64,000 bases of DNA from Sphingobacterium hotanense (GTDB lineage Bacteria; Bacteroidota; Bacteroidia; Sphingobacteriales; Sphingobacteriaceae). Both the position numbers and the translations under genes were made by a program. The stretch spans positions 1-64,000 of the forward strand of contig NZ_CP030848.1 of assembly GCF_008274825.1 (NCBI RefSeq). The letters are read 5' to 3'. Within the stretch, counting starts at the first letter, position 1; each line of letters starts with the position of its first letter. Below are positions 1 to 64,000 of the stretch, piece by piece. The notes under the pieces are model-generated. The model saw only the letters and a list, made by a program, of their open reading frames with translations, was not told where the DNA came from and did no database searches.

Positions 1-1428
1 ATGGAAAAAACGTGTACAAGTGTTTGGGAAAGTTGTCTTGCGGTCATAAAAGATAACATACCGACACAAAGTTTTAAAACATGGTTCGAACCCGTTAAAG
101 CTGTACGTCTTGAAGGAAACGTTTTAACTATTCAAGTACCTAGTTTGTTTTTCTACGAGTGGTTAGAAGAGCATTACGTAGGTATCCTCAGAAAAACGGT
201 TAAAAAGTTTTTAGGAGAGCAAGGTCGTTTGGAGTACAACATCGTAGTAGAGAAGTCCTCGGCGAACACTCCCTATACAACAAACATTCCTTCAAATGGT
301 AATGGTGCAGAGGGCAAGAGACAGTCGATTCCAGTTCCTGTAGCGCTTAATAAGAACATCAAGAATCCATTCGTGATTCCTGGCTTGAAGAAATTGCAAG
401 TTGATCCGCAATTGAACCAGAACTACACTTTCGATAACTTCATTGAAGGGGAGTGTAATCGTTTGGCACGTTCGGCGGGCTATGCGGTGGCAAACAAACC
501 AGGAGGTACATCATTCAACCCCTTGATGGTTTATGGCGATGTAGGGTTAGGGAAGACACACCTTGCGCAAGCTATCGGAAACGAGATTAAGCGTAATCTT
601 CCGGACAAACTTGTTATTTACGTGTCATGTGAGAAGTTCTGTCAGCAATTTGTTGACTCTTTAAAGAACAATACGATCAATGACTTCGTGAATTTCTACC
701 AGGCTATGGACGTTATTATTATGGACGACGTGCATAACTTTGCCGGTAAGGAGAAGACGCAGGATATCTTCTTCCATATCTTCAACCACTTGCATCAGAC
801 AGGAAAGCAGATTATTTTGACTTCTGACAAGGCGCCTAAGGATCTTTCAGGACTTGAAGAACGCTTATTGAGCCGCTTTAAGTGGGGTTTATCAGCGGAT
901 ATCCAGGTTCCAGATTTGGAAACCCGTATGGCGATCTTAAAGAAGAAGATGTACTCTGATGGTATCGAGCTGCCAGAAAATGTGGTAGAGTATGTTGCAA
1001 ATCAAATTGATAATTCAGTTCGCGAATTAGAGGGTGCTATGGTATCATTACTAGCCCAATCAACATTAAACAAGCGCGAGATCGATTTGAACCTTGCAAA
1101 ATCTATGTTGAAGAACTTTGTGAAGAATACCCACAAAGAGATTTCAATGGAATACATTCAAAAACTAGTTTGTGAATATTTCGAAGTGCCTGTAGAGATG
1201 GTAAAATCGAAAGTTCGGAAACGTGAAATCGTTCAGGCGAGACAGATTTCGATGTACTTGGCTAAGAATCATACGAAGTCATCACTTAAATCTATCGGTA
1301 GTTTCTTTGGAGGACGAGATCACTCAACGGTTATCTACGCATGTCAAACAGTAGAGGACTTGATCGAGACGGATAAGAAATTCAAAACTTACGTGCAAGA
1401 TATTCAAAAGAAGTTAAAGGCTTCTTAA
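1..1428 (+). CDS. dnaA: Chromosomal replication initiator DnaA
   Basis: Initiator ATPase that binds DnaA boxes and melts the origin. The 475-residue protein has the usual family length. An N-terminal helicase-recruiting domain is followed by a variable linker (about 85-120). The AAA+ domain has Walker A GDVGLGKTH near residue 179 and Walker B IIMDDVH near 240. The C-terminal helix-turn-helix carries the DnaA-box signature GGRDHSTV near 438. The window begins on its ATG, the usual numbering origin of a finished bacterial chromosome, so its promoter and any upstream origin repeats are outside view. It is followed by a clear intrinsic terminator. Confidence 0.98.
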   Translation: MEKTCTSVWESCLAVIKDNIPTQSFKTWFEPVKAVRLEGNVLTIQVPSLFFYEWLEEHYVGILRKTVKKFLGEQGRLEYNIVVEKSSANTPYTTNIPSNGNGAEGKRQSIPVPVALNKNIKNPFVIPGLKKLQVDPQLNQNYTFDNFIEGECNRLARSAGYAVANKPGGTSFNPLMVYGDVGLGKTHLAQAIGNEIKRNLPDKLVIYVSCEKFCQQFVDSLKNNTINDFVNFYQAMDVIIMDDVHNFAGKEKTQDIFFHIFNHLHQTGKQIILTSDKAPKDLSGLEERLLSRFKWGLSADIQVPDLETRMAILKKKMYSDGIELPENVVEYVANQIDNSVRELEGAMVSLLAQSTLNKREIDLNLAKSMLKNFVKNTHKEISMEYIQKLVCEYFEVPVEMVKSKVRKREIVQARQISMYLAKNHTKSSLKSIGSFFGGRDHSTVIYACQTVEDLIETDKKFKTYVQDIQKKLKAS

Positions 1429-1454
1429 ACATATAGTAAAGCTAAAAGATTTTA

Positions 1455-1486
1455 AAAGGGCATCTGATGAGGATGCCCTTTCTTTT
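1455..1486 (+). terminator. Intrinsic terminator of dnaA
   Basis: A 10-bp perfect stem (1455-1464 pairs with 1472-1481) with a 7-nt loop, followed by a T-rich tract (TTTCTTTT). It lies 27 bp after the dnaA stop. A group II intron remnant begins right after the T-run. Confidence 0.9.
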
Positions 1487-2515
1487 GTGTGCCCAGCATG
1501 TGCAATAACTCTAGGGTGTAAGTCCCGAACACGCTTTTGCAGTGGGAAGTGTTAGCTTAGGACAAGGGTGTCCACCGCAAGGTGGAATCTGAAGGAAACC
1601 TGAGGCAAAACCTGGGTCCGACGAACAGAAACTACGTACAAGGCCGCAAGTGTTGGGTGAGGCTGCAAAACAAGTCAAAGCCCTGAACTGTACGGAAACA
1701 CCATGTTAAATGTAGCGGATACAGGGCAGTCCTTTAAGTCCACTTTTTGTCAAACATCATCCTGAACGAAATAGATACGGAACTCAGCTCCCGTGGACAT
1801 CGATTTGTACGTTATGCGGATGACTGTAGTATCTACACGAAGAGCAATAAATCCGCCACTCGTATTATGCGCAACATCACCAGCTACATCGAATCTACAC
1901 TAAAGCTGAAGGTGAACCGTGAAAAGAGTAAGGTAAGCAAACCTTCCCAAAGTAGTTTACTCGGCTTTAGTTTCTTCAAAACTCAAGGAGATTGGCAGAT
2001 TCGTATCTCTGCAAAGAGTATCGAACGAATCCGAGAGAAGTTACGTCAAAATACTCGACGTAATACAGTTACTGCTATGCATGAGCGACTGACTAAACTA
2101 CGGCAAATTATTCACGGCTGGGTGGATTACTTTCGTAGAGCAACGAATAAGAAGGTGATGTTAGCACTAGATAAACTAGTGCGAAGACGCTTGCGTGTTC
2201 TGCTTTGGAAACAATGGAAGACCGCAGGTAATCGAATTCGGAACTTCATGAAACTGGGAGCCAAACGCTGGCTTGCCTACCAACATGCGAACACCCGTAA
2301 ATCCTATACTCGGACAGGGACAAGCCCTATCGTTCAAACAACGCTAACAAACTCATACTTTACTAAACTAGGTTACGAAGGATTTGCAGACTACTATTAC
2401 TGGAGAACAACGTCATCAAACGACGTTATTCTAACAAACCGCCTTGGTACGGATCCGTATGCCGGGTGGTGTGAGAGGACAGATAGGGAAATAATCCCTA
2501 TCTTCTTACTCGATT
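1487..2515 (+). mobile_element. Decayed group II intron, internally deleted
   Basis: The left boundary GTGTG at 1487 fits the group II 5' consensus. About 230 nt of domain-I-like RNA follow, then a truncated reverse transcriptase/maturase frame. Domain V is visible at 2438-2472 as a 34-nt hairpin: ACCGCC pairs with GGTGGT, there is a distal stem of GTACG with CGTAT, and the tip loop is GATC. A domain-VI-like hairpin (GATAGGG/CCCTATC) and a terminal CTCGATT end near 2515. The intron sits directly behind the dnaA terminator, a placement known for terminator-targeting group IIC introns. Class assignment is inference. Loss of the N-terminal half of the reverse transcriptase means it cannot move by itself; a complete copy elsewhere could still act in trans. 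Confidence 0.85.
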
Positions 2516-2529
2516 GCTGTACGGTATAA
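1722..2529 (+). pseudogene. Group II intron reverse transcriptase/maturase, 5'-deleted and frameshifted
   Basis: Only the second half of the intron-encoded protein remains. The frame can be read from QGSPLSPL at 1722-1745, then breaks at a T-run (1744-1748) where one extra T shifts frame. It resumes as LSNIILNEIDTEL from 1747. The catalytic motif YADD is present near 1813. The maturase domain X pattern HERLTKLRQIIHGWVDYFRR and a basic C-terminus follow. The N-terminal fingers and first RT motifs are absent, with intron RNA sequence joined directly to motif 4. The remaining open frame continues through domain V and past the intron end to a stop at 2527-2529, so the native stop also looks lost. 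The TTG at 1747 is only an open-frame start. Confidence 0.85.
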
Positions 2530-2606
2530 AAACTTTCATGTTTGCATTGAAACAGCAGCATGGATGAGGGTTATTGATTGCCTTTGAAAACAGACACTTT
2601 CAGCAA

Positions 2607-2642
2607 AAAAGAGGGTTTGTCATAGTCCAAACCCTCTTTTAT
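2607..2642. terminator. Bidirectional intrinsic terminator
   Basis: A 12-bp perfect stem (2607-2618 with 2629-2640) flanked by A-run and T-run. It can stop rightward transcription from the intron region and leftward transcription of the Spy-like gene that ends at 2665. Confidence 0.85.
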
Positions 2643-2664
2643 ATGAAACATGAATAATTTCAGA

Positions 2665-3042
2665 TTATTGTTGAGGTTGTGGTTGTGCCTCTGGTGCTTG
2701 TTTTTTTGCAGCACGTTCTTCCACGATTTTAGCATACAATGGTTTTTGTTCTTCAGTTAATAAACCAACCACTTTGCTATCTAAGTCAGCTGTAATCGCG
2801 GCTAATTGTTCTGCTTTCTTTGCTTCGTCTGTTTGCGCAGCATCAGATTTGATCGCGTGTTTTGCTTTTTTAGCTTCTAACACGATATCATAGATCTGTG
2901 TTTGTTGCTCTTGAGTCAAGTTCAATTGTGAAGTCCACTCGGTAACTGTTTGTTTTGCTTTTTCCTCAGGATTTACTTCCTGTGCAAATGTTAGAGTTAA
3001 TGAAAATAATACTGCGGATACTGCTAAAAATAACTTTTTCAT
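2665..3042 (-). CDS. Small secreted Spy/CpxP-like LTxxQ protein
   Basis: A 125-residue protein with a signal peptide ending in TFAQ (cleavage near residue 20). The mature part is charged and helical with two LTxxQ-type repeats, LTQEQQTQIYDI and LTEEQKPLYAKI. These are the hallmark of periplasmic Spy/CpxP-like proteins. The tail is rich in Gln and Pro. Family members are chaperone or stress-sensing proteins in the periplasm; a specific role here is unknown. It stands alone between a terminator and a 265-bp AT-rich gap before lpxK. Confidence 0.75.
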   Translation of the reverse strand: MKKLFLAVSAVLFSLTLTFAQEVNPEEKAKQTVTEWTSQLNLTQEQQTQIYDIVLEAKKAKHAIKSDAAQTDEAKKAEQLAAITADLDSKVVGLLTEEQKPLYAKIVEERAAKKQAPEAQPQPQQ

Positions 3043-3307
3043 GATGTGTTTTTTTTTCGTTTAAAATTTATTTATTTACTCCGTTTCTGTACAATAATAA
3101 CAACCGAATTGACTGATTTATTATCTGTTTGTATCAGGTTTGTTACTTTTTAACATTTCTTAACAAGAATTTACCTTGTTTAATTCGATAAATAGTAGGC
3201 AAAAAATAGCTTTAAACACCTGTTAAGCAATATTTTTAATAGTATAGAGATAAAAATACGTGAAATGGAAGGGATAAATACGGGAGGAGTGTTTTTACCG
3301 TAGAGTC

Positions 3308-4330
3308 TTAGTTAGATAGCTTTTCCACGACCTGCTCTAGAAAGCTATTCTCTTCAATAATATTCGTTTCAATGGGGATATAATAGACAGGAATATGAAC
3401 TAATTGGCTGATGTCCATACGCTGCGCATCCTTTTCTGTTGTCAGTATAAGCTTCTTTTTGCTAGCTACTTCCTCATAACAGGATAAAATTTTTTTATAG
3501 TCCTTCGCTTGGAAATCATGATGATCGGGATATGCAATATGTTGAAACGATATTCCAAGATTGATCAGATGCTCTTTTAGTGGCTCAGGATTAGCGATTC
3601 CTGTAATAAGCAGTAAAGAGTAGTCCGAAAGATTATCTACACTTATATCAGAAGATAGAGGCTTTATCGGCAAATATTTTATGTTGGAATAAAAGATACT
3701 AGCCTTCGCATTGTGCTTTCTGATCTTCTGTTCTATGTGATTCTTCTCTTCCGGCCGAATAGTACTTGGACATTTGGTTATTAAAATAATGTCGGCGCGC
3801 TTAGTTTGGTCGAAGGTATCTCTAAAATTGCCGGTAGGCAGCAGCAGGATAGGATTTAAGATGGAATAATAATCAAATAATAAAATGGAACAGGTAGGTT
3901 TTACCTTTCTATGCTGAAAAGCATCGTCTAACAGAATAAGATCGTGATCCTTTTGAAGGATTTCGATACCCTCTGCCCTATTCTCATCGACAGCGACGGT
4001 AATATGTGGATGGTTCTTCTTAATCTGCAGCGGCTCGTCTCCTACAGATTCCACGGTATCAGAAAGCTCTACTTTCCGGAAGCCCTTGGTTTTCCGACCA
4101 TAGCCTCTGCTGAGCGTCGCAAGCTTATAACGCTGTTGAAGCTTATCTACTAAAAACTGTACTAATGGAGACTTTCCAGCTCCGCCAACTGCTAAATTAC
4201 CGATGACGATTGTGTTTACAGGGAAGGATTTAGATTGGAATATGCCTAGGTCATAGCATTGATTTCTAACCCATATAATAAGGGTATAGAGGATGGTAAA
4301 AGGGAGTAATAACCATCGTAGAATCAGCAT
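3308..4330 (-). CDS. lpxK: Tetraacyldisaccharide 4'-kinase LpxK
   Basis: Inner-membrane kinase that phosphorylates the 4' position of the lipid A disaccharide, making lipid IVA. The 340-residue protein has an N-terminal hydrophobic anchor (residues 1-22). Its P-loop, GNLAVGGAGKSP, is at about 44-55. LSRGYGRK and DDAFQHR, both typical of LpxK, follow. It lies 4 bp downstream of gldH in a leftward block. It ends in a gap with no obvious strong terminator. Confidence 0.95.
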   Translation of the reverse strand: MLILRWLLLPFTILYTLIIWVRNQCYDLGIFQSKSFPVNTIVIGNLAVGGAGKSPLVQFLVDKLQQRYKLATLSRGYGRKTKGFRKVELSDTVESVGDEPLQIKKNHPHITVAVDENRAEGIEILQKDHDLILLDDAFQHRKVKPTCSILLFDYYSILNPILLLPTGNFRDTFDQTKRADIILITKCPSTIRPEEKNHIEQKIRKHNAKASIFYSNIKYLPIKPLSSDISVDNLSDYSLLLITGIANPEPLKEHLINLGISFQHIAYPDHHDFQAKDYKKILSCYEEVASKKKLILTTEKDAQRMDISQLVHIPVYYIPIETNIIEENSFLEQVVEKLSN

Positions 4331-4334
4331 AACC

Positions 4335-4796
4335 TTACTTTTGAATAAGCTTCAAACCCACATCATTAATTCCATGAAGTGGGTTCTCACGCATATTTTG
4401 TTCAATAGAGAATACATATTTCCCCGTATCCGGGAATGTAAAGTTCTCTTTCACCAGTATCGATTGCTCGTAAAGGTTTCCCGCCGACTTGCCTGTCCAG
4501 CGGCCGTCTAGTTCCGCCAGTTTAACCTCATGTCGATATGCGGTGTCTTTAAGTCCCTTGCCCTTTTCATGCAATAGAATAAAAATATTGGAAAAGGGAT
4601 AATAGGCATTATGACGAAGATTGACATAGACGTCAAACTTAGTGTTTGGCGCTGTTATCTGTACATCGAAAGCGGGTTTGTTATTATAGTCCCAACTTTG
4701 TTTTGGGATATCGATATTCTTTTCAAAGAAGTAGCCCTCTTGGCATGAACTCAGCAAGAAGACGAGCATAAGAAACAAACCGATGTATGCTTTCAT
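4335..4796 (-). CDS. gldH: Gliding-motility-type lipoprotein GldH
   Basis: A 153-residue lipoprotein. The lipobox LLSSC puts the acylated Cys near residue 18. The rest matches the Bacteroidota GldH family in length and pattern (FEKNIDIPKQSWDYN near the start, a C-terminal GINDVGLKL). In Flavobacterium GldH is needed for gliding and type IX secretion, but many non-gliding Bacteroidota keep it. No gldF/G or other gliding genes are nearby. It lies 12 bp after the ricT-like gene and 4 bp before lpxK, so it is probably cotranscribed. Confidence 0.88.
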   Translation of the reverse strand: MKAYIGLFLMLVFLLSSCQEGYFFEKNIDIPKQSWDYNNKPAFDVQITAPNTKFDVYVNLRHNAYYPFSNIFILLHEKGKGLKDTAYRHEVKLAELDGRWTGKSAGNLYEQSILVKENFTFPDTGKYVFSIEQNMRENPLHGINDVGLKLIQK

Positions 4797-4808
4797 TCCT
4801 TTACGGTA

Positions 4809-6212
4809 TTAATTTTCAGGTTTCGAACCTCCGTCCTGAGGTCTGTTATTGTTTTTATTTCTATTATTGTTCGGACGTCTTTTCGGTCTAGGGTTTTGAT
4901 TTCCCTCTTTACCTTCAGCCGACTGTGCTTTCGGTTGCTGACCCTCTGTATTGTTGTTCGGATTAGGCTTTTGCCTTTGTCTCCTATTTGCTGGCTTTAC
5001 CTGTGGATTTGCCTCCTGTTTAGGTCTTGCTGCATTATCCTGAGGCTTATCGTTCGTATTGTTAGGAGATTTCTTTTTCTTCTTCCTTTTCTTTCTATTA
5101 CGGTCGTCTAAGCGAGTCAAGCTATCCTGTCCAACTACGTTTTCATAGTCTGGCGCAATTACCTTATCGTCCTCATCATCTTGTACAACGCCTAACTCAG
5201 CAGGTTTTTTACCATCTGCGTTCATTGCAGCGAATTCCTTAACCTTCTCTGCCGATAATGGAATCCAGCTTTCAGCACGCGGATAAGAGAACCACATGGT
5301 CTTTTTGAAGATATCGATCTTCTGTAAATATGCTACGCCTATCTCGGTTTCGATACGTTCGATATTGGAAGGTATGTCTTTCAGCGCATCCATATAGCTA
5401 TCCAGTTCATAGTTCAAACAGCATTTCAACTTACCGCATTGTCCGGCAAGTTTCAACGTGTTCAGCGAAAGGTTCTGATACCTTGCTGCAGACGTAGAAA
5501 CTGTTTTGAAGTCGGTTAACCAAGTAGAACAGCAAAGCTCGCGACCACAGCTACCAATACCGCCTAAGCGGCTAGCTTCCTGTCGCATCCCGATCTGTCT
5601 CATTTCAATACGGATACGGAACGCCTCCGCCATGCGCTTAATCAGCTCTCTAAAGTCAACACGACCTTCAGCCGTGTAATAGAAAGTAGCTTTAGTCTTA
5701 TCACCTTGGTAATCTACATCGGATATTTTCATGGAAAGACCTAGCTCCAGCGCTAAATTACGAGCACGGTGCATGGTTTCCCATTCCAGATCCTTCGCCA
5801 ACTGATATTTGGCAACATCATTTTCGTTAGCTTTCCGGTAGATTTTCTTGACTACATCTTCTGGTTTGATATTGTTTTTCTTGAGCTGCAAGCGAACTAA
5901 TTCGCCTGTTAATGAAACATGGCCAATATCGTATCCCCCGGTATTAGGTTCTACGGCCACCATTTCGCCCATTTCTAAGTAGATGTTATCGGTATTTACA
6001 AAGAATTCCTTTCGAGAACCTTTAAATCTAACTTCAACAATATCAAACGGTTTATAATTTGAAGGCAAGTCCATATCAACTAGCCAATCGTATATATCTA
6101 ATTTATTACATCCGCTGGTCATGCAGGTCCCGTTGTTATTACAACCGGCCGGAACAGTACCAAGTGTATTGCTTCCGCAACCACCCCCGGATGAGCAACT
6201 GCCACATCCCAT
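4809..6212 (-). CDS. ricT: PSP1-domain RicT/YaaT-like protein
   Basis: A 467-residue protein with three parts: a Cys-rich N-terminus (about 1-40, many CxxC-like pairs), a PSP1 domain (about 60-330), and a long low-complexity basic tail (about 365-467) rich in K, N, P and Q. The Cys sets in GSCGRELCCSTW and AGQCGKLKCCLNYE match the iron-sulfur-binding cysteines of RicT, which in Bacillus works with RicA and RicF in RNA processing. Neighbouring holB lies 10 bp upstream, an order also common in other genomes. The tail may bind nucleic acid, which is inference. Confidence 0.88.
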   Translation of the reverse strand: MGCGSCSSGGGCGSNTLGTVPAGCNNNGTCMTSGCNKLDIYDWLVDMDLPSNYKPFDIVEVRFKGSRKEFFVNTDNIYLEMGEMVAVEPNTGGYDIGHVSLTGELVRLQLKKNNIKPEDVVKKIYRKANENDVAKYQLAKDLEWETMHRARNLALELGLSMKISDVDYQGDKTKATFYYTAEGRVDFRELIKRMAEAFRIRIEMRQIGMRQEASRLGGIGSCGRELCCSTWLTDFKTVSTSAARYQNLSLNTLKLAGQCGKLKCCLNYELDSYMDALKDIPSNIERIETEIGVAYLQKIDIFKKTMWFSYPRAESWIPLSAEKVKEFAAMNADGKKPAELGVVQDDEDDKVIAPDYENVVGQDSLTRLDDRNRKKRKKKKKSPNNTNDKPQDNAARPKQEANPQVKPANRRQRQKPNPNNNTEGQQPKAQSAEGKEGNQNPRPKRRPNNNRNKNNNRPQDGGSKPEN

Positions 6213-6222
6213 ATTTTCCTTT

Positions 6223-7365
6223 TTATATATATTGAGTCTCCTTAAGAGACGTCTTGTATTTAAATAATAAAACTAACTGCAAAGATAAATCTAAAAATAA
6301 TATTTTAGGATTTGCATTTCTTTCAACAGAATAATGTGTTTTCTCGAGCAGGTCAATCGCCTCTGTTAGCTGTTCTAGGCTAGTTATTTCGGCAAACTTT
6401 TTTACGAAATCTAGTTCTTCTCCCTTCAAAAACAACATATCTGAGGCTCCATTCTGCATCAAAACGATCTGTCGGAGCACGTTTATGCTGTAGATCAGGA
6501 AGATTTTTTGATTCTCTCGCCCTAATTTGCTCAGCTCTTCTTCACAAAGCTGTATGATATTTAGCCCAGAGTCCGTAACGATAAAGCGAAACCAACGTAT
6601 CAGCAGGTCAAAATGAGCATTTTCCTCTTCGGCAAGCTGATCGATGGCTTCCTGTATATTACCATCCGCTATAAAAGCGATTTCGTTTGCTCGGTCGCTG
6701 TTTATATGTTTTTCTTCTATTAGATAAGATGTCAACTCATCATGACTCAGCTTATTGACTTTCACCAATTGCGTTCTGGAAATAATGGTATTTAATATCT
6801 TGTCTTGATTTTCCGCAACTAATAAGAAGAGTGTCTTTGCGGGCGGTTCTTCAATAAGCTTTAGCAATGCATTTCCTTGCGTGTCCAAATACTCCGGAAG
6901 CCACATGATCAAGACCTTATATTCAGCCTCAAAGGACTTCAAACTAAGCTTTTTGATAATATCATGCGCTTCAGCGATATTGATGTTCGCCTGTTTGTTT
7001 TCAGCTTCTAGCTGTCCTCGCCAATGTGTTAAACTTAAGTATGGATTAGCTAAAAATGCCGTCCTCCACTCTTCCATATAGGTCGTAGCGGTTTCGTCTG
7101 CTTTCTTAGCGAAAAAGGGATACGAGAAATGTAAATCAGGGTGGATTAACTTTTCATATTTGATGCAGGAAGCACATTTGCCACAACTGTCATCATCTTG
7201 TTTATCCTCGCAGTTGATATACTGAGCATAGGCTACAGCGAGTGCTAGGCTCCCCGAGCCCTCAGGGCCCAAAAAGAGCTGTGCATGGCTCACTCTATTT
7301 TCTTTAACGGTAGATACAAGCTGTTGTTTAAGTGCTTGATGCCCTATTATCCTTTTAAACTGCAT
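6223..7365 (-). CDS. holB: DNA polymerase III delta' subunit
   Basis: Clamp-loader subunit, 380 residues. A degenerate P-loop GPEGSGSL at 33-40 lacks the catalytic Lys, as expected for delta'. A four-Cys zinc module uses Cys52, Cys61, Cys64 and Cys67. The sensor region ALLKLIEEPPAKTLFLL and SRTQ (the SRC-motif position) follow. It is the first gene of the leftward ricT-gldH-lpxK block and is divergent from dnaN, whose sliding clamp it helps load. Confidence 0.92.
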   Translation of the reverse strand: MQFKRIIGHQALKQQLVSTVKENRVSHAQLFLGPEGSGSLALAVAYAQYINCEDKQDDDSCGKCASCIKYEKLIHPDLHFSYPFFAKKADETATTYMEEWRTAFLANPYLSLTHWRGQLEAENKQANINIAEAHDIIKKLSLKSFEAEYKVLIMWLPEYLDTQGNALLKLIEEPPAKTLFLLVAENQDKILNTIISRTQLVKVNKLSHDELTSYLIEEKHINSDRANEIAFIADGNIQEAIDQLAEEENAHFDLLIRWFRFIVTDSGLNIIQLCEEELSKLGRENQKIFLIYSINVLRQIVLMQNGASDMLFLKGEELDFVKKFAEITSLEQLTEAIDLLEKTHYSVERNANPKILFLDLSLQLVLLFKYKTSLKETQYI

Positions 7366-7493
7366 ACTTTATAGGCAAAGTTACAAAAATATAGATACCG
7401 CTTTGATTTTATTACGGAGGAAGTAACATTTGCTTTTGAAATATTTAGATTCTTTTCTGTATTATTGCATATAAAAACTATTTTTCCCAGGAA

Positions 7494-8615
7494 ATGAGAT
7501 TTATTGTATCCACCTCTATTTTATTAAAACAATTACAATCTATTAGCGGCGCATCTAGCTCTAGCACAGTGCTCCCAATCTTAGAGAACTTCTTGTTTGA
7601 AATCAAAGATAACTTGTTGACAATTTCAGCTACCGACTTGCAAACCAGTATGGTTACCAGCTTGCAGATCGAAGCGAAAGAAGAAGGTCGCGTGGCGATG
7701 CCATCGAAGATCTTAATCGAAACATTGAAAACATTGCCTGATCAACCAGTAGCATTCTCTGTTGATATGAGCACGTTAGCCATTGAGATCAGTGCGGGTG
7801 ATGGTAAGTATAAATTAAGCGGTGAAAATGCCGATGATTTCCCTAAAATACCGGTTGTTGATAACATCTCAACAGTAAACTTGGCTGCTCCCGTTCTATT
7901 GGAAGCAATCAACAAAACAATCTTTGCGGTGAGCAATGATGAACTTCGCCCAGCAATGTCTGGTGTATTAGTTCAATTGGCAGAACAATCTATCACATTC
8001 GTAGCTACCGATGCGCACAAATTAGTTCGCTATCGCCGTACGGATATCGGTGCTGAAAAGCCGACATCACTTATCCTTCCTAAGAAAGCACTTACTTTGT
8101 TGAAGTCTTCTTTGCCATCGGATGATGTCAATGTTTCAATCGAATACAATAATACAAATGCATTCTTCCAGTTTGGAAACATCAGCCTTATCTGTCGTTT
8201 AATCGACGAGCGCTATCCTGATTACGAAGCTGTAATACCTCGCTTAAACCCGAATAAGCTAACAGTAGATCGTTCCTTATTCTTAAACACCTTACGTCGT
8301 GTTGTTATTTTCGCTAATAAGACAACACATCAGGTGCGTTTAAAGATCTCAGGATCTGAACTACATATTTCAGCAGAGGATTTAGACTTCTCTAACGAAG
8401 CACATGAGCGCTTAAGCTGTCAATTTGAAGGAGAAGACATGGAGATCGGTTTCAATGCGAAATTCTTAGTAGAGATGTTGAACAACTTGAACTGCGAAGA
8501 AGTCGTGTTAGAGATGAGCACACCTAATCGTGCGGGCTTATTGTTGCCAGCAATCAAAGAAGACGGTGTTGATGTCTTGATGTTAGTGATGCCTGTGATG
8601 TTGAACAATATTTAA
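7494..8615 (+). CDS. dnaN: DNA polymerase III beta sliding clamp
   Basis: Ring clamp that tethers the replicative polymerase. The 373-residue length and three-fold domain repeat fit. MRFIVSTSILLKQLQ is a typical N-terminus. The C-terminal motif is VLMLVMPVML, where most clamps have the MPMR motif; the MPV variant is common in Bacteroidota. It is divergent from holB across a 128-bp gap. The stop is followed after 13 bp by the first DedA gene, so readthrough transcription is likely. Confidence 0.97.
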   Translation: MRFIVSTSILLKQLQSISGASSSSTVLPILENFLFEIKDNLLTISATDLQTSMVTSLQIEAKEEGRVAMPSKILIETLKTLPDQPVAFSVDMSTLAIEISAGDGKYKLSGENADDFPKIPVVDNISTVNLAAPVLLEAINKTIFAVSNDELRPAMSGVLVQLAEQSITFVATDAHKLVRYRRTDIGAEKPTSLILPKKALTLLKSSLPSDDVNVSIEYNNTNAFFQFGNISLICRLIDERYPDYEAVIPRLNPNKLTVDRSLFLNTLRRVVIFANKTTHQVRLKISGSELHISAEDLDFSNEAHERLSCQFEGEDMEIGFNAKFLVEMLNNLNCEEVVLEMSTPNRAGLLLPAIKEDGVDVLMLVMPVMLNNI

Positions 8616-8628
8616 TTAGCGAAAGACT

Positions 8629-9282
8629 TTGGATTTTATCTATTCGATTATTGACTTTATTCTCCATATCGATGACCATCTTGTGGAAATCGTCAATAAC
8701 TATCAGACCTGGACATACCTGATCTTGTTTCTTATTATTTTCGCAGAGACTGGTCTTGTCGTTACTCCTTTTCTACCTGGAGACTCCCTTTTATTTGCAG
8801 CAGGAGCTATTATCGCAAAACCTGAAACAGATTTAAATGTCTTTGTGATGTGGATTCTATTGATGGTTGCCGGTATTCTGGGCGACTTGGTCAATTACCA
8901 TATTGGGAAGTATATCGGACCGAAGGCATTCAGCGGGAAATATAAGTTCTTGAAAAAAGAATACCTGGAGAAAACAGAGAAATTCTACGAGAAGTATGGT
9001 GGAAAGACCATTATCTATGCTCGTTTTGTTCCAATCATCAGAACATTTGCTCCTTTCGTGGCGGGAGTAGGATCCATGTCCTACGCTAAATTCGCATCAT
9101 ATAATGTAATCGGCGCAATCTTATGGGTTACCTCCTTCCTATTCATAGGATACTTCTTTGGTGGTTTACCTATTATCAAAGACAATTTCACGATTGTTAT
9201 TTTCGCCATTATCTTATTATCGATGCTGCCTCCAATTATCGAAGTAGTAAAAGAAAAATACGGAAAAAAGAAGGAAGCCTAA
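8629..9282 (+). CDS. DedA-family membrane protein, copy 1 (TTG start)
   Basis: A 217-residue SNARE-associated/DedA protein. Features are [21 protein letters not shown] at about 42-62, [17 protein letters not shown]-like text at about 129-146 and several membrane segments. DedA proteins act in lipid carrier recycling and membrane homeostasis; the substrate of this one is unknown. TTG is chosen as start because the next gene, its paralogue, begins with ATG at the aligned position ([15 protein letters not shown] against [15 protein letters not shown]). The stop codon lies in the loop of a terminator. Confidence 0.9.
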
Positions 9283-9299
9283 AAAGCTTCCTTTTTTTG
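9271..9299 (+). terminator. Intrinsic terminator overlapping the DedA-1 stop
   Basis: An 8-bp stem (9271-9278 with 9286-9293) and a T-run. The stop codon at 9280-9282 lies in the loop, so coding and terminator share bases. Confidence 0.85.
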
Positions 9300-9394
9300 T
9301 ATCTATTCGATTGTTATAGAAATTTCAAAATGTCTTTTATCTATTTTGTTATTTCGCTCAAACTTTAAGACTTTTACAAAGTTTTAAATGAACA

Positions 9395-10045
9395 ATGGAA
9401 CTTATCAGTACCCTCATCGACTTTATCCTGCACATTGATGTGCATCTGGTCAATATCACCCAAGAATATCAAGCTTGGACCTACCTCATCCTCTTTCTGA
9501 TCATCTTTGCTGAAACAGGTCTTGTCGTTACGCCCTTCTTGCCCGGAGATTCTGTTTTATTCGCTGCAGGCGCATTGATTGCCAAGCCGGAGACCGATCT
9601 CAATTTATTTGTGATGATGGGTTTACTGATTGCCGCCGCTATTATAGGCGATTTCGTGAATTATGAAATAGGGAAACATTTCGGTGCCCGAGTATTCAAA
9701 CCGGGTTCTAAAATCTTTAAACCTGCCTATCTCGAAAAGACTCAAAATTTCTACAACAAATACGGGTTAAAAACTATTATCTACGCCCGCTTTGTGCCTA
9801 TTGTCCGCACCTTTGCCCCATTCGTTGCCGGTATTGTGAAGATGCCCTATAGTAAGTTTGGGCTCTATAATATCGTCGGTGGTATCTTATGGGTATCCTT
9901 GTTCCTGATTGTTGGTTATTTCTTTGGACAGATTCCATTCGTGAAAAATAATTTTTCCCTTGTGGTACTGGCGATTATCGGTATCTCACTCCTACCGGCT
10001 ATAATAGAAGTCATAAAAGCACGTTTTTCTAACAGTAAAAAATAA
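9395..10045 (+). CDS. DedA-family membrane protein, copy 2
   Basis: A 216-residue paralogue of the preceding gene. It is colinear over its whole length, with the same [13 protein letters not shown] block, the same [16 protein letters not shown] block and a basic C-terminus. The pair is a tandem duplication that has diverged considerably at the DNA level. A terminator separates the copies, so this one probably has its own promoter in the 112-bp gap. A transport or lipid-flipping role is known for some DedA members only. Confidence 0.9.
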   Translation: MELISTLIDFILHIDVHLVNITQEYQAWTYLILFLIIFAETGLVVTPFLPGDSVLFAAGALIAKPETDLNLFVMMGLLIAAAIIGDFVNYEIGKHFGARVFKPGSKIFKPAYLEKTQNFYNKYGLKTIIYARFVPIVRTFAPFVAGIVKMPYSKFGLYNIVGGILWVSLFLIVGYFFGQIPFVKNNFSLVVLAIIGISLLPAIIEVIKARFSNSKK

Positions 10046-10097
10046 CGAAGGCTGTTTAAACGCTTTTTGTTGTTACTAGTCTGTAAAAAGAAAAACT

Positions 10098-10670
10098 ATG
10101 CGCTATCTATTACTTGCTATTGCCCTATGGGTGAACCCCATTTTTGCACAGAAAAACATTAAACTTGACCGTTCAGAAGCGAAGAAAGCCTATGAGTATC
10201 TCAATAAAATTCGTAGCAATCCTGAAAAATATCGCAGAGCATTACAGATCTCGAATATCAAACAGGTGACCCGCACCAAGTTGGTTTGGAATAAGGATTT
10301 AGCGAAGGTAGCAGAGTATAGAGCCTACGATATGGCTAATAGAAACTATTTCGATCATACCAACCCTGAAGGCATAGGACCGAATTATTATATCCAAAAG
10401 GCAGGCTACGACTTGAATAAAGATTGGCTGAAGCGCCGTTCTAATAATAATTTTGAGTCTATTGCAGCAAATCACGCTAGTGGCGTGGATGCTATCGAGG
10501 CATTTATTATTGGTCATGGATCGCCGGGAAAGATGCATCGCAAACATCTTTTAGGTATGGACCAATGGAATGGCTCACTCAAGGATGTTGGGATAGGCTT
10601 TGCGCGCGTTCCACGGGGCTCGACCTACAAAACCTATATCTGTGTCATTATCGCTAAACATGATTGGTAA
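10098..10670 (+). CDS. Secreted CAP-domain protein
   Basis: A 190-residue exported protein. The signal peptide ends near residue 17 (NPIFAQ). The CAP/SCP fold is shown by FDHTNPEG near 83, GHGSPGKMHRKHLLG near 137, DVGIGFA near 161 and YKTYICVIIAKHDW at the C-terminus. Bacterial CAP proteins are extracellular and mostly of unknown activity. It precedes yicC, which appears to have its own promoter. Confidence 0.85.
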   Translation: MRYLLLAIALWVNPIFAQKNIKLDRSEAKKAYEYLNKIRSNPEKYRRALQISNIKQVTRTKLVWNKDLAKVAEYRAYDMANRNYFDHTNPEGIGPNYYIQKAGYDLNKDWLKRRSNNNFESIAANHASGVDAIEAFIIGHGSPGKMHRKHLLGMDQWNGSLKDVGIGFARVPRGSTYKTYICVIIAKHDW

Positions 10671-10699
10671 ATAGGCTTATTTCTTTTCTTGAAGTTTTA

Positions 10700-10707
10700 T
10701 ACCTTTG
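10700..10707 (+). promoter_or_regulatory. TAnnTTTG -7 element of yicC, almost touching the start codon
   Basis: TACCTTTG ends 3 nt before the ATG at 10711. In Bacteroidota promoters the transcript starts a few bases after this box, so the mRNA would be leaderless or nearly so. No convincing -33 TTTG is seen at the proper spacing. Confidence 0.6.
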
Positions 10708-10710
10708 CAT

Positions 10711-11583
10711 ATGATAAAATCAATGACAGGTTATGGTATTGGTTCTGCCGATAATGGAACCGTTAAATATACCGTAGAAATCAAGTCTTTAAATTCTAAG
10801 TTTTTAGAACTCAACTTACGCCTACCAAAAGCAGTTTCTGACAAGGAACTATTCCTCCGCGGGGAATGCAGTAAGCTGATCGAGCGCGGAAAAGTCAATA
10901 TCAACATTTCTACCGAATATGTCGACCAAACGGCAAAAGGAGCCTCTATCAATGCTGAGCTGTTGAAAGCATACTATGTGCAGCTTCAGGAAATTGCAAC
11001 ACAATTGGGCGATTCCAAAACCAACCTATTCGAGCAAGCTTTGAATATGCCTGAGGTAATCAGTCATGATGATGAAGTAGATGAAGAAGAAGGAAATGTC
11101 CTAACATCGGCTTTTTATGCTGCTGTAGAAAAATTCAACACCTTCCGTAAGGACGAGGGCAATGTGCTTAAACAAGACTTGCAACATCGTGTAGAATTGA
11201 TTTTATCACATCTTACAGAGGTTGAATCAGTAGAGGGTAGCCGTATCCCATTGATTCGCGAACGCATCAACCAATATATGGAAGAGGCGGTCGGTAAGGA
11301 AAATGTCGATATGAACCGCTTCGAGCAGGAGTTGGTATTCTATATTGAGAAATTAGATATTACCGAAGAGAAAGTTCGCCTTCGTAGCCACTGTAACTAC
11401 TTCATCGATGCATTGAACGGTGCTGATTCTAATGGGAAGAAATTAGGTTTCATCTCGCAAGAGATGGGTCGTGAGATCAATACCCTTGGTTCTAAAGCCA
11501 ATAATGCGCAGATCCAACAGATCGTCGTGAAGATGAAGGATGAATTAGAAAAAGTAAAAGAGCAATTGCTAAACGTACTATAG
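10711..11583 (+). CDS. yicC: YicC-family endoribonuclease
   Basis: A 290-residue member of the YicC/YloC family of RNA-cleaving proteins. The start is placed at the ATG at 10711, not the upstream TTG, because MIKSMTGYG is the conserved N-terminus of the family. The C-terminal DUF1732 part contains KLGFISQEMGREINTLGSKAN, a strong signature. The stop is followed after 1 bp by gmk, and nadD comes next, so yicC-gmk-nadD looks like an operon. Confidence 0.93.
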   Translation: MIKSMTGYGIGSADNGTVKYTVEIKSLNSKFLELNLRLPKAVSDKELFLRGECSKLIERGKVNINISTEYVDQTAKGASINAELLKAYYVQLQEIATQLGDSKTNLFEQALNMPEVISHDDEVDEEEGNVLTSAFYAAVEKFNTFRKDEGNVLKQDLQHRVELILSHLTEVESVEGSRIPLIRERINQYMEEAVGKENVDMNRFEQELVFYIEKLDITEEKVRLRSHCNYFIDALNGADSNGKKLGFISQEMGREINTLGSKANNAQIQQIVVKMKDELEKVKEQLLNVL

Positions 11584-11584
11584 C

Positions 11585-12154
11585 ATGAACGGTAAATTAT
11601 TAATCTTTTCTGCTCCTTCCGGAGCGGGAAAAACAACCATAGTTAAACGACTATTGGAAAAACACGGGGATAAGATTGCTTTTTCTATCTCTGCAAGTAC
11701 ACGGGAAGCTCGCGGAACCGAGCAAGATGGTGTAGACTATTATTTCATTTCTAAAGAAGATTTCCTTCATAAAGTAGCCAAACAAGAGTTTATTGAGTTT
11801 GAAGAGGTGTATAGCGGTACTTTTTACGGAACACTGCGCGCAGAGGTTGAACGCATTTGGAACGAAGGCAAGCATGTAATCTTTGATATTGATGTTGTGG
11901 GAGGCTTGCGCTTAAAGTCTAAATTTCCGGAGGAAGCTTTAGCGATATTCGTAAATCCACCATCCTTAGAAGTGCTGAAAGAACGCCTAACAGGTCGTGG
12001 CACAGACTCTGAGGAGAAGTTGAAAGAGCGATTTGCAAAAGCAGAGCATGAATTAAGTTTTGCTAACAAGTTTGACGTGGTGCTTCAGAACAACGATTTA
12101 GAAACCGCTTGTGCGGAAGCAGAAAAGCTAGTTTTAGATTTTATCAATTCATAA
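11585..12154 (+). CDS. gmk: Guanylate kinase
   Basis: Phosphorylates GMP to GDP with ATP. The 189-residue length is normal. P-loop FSAPSGAGKTT is at residues 8-18. GMP-binding STREARGTEQDGVDYYF follows, and the lid region includes RLTGRGTDSEEKLKERF. It lies 1 bp after yicC, and nadD begins on the base after its stop codon, so translation is tightly linked. Confidence 0.97.
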   Translation: MNGKLLIFSAPSGAGKTTIVKRLLEKHGDKIAFSISASTREARGTEQDGVDYYFISKEDFLHKVAKQEFIEFEEVYSGTFYGTLRAEVERIWNEGKHVIFDIDVVGGLRLKSKFPEEALAIFVNPPSLEVLKERLTGRGTDSEEKLKERFAKAEHELSFANKFDVVLQNNDLETACAEAEKLVLDFINS

Positions 12155-12736
12155 ATGAGCAATACACAGGTAGGTTTGTTTTTCGGATCTTTTAATCCGG
12201 TGCATATCGGTCACCTGATTATTGCTAATTATATGGCAAATTATACCGCTTTGGATGAGGTTTGGTTCGTGGTATCACCGCAAAACCCATTCAAAGAGAA
12301 GAAGAGTTTGGGCAATATGTACGATCGGTTGGAGATGGTCAATCTGGCAATCGAGGGTGTCGACAAATTAAAGGCGTCCGACATTGAGTTTAAATTGCCC
12401 CAACCCTCTTATACCATAGATACCCTGACCCATCTGAAGGAAAAATATCCAACGAAGGATTTTATCTTAATCATGGGAGAGGACAATCTACAGGGATTAA
12501 TGAAATGGAAAAATGCGGATATCCTACTCCGGGATTATCGCATTGTGGTTTATCCTCGCCCCGGCTATGACGGCGGAGAGCTGAAGAACCATCCTTCCAT
12601 AACCATGACTGAAACCCCAGTAATGGAACTATCTTCCACATTCTTGCGCCAGGCTGTCAAAAACGGCAAATCTATTAAATTCTATACGCCAGATAAGGTC
12701 ATCGAGTTTATCGATAAAAAGGGTTTATATTCTTAA
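12155..12736 (+). CDS. nadD: Nicotinate-nucleotide adenylyltransferase
   Basis: Makes nicotinic acid adenine dinucleotide in NAD synthesis. The 193-residue protein has the nucleotidyltransferase signature GLFFGSFNPVHIGHL at 7-21. A C-terminal SSTFLRQAVKNGKSIKFYTPD matches the conserved ISSTxIR motif. Last gene of yicC-gmk-nadD. No strong terminator follows before csbD. Confidence 0.96.
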   Translation: MSNTQVGLFFGSFNPVHIGHLIIANYMANYTALDEVWFVVSPQNPFKEKKSLGNMYDRLEMVNLAIEGVDKLKASDIEFKLPQPSYTIDTLTHLKEKYPTKDFILIMGEDNLQGLMKWKNADILLRDYRIVVYPRPGYDGGELKNHPSITMTETPVMELSSTFLRQAVKNGKSIKFYTPDKVIEFIDKKGLYS

Positions 12737-12833
12737 ATCACCCCCACTCTTTCCGAAAAAATTCAAAACAAATCCTGCAATCCCCTGTTGTAATTAGTAA
12801 AGTAATCACACAACAAAAAAAGGAGATTAAAAA

Positions 12834-13022
12834 ATGGATAAGTTAGATTTAAAAGGAAAATGGAACGAGATGAAAGGTAAAATCAAGCAAGAATATGCTG
12901 ATTGGACTGATGATGATTTGAAGTATGAAGAAGGAAAAGATGATGAGTTATTAGGAAGACTTCAACAAAAACTCGGACAAACAAGAGAAGACGTTATCAC
13001 TTGGCTTAAAGGCCTAGGATAG
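12834..13022 (+). CDS. CsbD-family stress protein
   Basis: A 62-residue acidic helical protein. [23 protein letters not shown] is the CsbD family core, given here as the segment at residues 7-29. A GRLQQKLG segment follows. A purine-rich ribosome site, AAGGAG, lies 11 bp before the ATG. Members are general-stress induced; molecular function is unknown. A repeat-rich 406-bp island begins 5 bp after its stop. Confidence 0.88.
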
Positions 13023-13026
13023 GCGT

Positions 13027-13432
13027 ATAGTAGTTAGTATTTAGTAGTTAGTATTAAGACCTATGGTCGCTTACTAAGTATTTACTAATCTTTATTTCTG
13101 AAAAGTTGGTGCAGAATATCAACTTCTATACATCACTCACTTTTCATTATCTTATATAACCCCAATCAAAGCACTTCTGAAGCGGCTTTGATTGCGGTTT
13201 GTATTGGGTTATCATTGGGTTCGAAAGGGGATTAAGCAGAAGCAGGCTTAACCCATGGAAAGCGCCCCTTTCGAAGCCAAAGGTCCAAACCAAAATATCC
13301 TGCCAATCCTAGAATCCATCCTTTCTTTTTCAAGAGAAACGGTCCTTTGGAAACCAAAGGTCAAGACACCCCCCTACTCTTATCTAATATTACTACCCGC
13401 CATAGGTCTTAATACTAAATACTAACTACTAT
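13027..13432. repeat. MITE-like intergenic island with long terminal inverted repeats
   Basis: The ends are inverted repeats: 13027-13066 (40 bp) and 13400-13432 (33 bp). They match perfectly except that the left arm holds one extra 7-bp unit (TAGTAGT). The interior has no gene. It holds several hairpins: 13163-13194 (10-bp outer stem), 13220-13230 with 13265-13275 (11-bp perfect stem enclosing a 6-bp stem), and 13344-13360 (7-bp stem, 3-nt loop). No target-site duplication is obvious. It could be a miniature mobile element or a repeat cluster captured between heptamer arrays. Confidence 0.7.
13159..13230 (+). repeat. REP-like interspersed repeat, copy 1
   Basis: About 70 bp that recurs in inverted orientation at 41115-41188. 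Shared blocks include AAAGCACTT, AAGCGG, GTTTGTATTGGGTT and GAAAGGGG in the same order. The core of this copy is a hairpin, CAATCAAAGC with GCTTTGATTG. It lies inside the 13027-13432 island. Confidence 0.7.
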
Positions 13433-13499
13433 CCCAAAAATAACATAACCTTGATTTTGCGAAATCCTACTTTTCATATCTTTTCTCTAACTTAGCGAT

Positions 13500-14279
13500 A
13501 TGTCGAAAAAGAAACCTACTATACTTGTCGTAAATGACGATGGAATTACTGCTCCGGGCATTAAAGTGCTTTTGGAAGTTATGCAGGAAATCGGGGATGT
13601 TATTGTTGTGGCGCCTGACAGTCCACAATCGGGCATGGGACACGCGATTACAATCGGTAGACCTTTACGATTAGATAAGATTGATTTATATCCTGGCGTG
13701 GAGATGTACAAATGCTCCGGTACGCCTGTTGACTGTGTTAAATTGGCGGTTAACAAGATCTTTAAAGGCAAGAAACCTGATTTATGTGTTTCGGGAATCA
13801 ATCATGGGTTGAACTATTCGATTAATGTGTTGTATTCAGGAACGATGTCGGCTGCGGTAGAGGGAGCTATCGAGGATATTCCATCGATTGGATTTTCATT
13901 AGATGATTTCTCGCATAACGCTGATTTTTCGCATACCAGATCTTATGTGAAGACTATTGCGCAGCAGGTTCTGTTAAATGGTCTTCCAAAGAACACTTTG
14001 TTGAATGTCAATTTTCCGAATATAGCTAAGGATATTCATGGCATTAAGGTATGTCGTCAGGCAAATGCGAAGTGGTTTGAGGAGTTCGATGAACGTTTAG
14101 ACCCATACAACAGAGAATACTTTTGGATGACGGGCAATTTCCTGCTACAGGATCGCGGCGAGGATACGGATGTTTATGCGCTAGCCAATGGCTTTGTCTC
14201 CATTGTTCCTACACAATTTGACATGACAGCGCATCATGCAATTCCGGAGTTGAATTCTTGGAATTTTGACGATAAGTAA
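13500..14279 (+). CDS. surE: 5'/3'-nucleotidase SurE
   Basis: Metal-dependent survival phosphatase acting on nucleoside monophosphates. It has 259 residues. The N-terminal VVNDDGITAPG supplies the metal-binding DD pair. APDSPQSGMGHAIT and SGINHGLN are further active-site blocks. A TAACTTAG box, one base off the -7 consensus, ends 4 bp before the ATG, so this gene too may be nearly leaderless. The next gene starts 3 bp after its stop. Confidence 0.95.
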   Translation: MSKKKPTILVVNDDGITAPGIKVLLEVMQEIGDVIVVAPDSPQSGMGHAITIGRPLRLDKIDLYPGVEMYKCSGTPVDCVKLAVNKIFKGKKPDLCVSGINHGLNYSINVLYSGTMSAAVEGAIEDIPSIGFSLDDFSHNADFSHTRSYVKTIAQQVLLNGLPKNTLLNVNFPNIAKDIHGIKVCRQANAKWFEEFDERLDPYNREYFWMTGNFLLQDRGEDTDVYALANGFVSIVPTQFDMTAHHAIPELNSWNFDDK

Positions 14280-14282
14280 GCG

Positions 14283-14543
14283 ATGAAGAATAATTTTTTA
14301 TTGGGTTTAATCTTGGGCGCAATCAGTCCGGCATTAGCTTATTATTTAACTGAATTTACGGAACTGCATCTACAGCTATTTCCTACGAAGCCAGCGGGCT
14401 TCTATGTGCTTGCCGCGACGGTTAATCTGGTGGCTGCATGGATTTCGCATAAGAAGGGCTTTGACAAGATAGCAACAGGATTGATCTTAGCGACTTTCTT
14501 AGGGATGATGTGGTTAATTTTTACGAAGAATATTTCAATTTAA
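14283..14543 (+). CDS. Small two/three-helix membrane protein
   Basis: 86 residues, not recognised. Hydrophobic segments lie at about 3-22, 40-54 and 62-80, joined by a short loop with SHKKGFDK. The N-terminal segment could be a signal anchor. It lies between surE and mqnD with 3-bp and 22-bp gaps, so it is probably cotranscribed with surE. Confidence 0.65.
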   Translation: MKNNFLLGLILGAISPALAYYLTEFTELHLQLFPTKPAGFYVLAATVNLVAAWISHKKGFDKIATGLILATFLGMMWLIFTKNISI

Positions 14544-14565
14544 GCATTTAGGCTGCTTTATAGTT

Positions 14566-15438
14566 ATGGAAAAACTGACACTGGGCTTCTCGCCCTGTCC
14601 GAATGATACATTTATTTTTGATGCGTTGATACATGGAAAGATTGACACTGGGGGGCTTCAGTTCCACGTGGAATATCATGATGTGGAAACGCTGAATGCG
14701 AAGGCATTTGCTAATGATTTGGATATCACTAAATTAAGCTACCATGCTTTTGCCTATGCGGTTGAAGACTACGAATTGCTGGACGCGGGAAGTGCGCTGG
14801 GCTTTGGCGTAGGGCCGCTATTGATCTGCAAGGATGAGGCATTAGCTGCACAATTGGGACGTTACGCCGGAGGCGATCTACCTGAAGAATTTGCTAATCT
14901 AAAAGTCGGTATTCCCGGCAAATATACCACCGCTAATTTCCTGTTGGGTCTGGCCTATCCAGGTTTGCAGAACAAACAAGAGATGGTATTCTCGGATATA
15001 GAAGCATCTTTACTAGACGGAAGTATCGATGTAGGATTGATTATCCATGAGAACAGGTTCACTTATATGGACAAGGGTCTTCATAAAATTGCGGACCTTG
15101 GGGACTTTTGGGAAAAAACGACAGGTTCGCCGATTCCATTAGGGGGAATTGTCATTAAGCGATCATTACCGCAGGAAGTCAAAGAAAAGGTAAATAGGTT
15201 GCTGAAGGAAAGCGTGCAGTATGCCTTTGCGAATCCGAAATCGGGCATTGACTATATCCGTTCGCATGCGCAAGAAATGGAAGAAGAAGTCATGTATAAA
15301 CACATCGAATTGTACGTTAATAGCTATTCTGAGGAACTTGGGGATGAAGGCAGACGTGCCGTCAATCGTATGTTCGATAAGGCCCGCACATTGAATCTGA
15401 TTCCGACAACATCAAAAAATATATATTTAGTAAAATAA
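14566..15438 (+). CDS. mqnD: MqnD-type 1,4-dihydroxy-6-naphthoate synthase
   Basis: The periplasmic-binding-protein fold family that converts cyclic dehypoxanthine futalosine to 1,4-dihydroxy-6-naphthoate in the futalosine route to menaquinone. The 290-residue length fits. LGFSPCPNDTFIFDA at 5-19 and the middle block GKYTTANFLLGLAYPG are typical MqnD text. No other mqn gene is in the window. The homologous MqnA is the alternative, but the SPCPNDT motif favours MqnD. Confidence 0.87.
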   Translation: MEKLTLGFSPCPNDTFIFDALIHGKIDTGGLQFHVEYHDVETLNAKAFANDLDITKLSYHAFAYAVEDYELLDAGSALGFGVGPLLICKDEALAAQLGRYAGGDLPEEFANLKVGIPGKYTTANFLLGLAYPGLQNKQEMVFSDIEASLLDGSIDVGLIIHENRFTYMDKGLHKIADLGDFWEKTTGSPIPLGGIVIKRSLPQEVKEKVNRLLKESVQYAFANPKSGIDYIRSHAQEMEEEVMYKHIELYVNSYSEELGDEGRRAVNRMFDKARTLNLIPTTSKNIYLVK

Positions 15439-15484
15439 TTGATAAAAAAGGTTTGGGAAACTGTTAGTTATCATCTGTATTAAC

Positions 15485-15492
15485 TAAATTTG
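15485..15492 (+). promoter_or_regulatory. TAnnTTTG -7 element upstream of secA
   Basis: TAAATTTG, 75 bp before the secA ATG. It is the only good -7 match in the 129-bp gap after mqnD. Confidence 0.5.
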
Positions 15493-15567
15493 CCCGATTA
15501 ATGTCAAAATGTCTGCTACTAGGGTTTGGAGCCATTATTGTACATGCCAATACAGAAATAGAGAATT

Positions 15568-18500
15568 ATGTTAAAATTTTTAAGCAAATTATTCGGCAGT
15601 AAGTCTGAAAGAGATATCAAAGGTGTACAACCGATTGTACAGAAGATTAAGGATGAGTACGAGAAGCTATCGGGCTTGAGCCATGATGAACTGCGTGGAA
15701 AAACCCTAGAATTTAAGAGCAGAATTGCTGAATATTTGCAAGACATTGATAAGGAAATTGACGAATTGAAACTACATGCGGAGGCTACCGAAGACATGGA
15801 AGACAAGACGGCAACATACGAGAAAGTTGATAAATTAACCAAAGACCGCGACAAGAAATTAGAAGAGGTATTAGCGGAGATCCTTCCGGAAGCCTTTGCG
15901 GTTGTCAAAGAAACAGCAAGACGTTTTACTGAAAATAAAGAAATCAAGGTTACAGCAACTCAATTTGATAGAGACCTAGCGGTTCGTAAGCCGAACGTTA
16001 CTATAGACGGCGAGTTTGCAATCTGGAAAAATAGTTGGACTGCAGCTGGTACGGACGTAACATGGAACATGGTTCACTATGATGTTCAGTTGATCGGTGG
16101 TATTGTATTGCACCAAGGTAAGATCGCAGAGATGTCTACAGGTGAGGGTAAAACATTAGTAGGTACATTGCCTACTTATTTGAACGCGCTATCTGGCCAA
16201 GGTATCCACATCGTAACGGTCAATGATTACTTAGCACGTCGTGACTCGGAGTGGAATGGTCCTATCTTCGAATTCCACGGATTGAGCGTTGATTGTATCG
16301 ACAAACACCAGCCTAACTCACAACAACGTCGTCAGGCATACCAAGCGGATATCGTTTATGGAACGAACAATGAGTTCGGTTTCGATTATTTGCGTGATAA
16401 CATGACCAATACCAAAGAGTCGATGGTTCAGCGCAAATTACACTTTGCGATGATTGATGAGGTTGACTCGGTATTAATTGACGATGCACGTACGCCTTTA
16501 ATTATTTCTGGTCCTATCCCATTGGGCGATCAGCATGAGTTTTACCAATTGAAACCAAGAATCGAACGTTTAGTAAATGCGCAAAAAGCTTATATCAATA
16601 CCGTATTGAATCAAGCTAAGAAAGCAATTGCTGATGGCGATACAGACGTTGAAAAAGGTGGTTTAGCACTATTCCGTGCTTACCGCGGTTTACCAAAGAA
16701 TAAAGCTTTAATCAAGTTCTTAAGTGAGGGCAATCACCGTCAGATCTTACAGAAAGTTGAAAACTACTATATGCAGGAGCAGAACCGCCATATGCCGAAG
16801 GCAGATGCGGAATTGTTCTTTGTAATCGATGAGAAAAACAATCAAGTAGAGCTTACAGAAAAAGGTATTGAATTAATTACAGCTACTGGAGAAGATCCAA
16901 GCTTCTTTATCTTACCAGACGTAGGTACAGAGATTGCGGAAATCGAAAAAACAGATATCCCTGTAGAAGAGAAAGCACAACGTAAAGAGGAGTTGATGCG
17001 CGATTACTCGGTAAAAGCAGAGCGTATTCACTCGATCAACCAGTTGTTGAAAGCATATACTTTATTTGAGATCGATGATCAATACATCGTTGATGAGGGT
17101 AAAGTAAAGATTGTAGATGAGCAAACAGGTCGTATTATGGATGGTCGTCGTTATTCTGACGGTCTACACCAAGCGATCGAGGCGAAAGAAAATGTGAAAG
17201 TAGAGGACGCGACACAAACTTACGCGACGATTACCTTACAAAACTACTTCCGTATGTACCACAAGTTATCAGGGATGACGGGTACTGCATCTACAGAAGC
17301 AGGAGAGCTTTGGGAAATCTACAAATTAGACGTTGTGGAGATCCCTACAAACAAAGGAATTCAACGTGATGACCGTCAAGATTTTATCTATCGTACGGCT
17401 CGCGAGAAATATAATGCTGTAGCACAAGAAATCCAGACATTGACAGAGGCAGGCCGTCCGGTATTGGTTGGTACGACTTCCGTTGAGATTTCAGAGTTAT
17501 TAAGCCGTATGTTGAAGCTTCGTGGTGTTAAGCACAATGTGTTGAACGCGAAATTGCACCAGAAAGAGGCGGATATCGTAGCAGAAGCTGGTCGTCCGGG
17601 TCAGGTTACTATTGCGACGAACATGGCAGGTCGTGGTACGGATATTAAATTAACAGAAGAGGTTATCAATGCGGGTGGTTTAGCGATCATCGGTACGGAG
17701 CGCCATGAGTCTCGTCGTGTTGACCGTCAGTTAAGAGGTCGTGCGGGACGTCAGGGTGACCCAGGTTCGTCACAGTTCTTTGTATCCCTAGAGGATCCAT
17801 TGATGCGTTTATTTGCTTCAGAGCGTATCTCTAACCTAATGGTTAAGATGGGTGTTGAAGATGGCGAGGTGATGCAACACAGTATGTTGACAAAATCTAT
17901 CGAGCGTGCTCAACGTAAAGTAGAGGAGAACAACTTTGGTATTCGTAAGCGTTTGTTAGAGTATGACGATGTGATGAACTCGCAACGTAATGTAATTTAC
18001 ACAAAACGTAAGAATGCATTGTTCGGAGAGCGTTTAGACGTGGATTTGAACAATACGATCTATGATGTTGTAGAAGATATCGTATTAGAGGCGAAAGAAG
18101 ATAATAACTTCGACGAGTTCCAAATTGAAGTAATCCGCGTATTTGCTATCAATCCGGAGATTTCTAAAGAGGAATTTGCTTCGACATCAGGAAATGATTT
18201 AGTAGAGAAATTGTTTACTCAGGTAATCAATTACTACCATAAGAAAGCAGAAAACATCGCAGCAATGACATTGCCAGTATTGACCAATGTAATGGCTGAG
18301 CGCGGAGGAATGATAGAAAATATCGTAATTCCTTTCAGCGATGGTATTCGTGGCATTCAAGTTGCTTCAAATTTGAAGAAAGCAGTAGAGAGCAATGGTA
18401 AGGATGTGTTCAGATCATTTGAGAAAGGCATTGTACTAGCTTTGATCGATGAAGCATGGAAAGAACACCTTCGTGAGATGGATGATTTGAAACAATCTGT

Positions 18501-18867
18501 TCAGAATGCTGTTTATGAACAAAAAGATCCTATTATTATCTATAAAATGGAGGCTTACAACTTGTTTAAAAACATGTTAGCTTCTATGAATAAAGATATC
18601 GTTAGTTTCTTATTTAAAGGAGAGATCCCGGGACAACAACAAGAAGCAGAGAATATTCAAGCTGCTCGTTCGGAGGCTCCGAAGGTAAAAACAACGGAAA
18701 CAAAAGAGGAACTTAGTTCACCAACAGGCGTTAGTGAAGAGGATTTGAATACACAGGAGCCGCAAGTAACTCAACCGATTCGTAAAGAACAAGAGGTTGG
18801 AAGAAACGATGAGTGTCCTTGTGGATCAGGTCTTAAATACAAGAACTGTCACGGAAAACAAGGTTAA
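15568..18867 (+). CDS. secA: Preprotein translocase ATPase SecA
   Basis: Motor that drives proteins through SecYEG. The 1099 residues are longer than E. coli SecA (901), as in other Bacteroidota, because of inserts around residues 330-480. Walker A STGEGKTLV is near 190, DEVDSVLIDDART near 298, and TNMAGRGTDIKL near 684. The C-terminus ends in a SEC-C zinc motif, CPCGSGLKYKNCHG. A SPOR-domain gene follows after 8 bp. Confidence 0.97.
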   Translation: MLKFLSKLFGSKSERDIKGVQPIVQKIKDEYEKLSGLSHDELRGKTLEFKSRIAEYLQDIDKEIDELKLHAEATEDMEDKTATYEKVDKLTKDRDKKLEEVLAEILPEAFAVVKETARRFTENKEIKVTATQFDRDLAVRKPNVTIDGEFAIWKNSWTAAGTDVTWNMVHYDVQLIGGIVLHQGKIAEMSTGEGKTLVGTLPTYLNALSGQGIHIVTVNDYLARRDSEWNGPIFEFHGLSVDCIDKHQPNSQQRRQAYQADIVYGTNNEFGFDYLRDNMTNTKESMVQRKLHFAMIDEVDSVLIDDARTPLIISGPIPLGDQHEFYQLKPRIERLVNAQKAYINTVLNQAKKAIADGDTDVEKGGLALFRAYRGLPKNKALIKFLSEGNHRQILQKVENYYMQEQNRHMPKADAELFFVIDEKNNQVELTEKGIELITATGEDPSFFILPDVGTEIAEIEKTDIPVEEKAQRKEELMRDYSVKAERIHSINQLLKAYTLFEIDDQYIVDEGKVKIVDEQTGRIMDGRRYSDGLHQAIEAKENVKVEDATQTYATITLQNYFRMYHKLSGMTGTASTEAGELWEIYKLDVVEIPTNKGIQRDDRQDFIYRTAREKYNAVAQEIQTLTEAGRPVLVGTTSVEISELLSRMLKLRGVKHNVLNAKLHQKEADIVAEAGRPGQVTIATNMAGRGTDIKLTEEVINAGGLAIIGTERHESRRVDRQLRGRAGRQGDPGSSQFFVSLEDPLMRLFASERISNLMVKMGVEDGEVMQHSMLTKSIERAQRKVEENNFGIRKRLLEYDDVMNSQRNVIYTKRKNALFGERLDVDLNNTIYDVVEDIVLEAKEDNNFDEFQIEVIRVFAINPEISKEEFASTSGNDLVEKLFTQVINYYHKKAENIAAMTLPVLTNVMAERGGMIENIVIPFSDGIRGIQVASNLKKAVESNGKDVFRSFEKGIVLALIDEAWKEHLREMDDLKQSVQNAVYEQKDPIIIYKMEAYNLFKNMLASMNKDIVSFLFKGEIPGQQQEAENIQAARSEAPKVKTTETKEELSSPTGVSEEDLNTQEPQVTQPIRKEQEVGRNDECPCGSGLKYKNCHGKQG

Positions 18868-18875
18868 GAAATAAA

Positions 18876-19334
18876 ATGATTAGAAAAGGATTTATTGTAG
18901 GTTGCTTCTTTTTAGTGTTGTGCCAATTTGCAAAAGCACAAGAAGGAAAGGTATTAGTTGTTAAAGATTCATTGATTGGGCTTTTACAGGAATATCGCGC
19001 ATACTATGCAATAAATCCTTCTACATCTACCAAGACTCCTATTACCTTGGAGGAGAAGAAAATCGATAAGCGTTATGCTAAGCGGGTAAAGGTTCGCGGT
19101 TTCCGCGTTCAGATCTATTCCGGCAGCAACAGAACCGAGGCTACCAATGTTCAGAATAGCTTCCTACGTCAAAACAGCGACATGGGGGCATATCTAGACT
19201 ATGTGGAGCCTAATTATCGTGTTAAAGTCGGTGATTTTACCAGCCGTTCAGCGGCAACCGAATATATGAGACGTCTTCGCGGGACATATAGAAATGTCTT
19301 TGTATTTGTCGAAGATGTTTGGGTATGGCAATAG
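18876..19334 (+). CDS. Secreted SPOR-domain protein
   Basis: A 152-residue exported protein with signal peptide cleaved after FAKAQ (about residue 22). The C-terminal SPOR domain (about 73-150) contains RGFRVQIYSGSNRTEA and YRVKVGDFTSRSAATEYM. SPOR domains bind denuded peptidoglycan at the division septum. It sits directly behind secA and before the M20 amidohydrolase gene. Confidence 0.85.
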   Translation: MIRKGFIVGCFFLVLCQFAKAQEGKVLVVKDSLIGLLQEYRAYYAINPSTSTKTPITLEEKKIDKRYAKRVKVRGFRVQIYSGSNRTEATNVQNSFLRQNSDMGAYLDYVEPNYRVKVGDFTSRSAATEYMRRLRGTYRNVFVFVEDVWVWQ

Positions 19335-19345
19335 CGGAAGAAAGC

Positions 19346-20536
19346 ATGTCTAATATCAAAGAAAAGATTCAAGACCTCGCTGAAGTATATTATCAAGATA
19401 CAATAACCAACAGAAGACATTTGCACCAACACCCGGAGCTGTCTTTTGAAGAATACAATACCTCAGCCTTCATTCAACAAATTTTAAGAGATTTAAATAT
19501 CCCCTTCAACATGATGGCCAATACGGGCATTGTTGCAGAGATCAAGGGCGATATCCCATCGGATAAGGTCTTGGCCTTGCGCGCCGATATGGATGCTTTA
19601 CCTATTACAGAGGTTGAAGGAAGGTCCTATGGTTCTCAGAACCCTGGCGTGATGCATGCCTGTGGGCATGATGTCCATACCTCCTCATTAATCGGGGTGG
19701 CAAAAATCTTAAATGATCTGAAGGGCGAATTAGCGGGTACTATCCGTCTGATTTTTCAACCTGGGGAAGAAAGACTTCCTGGCGGAGCTTCGCTGATGAT
19801 TAAGGAAGGTGCTTTGAAGAATCCGGAACCTATGGGGATTGTCGGACAACATGTGATGCCTTTCCTGGAAACTGGAACAGTCGGCTTTCGTTCGGGCAAG
19901 TACATGGCTTCCTGCGATGAATTGTTTATGACGATTCGTGGAAAGGGAGGACATGGCGCACATCCGCATCAGAATATTGATCCTATTGCTATTTCAGCGC
20001 AGATTATTACAGCATTGCAGCAGATTGTTAGCCGTAGTGCAGACCCACGGATACCAACGGTACTTTCCTGGGGAAAGATTATAGGCAACGGGGCAACGAA
20101 TATTATTCCTGAAGAGGTTTATATGGAAGGTACTTTCCGCACCTTCGACGAGGTTTGGCGTGCTGAAGCTCATGAGAAGATGGTGAAGCTTGCTGAAGGA
20201 ATTGCCGACAGCATGGGTGCCACCTGCGAATTTGAAGTTAGAAAGGGCTATCCATTCTTAATTAACGAGCCGGGAATTACCGAGGCGTCTAGAGCTTATG
20301 CAGAAGACTATCTAGGTAAGGATAAGGTCGTTGAATTGGATCTATGGCCGGCTGCGGAGGATTTCTCCTATTATTCTCAAGAGATTTCCGCTTGTTTCTA
20401 CCGTTTAGGGACAGGAAATAAGGCGAAGGGCATTCAATCTGCCGTTCATACACCGACATTCGATATTGACGAAGAGGCTTTGAAAATCAGTATCGGACTG
20501 ATGAGTTATATTGCGTTTCGTTATTTATCTGCCTAA
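19346..20536 (+). CDS. M20-family amidohydrolase (N-acyl amino acid/peptide type)
   Basis: Metal-dependent hydrolase of the M20D subfamily, about 396 residues. Metal ligands appear in MHACGHDVHTS, GQHVMP, PGEERLPGGA and AAEDFSYY; the dimerisation domain begins at GKGGHGAHPHQNIDP. The start is put at the ATG at 19346, which has a GGAAGA site before it. An ATG at 19325 or a TTG at 19319 would overlap the SPOR gene. Substrate is unknown; relatives cleave N-acetyl-amino acids or hippurate. Confidence 0.88.
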   Translation: MSNIKEKIQDLAEVYYQDTITNRRHLHQHPELSFEEYNTSAFIQQILRDLNIPFNMMANTGIVAEIKGDIPSDKVLALRADMDALPITEVEGRSYGSQNPGVMHACGHDVHTSSLIGVAKILNDLKGELAGTIRLIFQPGEERLPGGASLMIKEGALKNPEPMGIVGQHVMPFLETGTVGFRSGKYMASCDELFMTIRGKGGHGAHPHQNIDPIAISAQIITALQQIVSRSADPRIPTVLSWGKIIGNGATNIIPEEVYMEGTFRTFDEVWRAEAHEKMVKLAEGIADSMGATCEFEVRKGYPFLINEPGITEASRAYAEDYLGKDKVVELDLWPAAEDFSYYSQEISACFYRLGTGNKAKGIQSAVHTPTFDIDEEALKISIGLMSYIAFRYLSA

Positions 20537-20537
20537 T

Positions 20538-21107
20538 ATGTCATCCCATCACATTGTTCGTGAGAATCAAGAACCGGCTTTATTTGTTGTAGATCCGCAT
20601 AATATTGACGCTGAATATTTAGGGCAGCTGTTGGAGTGGAGCCCTACGATTATTACACTTGCTCAGCATTATGAAGTTTTAGCGTCTTGGGGCATCAAAG
20701 TCGATGTATTGCTGGTGGATGGACATGTTGCGACCGATATGGAAGAGCATTTGTTGGCCATCAGTTACTCGGAAGATTACTATTCAGCTTTATTTGCCTA
20801 TCTGGAGAGCAAAAAGAACTATACTCTGAATATCATCGTAGATCAGTTTGAAAAGGCTGATTTCTTAGCATACCTACCTACTTTTACCATTAATTTTATC
20901 TCTAACGGTTTCAAATACGTGTTGCTACAGCAGTATGAGAAATGGCTACCTGCGGGATTAATTTTGCATTTACCTGATGCATATCATTTGACGGACAAGT
21001 TTAGTAATGTAAATTTACTAGACGCGAATCAATTAGAAGTTCGCGAGGATGGTTTTGTGACCATGCAGAAGACAAATGATTACGTATTAATTGGTGAAGT
21101 CTTATGA
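20538..21107 (+). CDS. Uncharacterised protein with thiamine-pyrophosphokinase-like look
   Basis: 189 residues from the ATG that begins 1 bp after the previous stop; the upstream TTG at 20511 would overlap the M20 gene. Not firmly recognised. The text WGIKVDVLLVDGH at about 52-64 recalls the substrate-binding WGI.PD..xGD block of thiamine pyrophosphokinase, but the catalytic Asp pattern is incomplete. It overlaps the GNAT gene by ATGA, so the two are translationally coupled. Confidence 0.6.
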   Translation: MSSHHIVRENQEPALFVVDPHNIDAEYLGQLLEWSPTIITLAQHYEVLASWGIKVDVLLVDGHVATDMEEHLLAISYSEDYYSALFAYLESKKNYTLNIIVDQFEKADFLAYLPTFTINFISNGFKYVLLQQYEKWLPAGLILHLPDAYHLTDKFSNVNLLDANQLEVREDGFVTMQKTNDYVLIGEVL

Positions 21108-21592
21108 TCCATATTGAAAGAGCAACAGAAGCAGACGCGAGCGTTATTCGTGATTTAGCATTAGCAACCTGGTATCCTACTTATAGTCCCGTTTTAGAGA
21201 AAGCACAGATTGATTTTATGTTGGAACAGAGTTATTCTGTGGCGGCGCTGCAGGAAGGAATGCGCGAGAGTGCCGCTTTTTATCTCTTTTTGGAAGATGG
21301 TGTTGCGCAAGGCTTTATGAGTCTTTCTACCCATGCCGATAAAATCAGAATCGATAAGCTTTATTTGTTGCCTGCCACCCAGGGGCGCGGTTTTGGGAAA
21401 TTGATGATCGACTTTGCAGCAGAGGAAGCACAGAAACAGGGTTTGTCGACTTTAGAATTGAATGTAAACCGAAACAATAAGGCCTACCACTTCTACCTGA
21501 AACAAGGATTTGAGGTAGTAGAGACGGTGGATATTCCCTACTACCAATTTGTTCTGAATGACTATGTCATGCAGAAAAATCTAATCTCTTAG
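21104..21592 (+). CDS. GNAT-family N-acetyltransferase
   Basis: 162 residues. The acetyl-CoA pyrophosphate loop is LPATQGRGFGKLMIDFA at about 92-108, followed by LELNVNRNNKAYHFYLKQGFE, the conserved C-terminal half of the GNAT fold. Acceptor unknown. The 3' end overlaps the convergent M28 peptidase gene by 12 bp. Confidence 0.87.
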   Translation: MIHIERATEADASVIRDLALATWYPTYSPVLEKAQIDFMLEQSYSVAALQEGMRESAAFYLFLEDGVAQGFMSLSTHADKIRIDKLYLLPATQGRGFGKLMIDFAAEEAQKQGLSTLELNVNRNNKAYHFYLKQGFEVVETVDIPYYQFVLNDYVMQKNLIS

Positions 21593-22900
21593 TTTTTCTA
21601 CGCGGCTTGGTGTCTGTGTACCATTGATGATACCGATAGCGCCAGCAGCAATTGCTTCTATACTTGATTTTATATTATTGAGGTCTAAAGTGCTCACCTC
21701 GTCTTTCACGGTATGATAATAAGCATCTTTATCAATCTGTGAGGTGGAGAAGGTATGTGCCGGCACGCCTAAAGCGGCCAATACGGCATTGTCGCTGCGG
21801 TAGAATAAGTTTTGTGTTTTATAAGGGTCGGGATGAAAGGTAAAGGAAGAGCCTTTCAGATTTTCTTGCATCAATGCACCTAAATTGGATGCGTCAAATC
21901 CGGTTACATATAAGCTGTTCGGGCCGAATCTCGAGTCTTTTCCGATCATCTCGATATTGATCATCGCAGTTACTTTCTCCGGATCGATATTGTTCGAGAA
22001 GTATTTCGAGCCAAACATACCAATCTCTTCTGCGGTAAAAGATACGAAGATCAAGGTGCGTTCGTTGTTGTTCAATTTCTTGTAATAACGGGCAAGTTCA
22101 ATTAAAGCAGTAGTACCTGAGGCATCATCATCAGCACCATTGGCGATAGAATCCTGCCCCTCCGGCTTGATAATTCCGATATGGTCATAATGCGATGAAA
22201 AGATAACAAATTCATCAGCCTTCGATTTGCCTGGGATAATGCCTGCTACATTAAACATAGGAAGCTCTTCTTCTTGGCGCTGTTGAGAGATTTGGTATTT
22301 GCCGGCCAGTTGGTCTGCAATTACAAAAACTTTGCTTACAGCGCTTGTACTGGCTTGATCTTTCGTTGTGATGTTTTCACGCCCTGAATAAATCTTTTTG
22401 AAGCGAGCAAGGAAGGTATCGTGCTTCTGGTCTACCAATACGATTGCATTATCTGCATCTTTCTGTACATATTCACGGAACTTTAGCGAGAAGTCATCCT
22501 CTGCAGTAATATGCAAGGTTTTTAAGCCGGATCCTTCGTTGAAATTTTCCGCTACTCCCCCACCAACGATCAGGAACTTATCCTCGTTGAGCTTCTTGCC
22601 ATCCCAAAGAACGCTTTGACTGGCTACTTTAGATTTATTGACTAAAAAAGATTGTCTGTAGTTCTCTTCGGCATAAGGCACTAATCCGATATTCTTAAAC
22701 TCGGAAGCGATGAAATCTGCTGCTCTAGAGATGTCGGGAATCGATAAGGAGGACCTTCCGCGCATTTCGTCGGAAGCTAGCGTATTAAGTATTCTACTGA
22801 TATTTTCTGTTGAAGTGATCGGTAGTTCTTTTTGTTTTTGTGCAAAACCGAACTGTAAGGTTAGCCCCAATAACAAGGAAAGTGCTAAGGATTTTTTCAT
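21581..22900 (-). CDS. Secreted M28-family zinc peptidase
   Basis: A 439-residue exported aminopeptidase-type protein. The signal peptide ends at QFGFAQ (about 20). A PA-like insert lies at about 90-200. The M28 zinc ligands are in SSHYDHIG, NGADDDASGT, FTAEEIGMFGS and the later MIGKDSR and AHTFSTSQ segments. It runs opposite to the GNAT gene and is monocistronic. Confidence 0.9.
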   Translation of the reverse strand: MKKSLALSLLLGLTLQFGFAQKQKELPITSTENISRILNTLASDEMRGRSSLSIPDISRAADFIASEFKNIGLVPYAEENYRQSFLVNKSKVASQSVLWDGKKLNEDKFLIVGGGVAENFNEGSGLKTLHITAEDDFSLKFREYVQKDADNAIVLVDQKHDTFLARFKKIYSGRENITTKDQASTSAVSKVFVIADQLAGKYQISQQRQEEELPMFNVAGIIPGKSKADEFVIFSSHYDHIGIIKPEGQDSIANGADDDASGTTALIELARYYKKLNNNERTLIFVSFTAEEIGMFGSKYFSNNIDPEKVTAMINIEMIGKDSRFGPNSLYVTGFDASNLGALMQENLKGSSFTFHPDPYKTQNLFYRSDNAVLAALGVPAHTFSTSQIDKDAYYHTVKDEVSTLDLNNIKSSIEAIAAGAIGIINGTQTPSRVEKLRD

Positions 22901-22966
22901 GTTTCAAAATTTTTTTGAATTTAATAAATTTAATAAACTAATGACGGAGTGATTGGTTTAATTAAT

Positions 22967-22974
22967 TATCTTTG
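22967..22974 (+). promoter_or_regulatory. TAnnTTTG -7 element of the rhodanese gene
   Basis: TATCTTTG, 19 bp before the ATG at 22994, predicting a leader of roughly a dozen bases. Confidence 0.55.
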
Positions 22975-22993
22975 GTAAAAGCGTATAAATACT

Positions 22994-23308
22994 ATGAAAG
23001 AAATTAGCGTTCAGGAATTAAAGGATATGATGGATCATAATGTTGAATTTCAACTAATTGACGTTCGTGAGCCTTTTGAATATGAAGTATCCAATTTAAA
23101 TGGGGTAAATATTCCATTATCAGGTGTGGTGATTGAATCGGAAAAGATTTCTAAAGACATTCCGGTAATTCTGCAATGCCGTTCGGGAAAGCGTAGTGCT
23201 CAAGCGGTTATGCTATTAGAGCAAGAGGGATTTACGAATCTTTCGAACTTGCAAGGTGGTATTTTAGCATGGAAAGATGCTTTCGACCCAGAAATGGAAG
23301 TATATTAG
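22994..23308 (+). CDS. Single-domain rhodanese-like protein
   Basis: 104 residues, one rhodanese domain. LIDVREPFEYEVSNLNG is at about 21-37. The active-site loop is CRSGKRSAQA with the catalytic Cys near residue 60. Such proteins transfer sulfane sulfur; the acceptor is unknown. It is monocistronic with its own terminator. Confidence 0.88.
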   Translation: MKEISVQELKDMMDHNVEFQLIDVREPFEYEVSNLNGVNIPLSGVVIESEKISKDIPVILQCRSGKRSAQAVMLLEQEGFTNLSNLQGGILAWKDAFDPEMEVY

Positions 23309-23335
23309 AAATTAATAGATAATAACATTATCAAT

Positions 23336-23365
23336 AAAAAGTCCGAGCATAGCTTGGACTTTTTG
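23336..23365 (+). terminator. Intrinsic terminator after the rhodanese gene
   Basis: AAAAAGTCC pairs with GGACTTTTT around an 11-nt loop, followed by more T residues; 28 bp after the stop. Confidence 0.8.
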
Positions 23366-23521
23366 TTTTTGTGCTTGTTTTTTGATTTTCTGATAAAAAA
23401 GAAAATCTTTTGTTATCAATTGATTAAAAACATTGTTTTTCAGGGTAACCTTATTGGAAATATCATAAAACAATTACCTTTATACTAATTTATACCAAGT
23501 GTAAACAAATACAATAAATCT

Positions 23522-24946
23522 ATGTCCAGTCAAGACAACACAACGTACAGTTTTTTCCAAGGGGTTGCTCGCAACTTCGACAAAGCGGCCAAATTCACTC
23601 GTTTTTCCCCAGGAATTCTCGATCAAATCAAAGCTTGTAACTCTATTCTTCGTGTGAAGTTCCCCGTGAAAATCGGAGAAGAGATCGAAGTAATCGAAGC
23701 TTACCGCGTTCAGCACTCACATCATAAGTTGCCATGTAAAGGTGGTATTCGCTTCAGTATGGAAGTAGATCAGGATGAGGTAATGGCGCTTGCGTCATTG
23801 ATGACTTACAAATGTGCCATCGTAAATGTCCCTTTCGGCGGTGCTAAGGGCGGTATTAAAATCGATGCTAAGAAGTATTCGGAGTATGAGTTAGAGAAGA
23901 TCACCAGACGTTATACGACGGAATTAGTGAAGAAGAATTTTATCGGTCCAGGAACCGATGTGCCGGCTCCGGATTATGGAACGGGTGCTCGCGAGATGAG
24001 CTGGATCGTTGATACATATACCACGTTGAATCCTAATGAGATCAATGCACAGGCTTGTGTTACGGGTAAGCCAATTTCTCAGGGTGGTGTTCGCGGACGT
24101 GCCGAAGCAACCGGTTTAGGGGTTTTCTTTGGGGTTCGTGAAGCCGTTAAGAATGAGGAAGACATGGCTGCGCTAGGGCTTTCAGTAGGTATCGCAGGCA
24201 AGCGCGTGATTGTTCAGGGTTTAGGAAACGTGGGCTACCATGCAGCAAATTACTTCCAAGACGAAGGTGCTATTTTGGTAGGTTTGATTGAATATGAAGG
24301 AGCAATTTACAATGCAGACGGATTAGATTTGAATGCTGTTGTTGCGCACAGAAAAGCTACAGGATCTATTTTGAACTTCCCTGGCGCTGAGAATATCTTG
24401 GAATCTGCCAAAGGTCTAGAATATCCATGTGATATCTTAATTCCAGCAGCTTTAGAGTCTGTAATTAATGGCGATAATGCGGATAGAATCCAAGCGCAGA
24501 TTATTGGTGAGGCAGCGAATGGACCGTTGACTCCGGAAGCGGATGAAATATTGAACGGCAAGGGTAAGTTGGTTATTCCGGACATCTATCTGAATGCCGG
24601 TGGTGTGACGGTTTCTTACTTCGAATGGTTGAAGAACTTAAGCCACGTTCGTTATGGACGCTTAGAGAAGCGCTTTAGCGAAAACATGTATGCAGAGATC
24701 TTGAATATCATCGAGTCGATGACGAACCAAAAGGTTTCTAAATTAGAACGTAAGATTATTTTACGTGGACCGGATGAGGTGGATTTAGTATATTCTGGAT
24801 TAGAAGATACTATGATCGGTTCTTATCAAGAAATCCACGATATCTGGAAGAATACCGAGGGTGTTGAGGATTTGAGAACTGCAGCCTTTATCTGTGCCAT
24901 CAATAAAGTTGGTGAGTCTTATAAAGAATTAGGAATCTTCCCATAA
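23522..24946 (+). CDS. gdhA: Glutamate dehydrogenase
   Basis: Interconverts glutamate and 2-oxoglutarate plus ammonium. The 474-residue protein has HKLPCKGGIRFS and the catalytic-lysine block PFGGAKGGI. GPGTDVPAPDYGTG follows, and the NAD(P)-binding block is VIVQGLGNVGYHAA. Coenzyme preference cannot be read reliably. The 210-bp upstream gap is AT-rich. The next gene starts 36 bp after the stop. Confidence 0.94.
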   Translation: MSSQDNTTYSFFQGVARNFDKAAKFTRFSPGILDQIKACNSILRVKFPVKIGEEIEVIEAYRVQHSHHKLPCKGGIRFSMEVDQDEVMALASLMTYKCAIVNVPFGGAKGGIKIDAKKYSEYELEKITRRYTTELVKKNFIGPGTDVPAPDYGTGAREMSWIVDTYTTLNPNEINAQACVTGKPISQGGVRGRAEATGLGVFFGVREAVKNEEDMAALGLSVGIAGKRVIVQGLGNVGYHAANYFQDEGAILVGLIEYEGAIYNADGLDLNAVVAHRKATGSILNFPGAENILESAKGLEYPCDILIPAALESVINGDNADRIQAQIIGEAANGPLTPEADEILNGKGKLVIPDIYLNAGGVTVSYFEWLKNLSHVRYGRLEKRFSENMYAEILNIIESMTNQKVSKLERKIILRGPDEVDLVYSGLEDTMIGSYQEIHDIWKNTEGVEDLRTAAFICAINKVGESYKELGIFP

Positions 24947-24970
24947 GGATAAAAAGATTTAGATATTCAC

Positions 24971-24978
24971 TACCTTTG
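24971..24978 (+). promoter_or_regulatory. TAnnTTTG -7 element touching the next start codon
   Basis: TACCTTTG ends 4 nt before the ATG at 24983, again predicting a leaderless or near-leaderless transcript. Confidence 0.55.
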
Positions 24979-24982
24979 TTCC

Positions 24983-25288
24983 ATGAACAAGGTAATTCAA
25001 CAGACTAAACAGGCCTTTCTGTTTAGTCTGGCTTTTTATATCCTAGCTATACTTTTGCTTCTCTTTAAAGTTGGCTTTGCCCCTATCCTTTTGAGCATTG
25101 CGATGCTCGTTTCGTTGATATGGGTGGTACTTGTTCTCCGAGAAATTATGCTTTCCACTTCCATTAGCAATACAGAAAGAATGATAATGGCTTTATTCGT
25201 TATCCTGTTGAATATTGTGGGAGGAATTGTTTATTTCTCTTTTCTCAGAAAAAGTGTAATTGGAAGCCCAGTAATAAAAAAGAAATGA
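24983..25288 (+). CDS. Small membrane protein with early intragenic hairpin
   Basis: 101 residues, not recognised. Three hydrophobic segments lie at about 13-29, 31-50 and 68-86, and the tail is basic (VIKKK). It overlaps the next small membrane gene by ATGA. A terminator-shaped hairpin covers codons 7-16. The next in-frame Met is near residue 41, inside the hydrophobic core, so the annotated start is the best choice. Confidence 0.65.
   Translation: MNKVIQQTKQAFLFSLAFYILAILLLLFKVGFAPILLSIAMLVSLIWVVLVLREIMLSTSISNTERMIMALFVILLNIVGGIVYFSFLRKSVIGSPVIKKK
25001..25036 (+). terminator. Terminator-like hairpin inside the 5' coding region
   Basis: A 12-bp perfect stem (25001-25012 with 25019-25030) with a 6-nt loop, followed by GGCTTTTTA. 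It has the form of an intrinsic terminator but lies 18 nt inside the gene starting at 24983. It may stop gdhA readthrough, or attenuate the small gene when translation is slow. Confidence 0.5.
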
Positions 25289-25524
25289 CGAAGAAGTTTA
25301 TATTGAACGTAGTATTGAACCTAGGTATTGTATTTCTGATACTTAGTAGTGTGGCCGGTTATAACAGCGGGAATATGTTGTATCTGGGTCTGTCGATTGC
25401 CCTATTGGTTGTTTTGGTCTATCTTAAGATTGTTTTATTGAAACAGGTTAGCCGCGACGTTCAGGCAAAGAAAGCTGCGGCAGCACAGGAACTGGCAAGA
25501 CAAAAAAAGAGGGCTAAAAAATAG
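25285..25524 (+). CDS. Small membrane protein
   Basis: 79 residues, not recognised. Two hydrophobic segments (about 7-22 and 29-50) precede a highly basic tail of K, A, R and Q. ATGA overlap with the preceding membrane gene suggests they act together. The stop lies within the terminator hairpin of the convergent gcvT. Confidence 0.6.
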   Translation: MTKKFILNVVLNLGIVFLILSSVAGYNSGNMLYLGLSIALLVVLVYLKIVLLKQVSRDVQAKKAAAAQELARQKKRAKK

Positions 25525-25530
25525 CCCTCT
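25502..25530 (-). terminator. Intrinsic terminator of gcvT (minus strand)
   Basis: A 9-bp stem (25508-25516 with 25522-25530). On the minus strand it is followed by a run of T (plus-strand A-run 25502-25508). It overlaps the end of the convergent small membrane gene. Confidence 0.8.
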
Positions 25531-25549
25531 GCTTATAAATTTTGTAGCC

Positions 25550-26629
25550 TTATTTTACGAAAGGCGGCTTTTTAACGATTGCTTTAATCGGCTGATTACG
25601 GATAGAAATGAAGATTTCTGTACCGTCTTTTGCGAAAGCAGTATCCACATAGCCTAAACCAACGGATTTCTTCAAGGTTGGTGATTGCGTTCCTGAAGTA
25701 ACACGACCAATCTTATTTCCTTCAGCATCTACGATTTCGTAATCATGACGAGGAATACCTCTGTCGATCATTTCGAAGCCTACTAACTTTTGTGTCAATC
25801 CTCTTTCTTTTTCAGCTTTTAGGTTTTCAGAGTTCACGAAGTCTTTCGTGAATTTAGTAACCCATCCTAGACCCGCTGCTAATGGAGAAGTTGTATCATC
25901 GATATCATTTCCATATAAACAGAAGCCCATTTCCAAACGTAAGGTATCACGAGCGCCTAAACCGATTGGTTTGATGCCATATTGTTTACCTGCTTCCATG
26001 ATCGCATTCCATACTTGCTCCGCATGCTCATTGTCTACATAGATCTCGAAGCCACCAGCGCCTGTATATCCTGTTGCTGACACCAATACATTCTCAACAC
26101 CGGCAAATACACCTTTTTGGAAAGAATAGTACTCCATAGGCGCTAATTCGATGTCTGTTAAGCCTTGTAATGCATCGGCAGCTTTCGGACCTTGTACAGC
26201 GAATAAAGAAGTCTTATCAGAGATATCTTTCATCTCTACACCGAACGTGTTGTATTTGCTGATCCAGTTCCAGTCTTTTTCAATATTGGAAGCATTGACA
26301 ACGAGAAGGTAAGTGATGTCGTCAATTTTATAAGTCAAGAAATCGTCTACAATTCCACCTTCTTCATTAGGGATATAAGCATATTGTACTTTACCGTCAT
26401 AAAGCTTAGAAGCATCATTAGAAGAGATTTTTTGAATAAGGTCAAGTGCTTTTTCACCTTTTAAGATGAACTCACCCATATGGCTAACGTCGAACATACC
26501 TACTCCGGTACGTACTGTCTCGTGCTCATCATTAATGCCGCTGTATTGAACAGGCATGTTAAAACCAGCGAAAGGAACCATCTTCGCGCCTAAAGCAATA
26601 TGCAGGTTAGATAACGCAGTATTTTTCAT
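25550..26629 (-). CDS. gcvT: Aminomethyltransferase (glycine cleavage T protein)
   Basis: Transfers the methylene unit of glycine to tetrahydrofolate. The 359-residue protein has [13 protein letters not shown] near 42, [12 protein letters not shown] near 190, [18 protein letters not shown] near 225 and a C-terminal [18 protein letters not shown]. Its partner gcvP is 12 kb away at 38071; gcvH is not in the window. Confidence 0.95.
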
Positions 26630-26722
26630 GTTAAAATTAAATGTGTTTTAGTACTACAAAAATAGGTAATTAAACGACAAAAGAGACCTGATTTCCTAAA
26701 TGTTAAGAAAATGGACAATCGA

Positions 26723-27421
26723 TTACGTAAATCTGACTTGGTCCGAAATATTCAAAATGGTCAATGCTCTTTCGAATTCGGGTTGGAGTTTTGCATATAT
26801 TTCAACTTGTTCGCCGGATCTAGGCTGTTTGAAGGATAAATGCGATGCATGCAGCAACATGCTGTCATGTGCAAAGGTCTCTTTCCAAAGTTTATTCTGC
26901 TTATTGCAGCCATGTGGCCGATCGCCTATGATGGGGTGCAATATGTGTGCAAAATGACGGCGGAGCTGGTGCATTCTTCCTGTCTGTGGCATCGCCTTCA
27001 CAAGTGAATAGCGTGAGGTCGGGTGCTTCCCGAAAGGAAGATCTATTTCCGTATGCTGAAGGGTTTCAAAATGCGTAATGGCATCCTGCAAGGTTCCGTT
27101 GTCCTTCTTCAGAGGGTAATCGATGCTGTCTTTGAGTGGAGAAAATCCGCGAAGAACAGCCAAGTATTCTTTTTTAATCTGGTTGTTGGCAAAGGCCTGC
27201 TGAATCAGAGAGTCGGTTTCCTTGTTCATGGAGAACAGTAGTATTCCACCAGTTTTGCGATCCAGACGATGAGCGGGATAGACGGTCTTGCCAATTTGAT
27301 CTCTCAACAATTGCAAAGCAAATTCAGAAGTATCTGCAGCGATGGATGAGCGGTGTACTAATAGGCCGTGCGGTTTATTGATAGCAATGAGGTCCTGATC
27401 TTCGTAGAGTATCTCCAGCAT
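26723..27421 (-). CDS. truC: RluA-family pseudouridine synthase (TruC-like)
   Basis: Isomerises uridine in RNA. 232 residues. The catalytic aspartate lies in HRLDRKTGGILLFS near residue 52. ILYEDQDLIAINKPHGLLVH is the family N-terminus and KAMPQTGRMHQLRRHFAH the later motif. No S4 domain is present, which fits TruC (tRNA U65) better than RluA or RluC. Its ATG overlaps the preceding stop by 1 bp (TAATG). Confidence 0.85.
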   Translation of the reverse strand: MLEILYEDQDLIAINKPHGLLVHRSSIAADTSEFALQLLRDQIGKTVYPAHRLDRKTGGILLFSMNKETDSLIQQAFANNQIKKEYLAVLRGFSPLKDSIDYPLKKDNGTLQDAITHFETLQHTEIDLPFGKHPTSRYSLVKAMPQTGRMHQLRRHFAHILHPIIGDRPHGCNKQNKLWKETFAHDSMLLHASHLSFKQPRSGEQVEIYAKLQPEFERALTILNISDQVRFT

Positions 27422-27789
27422 TATTGTTTCTTTAGTACGTCAATAAGCTCGTTCGCTTTCTCGTCAAGCTTTGGACTGATCCAGACCTTCCCGAAAGCCC
27501 CTCCTCCTACTGTAACCTTTTCTCCGTTCCAGTTTACTTCACATAGCGAAAAGAGATAATAGTTTTTGGTTTGCACATAGGTGTTGACAAACTCCTCTAC
27601 AACGCGATCTCCAAAAAGCATCATTCCGAACTCTACAGCATCCTGATGTTCATATTGTAATTGTTTTTTTAAGATTTCCTTCGCCCGATCTCGCAGTTCG
27701 TCGTTTATTTCGTCTTTAGAAGGATTTGTCAATATAGCAATAAGCATAATTGCCACGCCCAACAAAGCGAAAAGTCTTGTTTTGCTCAT
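27421..27789 (-). CDS. DUF4359-like small exported/anchored protein
   Basis: 122 residues with an N-terminal hydrophobic segment (about 5-20) then NPSKDEINDELRDRAKE. NYYLFSLCEVNWNGEKVTVGGGAFGKVW resembles the DUF4359 family, whose members carry a YLLFSI-like strand. Function unknown. It is coupled by TAATG to the pseudouridine synthase downstream. Confidence 0.65.
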   Translation of the reverse strand: MSKTRLFALLGVAIMLIAILTNPSKDEINDELRDRAKEILKKQLQYEHQDAVEFGMMLFGDRVVEEFVNTYVQTKNYYLFSLCEVNWNGEKVTVGGGAFGKVWISPKLDEKANELIDVLKKQ

Positions 27790-27811
27790 AGCTACAAAAG
27801 TAAAGAAAAGT

Positions 27812-28291
27812 TTAGAAGATGAGATTAAACAACCAAACGCTTAAAGCGTACATCGCATAGATTAAAAGTGTGATGACGATAGCGAGAATAGAAACAATCA
27901 AAAAAATGATGTTCTTACCGCTTCCTTGATGTTTATTCTCATAGTAGTGCTCACGCAACAGTTTAATATTCTTATCGTTGGCTTTGTTAAAGAAGTCGAA
28001 GATATTCCCTAAGAGAGGTATTGAACCTAGAAGGGCATCCCAAGTGACGTTGAGCAGCATTTTGATGGCAATCTTACCACTTGCCCCATTTCGGTACATC
28101 ACTGTAACCAATACCAAGGATATGATAAAAGTTGCGATTTGTCCGGCAAAGGGAATAAAGTTGAGGATTGGGTCCAATCCGAAGCGAAAGTTCCCAATAC
28201 GGAAGCGACTATCCATTAATACAGATAGTCGCTCCACCCAAAGAAAATCTTTATTTATGCGCTCTATTTTAGAGCTATATTGGTTTTCCAT
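27812..28291 (-). CDS. DUF4112 membrane protein
   Basis: 159 residues. LSVLMDSRFRIGNFRFGLDPILNFIPFAG (described: residues 20-48) and DALLGSIPLLGNIFDFFNKAN are typical of DUF4112. Two or three membrane segments lie at about 50-66, 85-105 and a C-terminal one at 130-155. Function unknown. It starts 2 bp after the SIMPL gene. Confidence 0.8.
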   Translation of the reverse strand: MENQYSSKIERINKDFLWVERLSVLMDSRFRIGNFRFGLDPILNFIPFAGQIATFIISLVLVTVMYRNGASGKIAIKMLLNVTWDALLGSIPLLGNIFDFFNKANDKNIKLLREHYYENKHQGSGKNIIFLIVSILAIVITLLIYAMYALSVWLFNLIF

Positions 28292-28293
28292 TG

Positions 28294-29019
28294 TTATTTC
28301 AATTCAAATACTGCGTCGATATTGCAAGTCAGTTTGATCGGGCGAACATCAATATCAAGTCCACTCCCTCCTATTGCATCAGATTCAGCGTTTGCTGTTT
28401 TTGACATCGCCATATAAGCACGTGGCTGCGGCATCACATCATTCCAGCTGAAGCTGCTATTATCATTGATCATTAGCGATTTTCCAACAGTTTCACCGTC
28501 TGCTGCTGCTAGAATTTCCGCATTCACTCTGGCATCTTTAACCGCTGCTGTTTTTAACTCTTTCTCAATTGCTTTCTTCTGAGAATGATCGTAACCACTA
28601 ATGTTGGTATTCTGTAGACCCTGCGAATCTACCTCATCCATCATCGCATTTAAGTTCTTCAAATCGGTTACTTTGATGCGATACTGACGCGACTGAAGTA
28701 ATTCCGTGTTCTTTTTCTTACGATCAGCAGCATTATAGCTATAAATGTTTTGGATGGTGAAGTTTTCTTTTTTTACACCATATTTCATCGCTGCATCATA
28801 AAGTTGCTTTTCTAAGGTTTCTATAGCTACCTTTTTCTTCGCATTGCCATCTTGATAGTATTCCTTCAATGAAATTGAAAGGTAAATGATGTCTGGAGTG
28901 ACTTCTTTTTCGGCAAAGCCGCGAGTTGCTACTCTTCTGCTATTTTCCATAGATACATTTTGTGCTTGAGCTGTTACCACCAATGCGATAAGCGCTAATA
29001 TTGATAATATTTTTTTCAT
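28294..29019 (-). CDS. SIMPL-domain periplasmic protein
   Basis: 241 residues from the ATG at 29019, chosen over an upstream in-frame ATG because it begins a proper signal peptide (MKKILSILALIALVVTAQAQ). The SIMPL domain shows RGFAEKEVTPDIIYLSIS near 33 and SGYDHSQKKA. The C-terminus has the usual PIKLTCNIDAVFEL strand. Family members are exported and their roles are poorly defined. Confidence 0.82.
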   Translation of the reverse strand: MKKILSILALIALVVTAQAQNVSMENSRRVATRGFAEKEVTPDIIYLSISLKEYYQDGNAKKKVAIETLEKQLYDAAMKYGVKKENFTIQNIYSYNAADRKKKNTELLQSRQYRIKVTDLKNLNAMMDEVDSQGLQNTNISGYDHSQKKAIEKELKTAAVKDARVNAEILAAADGETVGKSLMINDNSSFSWNDVMPQPRAYMAMSKTANAESDAIGGSGLDIDVRPIKLTCNIDAVFELK

Positions 29020-29173
29020 AATAACCGTATAATGCTTTTCTAATCTCAAAAATCTTTCCAAAAGATATACAGCATAGACAAGTGACTATTGAAAATGTTT
29101 AATCATATTATCCTAATATTTAGTTTTTATTTAGAAAATAATTGATACCTTTAAGAAATAATAAATTAATAAC

Positions 29174-29365
29174 ATGCAACAAGGAGTAGTAAAATTCTTT
29201 AATGAGGCCAAAGGTTTCGGTTTCATCATTCCAAATTCAGGCGAGAGCGAAATCTTCGTACACGTTTCTGGATTAATTGACAAAATTCGCGAGAAAGACG
29301 AAGTTTCTTACGAAGTTGAGCAAGGTCGTAAAGGCCTTAACGCGGTAAATGTAAAGCTTATCTAA
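29174..29365 (+). CDS. cspA: Cold-shock domain protein
   Basis: 63 residues, one cold-shock domain. RNP1-like KGFGFIIP and RNP2-like IFVHVSGL are present. A TACCTTTA box, one base off the -7 consensus, ends 20 bp upstream, so the leader is short. It does not have the long leader of E. coli cspA. A strong terminator follows. Confidence 0.92.
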   Translation: MQQGVVKFFNEAKGFGFIIPNSGESEIFVHVSGLIDKIREKDEVSYEVEQGRKGLNAVNVKLI

Positions 29366-29396
29366 GAGAATAGATTCAATATATATTTATTGTGTA

Positions 29397-29430
29397 AAAG
29401 CCCATCGATAATTTTCGATGGGCTTTTTTA
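29397..29430 (+). terminator. Intrinsic terminator of the cold-shock gene
   Basis: A perfect 12-bp stem AAAGCCCATCGA with TCGATGGGCTTT, 5-nt loop and T-run. On the other strand the A-run before it also gives a T-run for recO, which ends at 29438. Confidence 0.9.
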
Positions 29431-29437
29431 TGGCGTT

Positions 29438-30154
29438 TTAATTGAAGATTTCTTCCAGGATATACAGAGAATTGAGCTCTCCAAAGTTTTCAGTATGAAG
29501 ACGATAATAATCGACGAGCTTCTGTAGAAGATAGCTCCTATCCTCCCTTTTCAGCTTCACGTTGTTACAATTGCTGAATGAACAATTGACTAATTCTCTT
29601 AGGTATGAACTGTAAGGCTCTTGCAGTGTATAGACGTGTGCCGGAAGGATGCTCACAAATCTTCCTTCTAATAAGTCGAAATATGGAAGATTGCTCAAAG
29701 AAGGTTTAAAACCAAGGTAATGCGAGAGTTTTAGCAGGAAAATGAGATGATAGTTAGCCAAACCTTCTTCGGTCTCATCAAGCCATATAATAGCGTTTTC
29801 CAAAAAATCGAAAAGCTGTTTATCCGGGGACTGGTGCCTCAGAACTTTGTAAAGCACTTCGTTCAAAAATAAGGCGATAGAACTTTTAACAATATCCAAC
29901 GGGATCTGTTTCAATACAGGAAGATGTTGTGCTTCTTTGATTCGCTGCAGATTGTTGTTCTCTTTATTATAAACGACGAGCTCCAGCAAATGGAATGGCT
30001 GCAGCATGTTTACCGAAATTTTTGCCTTTGGTTTTCGCGCCCCGTTAATTAAGTAGGATTGCAATCCGAAAGCCTGCGTATAGATTTGTGCAACAACACT
30101 GCTTTCCGAATAATTGGTTACTTTGAGCGTAATTCCTTTGGTTTGGTGCAACAT
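29438..30154 (-). CDS. recO: DNA repair protein RecO
   Basis: Recombination mediator that loads RecA with RecR. 238 residues. The N-terminal OB fold begins TKGITLKVTNYSESS and includes YLINGARKPKAK; the helical C-terminal part contains LLKLSHYLGFKPSL. The typical zinc-finger cysteines are reduced (one Cys-x4-Cys near NCSFSNCNN), as in many Bacteroidota RecO proteins. A small membrane gene lies 3 bp upstream. Confidence 0.9.
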   Translation of the reverse strand: MLHQTKGITLKVTNYSESSVVAQIYTQAFGLQSYLINGARKPKAKISVNMLQPFHLLELVVYNKENNNLQRIKEAQHLPVLKQIPLDIVKSSIALFLNEVLYKVLRHQSPDKQLFDFLENAIIWLDETEEGLANYHLIFLLKLSHYLGFKPSLSNLPYFDLLEGRFVSILPAHVYTLQEPYSSYLRELVNCSFSNCNNVKLKREDRSYLLQKLVDYYRLHTENFGELNSLYILEEIFN

Positions 30155-30157
30155 GAT

Positions 30158-30382
30158 TTATTTCTCTTGTTGCTCTTTCCGATCATCGATGAGTGTTTTT
30201 CTATCGATTTTCCTAAAGATGCGGTACATTAATGCAACGAACCCTATTCCAAAGAAAATAACACCTAATGTCATCAACAGCTTATACCAATTATTCTCGT
30301 TTTCCATGAGCGTGTATCCTAAGAACACGCATATAATCCCCGCCGTTAAAAAGACGATTCCCCTTAAAAGATATTTGTTCAT
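30158..30382 (-). CDS. Small two-helix membrane protein
   Basis: 74 residues, not recognised. Two hydrophobic segments (about 8-24 and 35-55) precede a charged tail (RKIDRKTLIDDRKEQQEK). It starts the recO transcription unit. Confidence 0.65.
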   Translation of the reverse strand: MNKYLLRGIVFLTAGIICVFLGYTLMENENNWYKLLMTLGVIFFGIGFVALMYRIFRKIDRKTLIDDRKEQQEK

Positions 30383-30589
30383 TGTGAATTGTTGAAAACT
30401 ATTGTGATATTCGCTTCGCGATATTTAATGCAAAATACAGTATTTTTGCTGACTTCCACAGCAGTCTTCGATTATTTTAAAAATAATTCCTGAAATAATA
30501 TTGTATTTCCCAAAAGAAATATAGATATTTGCACACTCGTTTCTAAGGGAACGTATTTTTAACAAGAACAACAATAAAAATCGAATATC

Positions 30590-30823
30590 ATGTCAAGAAT
30601 TTGTGATTTAACAGGCAAGACGGCATTAAAAGGAAATAACGTATCACACTCGAACGTTAAAACTAAGCGTAAATTCTATCCTAATTTACAGACCAAACGT
30701 TTTTACATTCCAGAAGAAGATCGTTGGATTACGTTGAAAGTTTCTACTTCAGCAATCAAAACGATCAACAAAAACGGAATTACAGCAGCAATCGATAAAT
30801 TTATCAAACAAGGTCATATTTAA
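30590..30823 (+). CDS. rpmB: 50S ribosomal protein L28
   Basis: 77 residues. MSRICDLTGKTALKGNNVSHSN and NLQTKRFYIPEEDRW are L28 hallmarks, the first given here as residues 1-22. It heads the L28-L33-DUF4295 operon typical of Bacteroidota. A weak -7-like box GATATTTG ends about 60 bp upstream. Confidence 0.97.
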   Translation: MSRICDLTGKTALKGNNVSHSNVKTKRKFYPNLQTKRFYIPEEDRWITLKVSTSAIKTINKNGITAAIDKFIKQGHI

Positions 30824-30899
30824 TAGATAGACCGCCTGTTGTATCAACATTAAATAGAATCATGAAATTCACCCGTGAGGGTATAAATAAAGTAAAACA

Positions 30900-31082
30900 A
30901 TGGCAAAAAAGGGAAATAGAGTACAAGTTATCTTAGAATGTACTGAACACAAAGAAAGTGGTCTTCCGGGAATGTCTCGCTATATCACTACTAAGAACAA
31001 GAAAAACACTACTGAGCGTTTAGAGTTGAAAAAATTCAACCCAGTATTGAGAAAAGTAACAGTTCACAAAGAAATTAAGTAA
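30900..31082 (+). CDS. rpmG: 50S ribosomal protein L33
   Basis: 60 residues. [15 protein letters not shown] and [22 protein letters not shown] are typical. It has only one Cys, so it is the C- (zinc-free) type. Second gene of the L28 operon. Confidence 0.97.
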
Positions 31083-31121
31083 AAAACAAGGATTCCTCGG
31101 AGTCTATAAAAATATTATACC

Positions 31122-31283
31122 ATGGCAAAGAAGGCAGTTGCATCATTACAAAAAGGTGGTGGTAAAGAATATACTAAAGTAGTTCTTACTACTAAATCTG
31201 CAAAAACAGGCGCATATACTTTCAAAGAGAGTATGGTTCACAACGACAAAGTAAAAGAAGTTGTTGCTGCGGCTACTAAATAA
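31122..31283 (+). CDS. DUF4295 small basic protein
   Basis: A 53-residue Lys-rich protein: MAKKAVASLQKGGGKEYTKV at the N-terminus, then TTKSAKTGAYTFKESMV and a C-terminal AAATK. This DUF4295 family always follows L28 and L33 in Bacteroidota and is presumed ribosome-associated. That role is inferred from context only. Below common ORF length cut-offs, so easily missed. Confidence 0.88.
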   Translation: MAKKAVASLQKGGGKEYTKVVLTTKSAKTGAYTFKESMVHNDKVKEVVAAATK

Positions 31284-31335
31284 GCAGTAAGATATTCCTT
31301 TTTTTTAAAGTTTTTCTTTAAAAATCTTATAAACA

Positions 31336-31368
31336 GCCGTTTTGGTAGTACCAAAAGGGCTTTTTTAG
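31336..31368 (+). terminator. Intrinsic terminator of the L28/L33 operon
   Basis: AGCC-TTTTGGT pairs with ACCAAAA-GGCT around a 4-nt loop (one mismatch), followed by T6. Confidence 0.85.
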
Positions 31369-31383
31369 TATTTCCGTTTTCAG

Positions 31384-31391
31384 TATCTTTG
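31384..31391 (+). promoter_or_regulatory. TAnnTTTG -7 element of ftsY
   Basis: TATCTTTG just after the L28-operon terminator, 34 bp before the ftsY ATG. Confidence 0.6.
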
Positions 31392-31425
31392 AACGAAAAG
31401 CAACGACATATTATACATTTACATC

Positions 31426-32388
31426 ATGGGATTATTTGATTTTTTTAAAAAGAAGCAGGAAACTCCTGAGGCGCAGGAAGCACTCAACAAGGGCTTAGAG
31501 AAGACGAAAGAGGGATTCTTTGCGAAAATTACCAAAGCGGTTGTTGGAAAATCAACCATCGATGATGATGTATTGGATAATCTTGAAGAAGTTTTAGTAA
31601 CCTCTGATGTAGGTGTAACAACGACGCTAAAGATTGTTGATCGTATTCAGAAGCGTGTTGCTCAAGACAAATACGTTACTACTGATGATCTGAACGGCTT
31701 ATTAAAAGACGAAATCCAAGGTTTACTTGCCGAGAACAACAGCAATGATTTCGAGACCTTCGAATATGGTAATCAAAAGCCCTATGTTATTATGGTCGTT
31801 GGGGTAAATGGTGTCGGGAAGACAACGACAATCGGAAAGCTTGCACATCAGTTAAAAGAAGCCGGCAATAAGGTTGTTTTAGGTGCAGCAGATACGTTCC
31901 GCGCTGCTGCTGTTGATCAGATACAGTTGTGGGGCGATAGAGTAGGTGTTCGTGTTGTGGCACAGCCCATGGGTTCGGATCCTGCATCAGTTGCTTTCGA
32001 TACGGTTAAGTCTGCGGTTGCAAATGGCGATGATGTTGCTATTATCGATACGGCAGGACGTCTCCATAATAAGGTTGGCTTAATGAACGAGCTAACGAAG
32101 ATCAAAAATGTCATGCAGAAGGTCATCCCAGATGCCCCGCATGAAATATTATTGGTATTAGACGCTTCCACGGGCCAGAATGCTATTGAGCAGGCGACGC
32201 AGTTTACACAAGCAACGGATGTGAATGCATTAGCATTGACCAAGCTTGATGGTACAGCGAAGGGCGGTGTGGTTATCGGGATATCCGATCAATTCAAAAT
32301 TCCTGTAAAGTACATTGGAGTAGGAGAGAAGATTGGTGATTTACAGTTATTTAACAAAAAACACTTCGTAGACTCACTATTCCAGTAG
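31426..32388 (+). CDS. ftsY: Signal recognition particle receptor FtsY
   Basis: GTPase receptor for SRP at the membrane. 320 residues with a short N domain. G1 is GVNGVGKTTTIGKLA near residue 126. DTFRAAAVDQ, DTAGRLH and TKLDGTAKGG complete the G motifs. It lacks the long acidic A domain of E. coli. rimO follows after 13 bp. Confidence 0.97.
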   Translation: MGLFDFFKKKQETPEAQEALNKGLEKTKEGFFAKITKAVVGKSTIDDDVLDNLEEVLVTSDVGVTTTLKIVDRIQKRVAQDKYVTTDDLNGLLKDEIQGLLAENNSNDFETFEYGNQKPYVIMVVGVNGVGKTTTIGKLAHQLKEAGNKVVLGAADTFRAAAVDQIQLWGDRVGVRVVAQPMGSDPASVAFDTVKSAVANGDDVAIIDTAGRLHNKVGLMNELTKIKNVMQKVIPDAPHEILLVLDASTGQNAIEQATQFTQATDVNALALTKLDGTAKGGVVIGISDQFKIPVKYIGVGEKIGDLQLFNKKHFVDSLFQ

Positions 32389-32401
32389 TCTACACATTCA
32401 T

Positions 32402-33736
32402 ATGAGAACAAAAACAAGAAATGCAGCTCCGGTAGTAGCAAAGCCACGTGTGAATGTGGTTACTTTGGGCTGTTCTAAAAATATTCACGATAGCGAGGTT
32501 TTAATGGGACAATTGAAAGGCAACCAAATGGATGTCGTTCATGAAGCCAATAATATCCAAGCGAATGATATCGTCGTGATCAATACCTGTGGATTTATTG
32601 ATAATGCGAAACAGGAGTCTATTGATACCATCCTTCAATTTTCTGAGTTAAAAGATCAAGGCAAGGTCAATAAGGTGATTGTTACAGGCTGTTTGTCGGA
32701 GCGATATAAGCCCGAACTAGAAGCTGAGATTCCGAATGTTGATGCTTTCTTCGGTACCAACGATCTTCCGGATCTGCTTTCAACAATTGGTGCGGATTAC
32801 CGTCATGAGTTGTTGGGCGAGCGTTTATTGACCACACCCTCACATTTCTCATATTTTAAGATTGCAGAAGGTTGTAACAGACCTTGCTCATTCTGTGCTA
32901 TTCCTTTGATGCGCGGGAAACACGTTTCCAAGTCTATCGATGACTTAGTGAAAGAAGCGAAATTCTTAGCATCGAATGGCACAAAAGAATTGATACTCAT
33001 TGCGCAGGATTTAACCTATTACGGTCTAGATATCTACGGCAAGCGTAATCTTTCTGATCTATTGCGTCATTTATCGGATGTAAATGGTATCGAGTGGATT
33101 CGTTTGCAATATGCGTATCCCTCTGGTTTTCCGATGGACATCCTCGATGCGATGAATGAGCGCTCCAATATTTGTAACTACTTGGATATGCCGCTACAGC
33201 ATATCAGCGATAATATGCTAACCTCTATGCGTAGAGGAACCAGCAAGCAAAAGCAAATTGATTTAGTAAACAAGATCCGCGATAAAGTGCCTGATATCGC
33301 TTTGCGTACGACTTTGATCTGCGGTTACCCGGGAGAAACTGAACAAGATTTCAATGAGATGTTAGAGTGGGTTGAAGAAACCCGTTTCGACAGATTGGGC
33401 TGTTTTACTTATTCTCATGAGGAGAAAACGCATGCACATTCTTTAGAAGACAATGTCCCTGAAGAAGTGAAACAAGAGCGCGTAGATCAGATTATGGAGG
33501 TTCAGCAAGGGATATCCTATGATATCAACCAGACCAAAATCGGCAATACCTATAAAGTGCTGGTGGATCGTGTGGATGGAGATTACTTCATCGGAAGAAC
33601 GGAGTATGACTCGCCTGAGGTGGACAACGAAGTGGTATTGGATGCTAAAACAAACTATGCTCGTATCGGAGATTTTGTACAGGTGAAAGTAGACCGTGCA
33701 GAAGACTTCGATTTATATGGAAGTATTGTCAAATAA
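32402..33736 (+). CDS. rimO: Ribosomal protein S12 methylthiotransferase RimO
   Basis: Radical-SAM enzyme that methylthiolates an Asp of S12. 444 residues. N-terminal MTTase cysteines are in TLGCSKN, NTCGF and GCLSERY. The radical SAM cluster is CNRPCSFC near 159. A C-terminal TRAM domain lies at about 380-444. SKNIHDSE at the start separates RimO from MiaB. Cotranscribed with ftsY. Confidence 0.95.
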   Translation: MRTKTRNAAPVVAKPRVNVVTLGCSKNIHDSEVLMGQLKGNQMDVVHEANNIQANDIVVINTCGFIDNAKQESIDTILQFSELKDQGKVNKVIVTGCLSERYKPELEAEIPNVDAFFGTNDLPDLLSTIGADYRHELLGERLLTTPSHFSYFKIAEGCNRPCSFCAIPLMRGKHVSKSIDDLVKEAKFLASNGTKELILIAQDLTYYGLDIYGKRNLSDLLRHLSDVNGIEWIRLQYAYPSGFPMDILDAMNERSNICNYLDMPLQHISDNMLTSMRRGTSKQKQIDLVNKIRDKVPDIALRTTLICGYPGETEQDFNEMLEWVEETRFDRLGCFTYSHEEKTHAHSLEDNVPEEVKQERVDQIMEVQQGISYDINQTKIGNTYKVLVDRVDGDYFIGRTEYDSPEVDNEVVLDAKTNYARIGDFVQVKVDRAEDFDLYGSIVK

Positions 33737-33808
33737 AAGGAACAATAACCCCTAAACCACATCCTTTTCTTACTTTTAGTGATCGGTCGGTTAATTCCGA
33801 CCATCGAG

Positions 33809-33856
33809 AACTTTCATAACTGTTGGTCAATCAGCGGAATCATGAAAGTTTTTTTG
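33809..33856 (+). terminator. Terminator after rimO
   Basis: AACTTTCAT at 33809 pairs with ATGAAAGTT at 33842, followed by a T-run. A second hairpin, CGGTCGG with CCGACC, lies just before it at 33784-33804. The 24-nt loop is longer than usual. Confidence 0.65.
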
Positions 33857-33907
33857 TAATTTGAATCCTTCTATCTTTTACATTTGAAGCAATATTACTC
33901 TAGCTAG

Positions 33908-35497
33908 ATGAAAGCCACATACATAGACTATAGCGACACAGGAAGTTTTTCTAAAACCTTATTAGCATATCTGTCAAAGCAGCCAGATTTAGCCTCTTAT
34001 TACGGTCATTTTCCAGATCTTGATGGTTTTAAGAAGCAAATTGAGGCGCAGAAGAAGTTCCAACATCGTGAACTGCTAGTCGATCAATTAAAAGATCAAT
34101 ATGCCGAGCTTTTAGCTAGTTCTCCGGAGGTTGCCGAAAATCTAGAGCGGTTAAAAAGCAATAATACATTTACGGTTACCACCGGTCATCAGTTAAATAT
34201 ATTCACCGGCCCCTTATACTTCATTTTTAAGATCGTGACGGCTATAAAGCTCGCGCAGGACCTAAAGGAACGCTTTCCTGAGCAGGATTTTGTGCCCGTT
34301 TATTGGATGGCGACTGAAGATCATGATTTTGCGGAAATCAACAACACACGTGTTTACGGAAAGAAGATTGTTTGGGAAGAGGAGGGGATTTCTGCGACCG
34401 GCCGAATGAAAACCGACAGCATGGCCGATGTGGTGAAGCAGTATTGCAATACCTTCGGTTTATCGGATAATTCGACGAAACTGACCGAGCTGGTGGAGGA
34501 GGCCTATCTTTCCGGATTAAATCTTGCTGATGCTACTCGCAAGTTTGTCAATTCGCTGTTTAAAGCCTATGGTCTTGTTATCATTGATGCCGATAGGGCA
34601 GCGCTGAAAAAGGTTTTTGCTCCAATTATTGAGAAAGATATACTTGAAGAAAATAGCTGGAAACATATCGAAGCAACCTCCAAATCATTAGAGGAAGCGG
34701 GATTTAATGCCCAAGTGCATGCCCGCGAAATCAACTTCTTTTATCTCACTGATGAATTCAGAGAACGTATCGTTCGCCTAGAAGACGGTCGTTTTGAAGT
34801 GCTACATCAGAATATCTTCTTTACCGAAGAGGAGATAAAGCAAGAAATCAAGAAACATCCAGAACGTTTCAGTCCGAACGTGGTGATGCGGCCTCTCTAT
34901 CAAGAACTCATCCTTCCTAATCTGGCATACATCGGCGGGGGAGCCGAGATCGTGTATTGGCTGCAGCTGAAGGCAAATTTCGACCATTATAAAACGCAGT
35001 TTCCAATCCTTGTTCCACGTAATTCAGCGTTAATTACGGATGATAGTGTTGCTGGCAAGGTTTTCCGTCTGGACTTTACCTTCAAAAGTATTTTCAAACC
35101 TGTCAATACCCTTAAAAACGAGTATGTCCGTCGGAAGACAAAGCATCGACTGAATCTTCAAGACGAGTGGATGGAATTGAATGCAATATTTGGCAAAATT
35201 AAGCTCCGTGCGCATAAGATCGACCCAAGTTTAGGTCCAAGTACCGACGCCGTAAAAGCACGCCTTAAAAAGGCGGTAAACAACTTAGAGAAGAAATTGT
35301 TAAAAGCAGAGAAAAGGAACCACGAGGATGCACTCATTCAAATAGGACGGGTTAAAGATAAATTGTTCCCGAATGGCGGTCTGCAAGAGCGTACCGAGAA
35401 TTTCGCTGTGCTTTATATCAAATACGGAGATGAATTGTTCAACGATTTGTTGAAGAATTTCCAACCCTTAGCTTTTAAATTTAGTGTGCTTTACTAA
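33908..35497 (+). CDS. bshC: Bacillithiol synthase BshC (cysteine-adding)
   Basis: Adds cysteine to GlcN-malate in bacillithiol synthesis. 529 residues, the usual length. TVTTGHQLNIFTGPLYFIFKI near 94-114 and MATEDHDFAEIN near 137 are family signatures. A coiled coil lies near 440-490. Its stop overlaps the Crp-family gene by TAATG. Confidence 0.92.
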   Translation: MKATYIDYSDTGSFSKTLLAYLSKQPDLASYYGHFPDLDGFKKQIEAQKKFQHRELLVDQLKDQYAELLASSPEVAENLERLKSNNTFTVTTGHQLNIFTGPLYFIFKIVTAIKLAQDLKERFPEQDFVPVYWMATEDHDFAEINNTRVYGKKIVWEEEGISATGRMKTDSMADVVKQYCNTFGLSDNSTKLTELVEEAYLSGLNLADATRKFVNSLFKAYGLVIIDADRAALKKVFAPIIEKDILEENSWKHIEATSKSLEEAGFNAQVHAREINFFYLTDEFRERIVRLEDGRFEVLHQNIFFTEEEIKQEIKKHPERFSPNVVMRPLYQELILPNLAYIGGGAEIVYWLQLKANFDHYKTQFPILVPRNSALITDDSVAGKVFRLDFTFKSIFKPVNTLKNEYVRRKTKHRLNLQDEWMELNAIFGKIKLRAHKIDPSLGPSTDAVKARLKKAVNNLEKKLLKAEKRNHEDALIQIGRVKDKLFPNGGLQERTENFAVLYIKYGDELFNDLLKNFQPLAFKFSVLY

Positions 35498-36102
35498 TGA
35501 TAACTTCTGAAGAACTAATCAAGTCTAATTTCTACTCGTATTACACCGCGAAAACTGGACTTACGCTGTCGGATTTCGAAAGCCTAAGCCCGCTATTCGA
35601 CTTTCGCGAAGTAGACCATAATCAGCTTATTATGCGTGCCGGCGAGGTTTGCAAGCATATCCTATTTGTCGAAAAAGGATTATTGCAGCTGTTCAGCCTT
35701 GATGAAAAAGGAGGCGAGCATATTATGCAGTTTGCACCAGAAAATTGGTTGATGATGGATAGATCCAGTATGTTCTTCAACGAACCATCAAACTACTATA
35801 TCAAAGCATTGGAGCCTTCCACGGTTGTATTCATTCAGCCTCAATTTCTAGAAGAGGCAGGAAAGATCAATCATGAGTTTACCTGCTTTACAGAAACTTC
35901 CTTACAACGCAATATATACTTCCTACAACGTAGAATAAACTCCCTGTTAGCCATGTCGGCTAAAGAAAGATACTTAGAATTCATTGCCATGTACCCGCAG
36001 TTGCTGCTGCGTGTTCCGCAATGGATGATCGCTTCGTATTTGGGTATAACTCCAGAAAGCCTCAGCAGAGTGAGACGAGAGATTGCGAAAGATTCTTTCT
36101 AG
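35497..36102 (+). CDS. Crp/Fnr-family transcriptional regulator
   Basis: 201 residues. A cyclic-nucleotide-binding-like beta barrel (about 20-130) contains GEVCKHILFVEKGLLQLF. The C-terminal winged helix has IASYLGITPESLSRVRREI. No Fnr-type cysteine cluster is seen. Coupled to bshC by TAATG, so it may respond to a thiol or redox cue, which is inference from position only. Confidence 0.87.
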   Translation: MITSEELIKSNFYSYYTAKTGLTLSDFESLSPLFDFREVDHNQLIMRAGEVCKHILFVEKGLLQLFSLDEKGGEHIMQFAPENWLMMDRSSMFFNEPSNYYIKALEPSTVVFIQPQFLEEAGKINHEFTCFTETSLQRNIYFLQRRINSLLAMSAKERYLEFIAMYPQLLLRVPQWMIASYLGITPESLSRVRREIAKDSF

Positions 36103-36129
36103 TCCACTTAAATTATTTGCGTAAAAATC

Positions 36130-36137
36130 TATCTTTG
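36130..36137 (+). promoter_or_regulatory. TAnnTTTG -7 element of the 36172 lipoprotein gene
   Basis: TATCTTTG in the 69-bp gap, 34 bp before the ATG. Confidence 0.55.
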
Positions 36138-36171
36138 TTAATTATTGCTAATCACTACATTATAAACATTT

Positions 36172-36624
36172 ATGATAAGACCGATTTTTTTCCTTTTTAT
36201 CGCTTTAGTTAGTCTAGTTTCTTGTAATGACGAAAAGATAGATCCAGTTGGATTGCGTATGGATGTTGATTTGCTTCAAGGTAAATGTGGGCTGATCAAA
36301 ATGCAGATCAAGAAAGATCATATGATACAGGATTTCCGCGGAAACAAATGTGATCCGAATATAACAAGCGAATATTATACCCTATTTCCGGAGGAGCGCT
36401 ATGAAGAACTAATCGGTTTAATCGAGGAGCTCGATCTAATGTCCTTGCGCAAACGCGACTGTAATAGTTGCAGCGATGGTAAAGATATTGCCGTTAAAAT
36501 AAACTATAAAGGGAATACGAATCACTTCACGATAGGCTTAGATCCTGAAGCAGATGCTAATGGAAAATATAAAAAGTTCGTCGAGTTTGTGACGTTTTAT
36601 ATGATTTTTGAGTCTGAAGTTTAA
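36172..36624 (+). CDS. Lipoprotein of unknown function
   Basis: 150 residues. The lipobox LVSC puts the acylated Cys near residue 18. Four further Cys (GKCGLI, NKCDPN, RDCNSCSDG) could form disulfides. No family recognised. The 3' end overlaps the convergent deiminase-type gene by 4 bp. Confidence 0.7.
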   Translation: MIRPIFFLFIALVSLVSCNDEKIDPVGLRMDVDLLQGKCGLIKMQIKKDHMIQDFRGNKCDPNITSEYYTLFPEERYEELIGLIEELDLMSLRKRDCNSCSDGKDIAVKINYKGNTNHFTIGLDPEADANGKYKKFVEFVTFYMIFESEV

Positions 36625-37543
36625 TAATTTTTGTAAAAGACGTCGGCGATCATACATCTCGCACTTCCGCCACCAAACTTTTCAATATTATAGAGTGGCG
36701 CATGCAACAGCATCCCGTGTCTGCTTAATATGATTTTTTGGCTTGTCGTCAGGCTGTCGAAAGCGCGCGTGCTCATACAGATAAAAGGGTGCCCCTTCTT
36801 ATTCTTTATCTCGACCATATTTCCGGCAAACTGATGCATTTGCTCCATACTGATCGTTATTATTTCTTTATTCGTCTTGATAAGCCGTTGTTCAATCTTG
36901 ATTCTAGCATCTATGTCAGGAATGAAATCCCAACATATAACACAGAAATGGATACCTAATGACATCATCCTATTGCTGTGGAATATCGGCTTTAGCTGGG
37001 CGTCGAATTGATGGAATGATTGAAAGATAACAGGTTCGTAGCCATGGTCGTTACAAAAGATTATGGCTAGGTTCTCATGCGATCGATCGGATAGAGAGAT
37101 GTAGGCAATACGATGCACCCGATCCAGAATCAATGCACCATTCCCTTCCAAGAAGAGCTCGCTTTCTTCATAAACGCTGTAATCATTCAATTTCTCAAAT
37201 TCGAAGCCTTTCATTTAAGCTGACCCAGATAGTTCAGATTGCGCTCGCGTCGCCTATTATAGGCAAACATGGGGTAGAGGGTCGCGCCATCCCCGTGGAA
37301 AGAAACGACATGATTTGGAAAGATACTATCGGGCGTTTGATGTTTTCCATTGTTTTGGATTACAATGGTCCGAATTCCTGCATGTTGCAGCAGGGATGCA
37401 AAATTGTCGAACTCGGAAGTAGCAGTTTGATTGATCTTTCTAGGAGGTATTTCCTCGCTCTGGAAGTAGTTATTGATCGCGGTTTCTTCGTTTTTCCTAA
37501 ATAAATAGGGACGAACTAATAAAATCGTATCAGTGGTTTGCAT
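36621..37543 (-). pseudogene. ctlX: CtlX-type citrulline/arginine deiminase-family gene split by a 1-nt frameshift
   Basis: Two adjacent frames encode consecutive parts of one amidinotransferase/deiminase-fold protein. The N-terminal part (37543-37211, 110 aa) holds PDSIFPNHVVSFH with the substrate Asp, and LYPMFAYNRRRER. The C-terminal part (37214-36621, 197 aa) holds FLEGNGALILDR with the Glu, the IFHSNRMMSLG His, and GGGSARCMIADVF with the catalytic Cys. The frames meet at an ATGA overlap in an A-rich stretch (CTTAAATGA). One added A would join them as QLKMKGFEFEK. All catalytic residues remain, so this may be a recent mutation, a sequencing error, or a two-chain form. Confidence 0.8.
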
Positions 37544-38070
37544 GGTTTTTCTCTCTTGAATTGTAGGTGATTGTCCCAGGACTAAAACAGCAAAGAAATT
37601 ATATCTAATTAATGGAATAAAAAATATTACAAATATTTAATATATAAATTTTGTCAGTTAAAGGAATTCGTGATTTGTTTAATAATATGTATTGAAAAGA
37701 GGAAAAACACCATCATTGCTTAGCGTTTTGATAATTGCTAAACCGCTGATGTTTAAGATGTTCAGCGATCAGTAGGGTGGAAGCTCTCCTTTTTTACAAA
37801 TGCATGTGAAACATCTAGATTTTCAGATATAATACCTTCCCTTCGGTTACACTACTTTATTTGAAACAATACCCGAATCTTATTACCTAAATTTTAAAAA
37901 AATGTGCAATCGATTGATGTGTTAATAAATGTTTTTGCGGCTACGGGTAGGGCAAAAATTACCCATAAAAAGCGTATCTTTGCGCATCTAAATTTTTTAT
38001 AGCGAAAGTATCTTAAAGAAATTGGATAACAGAACGTTAAACATTGTAAATTTTGCAATCCCATCGTAAA
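37544..38070. other. 527-bp gene-free region upstream of gcvP
   Basis: AT-rich, no credible ORF. A two-tier hairpin lies at about 37712-37752: CATCA with TGATG outside, TTAGC with GCTAA inside. A short T-run follows at 37790-37796. A hairpin GGGTA with TACCC lies at 37945-37964, just before the gcvP -7 box. No known riboswitch was recognised. Confidence 0.5.
37975..37982 (+). promoter_or_regulatory. TAnnTTTG -7 element of gcvP
   Basis: TATCTTTG, giving a leader of about 80 nt before the ATG at 38071, longer than most in this window. Confidence 0.6.
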
Positions 38071-40944
38071 ATGAGTAACATAAATTACCAAGAGAAATTC
38101 CAGGATCGCCACAACGGTCCTAGCGCTTCGCAAGTAGAGGAAATGTTGACTGTACTTGGCGTTAGCTCCTTAGACGAACTAATCGAGCAAACCGTACCTG
38201 CGCAAATCCGTAAAAAAGAACCTTTAAAGTTGCCTGCAGCATTAAGCGAGGTTGCTTACCTTGAAAAGGTTGCTCAAATCGCTGAAAAAAACAAAGTATT
38301 CAAATCTTATATCGGTCAGGGATATTTCGATGTAATCTTACCTGGCGTTATTCAACGTAACGTATTCGAGAATCCAGGATGGTACACACAGTACACGCCT
38401 TACCAAGCTGAAATCGCACAGGGTCGTCTTCAAGCCTTATTGAACTTCCAAACGATGGTTTCTGACTTAACGGGCTTAGAAGTAGCGAATGCATCATTAT
38501 TGGATGAAGCTACTGCTGCTGCTGAGGCGATGTTTATGCTATACAGCACGCGCAAAAACAAAGATGCTCATACATTCCTAGTAACCCCGAATATCTACCC
38601 GCAAACACTGGATGTATTGCAAACTAGAGCGGTGCCATTTGGTGTAGAGATCCGTGTGGCAGACTTAACTGTTGAAAACTTAGCAGACGATGTATTCGCA
38701 GCGTTTATCCAATATCCTGCTGCTGATGGTTCTGTAAATGAATACAAAGAGTTCACGGCTTATGCTCATGATAAAAATATCACAATCTGTGTTGCTACAG
38801 ATTTAATGGCTTTAGCTTTATTAACGCCTCCAGGAGAATGGGGAGCAGACGTTGTTGTGGGTAACTCACAGCGTTTCGGCGTACCGATGGGCTTTGGTGG
38901 TCCTCACGCAGCGTTCTTCGCAACAAAAGACGCCTACAAACGTAATATCCCAGGTCGTATCATCGGTGTAACTTCCGATTCGAACGGTGAATATGCATTG
39001 CGTATGGCGCTTCAAACTCGTGAGCAACACATCCGTAGAGATAAAGCTTCTTCTAATATCTGTACTGCGCAAGCATTACTAGCTATTATGGCTTCTTTCT
39101 ACGCGGTTTACCACGGTCCAAAAGGGATTAAAAACATCGCTTTACGTATCAATGATCTAACTAAACTTGCTGATAAAGCAATCCAAGCCTTAGGTTACAA
39201 ACAATTAAATGCGACTTACTTCGATACTTTACGTTTCGAAGTCGATAAAGAACTTAGCCCATTGAAGTCTGAAGCTTTGAATCAAGAGCTTAACTTTTAC
39301 TACGCTGATAATACCGTAGGAATCTCTATCGATGAGACTACGACACTAGCAGATATCGAAACTATCGTGAAAGTATTCGCGAAGATCAAAGGTAAATCTG
39401 TAAATGATGTTGATCTATCTGGTTTCACCAAAGAATTAGGAAACTCTATTCCAGAGGAATTAGAGCGCGCTTCTGATTACTTAACACACCCTGTTTTCAA
39501 TAGCTACCACTCTGAAAGCGAGATGTTGCGTTACATCAAATCGTTAGAAGCAAAAGATCTTTCACTTTGTCATTCGATGATTCCTTTAGGATCATGTACG
39601 ATGAAGTTGAACGCGACAACCGAGATGGTACCTGTTACTTGGGCTCGTTTCGGCGGATTACATCCATTCGCTCCTGCAGACCAAACAACAGGATACATGC
39701 AATTGATCAACGAATTGAACGATTGGTTGTGTGAAATCACTGGATTCGCTAAAATGTCGTTCCAACCGAACTCTGGTGCACAGGGTGAATACGCAGGATT
39801 AATGGTTATCCGTGCTTATCATCACAGCCGTGGAGATTTGAATAGAGATATCTGTTTAATCCCGGCTTCTGCACACGGAACAAACCCGGCTTCGGCATCT
39901 ATGGCAGGCTTGAAAGTGGTTGTTGTGAAATGTGACGAGCGCGGAAACATCGATGTGGAAGACTTAAGAGCAAAAGCAACGGAGCATTCGGCAAACTTAA
40001 ACTCGCTAATGGTAACTTATCCATCTACGCACGGAGTATTCGAAGAGCCGATTGTTGAGATCTGTAATATCATCCACGAAAATGGTGGTCAAGTATATAT
40101 GGACGGTGCGAACATGAACGCACAGGTAGGTTTAACAAGCCCAGGATATATTGGTGCTGACGTTTGTCACTTAAACTTACACAAAACATTCTGTATCCCT
40201 CACGGTGGTGGTGGTCCTGGTATGGGTCCAATCGGCGTAGCGGCACACTTAGTACCTTTCTTACCTAACCACGAAGTCGTGGAAATCTCTGGCGAAGAGG
40301 GTATCTCAGCTGTATCTGCAGCACCTTTCGGTTCAGCATCTATCTTAGTAATCTCCCACGCATACATCGCAATGATGGGTGGCGAAGGATTAACCGATGC
40401 TACGAAAACTGCCATCTTAAATGCTAACTACATTAAAGCACGCTTAGAGTCGCACTACCCGGTATTATACGCTGGTGCTAACGGACGTTGTGCACACGAG
40501 ATGATCTTAGATTGTCGTGGTTTCAAAAACGTAGGAATCGAAGTTGCAGATATCGCAAAACGTTTGATGGACTACGGTTTCCACGCTCCAACTGTGTCAT
40601 TCCCTGTTGCTGGTACCTTAATGGTTGAGCCTACAGAGTCTGAGTCTAAAGCAGAGTTAGATCGTTTCTGCGAAGCATTAATCGCTATCCGCCAAGAAAT
40701 CGCTGCTGTAGAAAATGGCGAGGTTGACCAAAAAGATAACGTATTGAAACATGCGCCACATACGGCACGCGTAGTAACTGCAGACGAGTGGGATAGACCT
40801 TACTCGCGTCAAAAAGCAGCTTACCCTGTTGAATACTTAAGAATCAATAAATTCTGGCCTTCCGTAGGTCGTGTAAACGACTCACAAGGCGATAGAACGT
40901 TAATCTGTTCTTGTCCTCCAATCGAAGCTTACGCAGAAGCGTAG
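38071..40944 (+). CDS. gcvP: Glycine dehydrogenase (decarboxylating), single-chain P protein
   Basis: PLP enzyme that decarboxylates glycine and loads the aminomethyl group on GcvH. The 957 residues hold both halves that are separate GcvPA and GcvPB in other bacteria. The PLP lysine is in [18 protein letters not shown] near 705. The start is the ATG at 38071 ([18 protein letters not shown]); an upstream in-frame TTG at 38053 is less likely. GcvT is 12 kb away. Confidence 0.96.
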
Positions 40945-40950
40945 GTAGCG

Positions 40951-40979
40951 ATTAGATGTGAGATTTTAGATATTAGACC
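40951..40979 (+). repeat. Heptamer-type repeat, single arm
   Basis: TTAGATGTGAGATTTTAGA, then TATTAGACCTT. The first 19 bp match one arm of the palindrome at 42855-42908 with two differences. It lies between the gcvP stop and its terminator. Confidence 0.55.
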
Positions 40980-40991
40980 TTGCGTCTGTTA

Positions 40992-41024
40992 AAGAGCTGC
41001 TCCTATTGGGGCAGCTTTTTTTTG
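40992..41024 (+). terminator. Intrinsic terminator of gcvP
   Basis: AGCTGCTCC pairs with GGGGCAGCT (one G-T pair) around a 4-nt loop, followed by an eight-T run. Confidence 0.88.
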
Positions 41025-41114
41025 TTTTTAGAGGGGGCTCTTTCCTAGTTCAACAACACATCCCGCATTCCTAATACCCGCTACACAGTTCCTTTTACTT
41101 AAAGCCCTTTTATA

Positions 41115-41188
41115 CCCCTTTCAAACCCAATACAAACCCCAATCATAACCGCTTTTGAAGTGCTTTACATTGGGTCTACATTGGGTTT
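41115..41188 (-). repeat. REP-like interspersed repeat, copy 2
   Basis: The reverse complement aligns with 13159-13230 over about 70 bp with small indels. It includes two ATTGGGT units, the AAAGCACTT...AAGCGG core and GAAAGGGG. It lies 50 bp before the DUF1080 gene. Confidence 0.7.
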
Positions 41189-41239
41189 GATTTAGTTGTC
41201 AGCAAATCCTTATCTTAGGGATACTTAAAACCTACTGAT

Positions 41240-41992
41240 ATGAAGAGACTAAACCTATTGGGCGCAACGTTATTTCTAATGTTTATGGCTTTTTCCTTGG
41301 GAGCAAGTTCACAGAAAAAGCTTTTCACCTTTGGTGTGGAGAAAAGTTTTGATGAATCTATCGTCAATCCCAAGGCAAAAGGAAAGCCGATACAGTGGAT
41401 TGATGTAAACACTTCGGATACGACCTGGATACCCAAAGGGAAGGTTTTGGTGAACAAGGGCAATCCAATTGGAGTGATCCGCTCAGAGAAAATGTATGAG
41501 AATTTTATCATCCATGTGGAATGGCGACATTTGGAAAAAGGAGGTAATTCAGGGGTATTTGTATGGTCGGATGCGGTTCCTGGGAAGAATGACCTGCCGA
41601 TGGGCATGGAAGTACAGATGTTAGAGCTCGATTGGGTGAATCAGAATACAAGGGACGGTGTTACACCGCCGATTGCCTACGTGCATGGGGAATTGTTTGG
41701 TGCCGGAGGAATGACCGCATCACCGGATAATCCTCGTGGAGACCGCAGTAAGTCGATCGAGAATCGCTGTTTGGGAGTTGGGGAATGGAACAAGTATACT
41801 GTTGTTTGTATTGATGGCACCGTAAAATTGGCTATAAATGGTAAATTTGTCAATAGCATCCGCTTGGCTTCAAAGCGAAAAGGTTATGTTTGCCTGGAAG
41901 CGGAAGGCGCGCTGATGGAGTTTCGGAATTTTCAGCTGATCGAGCTGGAACCGGGAGTTGGGCGGCCTGAATTTGTGGTTGATGCTCTGTAA
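41240..41992 (+). CDS. Secreted DUF1080 (3-keto-disaccharide hydrolase-like) protein
   Basis: 250 residues with a signal peptide ending near GASSQ (residue 25). The DUF1080 jelly-roll pattern is clear: [24 protein letters not shown], then [31 protein letters not shown] and [19 protein letters not shown]. (The first and last motifs are given as landmarks near residues 91 and 216.) Members are carbohydrate-related hydrolases or binding proteins. Confidence 0.83.
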
Positions 41993-42027
41993 GGGGTGTT
42001 TGCTTTTGGTTAAATGAGATAGAGAAA

Positions 42028-42852
42028 ATGATTAGAAACGTATTTACATATTTGGTTATTGCGGCATTGGCGACCTCTTGCGGAGGTGGTAAATATGCCG
42101 CAACGGAGAAAGTTTATAAGAAAAAAGCAAAGGAATTTTCGGAAATCTACAAGGAAGCGCCCGTAGAAGGTCAGCTAGCGAAGATTGGTGCTGATCAAAA
42201 GGCGTGGATTGGTTCTACTAACTTTGGGATGCGGAAGCCTAATTACGTGATGATCCATCATACGGCACAAGCGTCGCTAGATCAGACGGTGAAGACTTTC
42301 CATAATCAAAAGGTTGGCGTTAGCTCGCATTATGTAATTGGTCGGGATGGCAAGATCGTGCAGATGGTGAACGATTATTTCAGAGCCCACCACGCCGGAG
42401 CCGGCAAATGGGGCAATGATACAGACTTAAATTCATCTTCGATCGGTATCGAGCTTGACAATAATGGTACTACCGATCCATGGCCAGATGCTCAAATACA
42501 GGCTTTGGTGAAGTTGCTGCAACAGCTAAAGACTTCGTACAATATCCCGCAAGGCAATTTCATAGGACATATGGACTATGCGCCGACGCGTAAGAGTGAT
42601 CCGTCTCGCTTCCCTTGGAAAACCCTCGCCGACCAAGGTTTCGGATACTGGTATGAGCAACCGCTGGAAGAAGTCCCGGCAAACTTTGATGTCAAAATAG
42701 CACTGCGCATCATCGGTTTCGACGTAAAAAACCTAGATGCAGCCATCAAAGGTTTCAAATATCATTATATACAAGAAAATCCAAATGTCGCAACATTAAA
42801 CGAGCATGAAAAGCGGATTTTGTATGCGATATTTAAGAAATATTTGGATTAG
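42028..42852 (+). CDS. N-acetylmuramoyl-L-alanine amidase lipoprotein
   Basis: 274 residues. Lipobox ATSC with Cys near 17. The amidase_2 domain has MIHHTAQAS (zinc His), SHYVIGRDGKIVQMV, RAHHAGAG, SSIGIELDNNG and GHMDYAPTRKSDPSRFPW with the second zinc His and catalytic Lys. It cleaves the peptide from peptidoglycan glycans in the periplasm. Its stop is 2 bp before a large palindrome. Confidence 0.92.
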   Translation: MIRNVFTYLVIAALATSCGGGKYAATEKVYKKKAKEFSEIYKEAPVEGQLAKIGADQKAWIGSTNFGMRKPNYVMIHHTAQASLDQTVKTFHNQKVGVSSHYVIGRDGKIVQMVNDYFRAHHAGAGKWGNDTDLNSSSIGIELDNNGTTDPWPDAQIQALVKLLQQLKTSYNIPQGNFIGHMDYAPTRKSDPSRFPWKTLADQGFGYWYEQPLEEVPANFDVKIALRIIGFDVKNLDAAIKGFKYHYIQENPNVATLNEHEKRILYAIFKKYLD

Positions 42853-42854
42853 AA

Positions 42855-42908
42855 ATTAGATGTAAGATATTAGAGTAAGGCGCCTTACTCTAATATCTTA
42901 CATCTAAT
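42855..42908. repeat. 54-bp perfect palindrome between convergent genes
   Basis: Each base of 42855-42881 pairs with 42908-42882, with no loop and no mismatch. The arm is made of related heptamers (TTAGATG, TAAGATA, TTAGAGT) and ends in AAGGC. The region fills the gap between the amidase and the leftward gene at 42923. It could act as a bidirectional terminator or be a mobile repeat. Confidence 0.85.
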
Positions 42909-42922
42909 GCCTAATATCTAAA

Positions 42923-44236
42923 CTATACTGTTTTAACAAACTTCTCGTCGTAGTTTTCGATATCGATGATGTATTTGTTTTGCAATAGGAAGTCGAATAG
43001 CGGTTTTGCTTCTTCGGATACCGGCATATTCTTGGTGGTCACGATTTGTTCTTTCTTTTTGTCTAGGTATGGGTAGGCGTAAAGTTTTACGTTTTTGCTG
43101 AACATACCGGAGATATAGGATAACAACTCGTTTGTATAGTTTTCTTTGTTGTAGTTGTGTGTGGTGAAGATATTCTTCAGGTTGTACACGTTGGTTGCAA
43201 TACCTACATGCTTTGGTTTGAAGCTTTGAACAAACTCGGCGAGGTGGTTGTTGCGGCGGAAGTTGGATACCAAGATATTGTTTCCTGTGGAACAAAGGTA
43301 TTCCGCACGTTCTGCAAAGTAATTTAGATCCTCGTCTGTGATGCTTGAGTTCTCATCCAATACATTTCCCATCAATACCTCAATAAGCACTACAGTGTCC
43401 TCCGGCGTTGCTCCGGTATTCTTGCGGAATTCTTCTACGGCAAGATTGAAGAGGTCAAAGTTAGGATTTGACTTCTGACGGTATTTAGTACGAAGGATGA
43501 TGATGTTCTTTTTGTATAAGTAATCTTTAATCTGTGCGGCCTTTGCGTCAGGTTTAAAGATAGCGGCCTTAGCAAATCCTTTGGCGATCAGGTAGAGGTT
43601 CAGCAGGCGTTCATTCGCTTTCTCGAATATAGGGCCAGATACTTTAACTAAGTCGATTTCTACCGATCCTACCGATAGGTTGTCTGCTAGCGATTCGATC
43701 ATCGTTTGTGGATCTTCCGCGTAGTAATAAGCGGCGAATACTAAGTTTACACCTAAGATCCCCAATACTTTTGTTTGCAATCTATTATCAGAGTCTAATA
43801 AGCGGACGTGGATAACGATATCATTGGTCGGTCCGTCGACCTCATGTTGGAAACGGATTCCGATCCAGCCATGCGGTTCATTGGATTTCGTGAAGTTTAA
43901 GGTAGTTACGGTATCCGCGAAGGCGAAGAATTTCTTGCTTTTGTATTTTTCGCCCTGTAGGCGTTCGGTTAATAAATCGAACTCATGGTCTAGCATTTTG
44001 TTTAAGCGCGTACGGCTCACGTAGCGACCAGACTCCTCCACGCCATAAATTGCATCGGAGAAAGCCATATCATAGGCCGACATGGTTTTTGCGATAGTAC
44101 CTGATGCGGCGCCTGCTTCGAAGAAGTTACGGGCAACCTCTTGTCCGGCTCCGATCTCTGCAAATGTTCCGTAAATATCAGGGTTTAGGTTTATTTTAAG
44201 CGCTTTTCGCTTTGTTTCATAAATTTCTCTAGCCAT
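42923..44236 (-). CDS. Conserved cytoplasmic protein of unknown function (437 aa)
   Basis: The N-terminus ALKINLNPDIYGTFAEIGAGQEVARNFF (landmark near 12-39) and ASGTIAKTMSAYDM are very conserved in Bacteroidota and some other phyla. I do not know an established function. No signal peptide and no transmembrane segment; the middle is mixed alpha/beta with NLVFAAYYYAEDP. It stands alone upstream of a convergent palindrome. Confidence 0.8.
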   Translation of the reverse strand: MAREIYETKRKALKINLNPDIYGTFAEIGAGQEVARNFFEAGAASGTIAKTMSAYDMAFSDAIYGVEESGRYVSRTRLNKMLDHEFDLLTERLQGEKYKSKKFFAFADTVTTLNFTKSNEPHGWIGIRFQHEVDGPTNDIVIHVRLLDSDNRLQTKVLGILGVNLVFAAYYYAEDPQTMIESLADNLSVGSVEIDLVKVSGPIFEKANERLLNLYLIAKGFAKAAIFKPDAKAAQIKDYLYKKNIIILRTKYRQKSNPNFDLFNLAVEEFRKNTGATPEDTVVLIEVLMGNVLDENSSITDEDLNYFAERAEYLCSTGNNILVSNFRRNNHLAEFVQSFKPKHVGIATNVYNLKNIFTTHNYNKENYTNELLSYISGMFSKNVKLYAYPYLDKKKEQIVTTKNMPVSEEAKPLFDFLLQNKYIIDIENYDEKFVKTV

Positions 44237-44308
44237 ACGGCAAAGGTAACAAAATAGCGTTGAATATTGCGAAAAGCAGGGCTAAGAAAGAATTAAGTTA
44301 GGTCTACA

Positions 44309-44851
44309 TTAAAGTAAACCTAACTTCTTAAAACTGTAGAATAGGGCAGAGGCATGGAGTGCCTGTCCGATTTTATTGTCGAATAGAAAAGCCTTCGCTT
44401 CCTCTATACTCATCTCGACCACTTCGATGTCTTCGGAAGTATCGAGTTCCTGTTCTTGTATTTTCACGCCGCCTTGAAGAATATAGGTGAAGGTTGGATT
44501 GCCTGAAGTAGCCGGGTTTGCGTAGAGCTTACAAACATATTCAATGGAATCGAATGCATAGCCGGTCTCTTCCAATAGCTCTCTGCGCGCTGCTAGTTCC
44601 GGCTCCTCGCCGTCTTCTACCACGCCTGCAGGAAGCTCTACCAATACTTTGCCGGCACCATGGCGATACTGTTTAACAAAGAGGATGGTATTTTCTTTAG
44701 TAATACCGATCATATTTACCCATTTCGGGTATTCTAGCACATAATACTCCTCTTTGATATTGCCATTGGGCATTTCGAGTCGATCGACTCTTAGCGTTGC
44801 CCAAGGGCGCTGAATGATGTATTTAGAATCTAATACTTTCCACTTTTCCAT
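44309..44851 (-). CDS. Nudix hydrolase (ADP-ribose pyrophosphatase type)
   Basis: 180 residues. The Nudix box lies near 78-100: GVVEDGEEPELAARRELLEETG, here cited by its key residues G, E, REL and EETG. QYRHGAGKVLVELPAG before it is typical of ADP-sugar pyrophosphatases. Its start overlaps the stop of the phosphosugar mutase by 1 bp. Confidence 0.88.
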   Translation of the reverse strand: MEKWKVLDSKYIIQRPWATLRVDRLEMPNGNIKEEYYVLEYPKWVNMIGITKENTILFVKQYRHGAGKVLVELPAGVVEDGEEPELAARRELLEETGYAFDSIEYVCKLYANPATSGNPTFTYILQGGVKIQEQELDTSEDIEVVEMSIEEAKAFLFDNKIGQALHASALFYSFKKLGLL

Positions 44852-46590
44852 TAATCCTTGATTATGTCGGCCATCATCACTTCCACTTTATCGTCAAGGC
44901 GGTTGGAGATCTGTCCGTACTCTGATGAAAAGGCTAATTTCTCTTTTACGGAGCAGTAGAACTTGATTTTAGGCTCTGTTCCGGAAGGGCGTGCGGAAAT
45001 TACATCGCCATCAGCTGTAATAAATTGCAGAACATCTGACTTTGGAAGATCGATTTTCGATTTCTCGCCGGTTTTCATGTTCGTTGTTTCGCTGTTTTCG
45101 TAGTCGCGAACTTCTACTACTTCAACTCCACCTAACGTTTTAGGAAGCTCTGCACGAAGATCAGCCATCATCTGTTTGATCTCATCAGCACCCGCTTTAC
45201 CCTTTTTCGTTAGGGAGATTAGTTTTTCTTTGTAGAAGCCATATTCCAAATAAAGCTGTACCAAAACGTCGTATAGCGACTTTCCTTGGTTTTTGAAATA
45301 AGCGCACATCTCGGCAATAAAAGCGCAGGAGTTTACCGCATCTTTATCGCGGACAAGATCGCCAACCAGATAGCCGTAACTTTCTTCGCCACCGACCAAG
45401 TAGTTTTCCTTGCCCAATAATTTGGTCATCACTTCACCGATGTATTTAAAACCTGTTAATGTTTCATAGTATTTTACATTATGTGCATCCGCAATCGCTG
45501 CGAATAGATTAGACGTTACGATGGTTTTTACGATATAATCGTTTGGTTTTAGTTGGCCTAATGCCTTTTTAGAAGAAAGGACATAATAAGTCAGCAAGCT
45601 TCCGATCTGGTTTCCGTTGATTAATTGGAAAGATCCAGAAGGTGTTTTAATAGCCACACCAACGCGGTCTGCATCGGGGTCTGTTGCCATCACGACATCT
45701 GCGTCCAGCTCTTGGCCCTTTTGCTTTGCTTTCGCCATGGCATCATCTTCCTCCGGATTTGGATAGATCACGGTAGGGAAATTCCCATTTGGTTCAGCTT
45801 GTTCCTCTACGATCGTTACATTTTCAAATCCCCATGCTTTCAGCATTTTCGGAACTACGGTAATACCTGTTCCGTGGATTGGAGAGTAAACGATTTTCAG
45901 ATCTTTTTGCGCTTGAACCGCTTCCGGATGAATGCTTAGTTTTTTGTTCTCAGCGATGTAGATATCGTCGAATTCTGAACCTACTAAGGTGATGTTCTTT
46001 TCTACGCGACCGAATTTGATGTCATTGACCGATTGAATAGCATTCACTTCCGTGATTACGTTCTTGTCGTGCGGCGCGACCAATTGTCCGCCATCGTTCC
46101 AATATGCTTTGTAGCCGTTATACTCCTTCGGGTTATGCGATGCTGTTAGCATCACACCGCCTTGGCATTCGAAATGACGGACGGCAAAGGATAATACCGG
46201 GGTAGGTCGTAATTCTTCAAATAAATAAACATGGATGCCGTTCGCAGAGAATACATCGGCCACTAAGTTTCCGAATGCCTGCGAATTATTGCGGCTGTCA
46301 TAAGATACTGCGACTTTGATGTCTTGATTCGGGAATTGCTTTAACAGATAGTTCGCTAGGCCCTGCGTCGCTTTTCCGATGGTGTACTTATTCATTCGGT
46401 TGGAACCTACGCCCATAATGCCGCGTAAACCACCTGTCCCGAACTCCAATTCTTTGTAGAAGGAGTCTAATAATTCGGTTTCTTCGTTGTTATCAACCAG
46501 CTTCTGTACCTGTGCCACCGTATCCTGGTCATATTCGTTCGTCAACCATTGGTTGATTCTCGCCTGTGTGTCTTTATCTAAATTGCCCAT
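44851..46590 (-). CDS. Phosphoglucomutase/phosphomannomutase-type phosphosugar mutase
   Basis: 579 residues. The phosphoserine loop is TASHNPKEYNGYKAY near 147, the metal loop DPDADRVG near 306, the sugar loop GGEESYGYL near 394 and the phosphate loop RPSGTEPKIKFY near 533. Length and GTGGLRGIMG near 51 fit the PgcA-like alpha-phosphoglucomutase branch. A Nudix gene is coupled behind it. Confidence 0.92.
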   Translation of the reverse strand: MGNLDKDTQARINQWLTNEYDQDTVAQVQKLVDNNEETELLDSFYKELEFGTGGLRGIMGVGSNRMNKYTIGKATQGLANYLLKQFPNQDIKVAVSYDSRNNSQAFGNLVADVFSANGIHVYLFEELRPTPVLSFAVRHFECQGGVMLTASHNPKEYNGYKAYWNDGGQLVAPHDKNVITEVNAIQSVNDIKFGRVEKNITLVGSEFDDIYIAENKKLSIHPEAVQAQKDLKIVYSPIHGTGITVVPKMLKAWGFENVTIVEEQAEPNGNFPTVIYPNPEEDDAMAKAKQKGQELDADVVMATDPDADRVGVAIKTPSGSFQLINGNQIGSLLTYYVLSSKKALGQLKPNDYIVKTIVTSNLFAAIADAHNVKYYETLTGFKYIGEVMTKLLGKENYLVGGEESYGYLVGDLVRDKDAVNSCAFIAEMCAYFKNQGKSLYDVLVQLYLEYGFYKEKLISLTKKGKAGADEIKQMMADLRAELPKTLGGVEVVEVRDYENSETTNMKTGEKSKIDLPKSDVLQFITADGDVISARPSGTEPKIKFYCSVKEKLAFSSEYGQISNRLDDKVEVMMADIIKD

Positions 46591-46625
46591 GAGGTCTTAT
46601 TGAATTCTTAATAGTAATGTGTTTC

Positions 46626-47273
46626 TTATGCGTCGCAACCGCCATATGCGCGATCAAGTAATGTGACATACCAAGCCGTACCAAACTGCTTAACATGGAA
46701 GATTAAGCTTTCTTCGGGCTGTGCTAATATAACGCGGTAACTGCCGTTTTCCAACTCTTGGATGCGTTTTTTCTGCTGCTCATTGTATTTGGAAGATTCA
46801 AACTCTTCCTCAAACTTGACAATGGTCTGCAACAGTTGCGTTTGGCTGTTCGAGGTTGTGTCGCTGTAGAACCCTGTTTTATCCCATTTCATCGAGCCGC
46901 AATCGAAGCTCGGTAATTTTTCGAAGGTCAATACCTGGTCGTTCTGAAGAGGCGGGTAAGCGTAATACTCCGGCACCGGCTTTTTGAAATCAAAGGAGTC
47001 GATCAATGCGAATGTATCTGCTGCTCCCGGACGATAGATGATTGCCATGCCAAGTTCCGGATGAACGAGAGCATTTAGCTTTTCATTATCCTGACTGATA
47101 TATGCCCTAACGAAGCGTGTAATCACTTCCGATATTTGTTGTACTTCTTCCGGTTGATCGATAGGCTCGCGTACAACGCTGTCTTGTTTTTCTTCGGTTG
47201 TCTTGTTGCTATTATTACATGCTGTAAGGAACAACCCGCATACGAAAAAGTATGCTAAGTATTTTTTAATCAT
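46626..47273 (-). CDS. Lipoprotein of unknown function
   Basis: 215 residues from the ATG at 47273, chosen because it starts a lipoprotein signal (lipobox FLTAC, Cys near 18); a longer upstream frame would run into the SDR gene. Shares one base with the SDR stop (TAATG). The mature part has DCGSMKWDKTGFY. No family recognised. Confidence 0.75.
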   Translation of the reverse strand: MIKKYLAYFFVCGLFLTACNNSNKTTEEKQDSVVREPIDQPEEVQQISEVITRFVRAYISQDNEKLNALVHPELGMAIIYRPGAADTFALIDSFDFKKPVPEYYAYPPLQNDQVLTFEKLPSFDCGSMKWDKTGFYSDTTSNSQTQLLQTIVKFEEEFESSKYNEQQKKRIQELENGSYRVILAQPEESLIFHVKQFGTAWYVTLLDRAYGGCDA

Positions 47274-48145
47274 TACTTGTTGTTTTTTCTTATCGTCTGT
47301 CCGATTGCATCCCACATTTCCGGTTCTACGGCTTCCAATCCGCTCAATTGTCCTGCGCCTTGTAACCATTCACCGCCATCGATGGTGATGACCTCGCCAT
47401 TGATGTAAGCGGAATAATCAGATACCAAAAAAGCTGCCAAATTAGCGAGTTCCTGATGGTCGCCTACGCGTTTTAAGGGTACACGGTTTTTGAAATCGAA
47501 TTTAGCGGCCAAGTCGCCAGGCAATAATCTGTCCCAAGCTCCCTTTGTCGGGAAAGGTCCTGGAGCAATCGCATTGTGTCGGATTCCATATTTCCCCCAT
47601 TCTACGGCCAGGGAGCGGGTAAGGGTCAATACGCCACCTTTAGCTACCGCAGAAGGGACAACATATCCCGAACCTGTAAAGGCGTAGGTAGTGATGATGT
47701 TGAGCACGTTTGCCTGTTGTTTCTTTTCGATCCAGTTCTTTCCGAATTCCAAGGTACAGTTTACAGTTCCTTTCAAAACGATATCGATAATGGTCGAGAA
47801 GGCGTTCGGGGAGAGGCGTTCCGTCGGGGAGATAAAGTTACCCGCCGCGTTGTTTAATAGCACATCGACTTTGCCAAATGCTTTTTCTGCTTGAATACGT
47901 AGGTTTTCAACTTCCTCAGGATTGCGAATATCGCATGCGACCGGCAGAACAGCATTACCTGTTTTGTTGTTGATCTCAGCGGCGGCTTCTTCCAATACCG
48001 GGAGTTTTCTGCTGCTGATGACTAAATTAGCACCAAGTTCGGAGAAATAGGTTGCCATTGCTTTTCCTAATCCTGTTCCACCACCAGTAACGACGATGGT
48101 CTTCCCTTTTAGGGCATCTTGTTGTAAAGCTCCTTGTACTGCCAT
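47273..48145 (-). CDS. SDR oxidoreductase, 2,4-dienoyl-CoA reductase-like
   Basis: 290 residues. Cofactor motif VTGGGTGLGKAMATYF near 20, NNAAGNF near 96. The active-site strand TTYAFTGSGYVVPSAVAKGG resembles the DECR group, which lacks the standard YxxxK serine triad arrangement. With the enoyl-CoA hydratase 1 bp upstream it suggests fatty acyl-CoA degradation, an inference from pairing. Confidence 0.85.
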   Translation of the reverse strand: MAVQGALQQDALKGKTIVVTGGGTGLGKAMATYFSELGANLVISSRKLPVLEEAAAEINNKTGNAVLPVACDIRNPEEVENLRIQAEKAFGKVDVLLNNAAGNFISPTERLSPNAFSTIIDIVLKGTVNCTLEFGKNWIEKKQQANVLNIITTYAFTGSGYVVPSAVAKGGVLTLTRSLAVEWGKYGIRHNAIAPGPFPTKGAWDRLLPGDLAAKFDFKNRVPLKRVGDHQELANLAAFLVSDYSAYINGEVITIDGGEWLQGAGQLSGLEAVEPEMWDAIGQTIRKNNK

Positions 48146-48146
48146 T

Positions 48147-48911
48147 TTATTTCTTTGTCAAATTGTCGATAATAGTTTTTAAGATCGAACGCGTCGATGG
48201 TGCCCACCATTGCTTAAGTACTTGTTCGATCGCTTCATCCTTTGTTTGTGCAATGTTTTTCAACAGGTCTTTGCGGATATTCATCTTAGTGGCACCCCAT
48301 GCGTTTTTATCGAACTGCATATAGTGTTTTGCTTTTCTTCCTGCGGCGGTCTGGATGCGTTCGAAAGGGACAACCTCGTCGAGCAATCCAACCTCTAGGG
48401 CAGCCTGTGGAGATAATAGTTTTCCTTCTAGCAGGAATCGATGTGCATTGGCTTTCCCAATCCAGAAACTATAGAGATCGAAGATGCTGGAAGGAACGAT
48501 AATGCCAACCGGAACTTCGTTTAAACCGATAATGAATTCGCCTTCCGCCATAACGCGGTAATCGCAGCAGATAGCCAGAACGCAACCTCCGGCGGGGCTA
48601 TGCCCGGTTATCGCAGCGATGCTAGGCTTAGGGAATGCGGCGAGCTGGTGCAATAGGTCTATGAACTTCTCCCAGAACGTGCGGATCTGTTGTTCATCGT
48701 ATTGAAACAGCGTTATTAAGTCGAGGCCAGAGGTAAAGAATCCTTCTTTCCCTTGCAAAACGATAGCTTCTACGCTAGGGTCGTCTTGCTGTTGCTGAAT
48801 CGTAGCAGAAAGTTCTTCAATCATTTCAAGATGCATAGCATTTGATCTGCCACGATCTAATTGGATATAACAGATATGGTCTGTTACTTGTGTCTTCAGG
48901 TATGAATGCAT
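48147..48911 (-). CDS. Enoyl-CoA hydratase/isomerase family protein
   Basis: 254 residues of crotonase fold. EGFFTSGLDLITL forms part of the CoA pocket and GHSPAGGCVLAICCDYRVMA the oxyanion hole. The usual hydratase catalytic Glu pair is not clear; the second site reads GLNEVPVGIIVP. So isomerase or hydratase cannot be decided. First gene of the leftward acyl-CoA pair. Confidence 0.85.
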   Translation of the reverse strand: MHSYLKTQVTDHICYIQLDRGRSNAMHLEMIEELSATIQQQQDDPSVEAIVLQGKEGFFTSGLDLITLFQYDEQQIRTFWEKFIDLLHQLAAFPKPSIAAITGHSPAGGCVLAICCDYRVMAEGEFIIGLNEVPVGIIVPSSIFDLYSFWIGKANAHRFLLEGKLLSPQAALEVGLLDEVVPFERIQTAAGRKAKHYMQFDKNAWGATKMNIRKDLLKNIAQTKDEAIEQVLKQWWAPSTRSILKTIIDNLTKK

Positions 48912-48958
48912 ACGGACGTATTTATAACATTAATTAGGGTAATTTACAGAAAATATTA

Positions 48959-51622
48959 TCATTTCATTTCAAAATCGACTTGCTTTCTGTATATCCTACC
49001 CATTAAATCGATGCCTTCCAACGTGATACGGTAAGTTCCCGGCTCGTCGGAAGTATAGAAGTCAAATTGTGCTTTGCCGCTCTCATCCGTAACGAGGTTT
49101 GGCACCCAATGTATGGTAGTTCGTAGGTCGCTTTGGAATCCGGAAGTGGAGTCAGGCTCGTAGACAGGTTTGTAGAATTCTTTGATCATCGAAAGACCTT
49201 TGGGTTGAGCGACAATCATTCCGATAGGTTTGGAGTTCGCCACGAGACCTCCACCACGCTTTGTCGTGATAATAAGGACGCCATTGGCGCCATTGAATCC
49301 ATAGATGGAAGTATAATTTACGTTTCTAAGCACTTCAACGGTTTCCACATCGAATGGATTGATCATAGAAAGCATATCGGCCTCCATATACATCCCATCG
49401 ACGATAAGTTGCATCGGTTCGGTATTGCCTCTTGTCATATAGGCTTGTCCGTTTCGGAATACAACACCTAAAAGACGACCGCCAAGGCAGCTTTCCAAGT
49501 TTGGACAGGGACCTAATTCTTCCGCCGTAATAACTTGGTCAGCATTTCCAGGACCATTTAAATTACTAGAGTGCTCTGCCGCTTTTGGCCGGGTAGCACG
49601 TACGACGACTTCTTCTATCTGAATAGTTTTGTCCATCAAGCCTTTATTTTCCAACTCGTTATAAAACGCCTTCGTTGCAAGAAATTGGTCCTTAAATACA
49701 GTGTTGATGTCGTTGTTGATCAAGGGTTGGTTTCTTCTGATATTGACTTGCGGCTTCGACGTTTCAATCAAGGAAATATCCACATATTTCTTATCTTTTT
49801 GATTCCGGGCCGATAGGATAAACTTCACGCTGTCGGGGAAGATGAGATCATCAATTTGGAAATAGCCATCCTCATTTGCGGTCGTATCAATATAATCCAT
49901 AAAGTTATGTGTGGATATGAGTTGAACCTTTGCATTCGGAACAGCGGCCTTCCTACCCATGCGCTTAACGTATCCTGCGATGCGAATGCCTTTCTCGGCG
50001 TGGAACTCCGGTTTCTTATTTGGGGAGTCTAATTTTGCCCAGTTTATCTTACGCCAGCCTTGGGTCAATAAGAGCATGTCCAAGTCTTCGAGCTTAAAGG
50101 TTCCATCGCTATTGAAATAATAGGCGGGACGCTCAATGTAGCCTTTGACATCGCTCTGCAGTAGTAAGCTGCTGAGGATATTGGATTGATCTTCCAATTC
50201 AGCTCCAATCTTGGATAAGTTAACGACAGACGCTGAAAGTGATGCAACGCGCATGTTATCTGCTTCAGACCCTATAATAATTTCACTAAGCACCTTATCT
50301 CTGGTGCCATAGCTTTTATTATCTAGGTTTAAATCTACTGTTGGAACTTCGCTTGTACGCTTATTAAAATATGCTCTTTCCAGAATTGGCTGTAAATTAT
50401 GATCTAATATGCTGATGGTAATAACGCCGGTTGGCAAGTCTTTCTGTTCCTTAATGAACGTAATATTCTTTTTCTTAGCGGCCTGTTTCGCGATATAGTA
50501 AACATTGCCCAAATGTTGGAAGACAATATAGAGATCTTTGCTATCGATTTTGTCTTCAGAGATGTTGACCTGTGTATAAATCTTGTTAAAATTGGTTCCC
50601 ACGACCATCGCATATCCACTTTTTTGTGGCTGTGGGAGGTCTATCGTTTTGGCTGTGCCATCATTGAACTTAACCTCTGCGCGATAACTACTATTGTCTA
50701 TTAGGAAAAAGCTGCCAGCAGCCAATCCGAGGTCATTAGTGGCCACTTTCCCAACTGTATCATCGGCATTTGTAAAAACGGTGATTGTGGCGGGAATTCC
50801 TCTTCCACGTGGGTCTGTCGTTTTGAAAGCTATCTTATTGAGTTCATTCGCCAAATAGTATCCGCCTTCAGGGAATGCTTGGACATCGTTTTCAGAAAAG
50901 AAAGACTGGCTATTGATGTATTTTTTTACGGTGCGTCGGTCCGGCTTTCGAATACTCAGCATGATCCCTCTCCCACGGTTTTTGTTGTCGACCTTGATCA
51001 GGATATTGCCATCTTCGTTCAATGTCGCCCGACCCTTATCGATGCTGTCTTCACCATCAAAGACCTCATAACGAACTGTTGTTTTCGGGAGTAGGGTTCC
51101 ATCGGCGTTCTCCAACTTGATCTGGTAATATGGGGTGCCATCTATCGTGACTAGGGTCGCTTTGGAGAACAGCTCATCGGTTCGTACATTCCCAATTTCC
51201 AAAACCTTTTCGAAGAAGTAGTCGGAGCTGTCATTTCGCATCCAATTGGTATAGGCTCTTAAGCGATAGGATCCATCGACTAATGTGTCGGTCAATTCAA
51301 TTTCCCCTAAGCTGAGTCCGTTGATGTTGAGGTGCATTCTAGATGCTATGATTGTTCCTTTCGGGTCGATGAGATCGACATGGATTAGATTAGAGAGGGT
51401 AGAGAGCCTGTTTTCAATATCAATTACAGTATAAGTCTTATACCAAATGGTTTCCCCAGCGCTATACAAGTTGCGGTCCGTATGCATATGAATCTTCTCC
51501 TGCGGGTTTTCGGAAGCATATTGCTGTAAACGGCTTTGTAGTAAATTAATGTCTTGAGCGAGGATAGATCCTGTGTGTAAGGATAACAGAATCAGAGTTA
51601 TAGCATAGAGAATTTGCTTCAT
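48959..51622 (-). CDS. Large exported MG2-like protein with TonB plug domain
   Basis: About 887 residues from the ATG at 51622, which starts a signal peptide ending near SILAQ. An alpha-2-macroglobulin MG2-like segment HMHTDRNLYSAGETIWYKTY near 46 is followed by beta-sandwich repeats. A carboxypeptidase-like insert precedes a TonB plug (about 675-800) with LIVDGMYMEADML and YGFNGANGVLIITTKRG. It has no outer-membrane barrel. Such proteins are common in Bacteroidota; function unknown. Confidence 0.85.
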   Translation of the reverse strand: MKQILYAITLILLSLHTGSILAQDINLLQSRLQQYASENPQEKIHMHTDRNLYSAGETIWYKTYTVIDIENRLSTLSNLIHVDLIDPKGTIIASRMHLNINGLSLGEIELTDTLVDGSYRLRAYTNWMRNDSSDYFFEKVLEIGNVRTDELFSKATLVTIDGTPYYQIKLENADGTLLPKTTVRYEVFDGEDSIDKGRATLNEDGNILIKVDNKNRGRGIMLSIRKPDRRTVKKYINSQSFFSENDVQAFPEGGYYLANELNKIAFKTTDPRGRGIPATITVFTNADDTVGKVATNDLGLAAGSFFLIDNSSYRAEVKFNDGTAKTIDLPQPQKSGYAMVVGTNFNKIYTQVNISEDKIDSKDLYIVFQHLGNVYYIAKQAAKKKNITFIKEQKDLPTGVITISILDHNLQPILERAYFNKRTSEVPTVDLNLDNKSYGTRDKVLSEIIIGSEADNMRVASLSASVVNLSKIGAELEDQSNILSSLLLQSDVKGYIERPAYYFNSDGTFKLEDLDMLLLTQGWRKINWAKLDSPNKKPEFHAEKGIRIAGYVKRMGRKAAVPNAKVQLISTHNFMDYIDTTANEDGYFQIDDLIFPDSVKFILSARNQKDKKYVDISLIETSKPQVNIRRNQPLINNDINTVFKDQFLATKAFYNELENKGLMDKTIQIEEVVVRATRPKAAEHSSNLNGPGNADQVITAEELGPCPNLESCLGGRLLGVVFRNGQAYMTRGNTEPMQLIVDGMYMEADMLSMINPFDVETVEVLRNVNYTSIYGFNGANGVLIITTKRGGGLVANSKPIGMIVAQPKGLSMIKEFYKPVYEPDSTSGFQSDLRTTIHWVPNLVTDESGKAQFDFYTSDEPGTYRITLEGIDLMGRIYRKQVDFEMK

Positions 51623-51794
51623 AATTCTAATTGGTAAAATCATTATAATGATACGAAAAAATATTCATGATTCCACTGCTTATCGACCGAATCTGACAGA
51701 TTGTATGGAAGCTTGAAAAGAGGGATGACAAGAAAAAAGCGATAAGATTTTATAAAAGATGCTAAGGGTAGGGTAATATTTGCATTTGCTTCAA

Positions 51795-51802
51795 TATCTT
51801 TG
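51795..51802 (+). promoter_or_regulatory. TAnnTTTG -7 element of purD
   Basis: TATCTTTG ends 4 nt before the purD ATG at 51807, predicting a leaderless mRNA. Confidence 0.6.
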
Positions 51803-51806
51803 CGAT

Positions 51807-53081
51807 ATGAATATTCTTATTATCGGCTCTGGAGGTAGAGAGTCTGCCTTTGCCTATAAAATCTCTAAAAGTCCTAAACTATCTAAACTTTTTATTGCAC
51901 CTGGAAACGCAGGTACTGGTCAGTATGGCGAGAATGTTGCTTTGAAAGTAACTGATTTTAAAGGTATTGCTGATTTTGCTTTGGCGAATAATATTGAAAT
52001 GATTGTTGTTGGTCCTGAGGAGCCGCTTGTAAAAGGTATTCATGATTATTTCCTAGCTGACGATCAACTGAAACATATTGCGGTGGTTGGCCCACAAGCA
52101 GAAGGTGCGCAGTTAGAGGGATCTAAAGACTTCTCTAAGGAGTTCATGATTCGTCATAATGTACCGACTGCTGCTTTCCGTTCATTCGATAAGACAAATT
52201 TAGAAGAAGGATTAGCGTATTTGGACACACAGAAGCTTCCTATCGTTTTGAAGGCTGATGGATTAGCGGCTGGAAAGGGTGTGTTGATCTGCGAATCGTA
52301 TGAAGACGCGAAGATGGAATTGAAGGCTATGATCAGCGACGCGAAGTTTGGCGAAGCCAGCAATGTTGTGGTTGTTGAAGAGTTCTTAAAAGGTATCGAA
52401 CTTTCTGTTTTCGTGCTTACAGACGGAAAAGATTATAAAGTACTGCCTTCTGCAAAGGATTATAAGCGTATCGGCGAGGGCGATACAGGACTAAATACCG
52501 GTGGTATGGGTTCTGTTTCTCCTGTTCCTTTTGCTGATCAAGCTTTCTTAGATAAGGTAGAAGAGCGTATTATCAAACCTACAGTGGATGGTTTGAAGAA
52601 GGATAATATCCCTTACAAAGGGTTTATCTTCATCGGATTGATGAATGTGGATGGCGAGCCTTATGTCATTGAATACAACGTTCGTATGGGGGACCCAGAG
52701 ACAGAATCTGTACTAGTTCGTATCGAGTCGGATTTAGTGGATCTGTTAGAAGGTGTTGCGCAAGGGAATCTTGCTGACCGTTCTTACACGGTATCTCTTA
52801 AAACGGCAGCTACGGTAGTGATTGTTTCTGGAGGTTATCCAGGCGATTATGAAGGTGGCAAGGTAATCAGCAATATGGAGAATGTGAAAGAGTCAATCGT
52901 TTTCCATGCCGGAACGAAACAGGATGGCGTTGATGTAGTAACTGCCGGAGGTCGCGTTCTAGCAGTGACCGCCTTAGAAGACGATCTGTTTTCGGCCCTA
53001 CAACAGGCTACAGCGGATGCTGGAAGGATCTTTTTCCAAGGAAAATACTTCAGAACAGACATCGGATTTGATTTGATCTAA
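51807..53081 (+). CDS. purD: Phosphoribosylamine-glycine ligase
   Basis: Second step of purine synthesis. 424 residues from the ATG at 51807, preferred to the upstream in-frame TTG because MNILIIGSGGRESAFA is the family N-terminus and the -7 box overlaps the longer form. ATP-grasp features include VLKADGLAAGKGV near 149 and VIEYNVRMGDPETES near 287. Confidence 0.96.
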   Translation: MNILIIGSGGRESAFAYKISKSPKLSKLFIAPGNAGTGQYGENVALKVTDFKGIADFALANNIEMIVVGPEEPLVKGIHDYFLADDQLKHIAVVGPQAEGAQLEGSKDFSKEFMIRHNVPTAAFRSFDKTNLEEGLAYLDTQKLPIVLKADGLAAGKGVLICESYEDAKMELKAMISDAKFGEASNVVVVEEFLKGIELSVFVLTDGKDYKVLPSAKDYKRIGEGDTGLNTGGMGSVSPVPFADQAFLDKVEERIIKPTVDGLKKDNIPYKGFIFIGLMNVDGEPYVIEYNVRMGDPETESVLVRIESDLVDLLEGVAQGNLADRSYTVSLKTAATVVIVSGGYPGDYEGGKVISNMENVKESIVFHAGTKQDGVDVVTAGGRVLAVTALEDDLFSALQQATADAGRIFFQGKYFRTDIGFDLI

Positions 53082-53132
53082 AAAAATAATATTTTCACAG
53101 CCAATGAGTTAAGGGTTTGCTTTAAAAAATAT

Positions 53133-53163
53133 TTTGGCTATATGGATAAAGAGCCTATATTTG
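53133..53163 (+). promoter_or_regulatory. Complete -33/-7 promoter of tRNA-Glu
   Basis: TTTG at 53133-53136 and TATATTTG at 53156-53163 are separated by 19 nt, the ideal Bacteroidota spacing. The tRNA starts 18 nt later. Confidence 0.75.
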
Positions 53164-53180
53164 CATCACCAAAGCAAAAA

Positions 53181-53252
53181 GGCCCGTTCGTCTAGGGGTT
53201 AGGACGCAAGATTTTCATTCTTGAAACAGGGGTTCGATTCCCCTACGGGCTA
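53181..53252 (+). tRNA. tRNA-Glu (TTC anticodon)
   Basis: A 72-nt cloverleaf. The acceptor stem pairs GGCCCGT with ACGGGCT (terminal G-T). The D loop has TCTAGGGGTTAGGA, the anticodon loop ATTTTCATT gives TTC, and the T arm is GGGGTTCGATTCCCC. No CCA is encoded. The 3' part is overlapped on the other strand by the end of the integrase frame, marking the attachment site. Confidence 0.95.
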
Positions 53253-54777
53253 CTAAACAGGACAAATGAAATTTATTTTCGTTTGTCCTGTTCTTTTTTT
53301 GAAGTAATCCATTGTTTATCTGAAAGATATAGTTTGCGATTACGTTCATTCGGGTGGTTCGATAAATTTTTCCGTCAAACACCAATTTTTCAGGGAATAT
53401 CGAACCAATTATACCTCTCCTTGTTCTGATTTCACCCTCAGCGTACATTTTGGGAATATTTTCTATGTACTTTAAAGCCCTGTCTAAAGACTTATCTATA
53501 TTGATTTTCTTGGTATCAGAACCGTCTTTGCTCAACTGTTCTTCCAGACTCTCAATTCGTGTCTTACATTCATCTTTGATTTCGAGGTATTCCTCATCAT
53601 CAATAATTTCAGATAGCAGTTTGTTGCGTGCTACTGACAACCTTGCATTTAGTTTATCTATTTGCTGTGCAATCTGTTTCTTTTCGTCAAGTGGGTTGTT
53701 TACGAATTTCTTGTAGTTGTCCAACAACAGTTTTTTCACTATTTGAGCAGAACCGTTTAACGCAAACTGTCGCATACGCTTTTCAAAAATATCGTTGGCT
53801 AATTCAGCTTTTTGGCGGAAGCCACAGGATGAAACGCAATGATAGTAGTAATAACGGCTTGTTCTTCCTTTGGAAGCACTACCTGTTAGGTTGCGACCAC
53901 ATTTGGGACATACTAAGAAACCACGGAGGGGCAGGTTCTCATCTGAAAGTATTTTGGTATTAGGACGTTCTACCCTTTTATTTCCGTCCAATATCAGTTG
54001 CACCCTGTCAAAAAGTTCTTTGGATATAAGCGGTTTGTGCTGACCCTGTACCAGATGTGCTTCTTCGTCCTTGAATTTGGCTATGAATATCTTACCGTAG
54101 TATAGCGGATTGCGTACGGCTACGTGAAAAGCACTTCGACTTATCGTTGTCTTGTGTAATTTGTTCATTTTTTGCCGTACTTGGTCACAGGCAAACACGC
54201 CTTTTGCTATTTCGTTGAAAGCCCAACGCATAGCTGATGCTTCAGGTTCTTTTGGGGCAATGTATTTTCGTCCGTCCTCTTTGCTTCTGTTGATATATCC
54301 GAAAGGAGCTCTGCCCATTAAACGTCCCTCTTTCCTTGCCCTACGCATACCGTAAAACGTATTCAATGCCCTGCGGTCATTTTCCACTTCGGGAGCGGAC
54401 AGATATATCGCAAGCATCATCTTGTTTTCAGGAATGGAAAGGTCTAAAGGCTGTTCTACCGCTTGTGGTTCTATGCCAAGTTAGTTAAGTGTGCTAATCA
54501 TCTGATAGGCATCACCTGCATTACGGCTAAACCTATCCCATTTGGTAAACAGGATAAGGTTGGTCTTTGAACGTCTCTTTTTAAGACTGTTCAATAATCT
54601 TGTCCATTCGGGTCGGTTAAAGGTCTTGGCGGAATGGTCTTCGTAGATAACCTGTCCAACAGCAATCTTATTGGTCGCACAGTACCTTTTCAGACGTTCC
54701 TCTTGGTCACGCTGTGAATATCCCTTGTCTGCCTGTTCGTCCGTGGAAACTCGTATATATAAATCGGCTCTTTTCAT
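53215..54777 (-). pseudogene. Large serine recombinase (integrase) with one nonsense codon
   Basis: Resolvase-type N-terminus MKRADLYIRVSTDEQADKGYS with catalytic Ser near residue 11 and the R..DR motif TKWDRFSRN. After MISTLN a TAA (about 54481) interrupts the frame, which continues as LGIEPQAVEQPLDLSIPENKMM. The codon was most likely AAA (Lys), one base away. The second part has the recombinase domain and a zinc ribbon CPKCGRNL...HCVSSCGF, then a coiled coil. The last codons run antisense into the tRNA-Glu gene (VARRGIEPLFQE). Total 521 codons. It is inactive unless the stop is suppressed. Confidence 0.88.
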
Positions 54778-54836
54778 AGCTAATCTTTTTGAGTGGGTAT
54801 TAATGTTTTGTGGGATTAGCTAAAGTACGAAATAAA

Positions 54837-54998
54837 TCATTCGGTATCAAAGCATTCACGGATAATTATCATTGTGAGGTTGTACAGAAACTCCATAATC
54901 AGTTCGGCTTTTTCCTGTTCCACATCAATACCGACCTCACGGAGAAGTACCATTGCTTCTTCGATAGGTATTTTATCTATTTCCTTTCTCTCCTGCAT
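54837..54998 (-). CDS. Small 53-aa ORF upstream of the serine recombinase
   Basis: MQERKEIDKIPIEEAMVLLR then EVGIDVEQEKAELIMEFLYN and a hydrophobic end LTMIIIRECFDTE. The protein is a compact amphipathic helical chain. It is transcribed towards the recombinase, 59 bp ahead of it. I believe such short ORFs often precede Bacteroidota serine integrases, but no function is established to my knowledge. Too short for usual ORF thresholds; the plus-strand frame over the same bases is a shadow. Confidence 0.7.
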   Translation of the reverse strand: MQERKEIDKIPIEEAMVLLREVGIDVEQEKAELIMEFLYNLTMIIIRECFDTE

Positions 54999-55015
54999 TG
55001 CCTAACTCGTTTTGT

Positions 55016-55034
55016 CCTGACTAAATTAGTCAGG
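55016..55034. promoter_or_regulatory. 19-bp perfect palindrome, candidate operator
   Basis: CCTGACTAA-A-TTAGTCAGG. It lies 18 bp upstream of the small ORF that precedes the integrase, where an operator controlling integrase expression would be expected. No T-run follows, so it is not a terminator. Confidence 0.55.
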
Positions 55035-55345
55035 TAAGCAAGTCAGACTTTCAATGTTGCAGTCAGAGGTCGCATTTGGCGTTCAGATGCTAAATACTTG
55101 ATTTGGGATTATTGTTTTTTTGGCGAGTCCCTTTGCATTTTTGCTAATGCTCAAACCCCAACACAAAAAATGCAAGTGGGTCGGACCATCCGCTACAAGT
55201 CATCGCTCCGTTGCACTTCGCTGTGGGCTTTCCGCTTCTATCCCTCACGAAAACGAAAAAACAATGCTTGAAATATTTGTGTAATTTTGTTGTGTCTATA
55301 AACAAGTTGGCGGTTATGGATTGTAGAACGACACCCAAGCACAAA
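55035..55345. other. 311-bp gene-free stretch in the element
   Basis: It separates the leftward integrase unit from the rightward AraC gene. No credible ORF on either strand. TAATTTTG at 55282-55289 fits a -7 box for the AraC gene. The rest, including a GC-richer patch at 55160-55250, has no feature I recognise. Confidence 0.5.
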
Positions 55346-56080
55346 ATGGAATACAAAATAATAAAACCTTACAAAGACTTAAAGCCCTTTATACATTTTT
55401 ATTGGGAGCTGAAAGGAAACGAACTTGAAAAACAATGGGAACGGGTTTTCCCAGACGGTTGTGCAGGTGTAATAATGAATTTGGGAAGTACTTGTTTAAC
55501 AGATAACGGTTCGCTTTCTATGGAGTTTGGAAAAACGTATGTGGTGGGTGCGATGACTTCATTTAAAGACAGCTTTATCGACAGTGATACTCATTTATTG
55601 GGAGTATGTCTAAAACCTGCAACTTTTGCAAATTTCTATAGCTATGCCTCACAAAATGAATTGACAAACGACACAATCGAGTTTGAAAAATCTAATTCAT
55701 TCAATGTCGATAAAATCTTTAACAACCCATTTGATTATCTTAACCAATTTTTTTCCGACAGAATAAAAGCAAAACATATTCCATTGCAATCGGTTATTAA
55801 TGATATTCATTCTACAAATGGACAGATCAACATTCACCAGCTGTCAAAACGAAATTTCACGACCGTAAGACAGTTAGAGCGAAATTTCATAAGGTTCATT
55901 GGACTATCCCCAAAAGAATATTCAAATATTATTCGCTTTCAAAATGCTTTGTCCATTATCAAAAAATCAGATGAAAATCGAAGTTTTTTAGATGTTGCTT
56001 TTGAATGTGGCTACTATGACCATTCGCATCTTACCAATGAAATCAAGCGAAATACGGGGCTTTCACCATCACAACTTTAA
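55346..56080 (+). CDS. AraC-family transcriptional regulator
   Basis: 244 residues from the ATG at 55346 (MEYKIIKPYKDLKPFIHFYW); a longer upstream frame is not conserved-looking. The N-terminal DUF6597-like sensor includes WERVFPDGCAGVIMNLG. The C-terminal AraC DNA-binding domain covers about 155-244: SKRNFTTVRQLERNFIRFIG and FLDVAFECGYYDHSHLTNEI. It probably controls the reductase gene that follows, by position. Confidence 0.88.
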   Translation: MEYKIIKPYKDLKPFIHFYWELKGNELEKQWERVFPDGCAGVIMNLGSTCLTDNGSLSMEFGKTYVVGAMTSFKDSFIDSDTHLLGVCLKPATFANFYSYASQNELTNDTIEFEKSNSFNVDKIFNNPFDYLNQFFSDRIKAKHIPLQSVINDIHSTNGQINIHQLSKRNFTTVRQLERNFIRFIGLSPKEYSNIIRFQNALSIIKKSDENRSFLDVAFECGYYDHSHLTNEIKRNTGLSPSQL

Positions 56081-56121
56081 AATTGTCGCATTTTTCCAAA
56101 GTGCAACCTGCCGTACAAAGC

Positions 56122-56129
56122 TAACTTTG
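56122..56129 (+). promoter_or_regulatory. TAnnTTTG -7 element of the DHFR-like gene
   Basis: TAACTTTG, 24 bp before the ATG at 56153. No proper -33 box precedes it, consistent with activator control. Confidence 0.5.
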
Positions 56130-56152
56130 CAGAAACATTAATATTTATAAAA

Positions 56153-56686
56153 ATGCGGAAAATATCACTTTTCATTGCAATGAGTTTAGACGGTTACATT
56201 GCAAAACCTAATGATGACCTTACTTTCTTGAAACTCGTTGAAAAAGCAGGAGAAGATTATGGTTATGGAGAATTTACAGACACAATTGACACATTGATTA
56301 TTGGCAGAAGAACCTATGATTATGTGCTTAAAAATGTTGGTTTATCCCATTACGAAAATGGACAACGGGATGTCTATGTCATAACAAGAACGGAAAGACC
56401 GCAAGTAGGTAGAACGACTTTTTATACAGGGAATTTGACTGAACTGGTCAAACGACTGAAATCTGAAAAAGGGAAAAATATTTATTGTGACGGAGGAGCG
56501 GAAGTAATAAATGAACTATTGAAACACGACTTAATAGACGAGTTTATCATTTCGATAGTACCCATTTTATTAGGTAACGGAACAAGACTTTTCAAAGACA
56601 GCAGACCAGAGCAAACACTTGAATTTATCAAAGTCAAAACGTTTGAGACTGGATTGACACAACTGCATTACAAGCGACAAAAATAA
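56153..56686 (+). CDS. RibD C-terminal/DHFR-family reductase
   Basis: 177 residues. FIAMSLDGYIA at the N-terminus, IIGRRTYDYVL near 48, IYCDGGAEVINELLKHDLIDEF near 111-132 and a PILLGNGTRLF strand match the RibD-C/dihydrofolate reductase-like family. Natural substrate unknown; many such genes sit next to AraC regulators. The name DHFR should not be taken as proof of folate reduction. Confidence 0.85.
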   Translation: MRKISLFIAMSLDGYIAKPNDDLTFLKLVEKAGEDYGYGEFTDTIDTLIIGRRTYDYVLKNVGLSHYENGQRDVYVITRTERPQVGRTTFYTGNLTELVKRLKSEKGKNIYCDGGAEVINELLKHDLIDEFIISIVPILLGNGTRLFKDSRPEQTLEFIKVKTFETGLTQLHYKRQK

Positions 56687-56803
56687 AACATCAACTAAAT
56701 TGAATGTTTTCTTTCCTTTCAGCGACTTGTTGAAAGGCTTTTTTCTTTCCCTCAGACAAAGCGAAACGCAAAAACAATACAGTTGAAAGATTTTCTCAAA
56801 ACC

Positions 56804-56830
56804 TGTCACATTATTACCTTTGAAATTGTC
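56804..56830 (+). promoter_or_regulatory. ECF41-type promoter of the sigma gene
   Basis: TGTCACA at 56804-56810, a 16-nt spacer, then TGTC at 56827-56830. It matches the known ECF41 consensus TGTCACA-N16-CGTC but for one base. The same arrangement precedes the YCII gene. Confidence 0.7.
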
Positions 56831-56848
56831 TAACTCTAAAATCAAAAA

Positions 56849-57685
56849 ATGGACGATTTAAACACATTGAACAAAAAACTATTTCCTTATGCTTACAACA
56901 TTTTGGGAAATATTGGCGATTGTCAAGACGTAATTCAGGAGGTCTTGATAAAATTCAATAAAAAAGAGGGTTGCTCAATTTCCAATCCAAATGCGTATCT
57001 GATAAAATCGGTCATCAACCAAGCCATAAATCTAAAAAAGAAAAACGACAGAGAAAGGCAACAAAAAATCACATTGCCCGAACCAATCGTTACCAATCAA
57101 GGTGAAAGCAAAATTGAATTAGACGAGATACTCAATTATTCAATGCTTGTTTTGCTCGACACATTGAACACCAAAGAAAGAGCAGTTTTGTTGTTAAAAG
57201 AAGCATTTGATTACCAACACGGTGATATAGCTGAAATATTAGAAATTTCGGCAGAAAATTCCCGACAAATCCTCACAAGAGCCAAAAAGAAACTGAAATT
57301 GCGGAAACCCGAAATCGCAACTTCGTCTGCAAAAGACCGAAAATATTTAGAAAAATATGTGTCCGCAATCCGTAAAGGCGATGTAAAAACGTTGGAACAA
57401 ATATTTTCTGACGAAGTGCAGGTTTTGGCAGATGCAGGAAATAAATTACAGGCTATTGCTGAACTGACTTCGGGAATTGACAACACCATTAAACTGATGA
57501 CCTACGTTTATGAAAATCATCAAAAAGACCTTGAAATCAAAATTGAAGAAATAAATCATCAATCTGCATTACTGTTTTACAGAGGTACAATCTTGATAAA
57601 CTGTCAGATATTTGAACTAAACCCAGACGGAAAAATCACAAGTATTTTTTCTGTCGTTGACCCCGAGAAATTGATGAAAATTTAA
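56849..57685 (+). CDS. ECF41-family sigma factor with SnoaL-like C-terminal domain
   Basis: 278 residues. Region sigma2 (LFPYAYNILGNIGDCQDVIQE) and sigma4 (ERAVLLLKEAFDYQHGDIAEIL) are joined by a linker with LPEP, the ECF41 WLPEP hallmark. The C-terminal NTF2/SnoaL-like domain (about 165-278) holds LADAGNK (DGGGK-like) and ends in VVDPEKL (NPDKL-like). In this family the extra domain regulates the sigma without an anti-sigma factor, and none is seen here. Probably autoregulated. Confidence 0.88.
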   Translation: MDDLNTLNKKLFPYAYNILGNIGDCQDVIQEVLIKFNKKEGCSISNPNAYLIKSVINQAINLKKKNDRERQQKITLPEPIVTNQGESKIELDEILNYSMLVLLDTLNTKERAVLLLKEAFDYQHGDIAEILEISAENSRQILTRAKKKLKLRKPEIATSSAKDRKYLEKYVSAIRKGDVKTLEQIFSDEVQVLADAGNKLQAIAELTSGIDNTIKLMTYVYENHQKDLEIKIEEINHQSALLFYRGTILINCQIFELNPDGKITSIFSVVDPEKLMKI

Positions 57686-57701
57686 AGATTTCTCTACTTT
57701 C

Positions 57702-57728
57702 TGTCACGTTCCGCAATTTGAAATTGTC
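57702..57728 (+). promoter_or_regulatory. ECF41-type promoter of the YCII gene
   Basis: TGTCACG at 57702-57708, 16 nt, then TGTC at 57725-57728. TTTGAAATTGTCT around the -10 is identical to the sigma gene promoter. Confidence 0.7.
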
Positions 57729-57757
57729 TTACAAGAAATAATTAAATTTTATTGACA

Positions 57758-58102
57758 ATGAAAGAATTTGTATTGATTTTTAGATTAAAAGACATTTCCG
57801 ATTTCAGGCCAACACCTGAACAAATGCAGGAACGTATGAATTGGTTAGCAGGAATTTCTTCACAAAGCAAATTGCTGGACAAAGGCAACACGCTTTTGCC
57901 ATTTGCAGGAAGTGCAAAAACGATAAAGTCCAACAAGGAAGTAACTGACGGAGTTTACACCGAAAACAATGAATTTGTTAGCGGTTATGTTGTGGTAAAA
58001 TCCAAAACCATTGATGAAGCGGTAGAAATTGCAAAAGCTAATCCGATTTTTGACCAAGTAGGTGGAAATATTGAAGTGAGGGAAGTTTTGAAAAGAGATT
58101 AG
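57758..58102 (+). CDS. YCII/DGPF-domain protein
   Basis: 114 residues from the ATG at 57758; the TTG 6 bp upstream is less likely. The ferredoxin-like YCII fold shows FVLIFRLKDISDF at the start and SGYVVVKSKTIDEAVEIAKANP near the middle, then GGNIEVREV. YCII proteins commonly neighbour ECF sigma factors of the SnoaL type and are of unknown function. The preceding ECF41-type promoter makes it the likely target of the sigma. Confidence 0.85.
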   Translation: MKEFVLIFRLKDISDFRPTPEQMQERMNWLAGISSQSKLLDKGNTLLPFAGSAKTIKSNKEVTDGVYTENNEFVSGYVVVKSKTIDEAVEIAKANPIFDQVGGNIEVREVLKRD

Positions 58103-58123
58103 CATTTAACAAAACAACAAATC

Positions 58124-58150
58124 AAGCCCCGAAAAAAAACGGGGCTTTTA
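58124..58150 (+). terminator. Terminator after the YCII gene
   Basis: AGCCCCG pairs with CGGGGCT around an A-rich loop, then TTTATTTT; 22 bp after the stop. Confidence 0.8.
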
Positions 58151-58155
58151 TTTTG

Positions 58156-58163
58156 TATTTTTG
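58156..58163 (+). promoter_or_regulatory. TAnnTTTG box before the structured region
   Basis: TATTTTTG directly behind the YCII terminator, pointing into a gene-free, highly structured sequence. No -33 match. Confidence 0.45.
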
Positions 58164-58169
58164 TACCAA

Positions 58170-58371
58170 AAAAGAACAAAAAGATGGCAAAAGTAAGGCG
58201 GACAGCCACCGCACCACCCAACCAAAAGACTACGGCATAATGGCAGGGCAAAAAAGGTGGCTTCGCCGAGTTGTTGTGTTGCCCTGCCACCCTTCGGGAC
58301 TTATTCCGTTTCCTTTTGGTTTTCCGCCTGTCCGTCTTGATTGAATGGCTTTCTTTTTTTTCTGTTTTTTT
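58170..58371 (+). ncRNA. Candidate structured RNA: nested helices, short leader ORF, T-run
   Basis: Nested pairing is visible directly: 58195-58205 with 58328-58338 (11 bp, one G-T), 58220-58228 with 58313-58321 (9 bp), 58232-58235 with 58306-58309, 58239-58241 with 58303-58305, and 58242-58251 with 58279-58288 (10 bp). Two small hairpins, GGC-TTC-GCC and CCC-TTC-GGG, are also present. An 18-codon frame MAKVRRTATAPPNQKTTA runs 58184-58240. A long T-rich tract at 58349-58371 could end the transcript. It may alternatively work as DNA, or as the 3' end of the leftward DUF3408 transcript. Confidence 0.45.
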
Positions 58372-58429
58372 GTTTTGGAAAATAATTTTAAGAGGGAGAA
58401 ACGCACTGCCCAACAACAATACACCGCTA

Positions 58430-58876
58430 TCAAAACAACGGTTTGTGTTTCTCGTTATAGATTTCCCTAATCAATTCCCCGAACTCCTGAAAATGGTATT
58501 CGATAATGTTGTCCAGATATGCATAAATAGTCAGTTTGTCGATGCCCATAATATTTGTAAGCCTGTTGAACGTATCGTGATGTTCCTGCCGTACATAGAC
58601 GGATTTACCTTTGCTTGCCGTAGTGTTCGGTATTTTAAAGAACTGCCCACAGTAATCCTCCTTGGTCAGCTTCTTTGACTTTGAGGTCGTTCTTTTGGTA
58701 TTACTTGCAGTCGGTTTTGTATCTTCCGTTTCTACGGATCTTTCGTCTGCGGTAAAGTCGTCCCAATGTGTTACGGCTTGCTGTTCCTGTTGGGTATTTT
58801 TCTTGTTGTTACCGACAATCATTTCCGTAAAATCCTGTTCTTCGGTTTGCTGTTTTTTGTTTTCTTCGTGTATCAT
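58430..58876 (-). CDS. DUF3408 conjugative-element protein
   Basis: 148 residues. A long polar N-terminal half (E, Q, T, K rich) precedes KLTKEDYCGQFFKIPNTTASKGKSVYVR (landmark near 82-109) and HHDTFNRLTNIMGIDKLTIYAYLDNII, the DUF3408 core with a ribbon-helix-helix look. In Bacteroidota conjugative transposons this gene normally follows a ParA-like traA in the transfer region. No ParA gene is found between it and MobA here. Confidence 0.82.
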   Translation of the reverse strand: MIHEENKKQQTEEQDFTEMIVGNNKKNTQQEQQAVTHWDDFTADERSVETEDTKPTASNTKRTTSKSKKLTKEDYCGQFFKIPNTTASKGKSVYVRQEHHDTFNRLTNIMGIDKLTIYAYLDNIIEYHFQEFGELIREIYNEKHKPLF

Positions 58877-58902
58877 ATCTATCGTTTTTAATATTATATC
58901 AG

Positions 58903-59002
58903 ATTAGCTGTCGGATTAGCTGAACAGTCAGTTGTATATACTATTGTATCTATTTAAGCATCTATGCACCTGTATATTTCCAATTAGCTGTTTGGTTAGC
59001 TA
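58903..59002. repeat. Pair of 20-bp direct repeats built of double TTAGCT units
   Basis: 58903-58922 and 58983-59002 share ATTAGCTGT..G.TTAGCT, 80 bp apart. They lie upstream of the DUF3408 gene in the gap before MobA. A related GGATTAGCTAA occurs at 54814 near the integrase start. They could be operators or binding sites for a partition or transfer protein. Confidence 0.6.
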
Positions 59003-59236
59003 AAAAGCCAACGGATTACAAGCAATTTATTTAGCCCGTTGACTAACTCCGTAGCCAATCAGCCAACTAACCATACAAAGGAAATAAAAGCAATCCCAAC
59101 CCGTATAAACGTGGCACTTTGTGGCACTATTTGGCGTTCATTGGCTTGCGGTGTATCTGTTATTCTTTCCGAAATTTGATACAGGAAATGGGCATTTCCC
59201 TTGCTAACTACAATCGGTCTCGAAGAGCGGATTATT

Positions 59237-59308
59237 GTGTTCATCAGAACACGGCAAGTTGTGTTTTGAGCTGCTTGAAATAAATTCCGCTGCTCAAAAC
59301 CACTTGCC
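59237..59308. other. Candidate origin of transfer: tandem inverted repeats before MobA
   Basis: Hairpin 1: GTGTTC-ATCA-GAACAC at 59237-59252. Hairpin 2: GGCAAGT...GTTTTGAGC at 59253-59271 pairs with GCTCAAAAC.ACTTGCC at 59292-59308. The 499-bp gap 58877-59375 has no credible gene. Such repeats next to mobA are where oriT is found in Bacteroidota mobile elements; the nick site cannot be placed. Confidence 0.55.
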
Positions 59309-59375
59309 CTTACGCAGGGAGCTAAACCATTTCTCCGAAGTCGAATGGTTGAAAAAAATTAAAATGGATTTTATT

Positions 59376-59804
59376 ATGGAAAACAAGAACAGAAAACAGA
59401 ACAAAAGCGGTAGGAAACCAAAGCTGAACCCTGCACAAAACAGGTATATGTTCAGGCTTACCGATGAAGAAAATGCAAAATTTTTATCACTTTTTGACCA
59501 ATCGGGAATGGACAATAAGGCTAAATTTATTGTTTCGTTATTGTTCGGAAAGGAAATGAAAACGGTTAGAATCGACAAAGGAACAGATGATTTTTATATG
59601 CGATTGACATCTTTTCACAGCCAATATCGTTCCGTAGGCGTAAATTATAACCAAATTGTAAAGCTGTTGAACGCCAATTTTTCAGAGAAAAAAGCATTGG
59701 CATACCTCTACAAATTGGAAAAACAAACTATTGAAATGGCAATGTTATTCAAAAAAATTGTTGAGATAACTGAAGAATTTGACAGAAATTATCTAAAGAA
59801 ATAG
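59376..59804 (+). CDS. mobA: MobA-type relaxosome accessory protein
   Basis: 142 residues from the ATG at 59376; an ATG 12 bp upstream is possible. The N-terminus is basic (RKQNKSGRKPKLNPAQNRY). MFRLTDEENAKFLSLFDQSG resembles a ribbon-helix-helix domain. The end contains SVGVNYNQIVKLLNANF, typical of MobA/MobC relaxosome proteins. It should pair with a MobB relaxase, but only 191 bp without an open relaxase frame follow. Confidence 0.82.
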   Translation: MENKNRKQNKSGRKPKLNPAQNRYMFRLTDEENAKFLSLFDQSGMDNKAKFIVSLLFGKEMKTVRIDKGTDDFYMRLTSFHSQYRSVGVNYNQIVKLLNANFSEKKALAYLYKLEKQTIEMAMLFKKIVEITEEFDRNYLKK

Positions 59805-59995
59805 TAAAAGTTTTTAGTTAGGCATTCTCATAGTTTCGATTTGGGATTGTTCAGCCTGTTACCCAAAGCATAGAGCGTGGATTACGAAGAAGAACAGTTT
59901 GCCAAGCAAATGAAGAAGAAAAGTCTGTTTCAGAGGAATTAGATAATGCGGTAGACAAATACATCAATTAGTTTTTAGCTTACTCAATCAGCATA

Positions 59996-61417
59996 TCATA
60001 ACAATTTACCCAAAGCAATTATGCCCTCTTCCAGCTCTTTTCCAGAAAGCGAGCCGTATCCTAATCTTATGCCGTTTATGGTTTCATCGAAGCTATAAGT
60101 ATCGGGAGTCATGATTTTGATACCTTTGCTTTTTAGTTTTTTGGAAACCTGCAACCAATCCATTTGTTTATTTGGTACAATCCAGAAAGCCAAACCACCT
60201 TCAGGAATTGTATAAGTTGCTTTGTTCTTAATATGTTTATTCAGTACAGTTGCCATAAAATCCCTTTTGGCTTTGTAGTGGTTGGTTGCCTTTTTGATAT
60301 GCCGTTTTATTGTACCGTCTTTGATAAGTTGTAGAACAGCCTGTTCCATTATGCTGTCGCCTTGCACATCAATAATTTTTCGCAAACTGCCTACCTTTTC
60401 AATCAAAGCATCATCATTGCTTGCCAAATAACCGATACGCAGAGCAGGTGCAACAACTTTGCTCATTGTGCCGATATAAACATAATTTTTCAGTTCCGTA
60501 AAACTTGACAACGGCAATACAGGACGGTAACCAAAATGAAACTCATTATCATAATCATCTTCGATAATTGTAAAACCGTATTCGTTAGAAAGCCGTATCA
60601 ATTCCAATCTTCTTTTCAAACTCAATGTTACAGTAGTCGGATATTGGCGGTGCGGTGTAACGTAAATTGCCTTTATCTTTTTGCCCGATTTCAGATAGGC
60701 AATAACATCATCAATCAGCAGACCATCTTTATCTACACTTGCGGGTAACAACTTTGCATCTGCATTCTCAAACGCAGACCAAGCAGGTTTATAGCCAGGG
60801 TTTTCAACGATTACATAATCATTTTTTGTAAACAGGTATTGAGCCGTCAGATACATTGCCATTTGACTGCCACGAGTGATACAGATATTGTGTTCGTTTA
60901 CCTGCATACCTCTTTGATGATTGAGCATTTGAACAACGGATTTTCTAAATTCCAAATCGCCTAATTCGTTGCCGTAGCCCATCATCTGCCACCTTGCTTT
61001 TTGATTGAAGATTTGGCGGTACGCCCTTGCCAATTCTGTAATGGGTGCAATTTTGCTATCAGGACTTCCATCATCAAACTGTAAATGATAATGCTTGCTT
61101 ATTGTACTTTTTGCGGTAGCAGTTACACGATTACTTTTTTGTACTTCCTTAAAATCGGGCAATGTATCGGCAACAAAAGTACCCTGCCTTTCTTTGGGAA
61201 TTAGCCACCCCTCAATAATCAGTACGTTCAGAGCTTCCACAACGGTATTTCGATTGACCTTTAGAAGTTGTGCAAGGTTTCTACTGCCCGGCAACGCATC
61301 GCCTGCCTTTAACCTGCCCGAATGAATATCTTTTATAATGGCATCGGCTATTTGCAGATAAACGGCTTTATCCGATTTTTCGTCTAACTGTATTTCAAAT
61401 TTCCAACCTCGTAACAT
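59996..61417 (-). CDS. MocR-family regulator (GntR HTH + aminotransferase-like domain)
   Basis: 473 residues. The winged helix (about 10-75) has DIHSGRLKAGDALPGSRNLA and VNRNTVVEALNVL. The fold-type I aminotransferase-like domain covers about 110-473; the PLP lysine is in GTMSKVVAPALRIGY near 317 and the cofactor Asp in IIEDDYDNEFHFGYRP. It is divergent from the cupin operon, with paired direct repeats starting 1 bp from its ATG, so autoregulation is likely. Neighbours do not include pyridoxine genes, so it is not an obvious PdxR. Confidence 0.9.
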   Translation of the reverse strand: MLRGWKFEIQLDEKSDKAVYLQIADAIIKDIHSGRLKAGDALPGSRNLAQLLKVNRNTVVEALNVLIIEGWLIPKERQGTFVADTLPDFKEVQKSNRVTATAKSTISKHYHLQFDDGSPDSKIAPITELARAYRQIFNQKARWQMMGYGNELGDLEFRKSVVQMLNHQRGMQVNEHNICITRGSQMAMYLTAQYLFTKNDYVIVENPGYKPAWSAFENADAKLLPASVDKDGLLIDDVIAYLKSGKKIKAIYVTPHRQYPTTVTLSLKRRLELIRLSNEYGFTIIEDDYDNEFHFGYRPVLPLSSFTELKNYVYIGTMSKVVAPALRIGYLASNDDALIEKVGSLRKIIDVQGDSIMEQAVLQLIKDGTIKRHIKKATNHYKAKRDFMATVLNKHIKNKATYTIPEGGLAFWIVPNKQMDWLQVSKKLKSKGIKIMTPDTYSFDETINGIRLGYGSLSGKELEEGIIALGKLL

Positions 61418-61479
61418 CTGGACTATTTATTTTTATAAAAACTGTATCATTACAATAGTCCAAAGGTACAATACTTTTG
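61418..61479. promoter_or_regulatory. Divergent promoter and MocR-type operator, copy 1
   Basis: Direct repeats CTGGACTAT (61418-61426) and CTGTATCAT (61442-61450) are 24 nt apart. Rightward -7 box TACTTTTG (61472-61479) starts 30 nt after the second repeat. A leftward TACCTTTG lies on the minus strand (plus 61461-61468), so the mocR and cupin promoters are nearly back to back. No -33 box fits either, consistent with activator dependence. Confidence 0.75.
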
Positions 61480-61517
61480 TATCGCAATAGTGCAAAAAAC
61501 AATAAAAATTTTCAATT

Positions 61518-62018
61518 ATGTCAAAATTAGAAACAGCGACAGAAGTAAAAAAATCAATCCACGCAGAGCAAAAACAATTCAGCTCAAAGGATTTCCACCA
61601 GACATTTGCAAGACCGACATTTGTGAGAACATCACACGTTATTCACAAAAATGTTGAAAATGCAGGTGTACACAATCAGTTTTCGGAAGAAAGAAAGCAC
61701 CCTGTTTTCTTTGTGGACTTACCGAGCAAAAACGTAAGTATGACTATCGGCGGTTTATTGCCCGGACAAAAAACACACAAACATCGTCACACGTACGAAA
61801 CAATATTGTATGTGCTTGAGGGCAAAGGTTCAACGCTTGTAGAAGATGAAATCGTACAATGGCAAGCAGGCGATGCCGTTTATATTCCGTCTTGGGCGTG
61901 GCATCAGCACCAAAATTTAAGTGATAGCGAACCTGCCAAATATATCGCTTGCGAAAATGCACCTCAACTGCAAAACTTGGGCGTTGCGTTGCGTGAAGAA
62001 GAGGGCAGAGATTTTTAA
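61518..62018 (+). CDS. Cupin-domain protein
   Basis: 166 residues, single cupin fold. Metal-binding motif 1: PGQKTHKHRHTYETILYVLEG; motif 2: GDAVYIPSWAWHQHQN. The four expected ligands (two His, Glu/His, later His) are present, so a metal site is likely. It could be a small dioxygenase or isomerase; substrate unknown. First gene of the MocR-facing operon. Confidence 0.85.
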   Translation: MSKLETATEVKKSIHAEQKQFSSKDFHQTFARPTFVRTSHVIHKNVENAGVHNQFSEERKHPVFFVDLPSKNVSMTIGGLLPGQKTHKHRHTYETILYVLEGKGSTLVEDEIVQWQAGDAVYIPSWAWHQHQNLSDSEPAKYIACENAPQLQNLGVALREEEGRDF

Positions 62019-62039
62019 CTTTTAAAAACAAGATAATAA

Positions 62040-62939
62040 ATGAACAAAGTACCATTTAAAGGTGTAATTGCTTATCCTGTTACACCATTTGACAGCAACG
62101 AGAATATTGATATTCCGTTATTCAAAAAACAAGTTGAACGCTTGGTTACGGGAGGTTCTCACGGCATTGCCCCATTGGGAAGCACAGGTGTAATGCCTTA
62201 CCTCAACGATGCCGAAAAAGAAGCCTTGACCGAAACCTGCATACAGCAGGTAGCGGGCAGAGTGCCTACATTGGTCGGTGTTTCTAACCTTACCACAGAG
62301 AAAACCGTTTACCACGCACAATTTGCCGAGAAAGCAGGAGCAACGGCTGTAATGATTATTCCGATGAGTTATTGGAAATTGACCGATGATGAAATTGTGA
62401 AACACTACGATGCTGTCGCTTCAAAAATTTCCATTCCGATAATGGCATACAACAACCCTGCAACGGGTGGTGTGGATATGTCGCCTGTATTATTGAAACG
62501 TTTATTGGAAATCCCAAATGTTACGATGATAAAGGAAAGTTCGGGCGACATTCAGCGTATGCATTATTTGAGAAAAGAATTGGGCGAAGAAGTCGCTTTT
62601 TTCAACGGTTCTAATCCATTGGCATTGTCCGCTTTTTCGGCAGGTGCAAGAGGTTGGTGTACGGCTTCCCCCAATTTAATACCCGAACTTAACATTGCCC
62701 TTTACGATGCTGTACAGGAAAACGATTTGGAAAAAGCCCAACGAGTATTCTACAAACAGTTTGATTTGTTGAAATTCATTGTAGCTAAAGGTTTACCACG
62801 CTCTATAAAGGCAGGTTTAGATTTGTTGGGTGTAGGTGGTGGCGGTTTCAAAAGCCCTTTGCAACCGCTTAATGAAGCTGAAGTAGCAGAACTGGACAGC
62901 ATACTTTCGGCTATTGAAAGTGAAGTTTATCAGTATTAA
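62040..62939 (+). CDS. DapA-family (DHDPS/NAL) lyase or aldolase
   Basis: 299 residues of TIM-barrel type. The Schiff-base Lys lies in VTMIKESSGD near 162 and the catalytic Tyr in IMAYNNPATGG near 135. The substrate loop PLGSTGVMPYL differs from the PLGTTGE of true dihydrodipicolinate synthase (Glu replaced by Val), and the Arg of the lysine pathway enzyme is missing after YNNPATG. So it is probably a catabolic pyruvate- or keto-acid-forming enzyme, not lysine biosynthesis. Confidence 0.85.
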   Translation: MNKVPFKGVIAYPVTPFDSNENIDIPLFKKQVERLVTGGSHGIAPLGSTGVMPYLNDAEKEALTETCIQQVAGRVPTLVGVSNLTTEKTVYHAQFAEKAGATAVMIIPMSYWKLTDDEIVKHYDAVASKISIPIMAYNNPATGGVDMSPVLLKRLLEIPNVTMIKESSGDIQRMHYLRKELGEEVAFFNGSNPLALSAFSAGARGWCTASPNLIPELNIALYDAVQENDLEKAQRVFYKQFDLLKFIVAKGLPRSIKAGLDLLGVGGGGFKSPLQPLNEAEVAELDSILSAIESEVYQY

Positions 62940-62963
62940 CCATAATTCTAAAACAAAGTAAAA

Positions 62964-63194
62964 ATGGCAAGAGCAATTTTTTATCACGCAGGTTGTCCTG
63001 TATGCGTAAGTGCAGAAAAGGACATTTTAAATCTCATACCTGAAAATCAGGTTGAAGTAATCCATTTGGGTACAGACAAAATAAAAGTAAAAGATGCAGA
63101 AAGTGCAGGTGTAAAATCTGTTCCTGCATTGGTTTTGTCTAACGGCAATGTGTTACACATCAACTTTGGTGCTTCAATAGAAGATTTAAAGTAA
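62964..63194 (+). CDS. Small thioredoxin/glutaredoxin-fold protein with CPVC
   Basis: 76 residues. Active site YHAGCPVCVSAEKD at 8-21 and cis-Pro loop KSVPALVLSNG near 50. Short for thioredoxin, close to NrdH or glutaredoxin size. Could donate electrons or guard the ferredoxin, an inference from neighbourhood. Follows the aldolase by 24 bp. Confidence 0.82.
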   Translation: MARAIFYHAGCPVCVSAEKDILNLIPENQVEVIHLGTDKIKVKDAESAGVKSVPALVLSNGNVLHINFGASIEDLK

Positions 63195-63204
63195 TCCCAA
63201 TCTA

Positions 63205-63237
63205 AAAGTCCGAAAGTCTTTAATGCTTTCGGGCTTT
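63205..63237 (+). terminator. Intrinsic terminator-like hairpin inside the cupin operon
   Basis: GTCCGAAAG pairs with CTTTCGGGC (one G-T) around a 9-nt loop, followed by TTTAT. It may reduce transcription of the ferredoxin gene. Confidence 0.65.
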
Positions 63238-63282
63238 ATACATTATTGTTTCAGTGATAAGTTAAAACAAGTAAATTATAAT

Positions 63283-63615
63283 ATGAACCCGAAAGAAGAA
63301 ATTAAACTTGCCGAAGTCCAGGACGAGCAATCGGAAAACGTGGAAGTAATATTGACATTGAACGGCAATACAAAACATATCCAATGGAACAAACAGATAC
63401 CTTTGCTCGATGCGATGCTCAATGCAGGAATTGATGCACCACATTCGTGTTGCAGAGGTACGTGTGGCACTTGTGTATGTAAATTGGAGGAGGGCGAAGT
63501 ACGTTTAAGGAGGAATTTTGTTCTATCTGAAGTTCACATACAGCAAGGTTTGATTTTGGCTTGTGTAGCAGTTCCCATAAGTGCAAGCGTTAAAATAAAT
63601 TATGACGAGTTTTAA
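63283..63615 (+). CDS. [2Fe-2S] plant-type ferredoxin
   Basis: 110 residues from the ATG at 63283. The cluster ligands are CCRGTCGTC (Cys-x4-Cys-x2-Cys) near 60 and a fourth Cys in ILACVAVP near 96. It looks like a stand-alone version of the ferredoxin domain of oxygenase reductases. Its presence hints at an oxygenase or redox enzyme, not seen in the window. Confidence 0.87.
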   Translation: MNPKEEIKLAEVQDEQSENVEVILTLNGNTKHIQWNKQIPLLDAMLNAGIDAPHSCCRGTCGTCVCKLEEGEVRLRRNFVLSEVHIQQGLILACVAVPISASVKINYDEF

Positions 63616-63664
63616 AAAAGTACGATAACAAGAATACTTTTATTGATTAGCACTAATTGCGGGT

Positions 63665-63726
63665 CTGGACTATCTACTTATCCCTAAACTGTACCACCAA
63701 ACTAATCCTGTAATCTGATACTTTTG
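63665..63726 (+). promoter_or_regulatory. MocR-type operator and promoter, copy 2
   Basis: CTGGACTAT (63665-63673) and CTGTACCAC (63689-63697) are 24 nt apart. TACTTTTG (63719-63726) starts 30 nt after the second repeat. Both distances are the same as in copy 1. It precedes the GNAT gene. Confidence 0.75.
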
Positions 63727-63749
63727 TGCCATTATTAAAATTTATCAAA

Positions 63750-64000
63750 ATGGAGTTCAACATCAAAAAAGTAGGTCTAAACGATTTAGACACAACAGCA
63801 GAATTATTTAACCTTTATCGGGTTTTTTACCGTCAGGCAGACGATTACGAAAAGTGCAAACAGTTCATTAAAGAACGATTAGACAACGACCAATCAAACA
63901 TTTTTGTCGTGTATGCAGACGGCAAAGCAGTTGGATTTGTGCAGTTGTACAAACTCTATCATTACATCAAATTGGCAAAGCAATGGTTATTAAGCGATTT
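63750..64000 (+). CDS. GNAT-family N-acetyltransferase (3' end cut by window)
   Basis: The first 83 residues only. MEFNIKKVGLNDLDTTAELF and NIFVVYADGKAVGFVQLYKL are typical of the N-terminal half of GNAT proteins; the acetyl-CoA loop would lie beyond the window. The copy-2 MocR-type promoter links it to the cupin-aldolase module. Acceptor unknown. Confidence 0.8.
   Translation, partial: MEFNIKKVGLNDLDTTAELFNLYRVFYRQADDYEKCKQFIKERLDNDQSNIFVVYADGKAVGFVQLYKLYHYIKLAKQWLLSD

Follow-up and report, generated by a model that had tools for sequence, protein, structure and literature searches.

The far end of the window (the whole 64,000-nt stretch of Sphingobacterium hotanense DNA that was analysed) carries a gene for a MocR-type regulator, a divergent cupin-led operon and a GNAT acetyltransferase gene:

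59996–61417, minus strand: mocR, 473-aa GntR/aminotransferase-fold regulator, PdxR-like (Pfam GntR, 1.3e-17)
61518–62018, plus strand: cupin gene, first of the operon (Cupin_2, 1.2e-16)
62040–62939, plus strand: dapA-like gene, DHDPS/NAL family class I aldolase fold (DHDPS, 1.6e-56)
62964–63194, plus strand: small thioredoxin-like gene (trx) with a CPVC motif (Thioredoxin_3, E 0.00035, under the curated cut-off)
63283–63615, plus strand: 2Fe-2S ferredoxin gene (Fer2, 4.6e-16)
63750–64000, plus strand, continuing to genome position 64196: GNAT acetyltransferase gene, 148 aa (Acetyltransf_1, 6.7e-20, whole protein)

MocR joins an N-terminal GntR winged helix-turn-helix (HTH) to a C-terminal fold-type-I aminotransferase domain, and its Lys320 (GTMSK) aligns with the Schiff-base lysine (GTFSK) of GabR (4n0b), so that PLP binding is predicted; it belongs to the family to which a preliminary description of this DNA had assigned it. 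The protein scores 347 bits with NCBIfam PLP_TF_PdxR (equivalog NF052282), above the curated cut-off of 320, but in its own genome the sites described below lie only at the cupin and GNAT promoters and not at genes for PLP synthesis or salvage (pdxST, pdxK), and for this reason we file it as PdxR-like rather than as PdxR. Another PdxR-like MocR of this genome lies close to a bioF-like gene (1950337–1951716); the 4.4-kb stretch read there contains no such site. The dapA-like product scores below the TIGR00674 cut-off for DapA, its best solved relative being 3na8 (5.6e-95).

Two sites of the same build precede the cupin and GNAT genes:

61418–61426, plus strand: site 1 box 1, CTGGACTAT, adjoining the mocR start codon, roughly −66 to −58 relative to the predicted cupin start
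61442–61450, plus strand: site 1 box 2, CTGTATCAT, repeating box 1 directly at +24 and covering the −33 area
61455–61464, minus strand: site 1 box 3, inverted, AATAGTCCAA (minus strand TTGGACTATT), with [AG]GTCC kept in 66/69 sites adjacent to mocR
61461–61468, minus strand: predicted mocR −7 element, TACCTTTG, overlapping box 3
61472–61479, plus strand: cupin-operon −7 element, TACTTTTG, predicted start near 61484
63665–63673, plus strand: site 2 box 1, CTGGACTAT, with an orthologous site 84–89 nt before GNAT in 10 relatives
63689–63697, plus strand: site 2 box 2, CTGTACCAC, with orthologous sites in relatives
63702–63711, minus strand: site 2 box 3, weak, CTAATCCTGT, with the offset that box 3 has in site 1
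63719–63726, plus strand: GNAT −7 element, TACTTTTG, predicted start near 63731

The identical geometry described earlier can be read directly from the DNA: CTGGACTAT occupies 61418–61426 and 63665–63673, CTGTAYCAY follows at +24 in both sites (61442 and 63689), and TACTTTTG stands 30 nt beyond box 2, at +54 from box 1 (61472 and 63719). The mocR ATG (minus strand, 61417–61415) directly abuts box 1, in keeping with the statement that the first site sits on the mocR start. The window contains two copies of CTGGACTAT-N15-CTGTA, with 0 expected from 100 dinucleotide shuffles, and the genome scan that the preliminary description had proposed returns the box pair at 61418 and 63665 only in the 4.49-Mb genome. 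Elsewhere in this genome there is no third box pair within 1 mismatch, and the three-element pattern with up to 2 mismatches detects no further site (control, 0); a looser form of it gives a single extra match, which lacks a proper box 1. Other candidates in the genome were rejected, being near matches to the box pair without the remaining elements. Chance as the origin of the twin sites is ruled out by the shuffles and the whole-genome scans. The two sites lie within 2.3 kb of each other and their −7 elements are identical (8/8), as a recent duplication without selection on geometry would have it, but we find that scarcely credible: the linkers between boxes 1 and 2, correctly said before to differ, agree at only 8/15 positions, against 9/9 in box 1 and 7/9 in box 2, and the geometry recurs upstream of more than 10 types of non-orthologous gene in other genomes, several orders being represented.

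Start positions were predicted from the −7 element alone. In Flavobacterium psychrophilum TAnnTTTG lies at −12 to −5 (PMC9723704); with that placement, box 1 covers about −66 to −58, box 2 −42 to −34 and box 3 −29 to −20. Box 2 is thereby predicted to occupy the place of the −33 element. The −7 element of Bacteroidota sigma-A promoters is present at both sites, and in 93 of 106 sites (100 loci and the own region) an exact TAnnTTTG lies 30 nt from box 2. A TTG in the −33 slot is found in just 10 of the 106, about the expectation from base composition, so the −33 area is as vacant as had been supposed. In MocR operators a box is repeated two to four times, in direct or inverted orientation or both, at distances of roughly one or several helical turns. 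Here there are two direct boxes and one inverted box, the commonest MocR layout according to Suvorova and Rodionov (2016; PMC5320631); the 24 bp from start to start amount to about 2.3 turns, and the spacing therefore corresponds only roughly to whole turns.

The geometry is conserved well beyond this genome. A scan based on the cupin gene collected 80 loci (labelled L### as fetched), the genus names of which we take to place them in Sphingobacteriales, Flavobacteriales, Chitinophagales and Cytophagales. The two boxes are spaced by exactly 24 nt in all 80 cupin promoters fetched and in the window, 81 sites that include many close relatives and are not independent, the effective number being about 17. 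The first 8 bases of box 1 are invariant in 67/67 deduplicated sites, which were collected by a CTGGAC pattern, and over 100 loci and the own region the spacing is 24 in 98 of 105 distinct pairs. A scoring matrix built solely from cupin promoters, with a null maximum of 8.9 bits in 1 Mb, gives the GNAT site of the window 43.6 bits and finds non-training sites at 16–45 bits in relatives. Ten loci have one 84–89 nt ahead of GNAT; L068 and L103 carry it in front of a trx–GNAT pair, L061 and L104 in front of trx, and L119 in the gap that separates a relocated mocR from trx. Since GNAT sites are detected by a matrix that had seen cupin promoters only, the sharing of one signal by the two units is confirmed out of sample, which bears out the proposed link between them. 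Loss of the pattern in relatives that keep both genes, which had been named as evidence against the link, was looked for; a second site, before GNAT or trx–GNAT, is present in 12 of the 13 loci that keep GNAT, and in the thirteenth (L047) GNAT is now inside the first operon. An exact-pattern search over the whole class matched in only 2 of 395 genomes, and is thus specific but too tight. The loose pattern, in turn, has false positives, as its matches in L187 and L194 have no fitting gene downstream.

Two features had escaped the preliminary description, the inverted third box and a predicted mocR promoter that overlaps it. Across the cupin promoters, columns 37–50 are approximately NYRGTCCAAANNTA, in which box 1 recurs in inverted orientation and continues into CAAANNTA (minus strand, TANNTTTG). 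Of 69 distinct sites with a divergent, adjacent mocR, 65 contain CAAANNTA, as opposed to 0 of 31 sites without one; the mocR start codon directly adjoins box 1 in 65 of the 69. Among the four exceptions for CAAANNTA, three belong to Flavobacterium or Flavobacteriaceae and have the variant CTAAGTTA, and the other is L177, in which mocR is 81 nt distant. CAAANNTA is missing from cupin promoters without an adjacent mocR (L064, L066, L119, L178), and in L119 it is found at the site of the relocated mocR, beside trx. It is best read as a putative mocR −7 element covered by box 3. The TCC of box 3 is retained in 20 of 31 non-mocR sites, and the box is weak at GNAT and trx promoters; at site 2, where the GNAT gene has no divergent mocR, a weak box 3 and the lack of the mocR −7 element are as expected. 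Because box 3 overlaps the predicted mocR −7 element in site 1, autorepression of mocR is likely. A GCAATARTG-like stretch at the predicted cupin start (61484–61492, offsets 66–74 of site 1) is strongly conserved even without an adjacent mocR. Its GCAAT (offsets 66–70) was considered as a mocR −33 element and rejected, since it is kept in the cupin promoters of L064, L066 and L119, and it is therefore part of the cupin leader.

Both sites probably serve the neighbouring PdxR-like MocR as operator-promoters, and this protein would activate the cupin operon and GNAT, repress its own gene and form with them a mobile regulon. A MocR dimer, arranged head to tail, would bind the two direct boxes, which are 24 bp apart and centred at about −62 and −38. 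Standing in the place of the −33 element, it would recruit RNA polymerase to the TAnnTTTG fixed 30 nt downstream, switching on cupin–dapA–trx–fdx and, independently, GNAT, presumably with PLP or a PLP adduct as the ligand. At site 1, binding to the inverted box 3 over the mocR −7 element would repress mocR. Box 3 lies downstream of the −33 area and upstream of the −7 element, a position that would also suit a MocR that represses both operons by sitting over the core promoter until a ligand releases it, and the MocR of the cio/dapA cluster of Pseudomonas pseudoalcaligenes is reported to repress, the cio proteins being constitutive in the mutant (unpublished data cited in PMC8567248). Such a mode of action is nevertheless unlikely here, as there is no −33 element to compete for, repression needs no fixed 30 nt to the −7 element, boxes 1 and 2 are located upstream, and box 3 is poorly conserved where mocR is not adjacent. 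That a regulator other than the adjacent MocR binds the sites is very improbable. Binding by MocR is predicted from sequence, and L066 and L185 have a site and no mocR in the stretch fetched; against this, a divergent mocR adjoins the cupin site in nearly all loci, with box 1 set against its start codon as described above, the site in L119 accompanies the relocated mocR, and the half-site is like a known MocR half-site.

The direct-repeat promoter, which we assign to MocR, precedes further genes in other Sphingobacterium. Allowing up to 2 mismatches, the three-element pattern gives about 90 matches in the genus versus 3 with reversed-pattern controls, many of them in genomes without the cupin. 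In 20 matched regions, in which COX1 and FixO were recognized by Pfam and other genes named by eye, the sites are followed by SHMT–pdxK (as in L178), HAD and class-III aminotransferase, yggS–GATase, AAA, trx, GNAT and deoxyhypusine-synthase-like genes. Operons for a cbb3-type oxidase (COX1 and FixO) are under or downstream of promoters of the same geometry in L175, L177, L178, L183 and L186, the assignment being Pfam-tested in L177 and by likeness in the other four, and a PS decarboxylase is under the same geometry in relatives. The MocRs of the examined Sphingobacterium genomes form one supported clade (97/98) with the cupin-type MocRs.

A second, divergent tRNA-Cys gene follows GNAT in the S. 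hotanense genome, 239 nt beyond the end of the window (64239–64310). It has the lowest score of the 55 tRNAs of the genome, the housekeeping tRNA-Cys being at 1479655–1479725; C33 replaces U33, and the acceptor and anticodon stems are kept by paired changes. Related tRNA-Cys genes are found inside the regulon in L045, L048, L049, L175, L177, L178, L183 and L184, in several loci within the promoter leader or right before a start codon. The one in L178 begins about 10 nt past the predicted start of a MocR-type promoter, and no ORF was found between it and the next promoter. In L047 and L067 the anticodon is altered.

The module is accessory and horizontally mobile, and would move as a self-contained regulon. 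The cupin is present in 21 of 94 Sphingobacterium genomes, and the MocR of the window is nearest (96%) to that of Avrilella (Flavobacteriaceae). DNA identity to relatives extends from mocR through ferredoxin and then gives way to shuffled pieces; MobC- and DUF3408-type mobility genes adjoin mocR. A plasmid search found cupin–dapA pairs on plasmids of Hymenobacter (L202), Chroococcidiopsis (L203) and Gluconobacter (L204), with boxes only in Hymenobacter, where by eye the box spacing is 23 instead of 24 and the −7 element still 30 nt away. The cupin–DapA pair is kept across phyla, and a glutamine amidotransferase follows it in Chroococcidiopsis and Gluconobacter. Elsewhere in the window, two ORFs (54001–54777) contain serine-recombinase-like pieces at a distance of about 0.8 kb from a tRNA-Glu gene (53182–53254), and the stretch is possibly the integration end of a mobile element. 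Just downstream of the module, four loci (L045, L047, L048 and L049) have another MocR gene, which is unrelated to the first (about 23% identity) and divergent to an EamA-type transporter gene.

What the regulon serves can be read in more than one way. Ordinary vitamin B6 homeostasis in the manner of PdxR, with no part in stress defence, has in our estimate somewhat less than an even chance. The score above the PdxR cut-off favours it, as do the recurring pdxK, yggS (COG0325), GlyA, DapA, RimI/RimL and GATase genes, nearly all of which occur in PdxR regulons; PMC5320631 reports DapA, RimI/RimL, COG0325, GlyA and GuaA-type amidotransferase genes there. Conversely, the whole-genome scan found no B6 biosynthesis gene with a site in S. 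hotanense, and B6 homeostasis does not account for the promoters of this build that relatives have at genes for a cbb3-type oxidase, a PS decarboxylase and tRNA-Cys. We tentatively propose, with the chances rather against it, that this MocR clade controls a regulon with which Bacteroidota withstand cyanide or other poisons that attack carbonyl groups, and of which the window would hold a mobile short version. Cyanide reacts with PLP (PMC10790758), and the regulator would detect the poison through its own PLP and act through one fixed promoter geometry, turning on spare enzymes with PLP or carbonyl cofactors (SHMT, class-III aminotransferase, PS decarboxylase, DapA-like aldolase) together with PdxK, YggS, the cbb3-type oxidase and a dedicated second tRNA-Cys. 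This is a real possibility because a heme-copper oxidase and spare PLP enzymes recall two MocR systems tied to cyanide. Possibly, the regulon serves another amino compound instead.

One of those two systems is that of MpaR of Pseudomonas aeruginosa, a MocR that drives a heme-copper oxidase subunit (ccoN4) and has its motif 61–62 bp upstream of the start, near the centre of box 1 here; unlike our boxes, that motif is palindromic (ATCTGAT), and the system is cyanide-induced (PMC10790758). The other is the mocR–cio cluster of P. pseudoalcaligenes CECT5344, with a divergent mocR beside DapA, ArgD, SerC and a terminal oxidase (PMC8567248, PMC11049912) as well as HisC (PMC11049912); its oxidase, however, is of the cytochrome bd type, its MocR is reported as a repressor and a cupin is not mentioned in these sources. 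The PdxR regulons of PMC5320631 resemble the present case in the PdxR-model score, the two direct and one inverted boxes and the DapA-, GNAT-, COG0325-, GlyA-, GATase- and PdxK-type targets of this clade. They differ in that here no pdxST was seen, the target set is extended by cupin, trx, ferredoxin, cbb3-type oxidase and tRNA-Cys genes, and the promoter is of the Bacteroidota type without a −33 element. The motif may already have been predicted among the 8 Bacteroidetes regulogs of that study. TauR of Rhodobacter capsulatus, a MocR-family activator, binds direct repeats (CTGGACYTAA) resembling our CTGGAC (PMC5320631), whereas its targets are taurine genes and its host promoter is different. 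GabR of Bacillus subtilis, the solved structure of which aligns with MocR over the HTH and aminotransferase parts, is likewise autorepressor and activator, but its box sequence and target genes differ.

The promoter layout is of a known kind; what would be novel is the possible cyanide-type regulon with its own tRNA-Cys. To our knowledge, few activator-promoter geometries have been worked out in Bacteroidota, and the present sites offer a precise, testable grammar (box 1, 24, box 2, 30, −7 element) for activator-dependent promoters of this phylum that lack a −33 element. Moreover, the two outputs of one regulator would be separable by sequence, an activating direct-repeat core on the one hand and on the other an inverted box on the regulator's own −7 element, which vanishes once the regulator gene relocates. 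If the cyanide-type reading is true, the sensing of poisons through PLP would extend to a second phylum, and a tRNA gene would count among the members of a MocR regulon.
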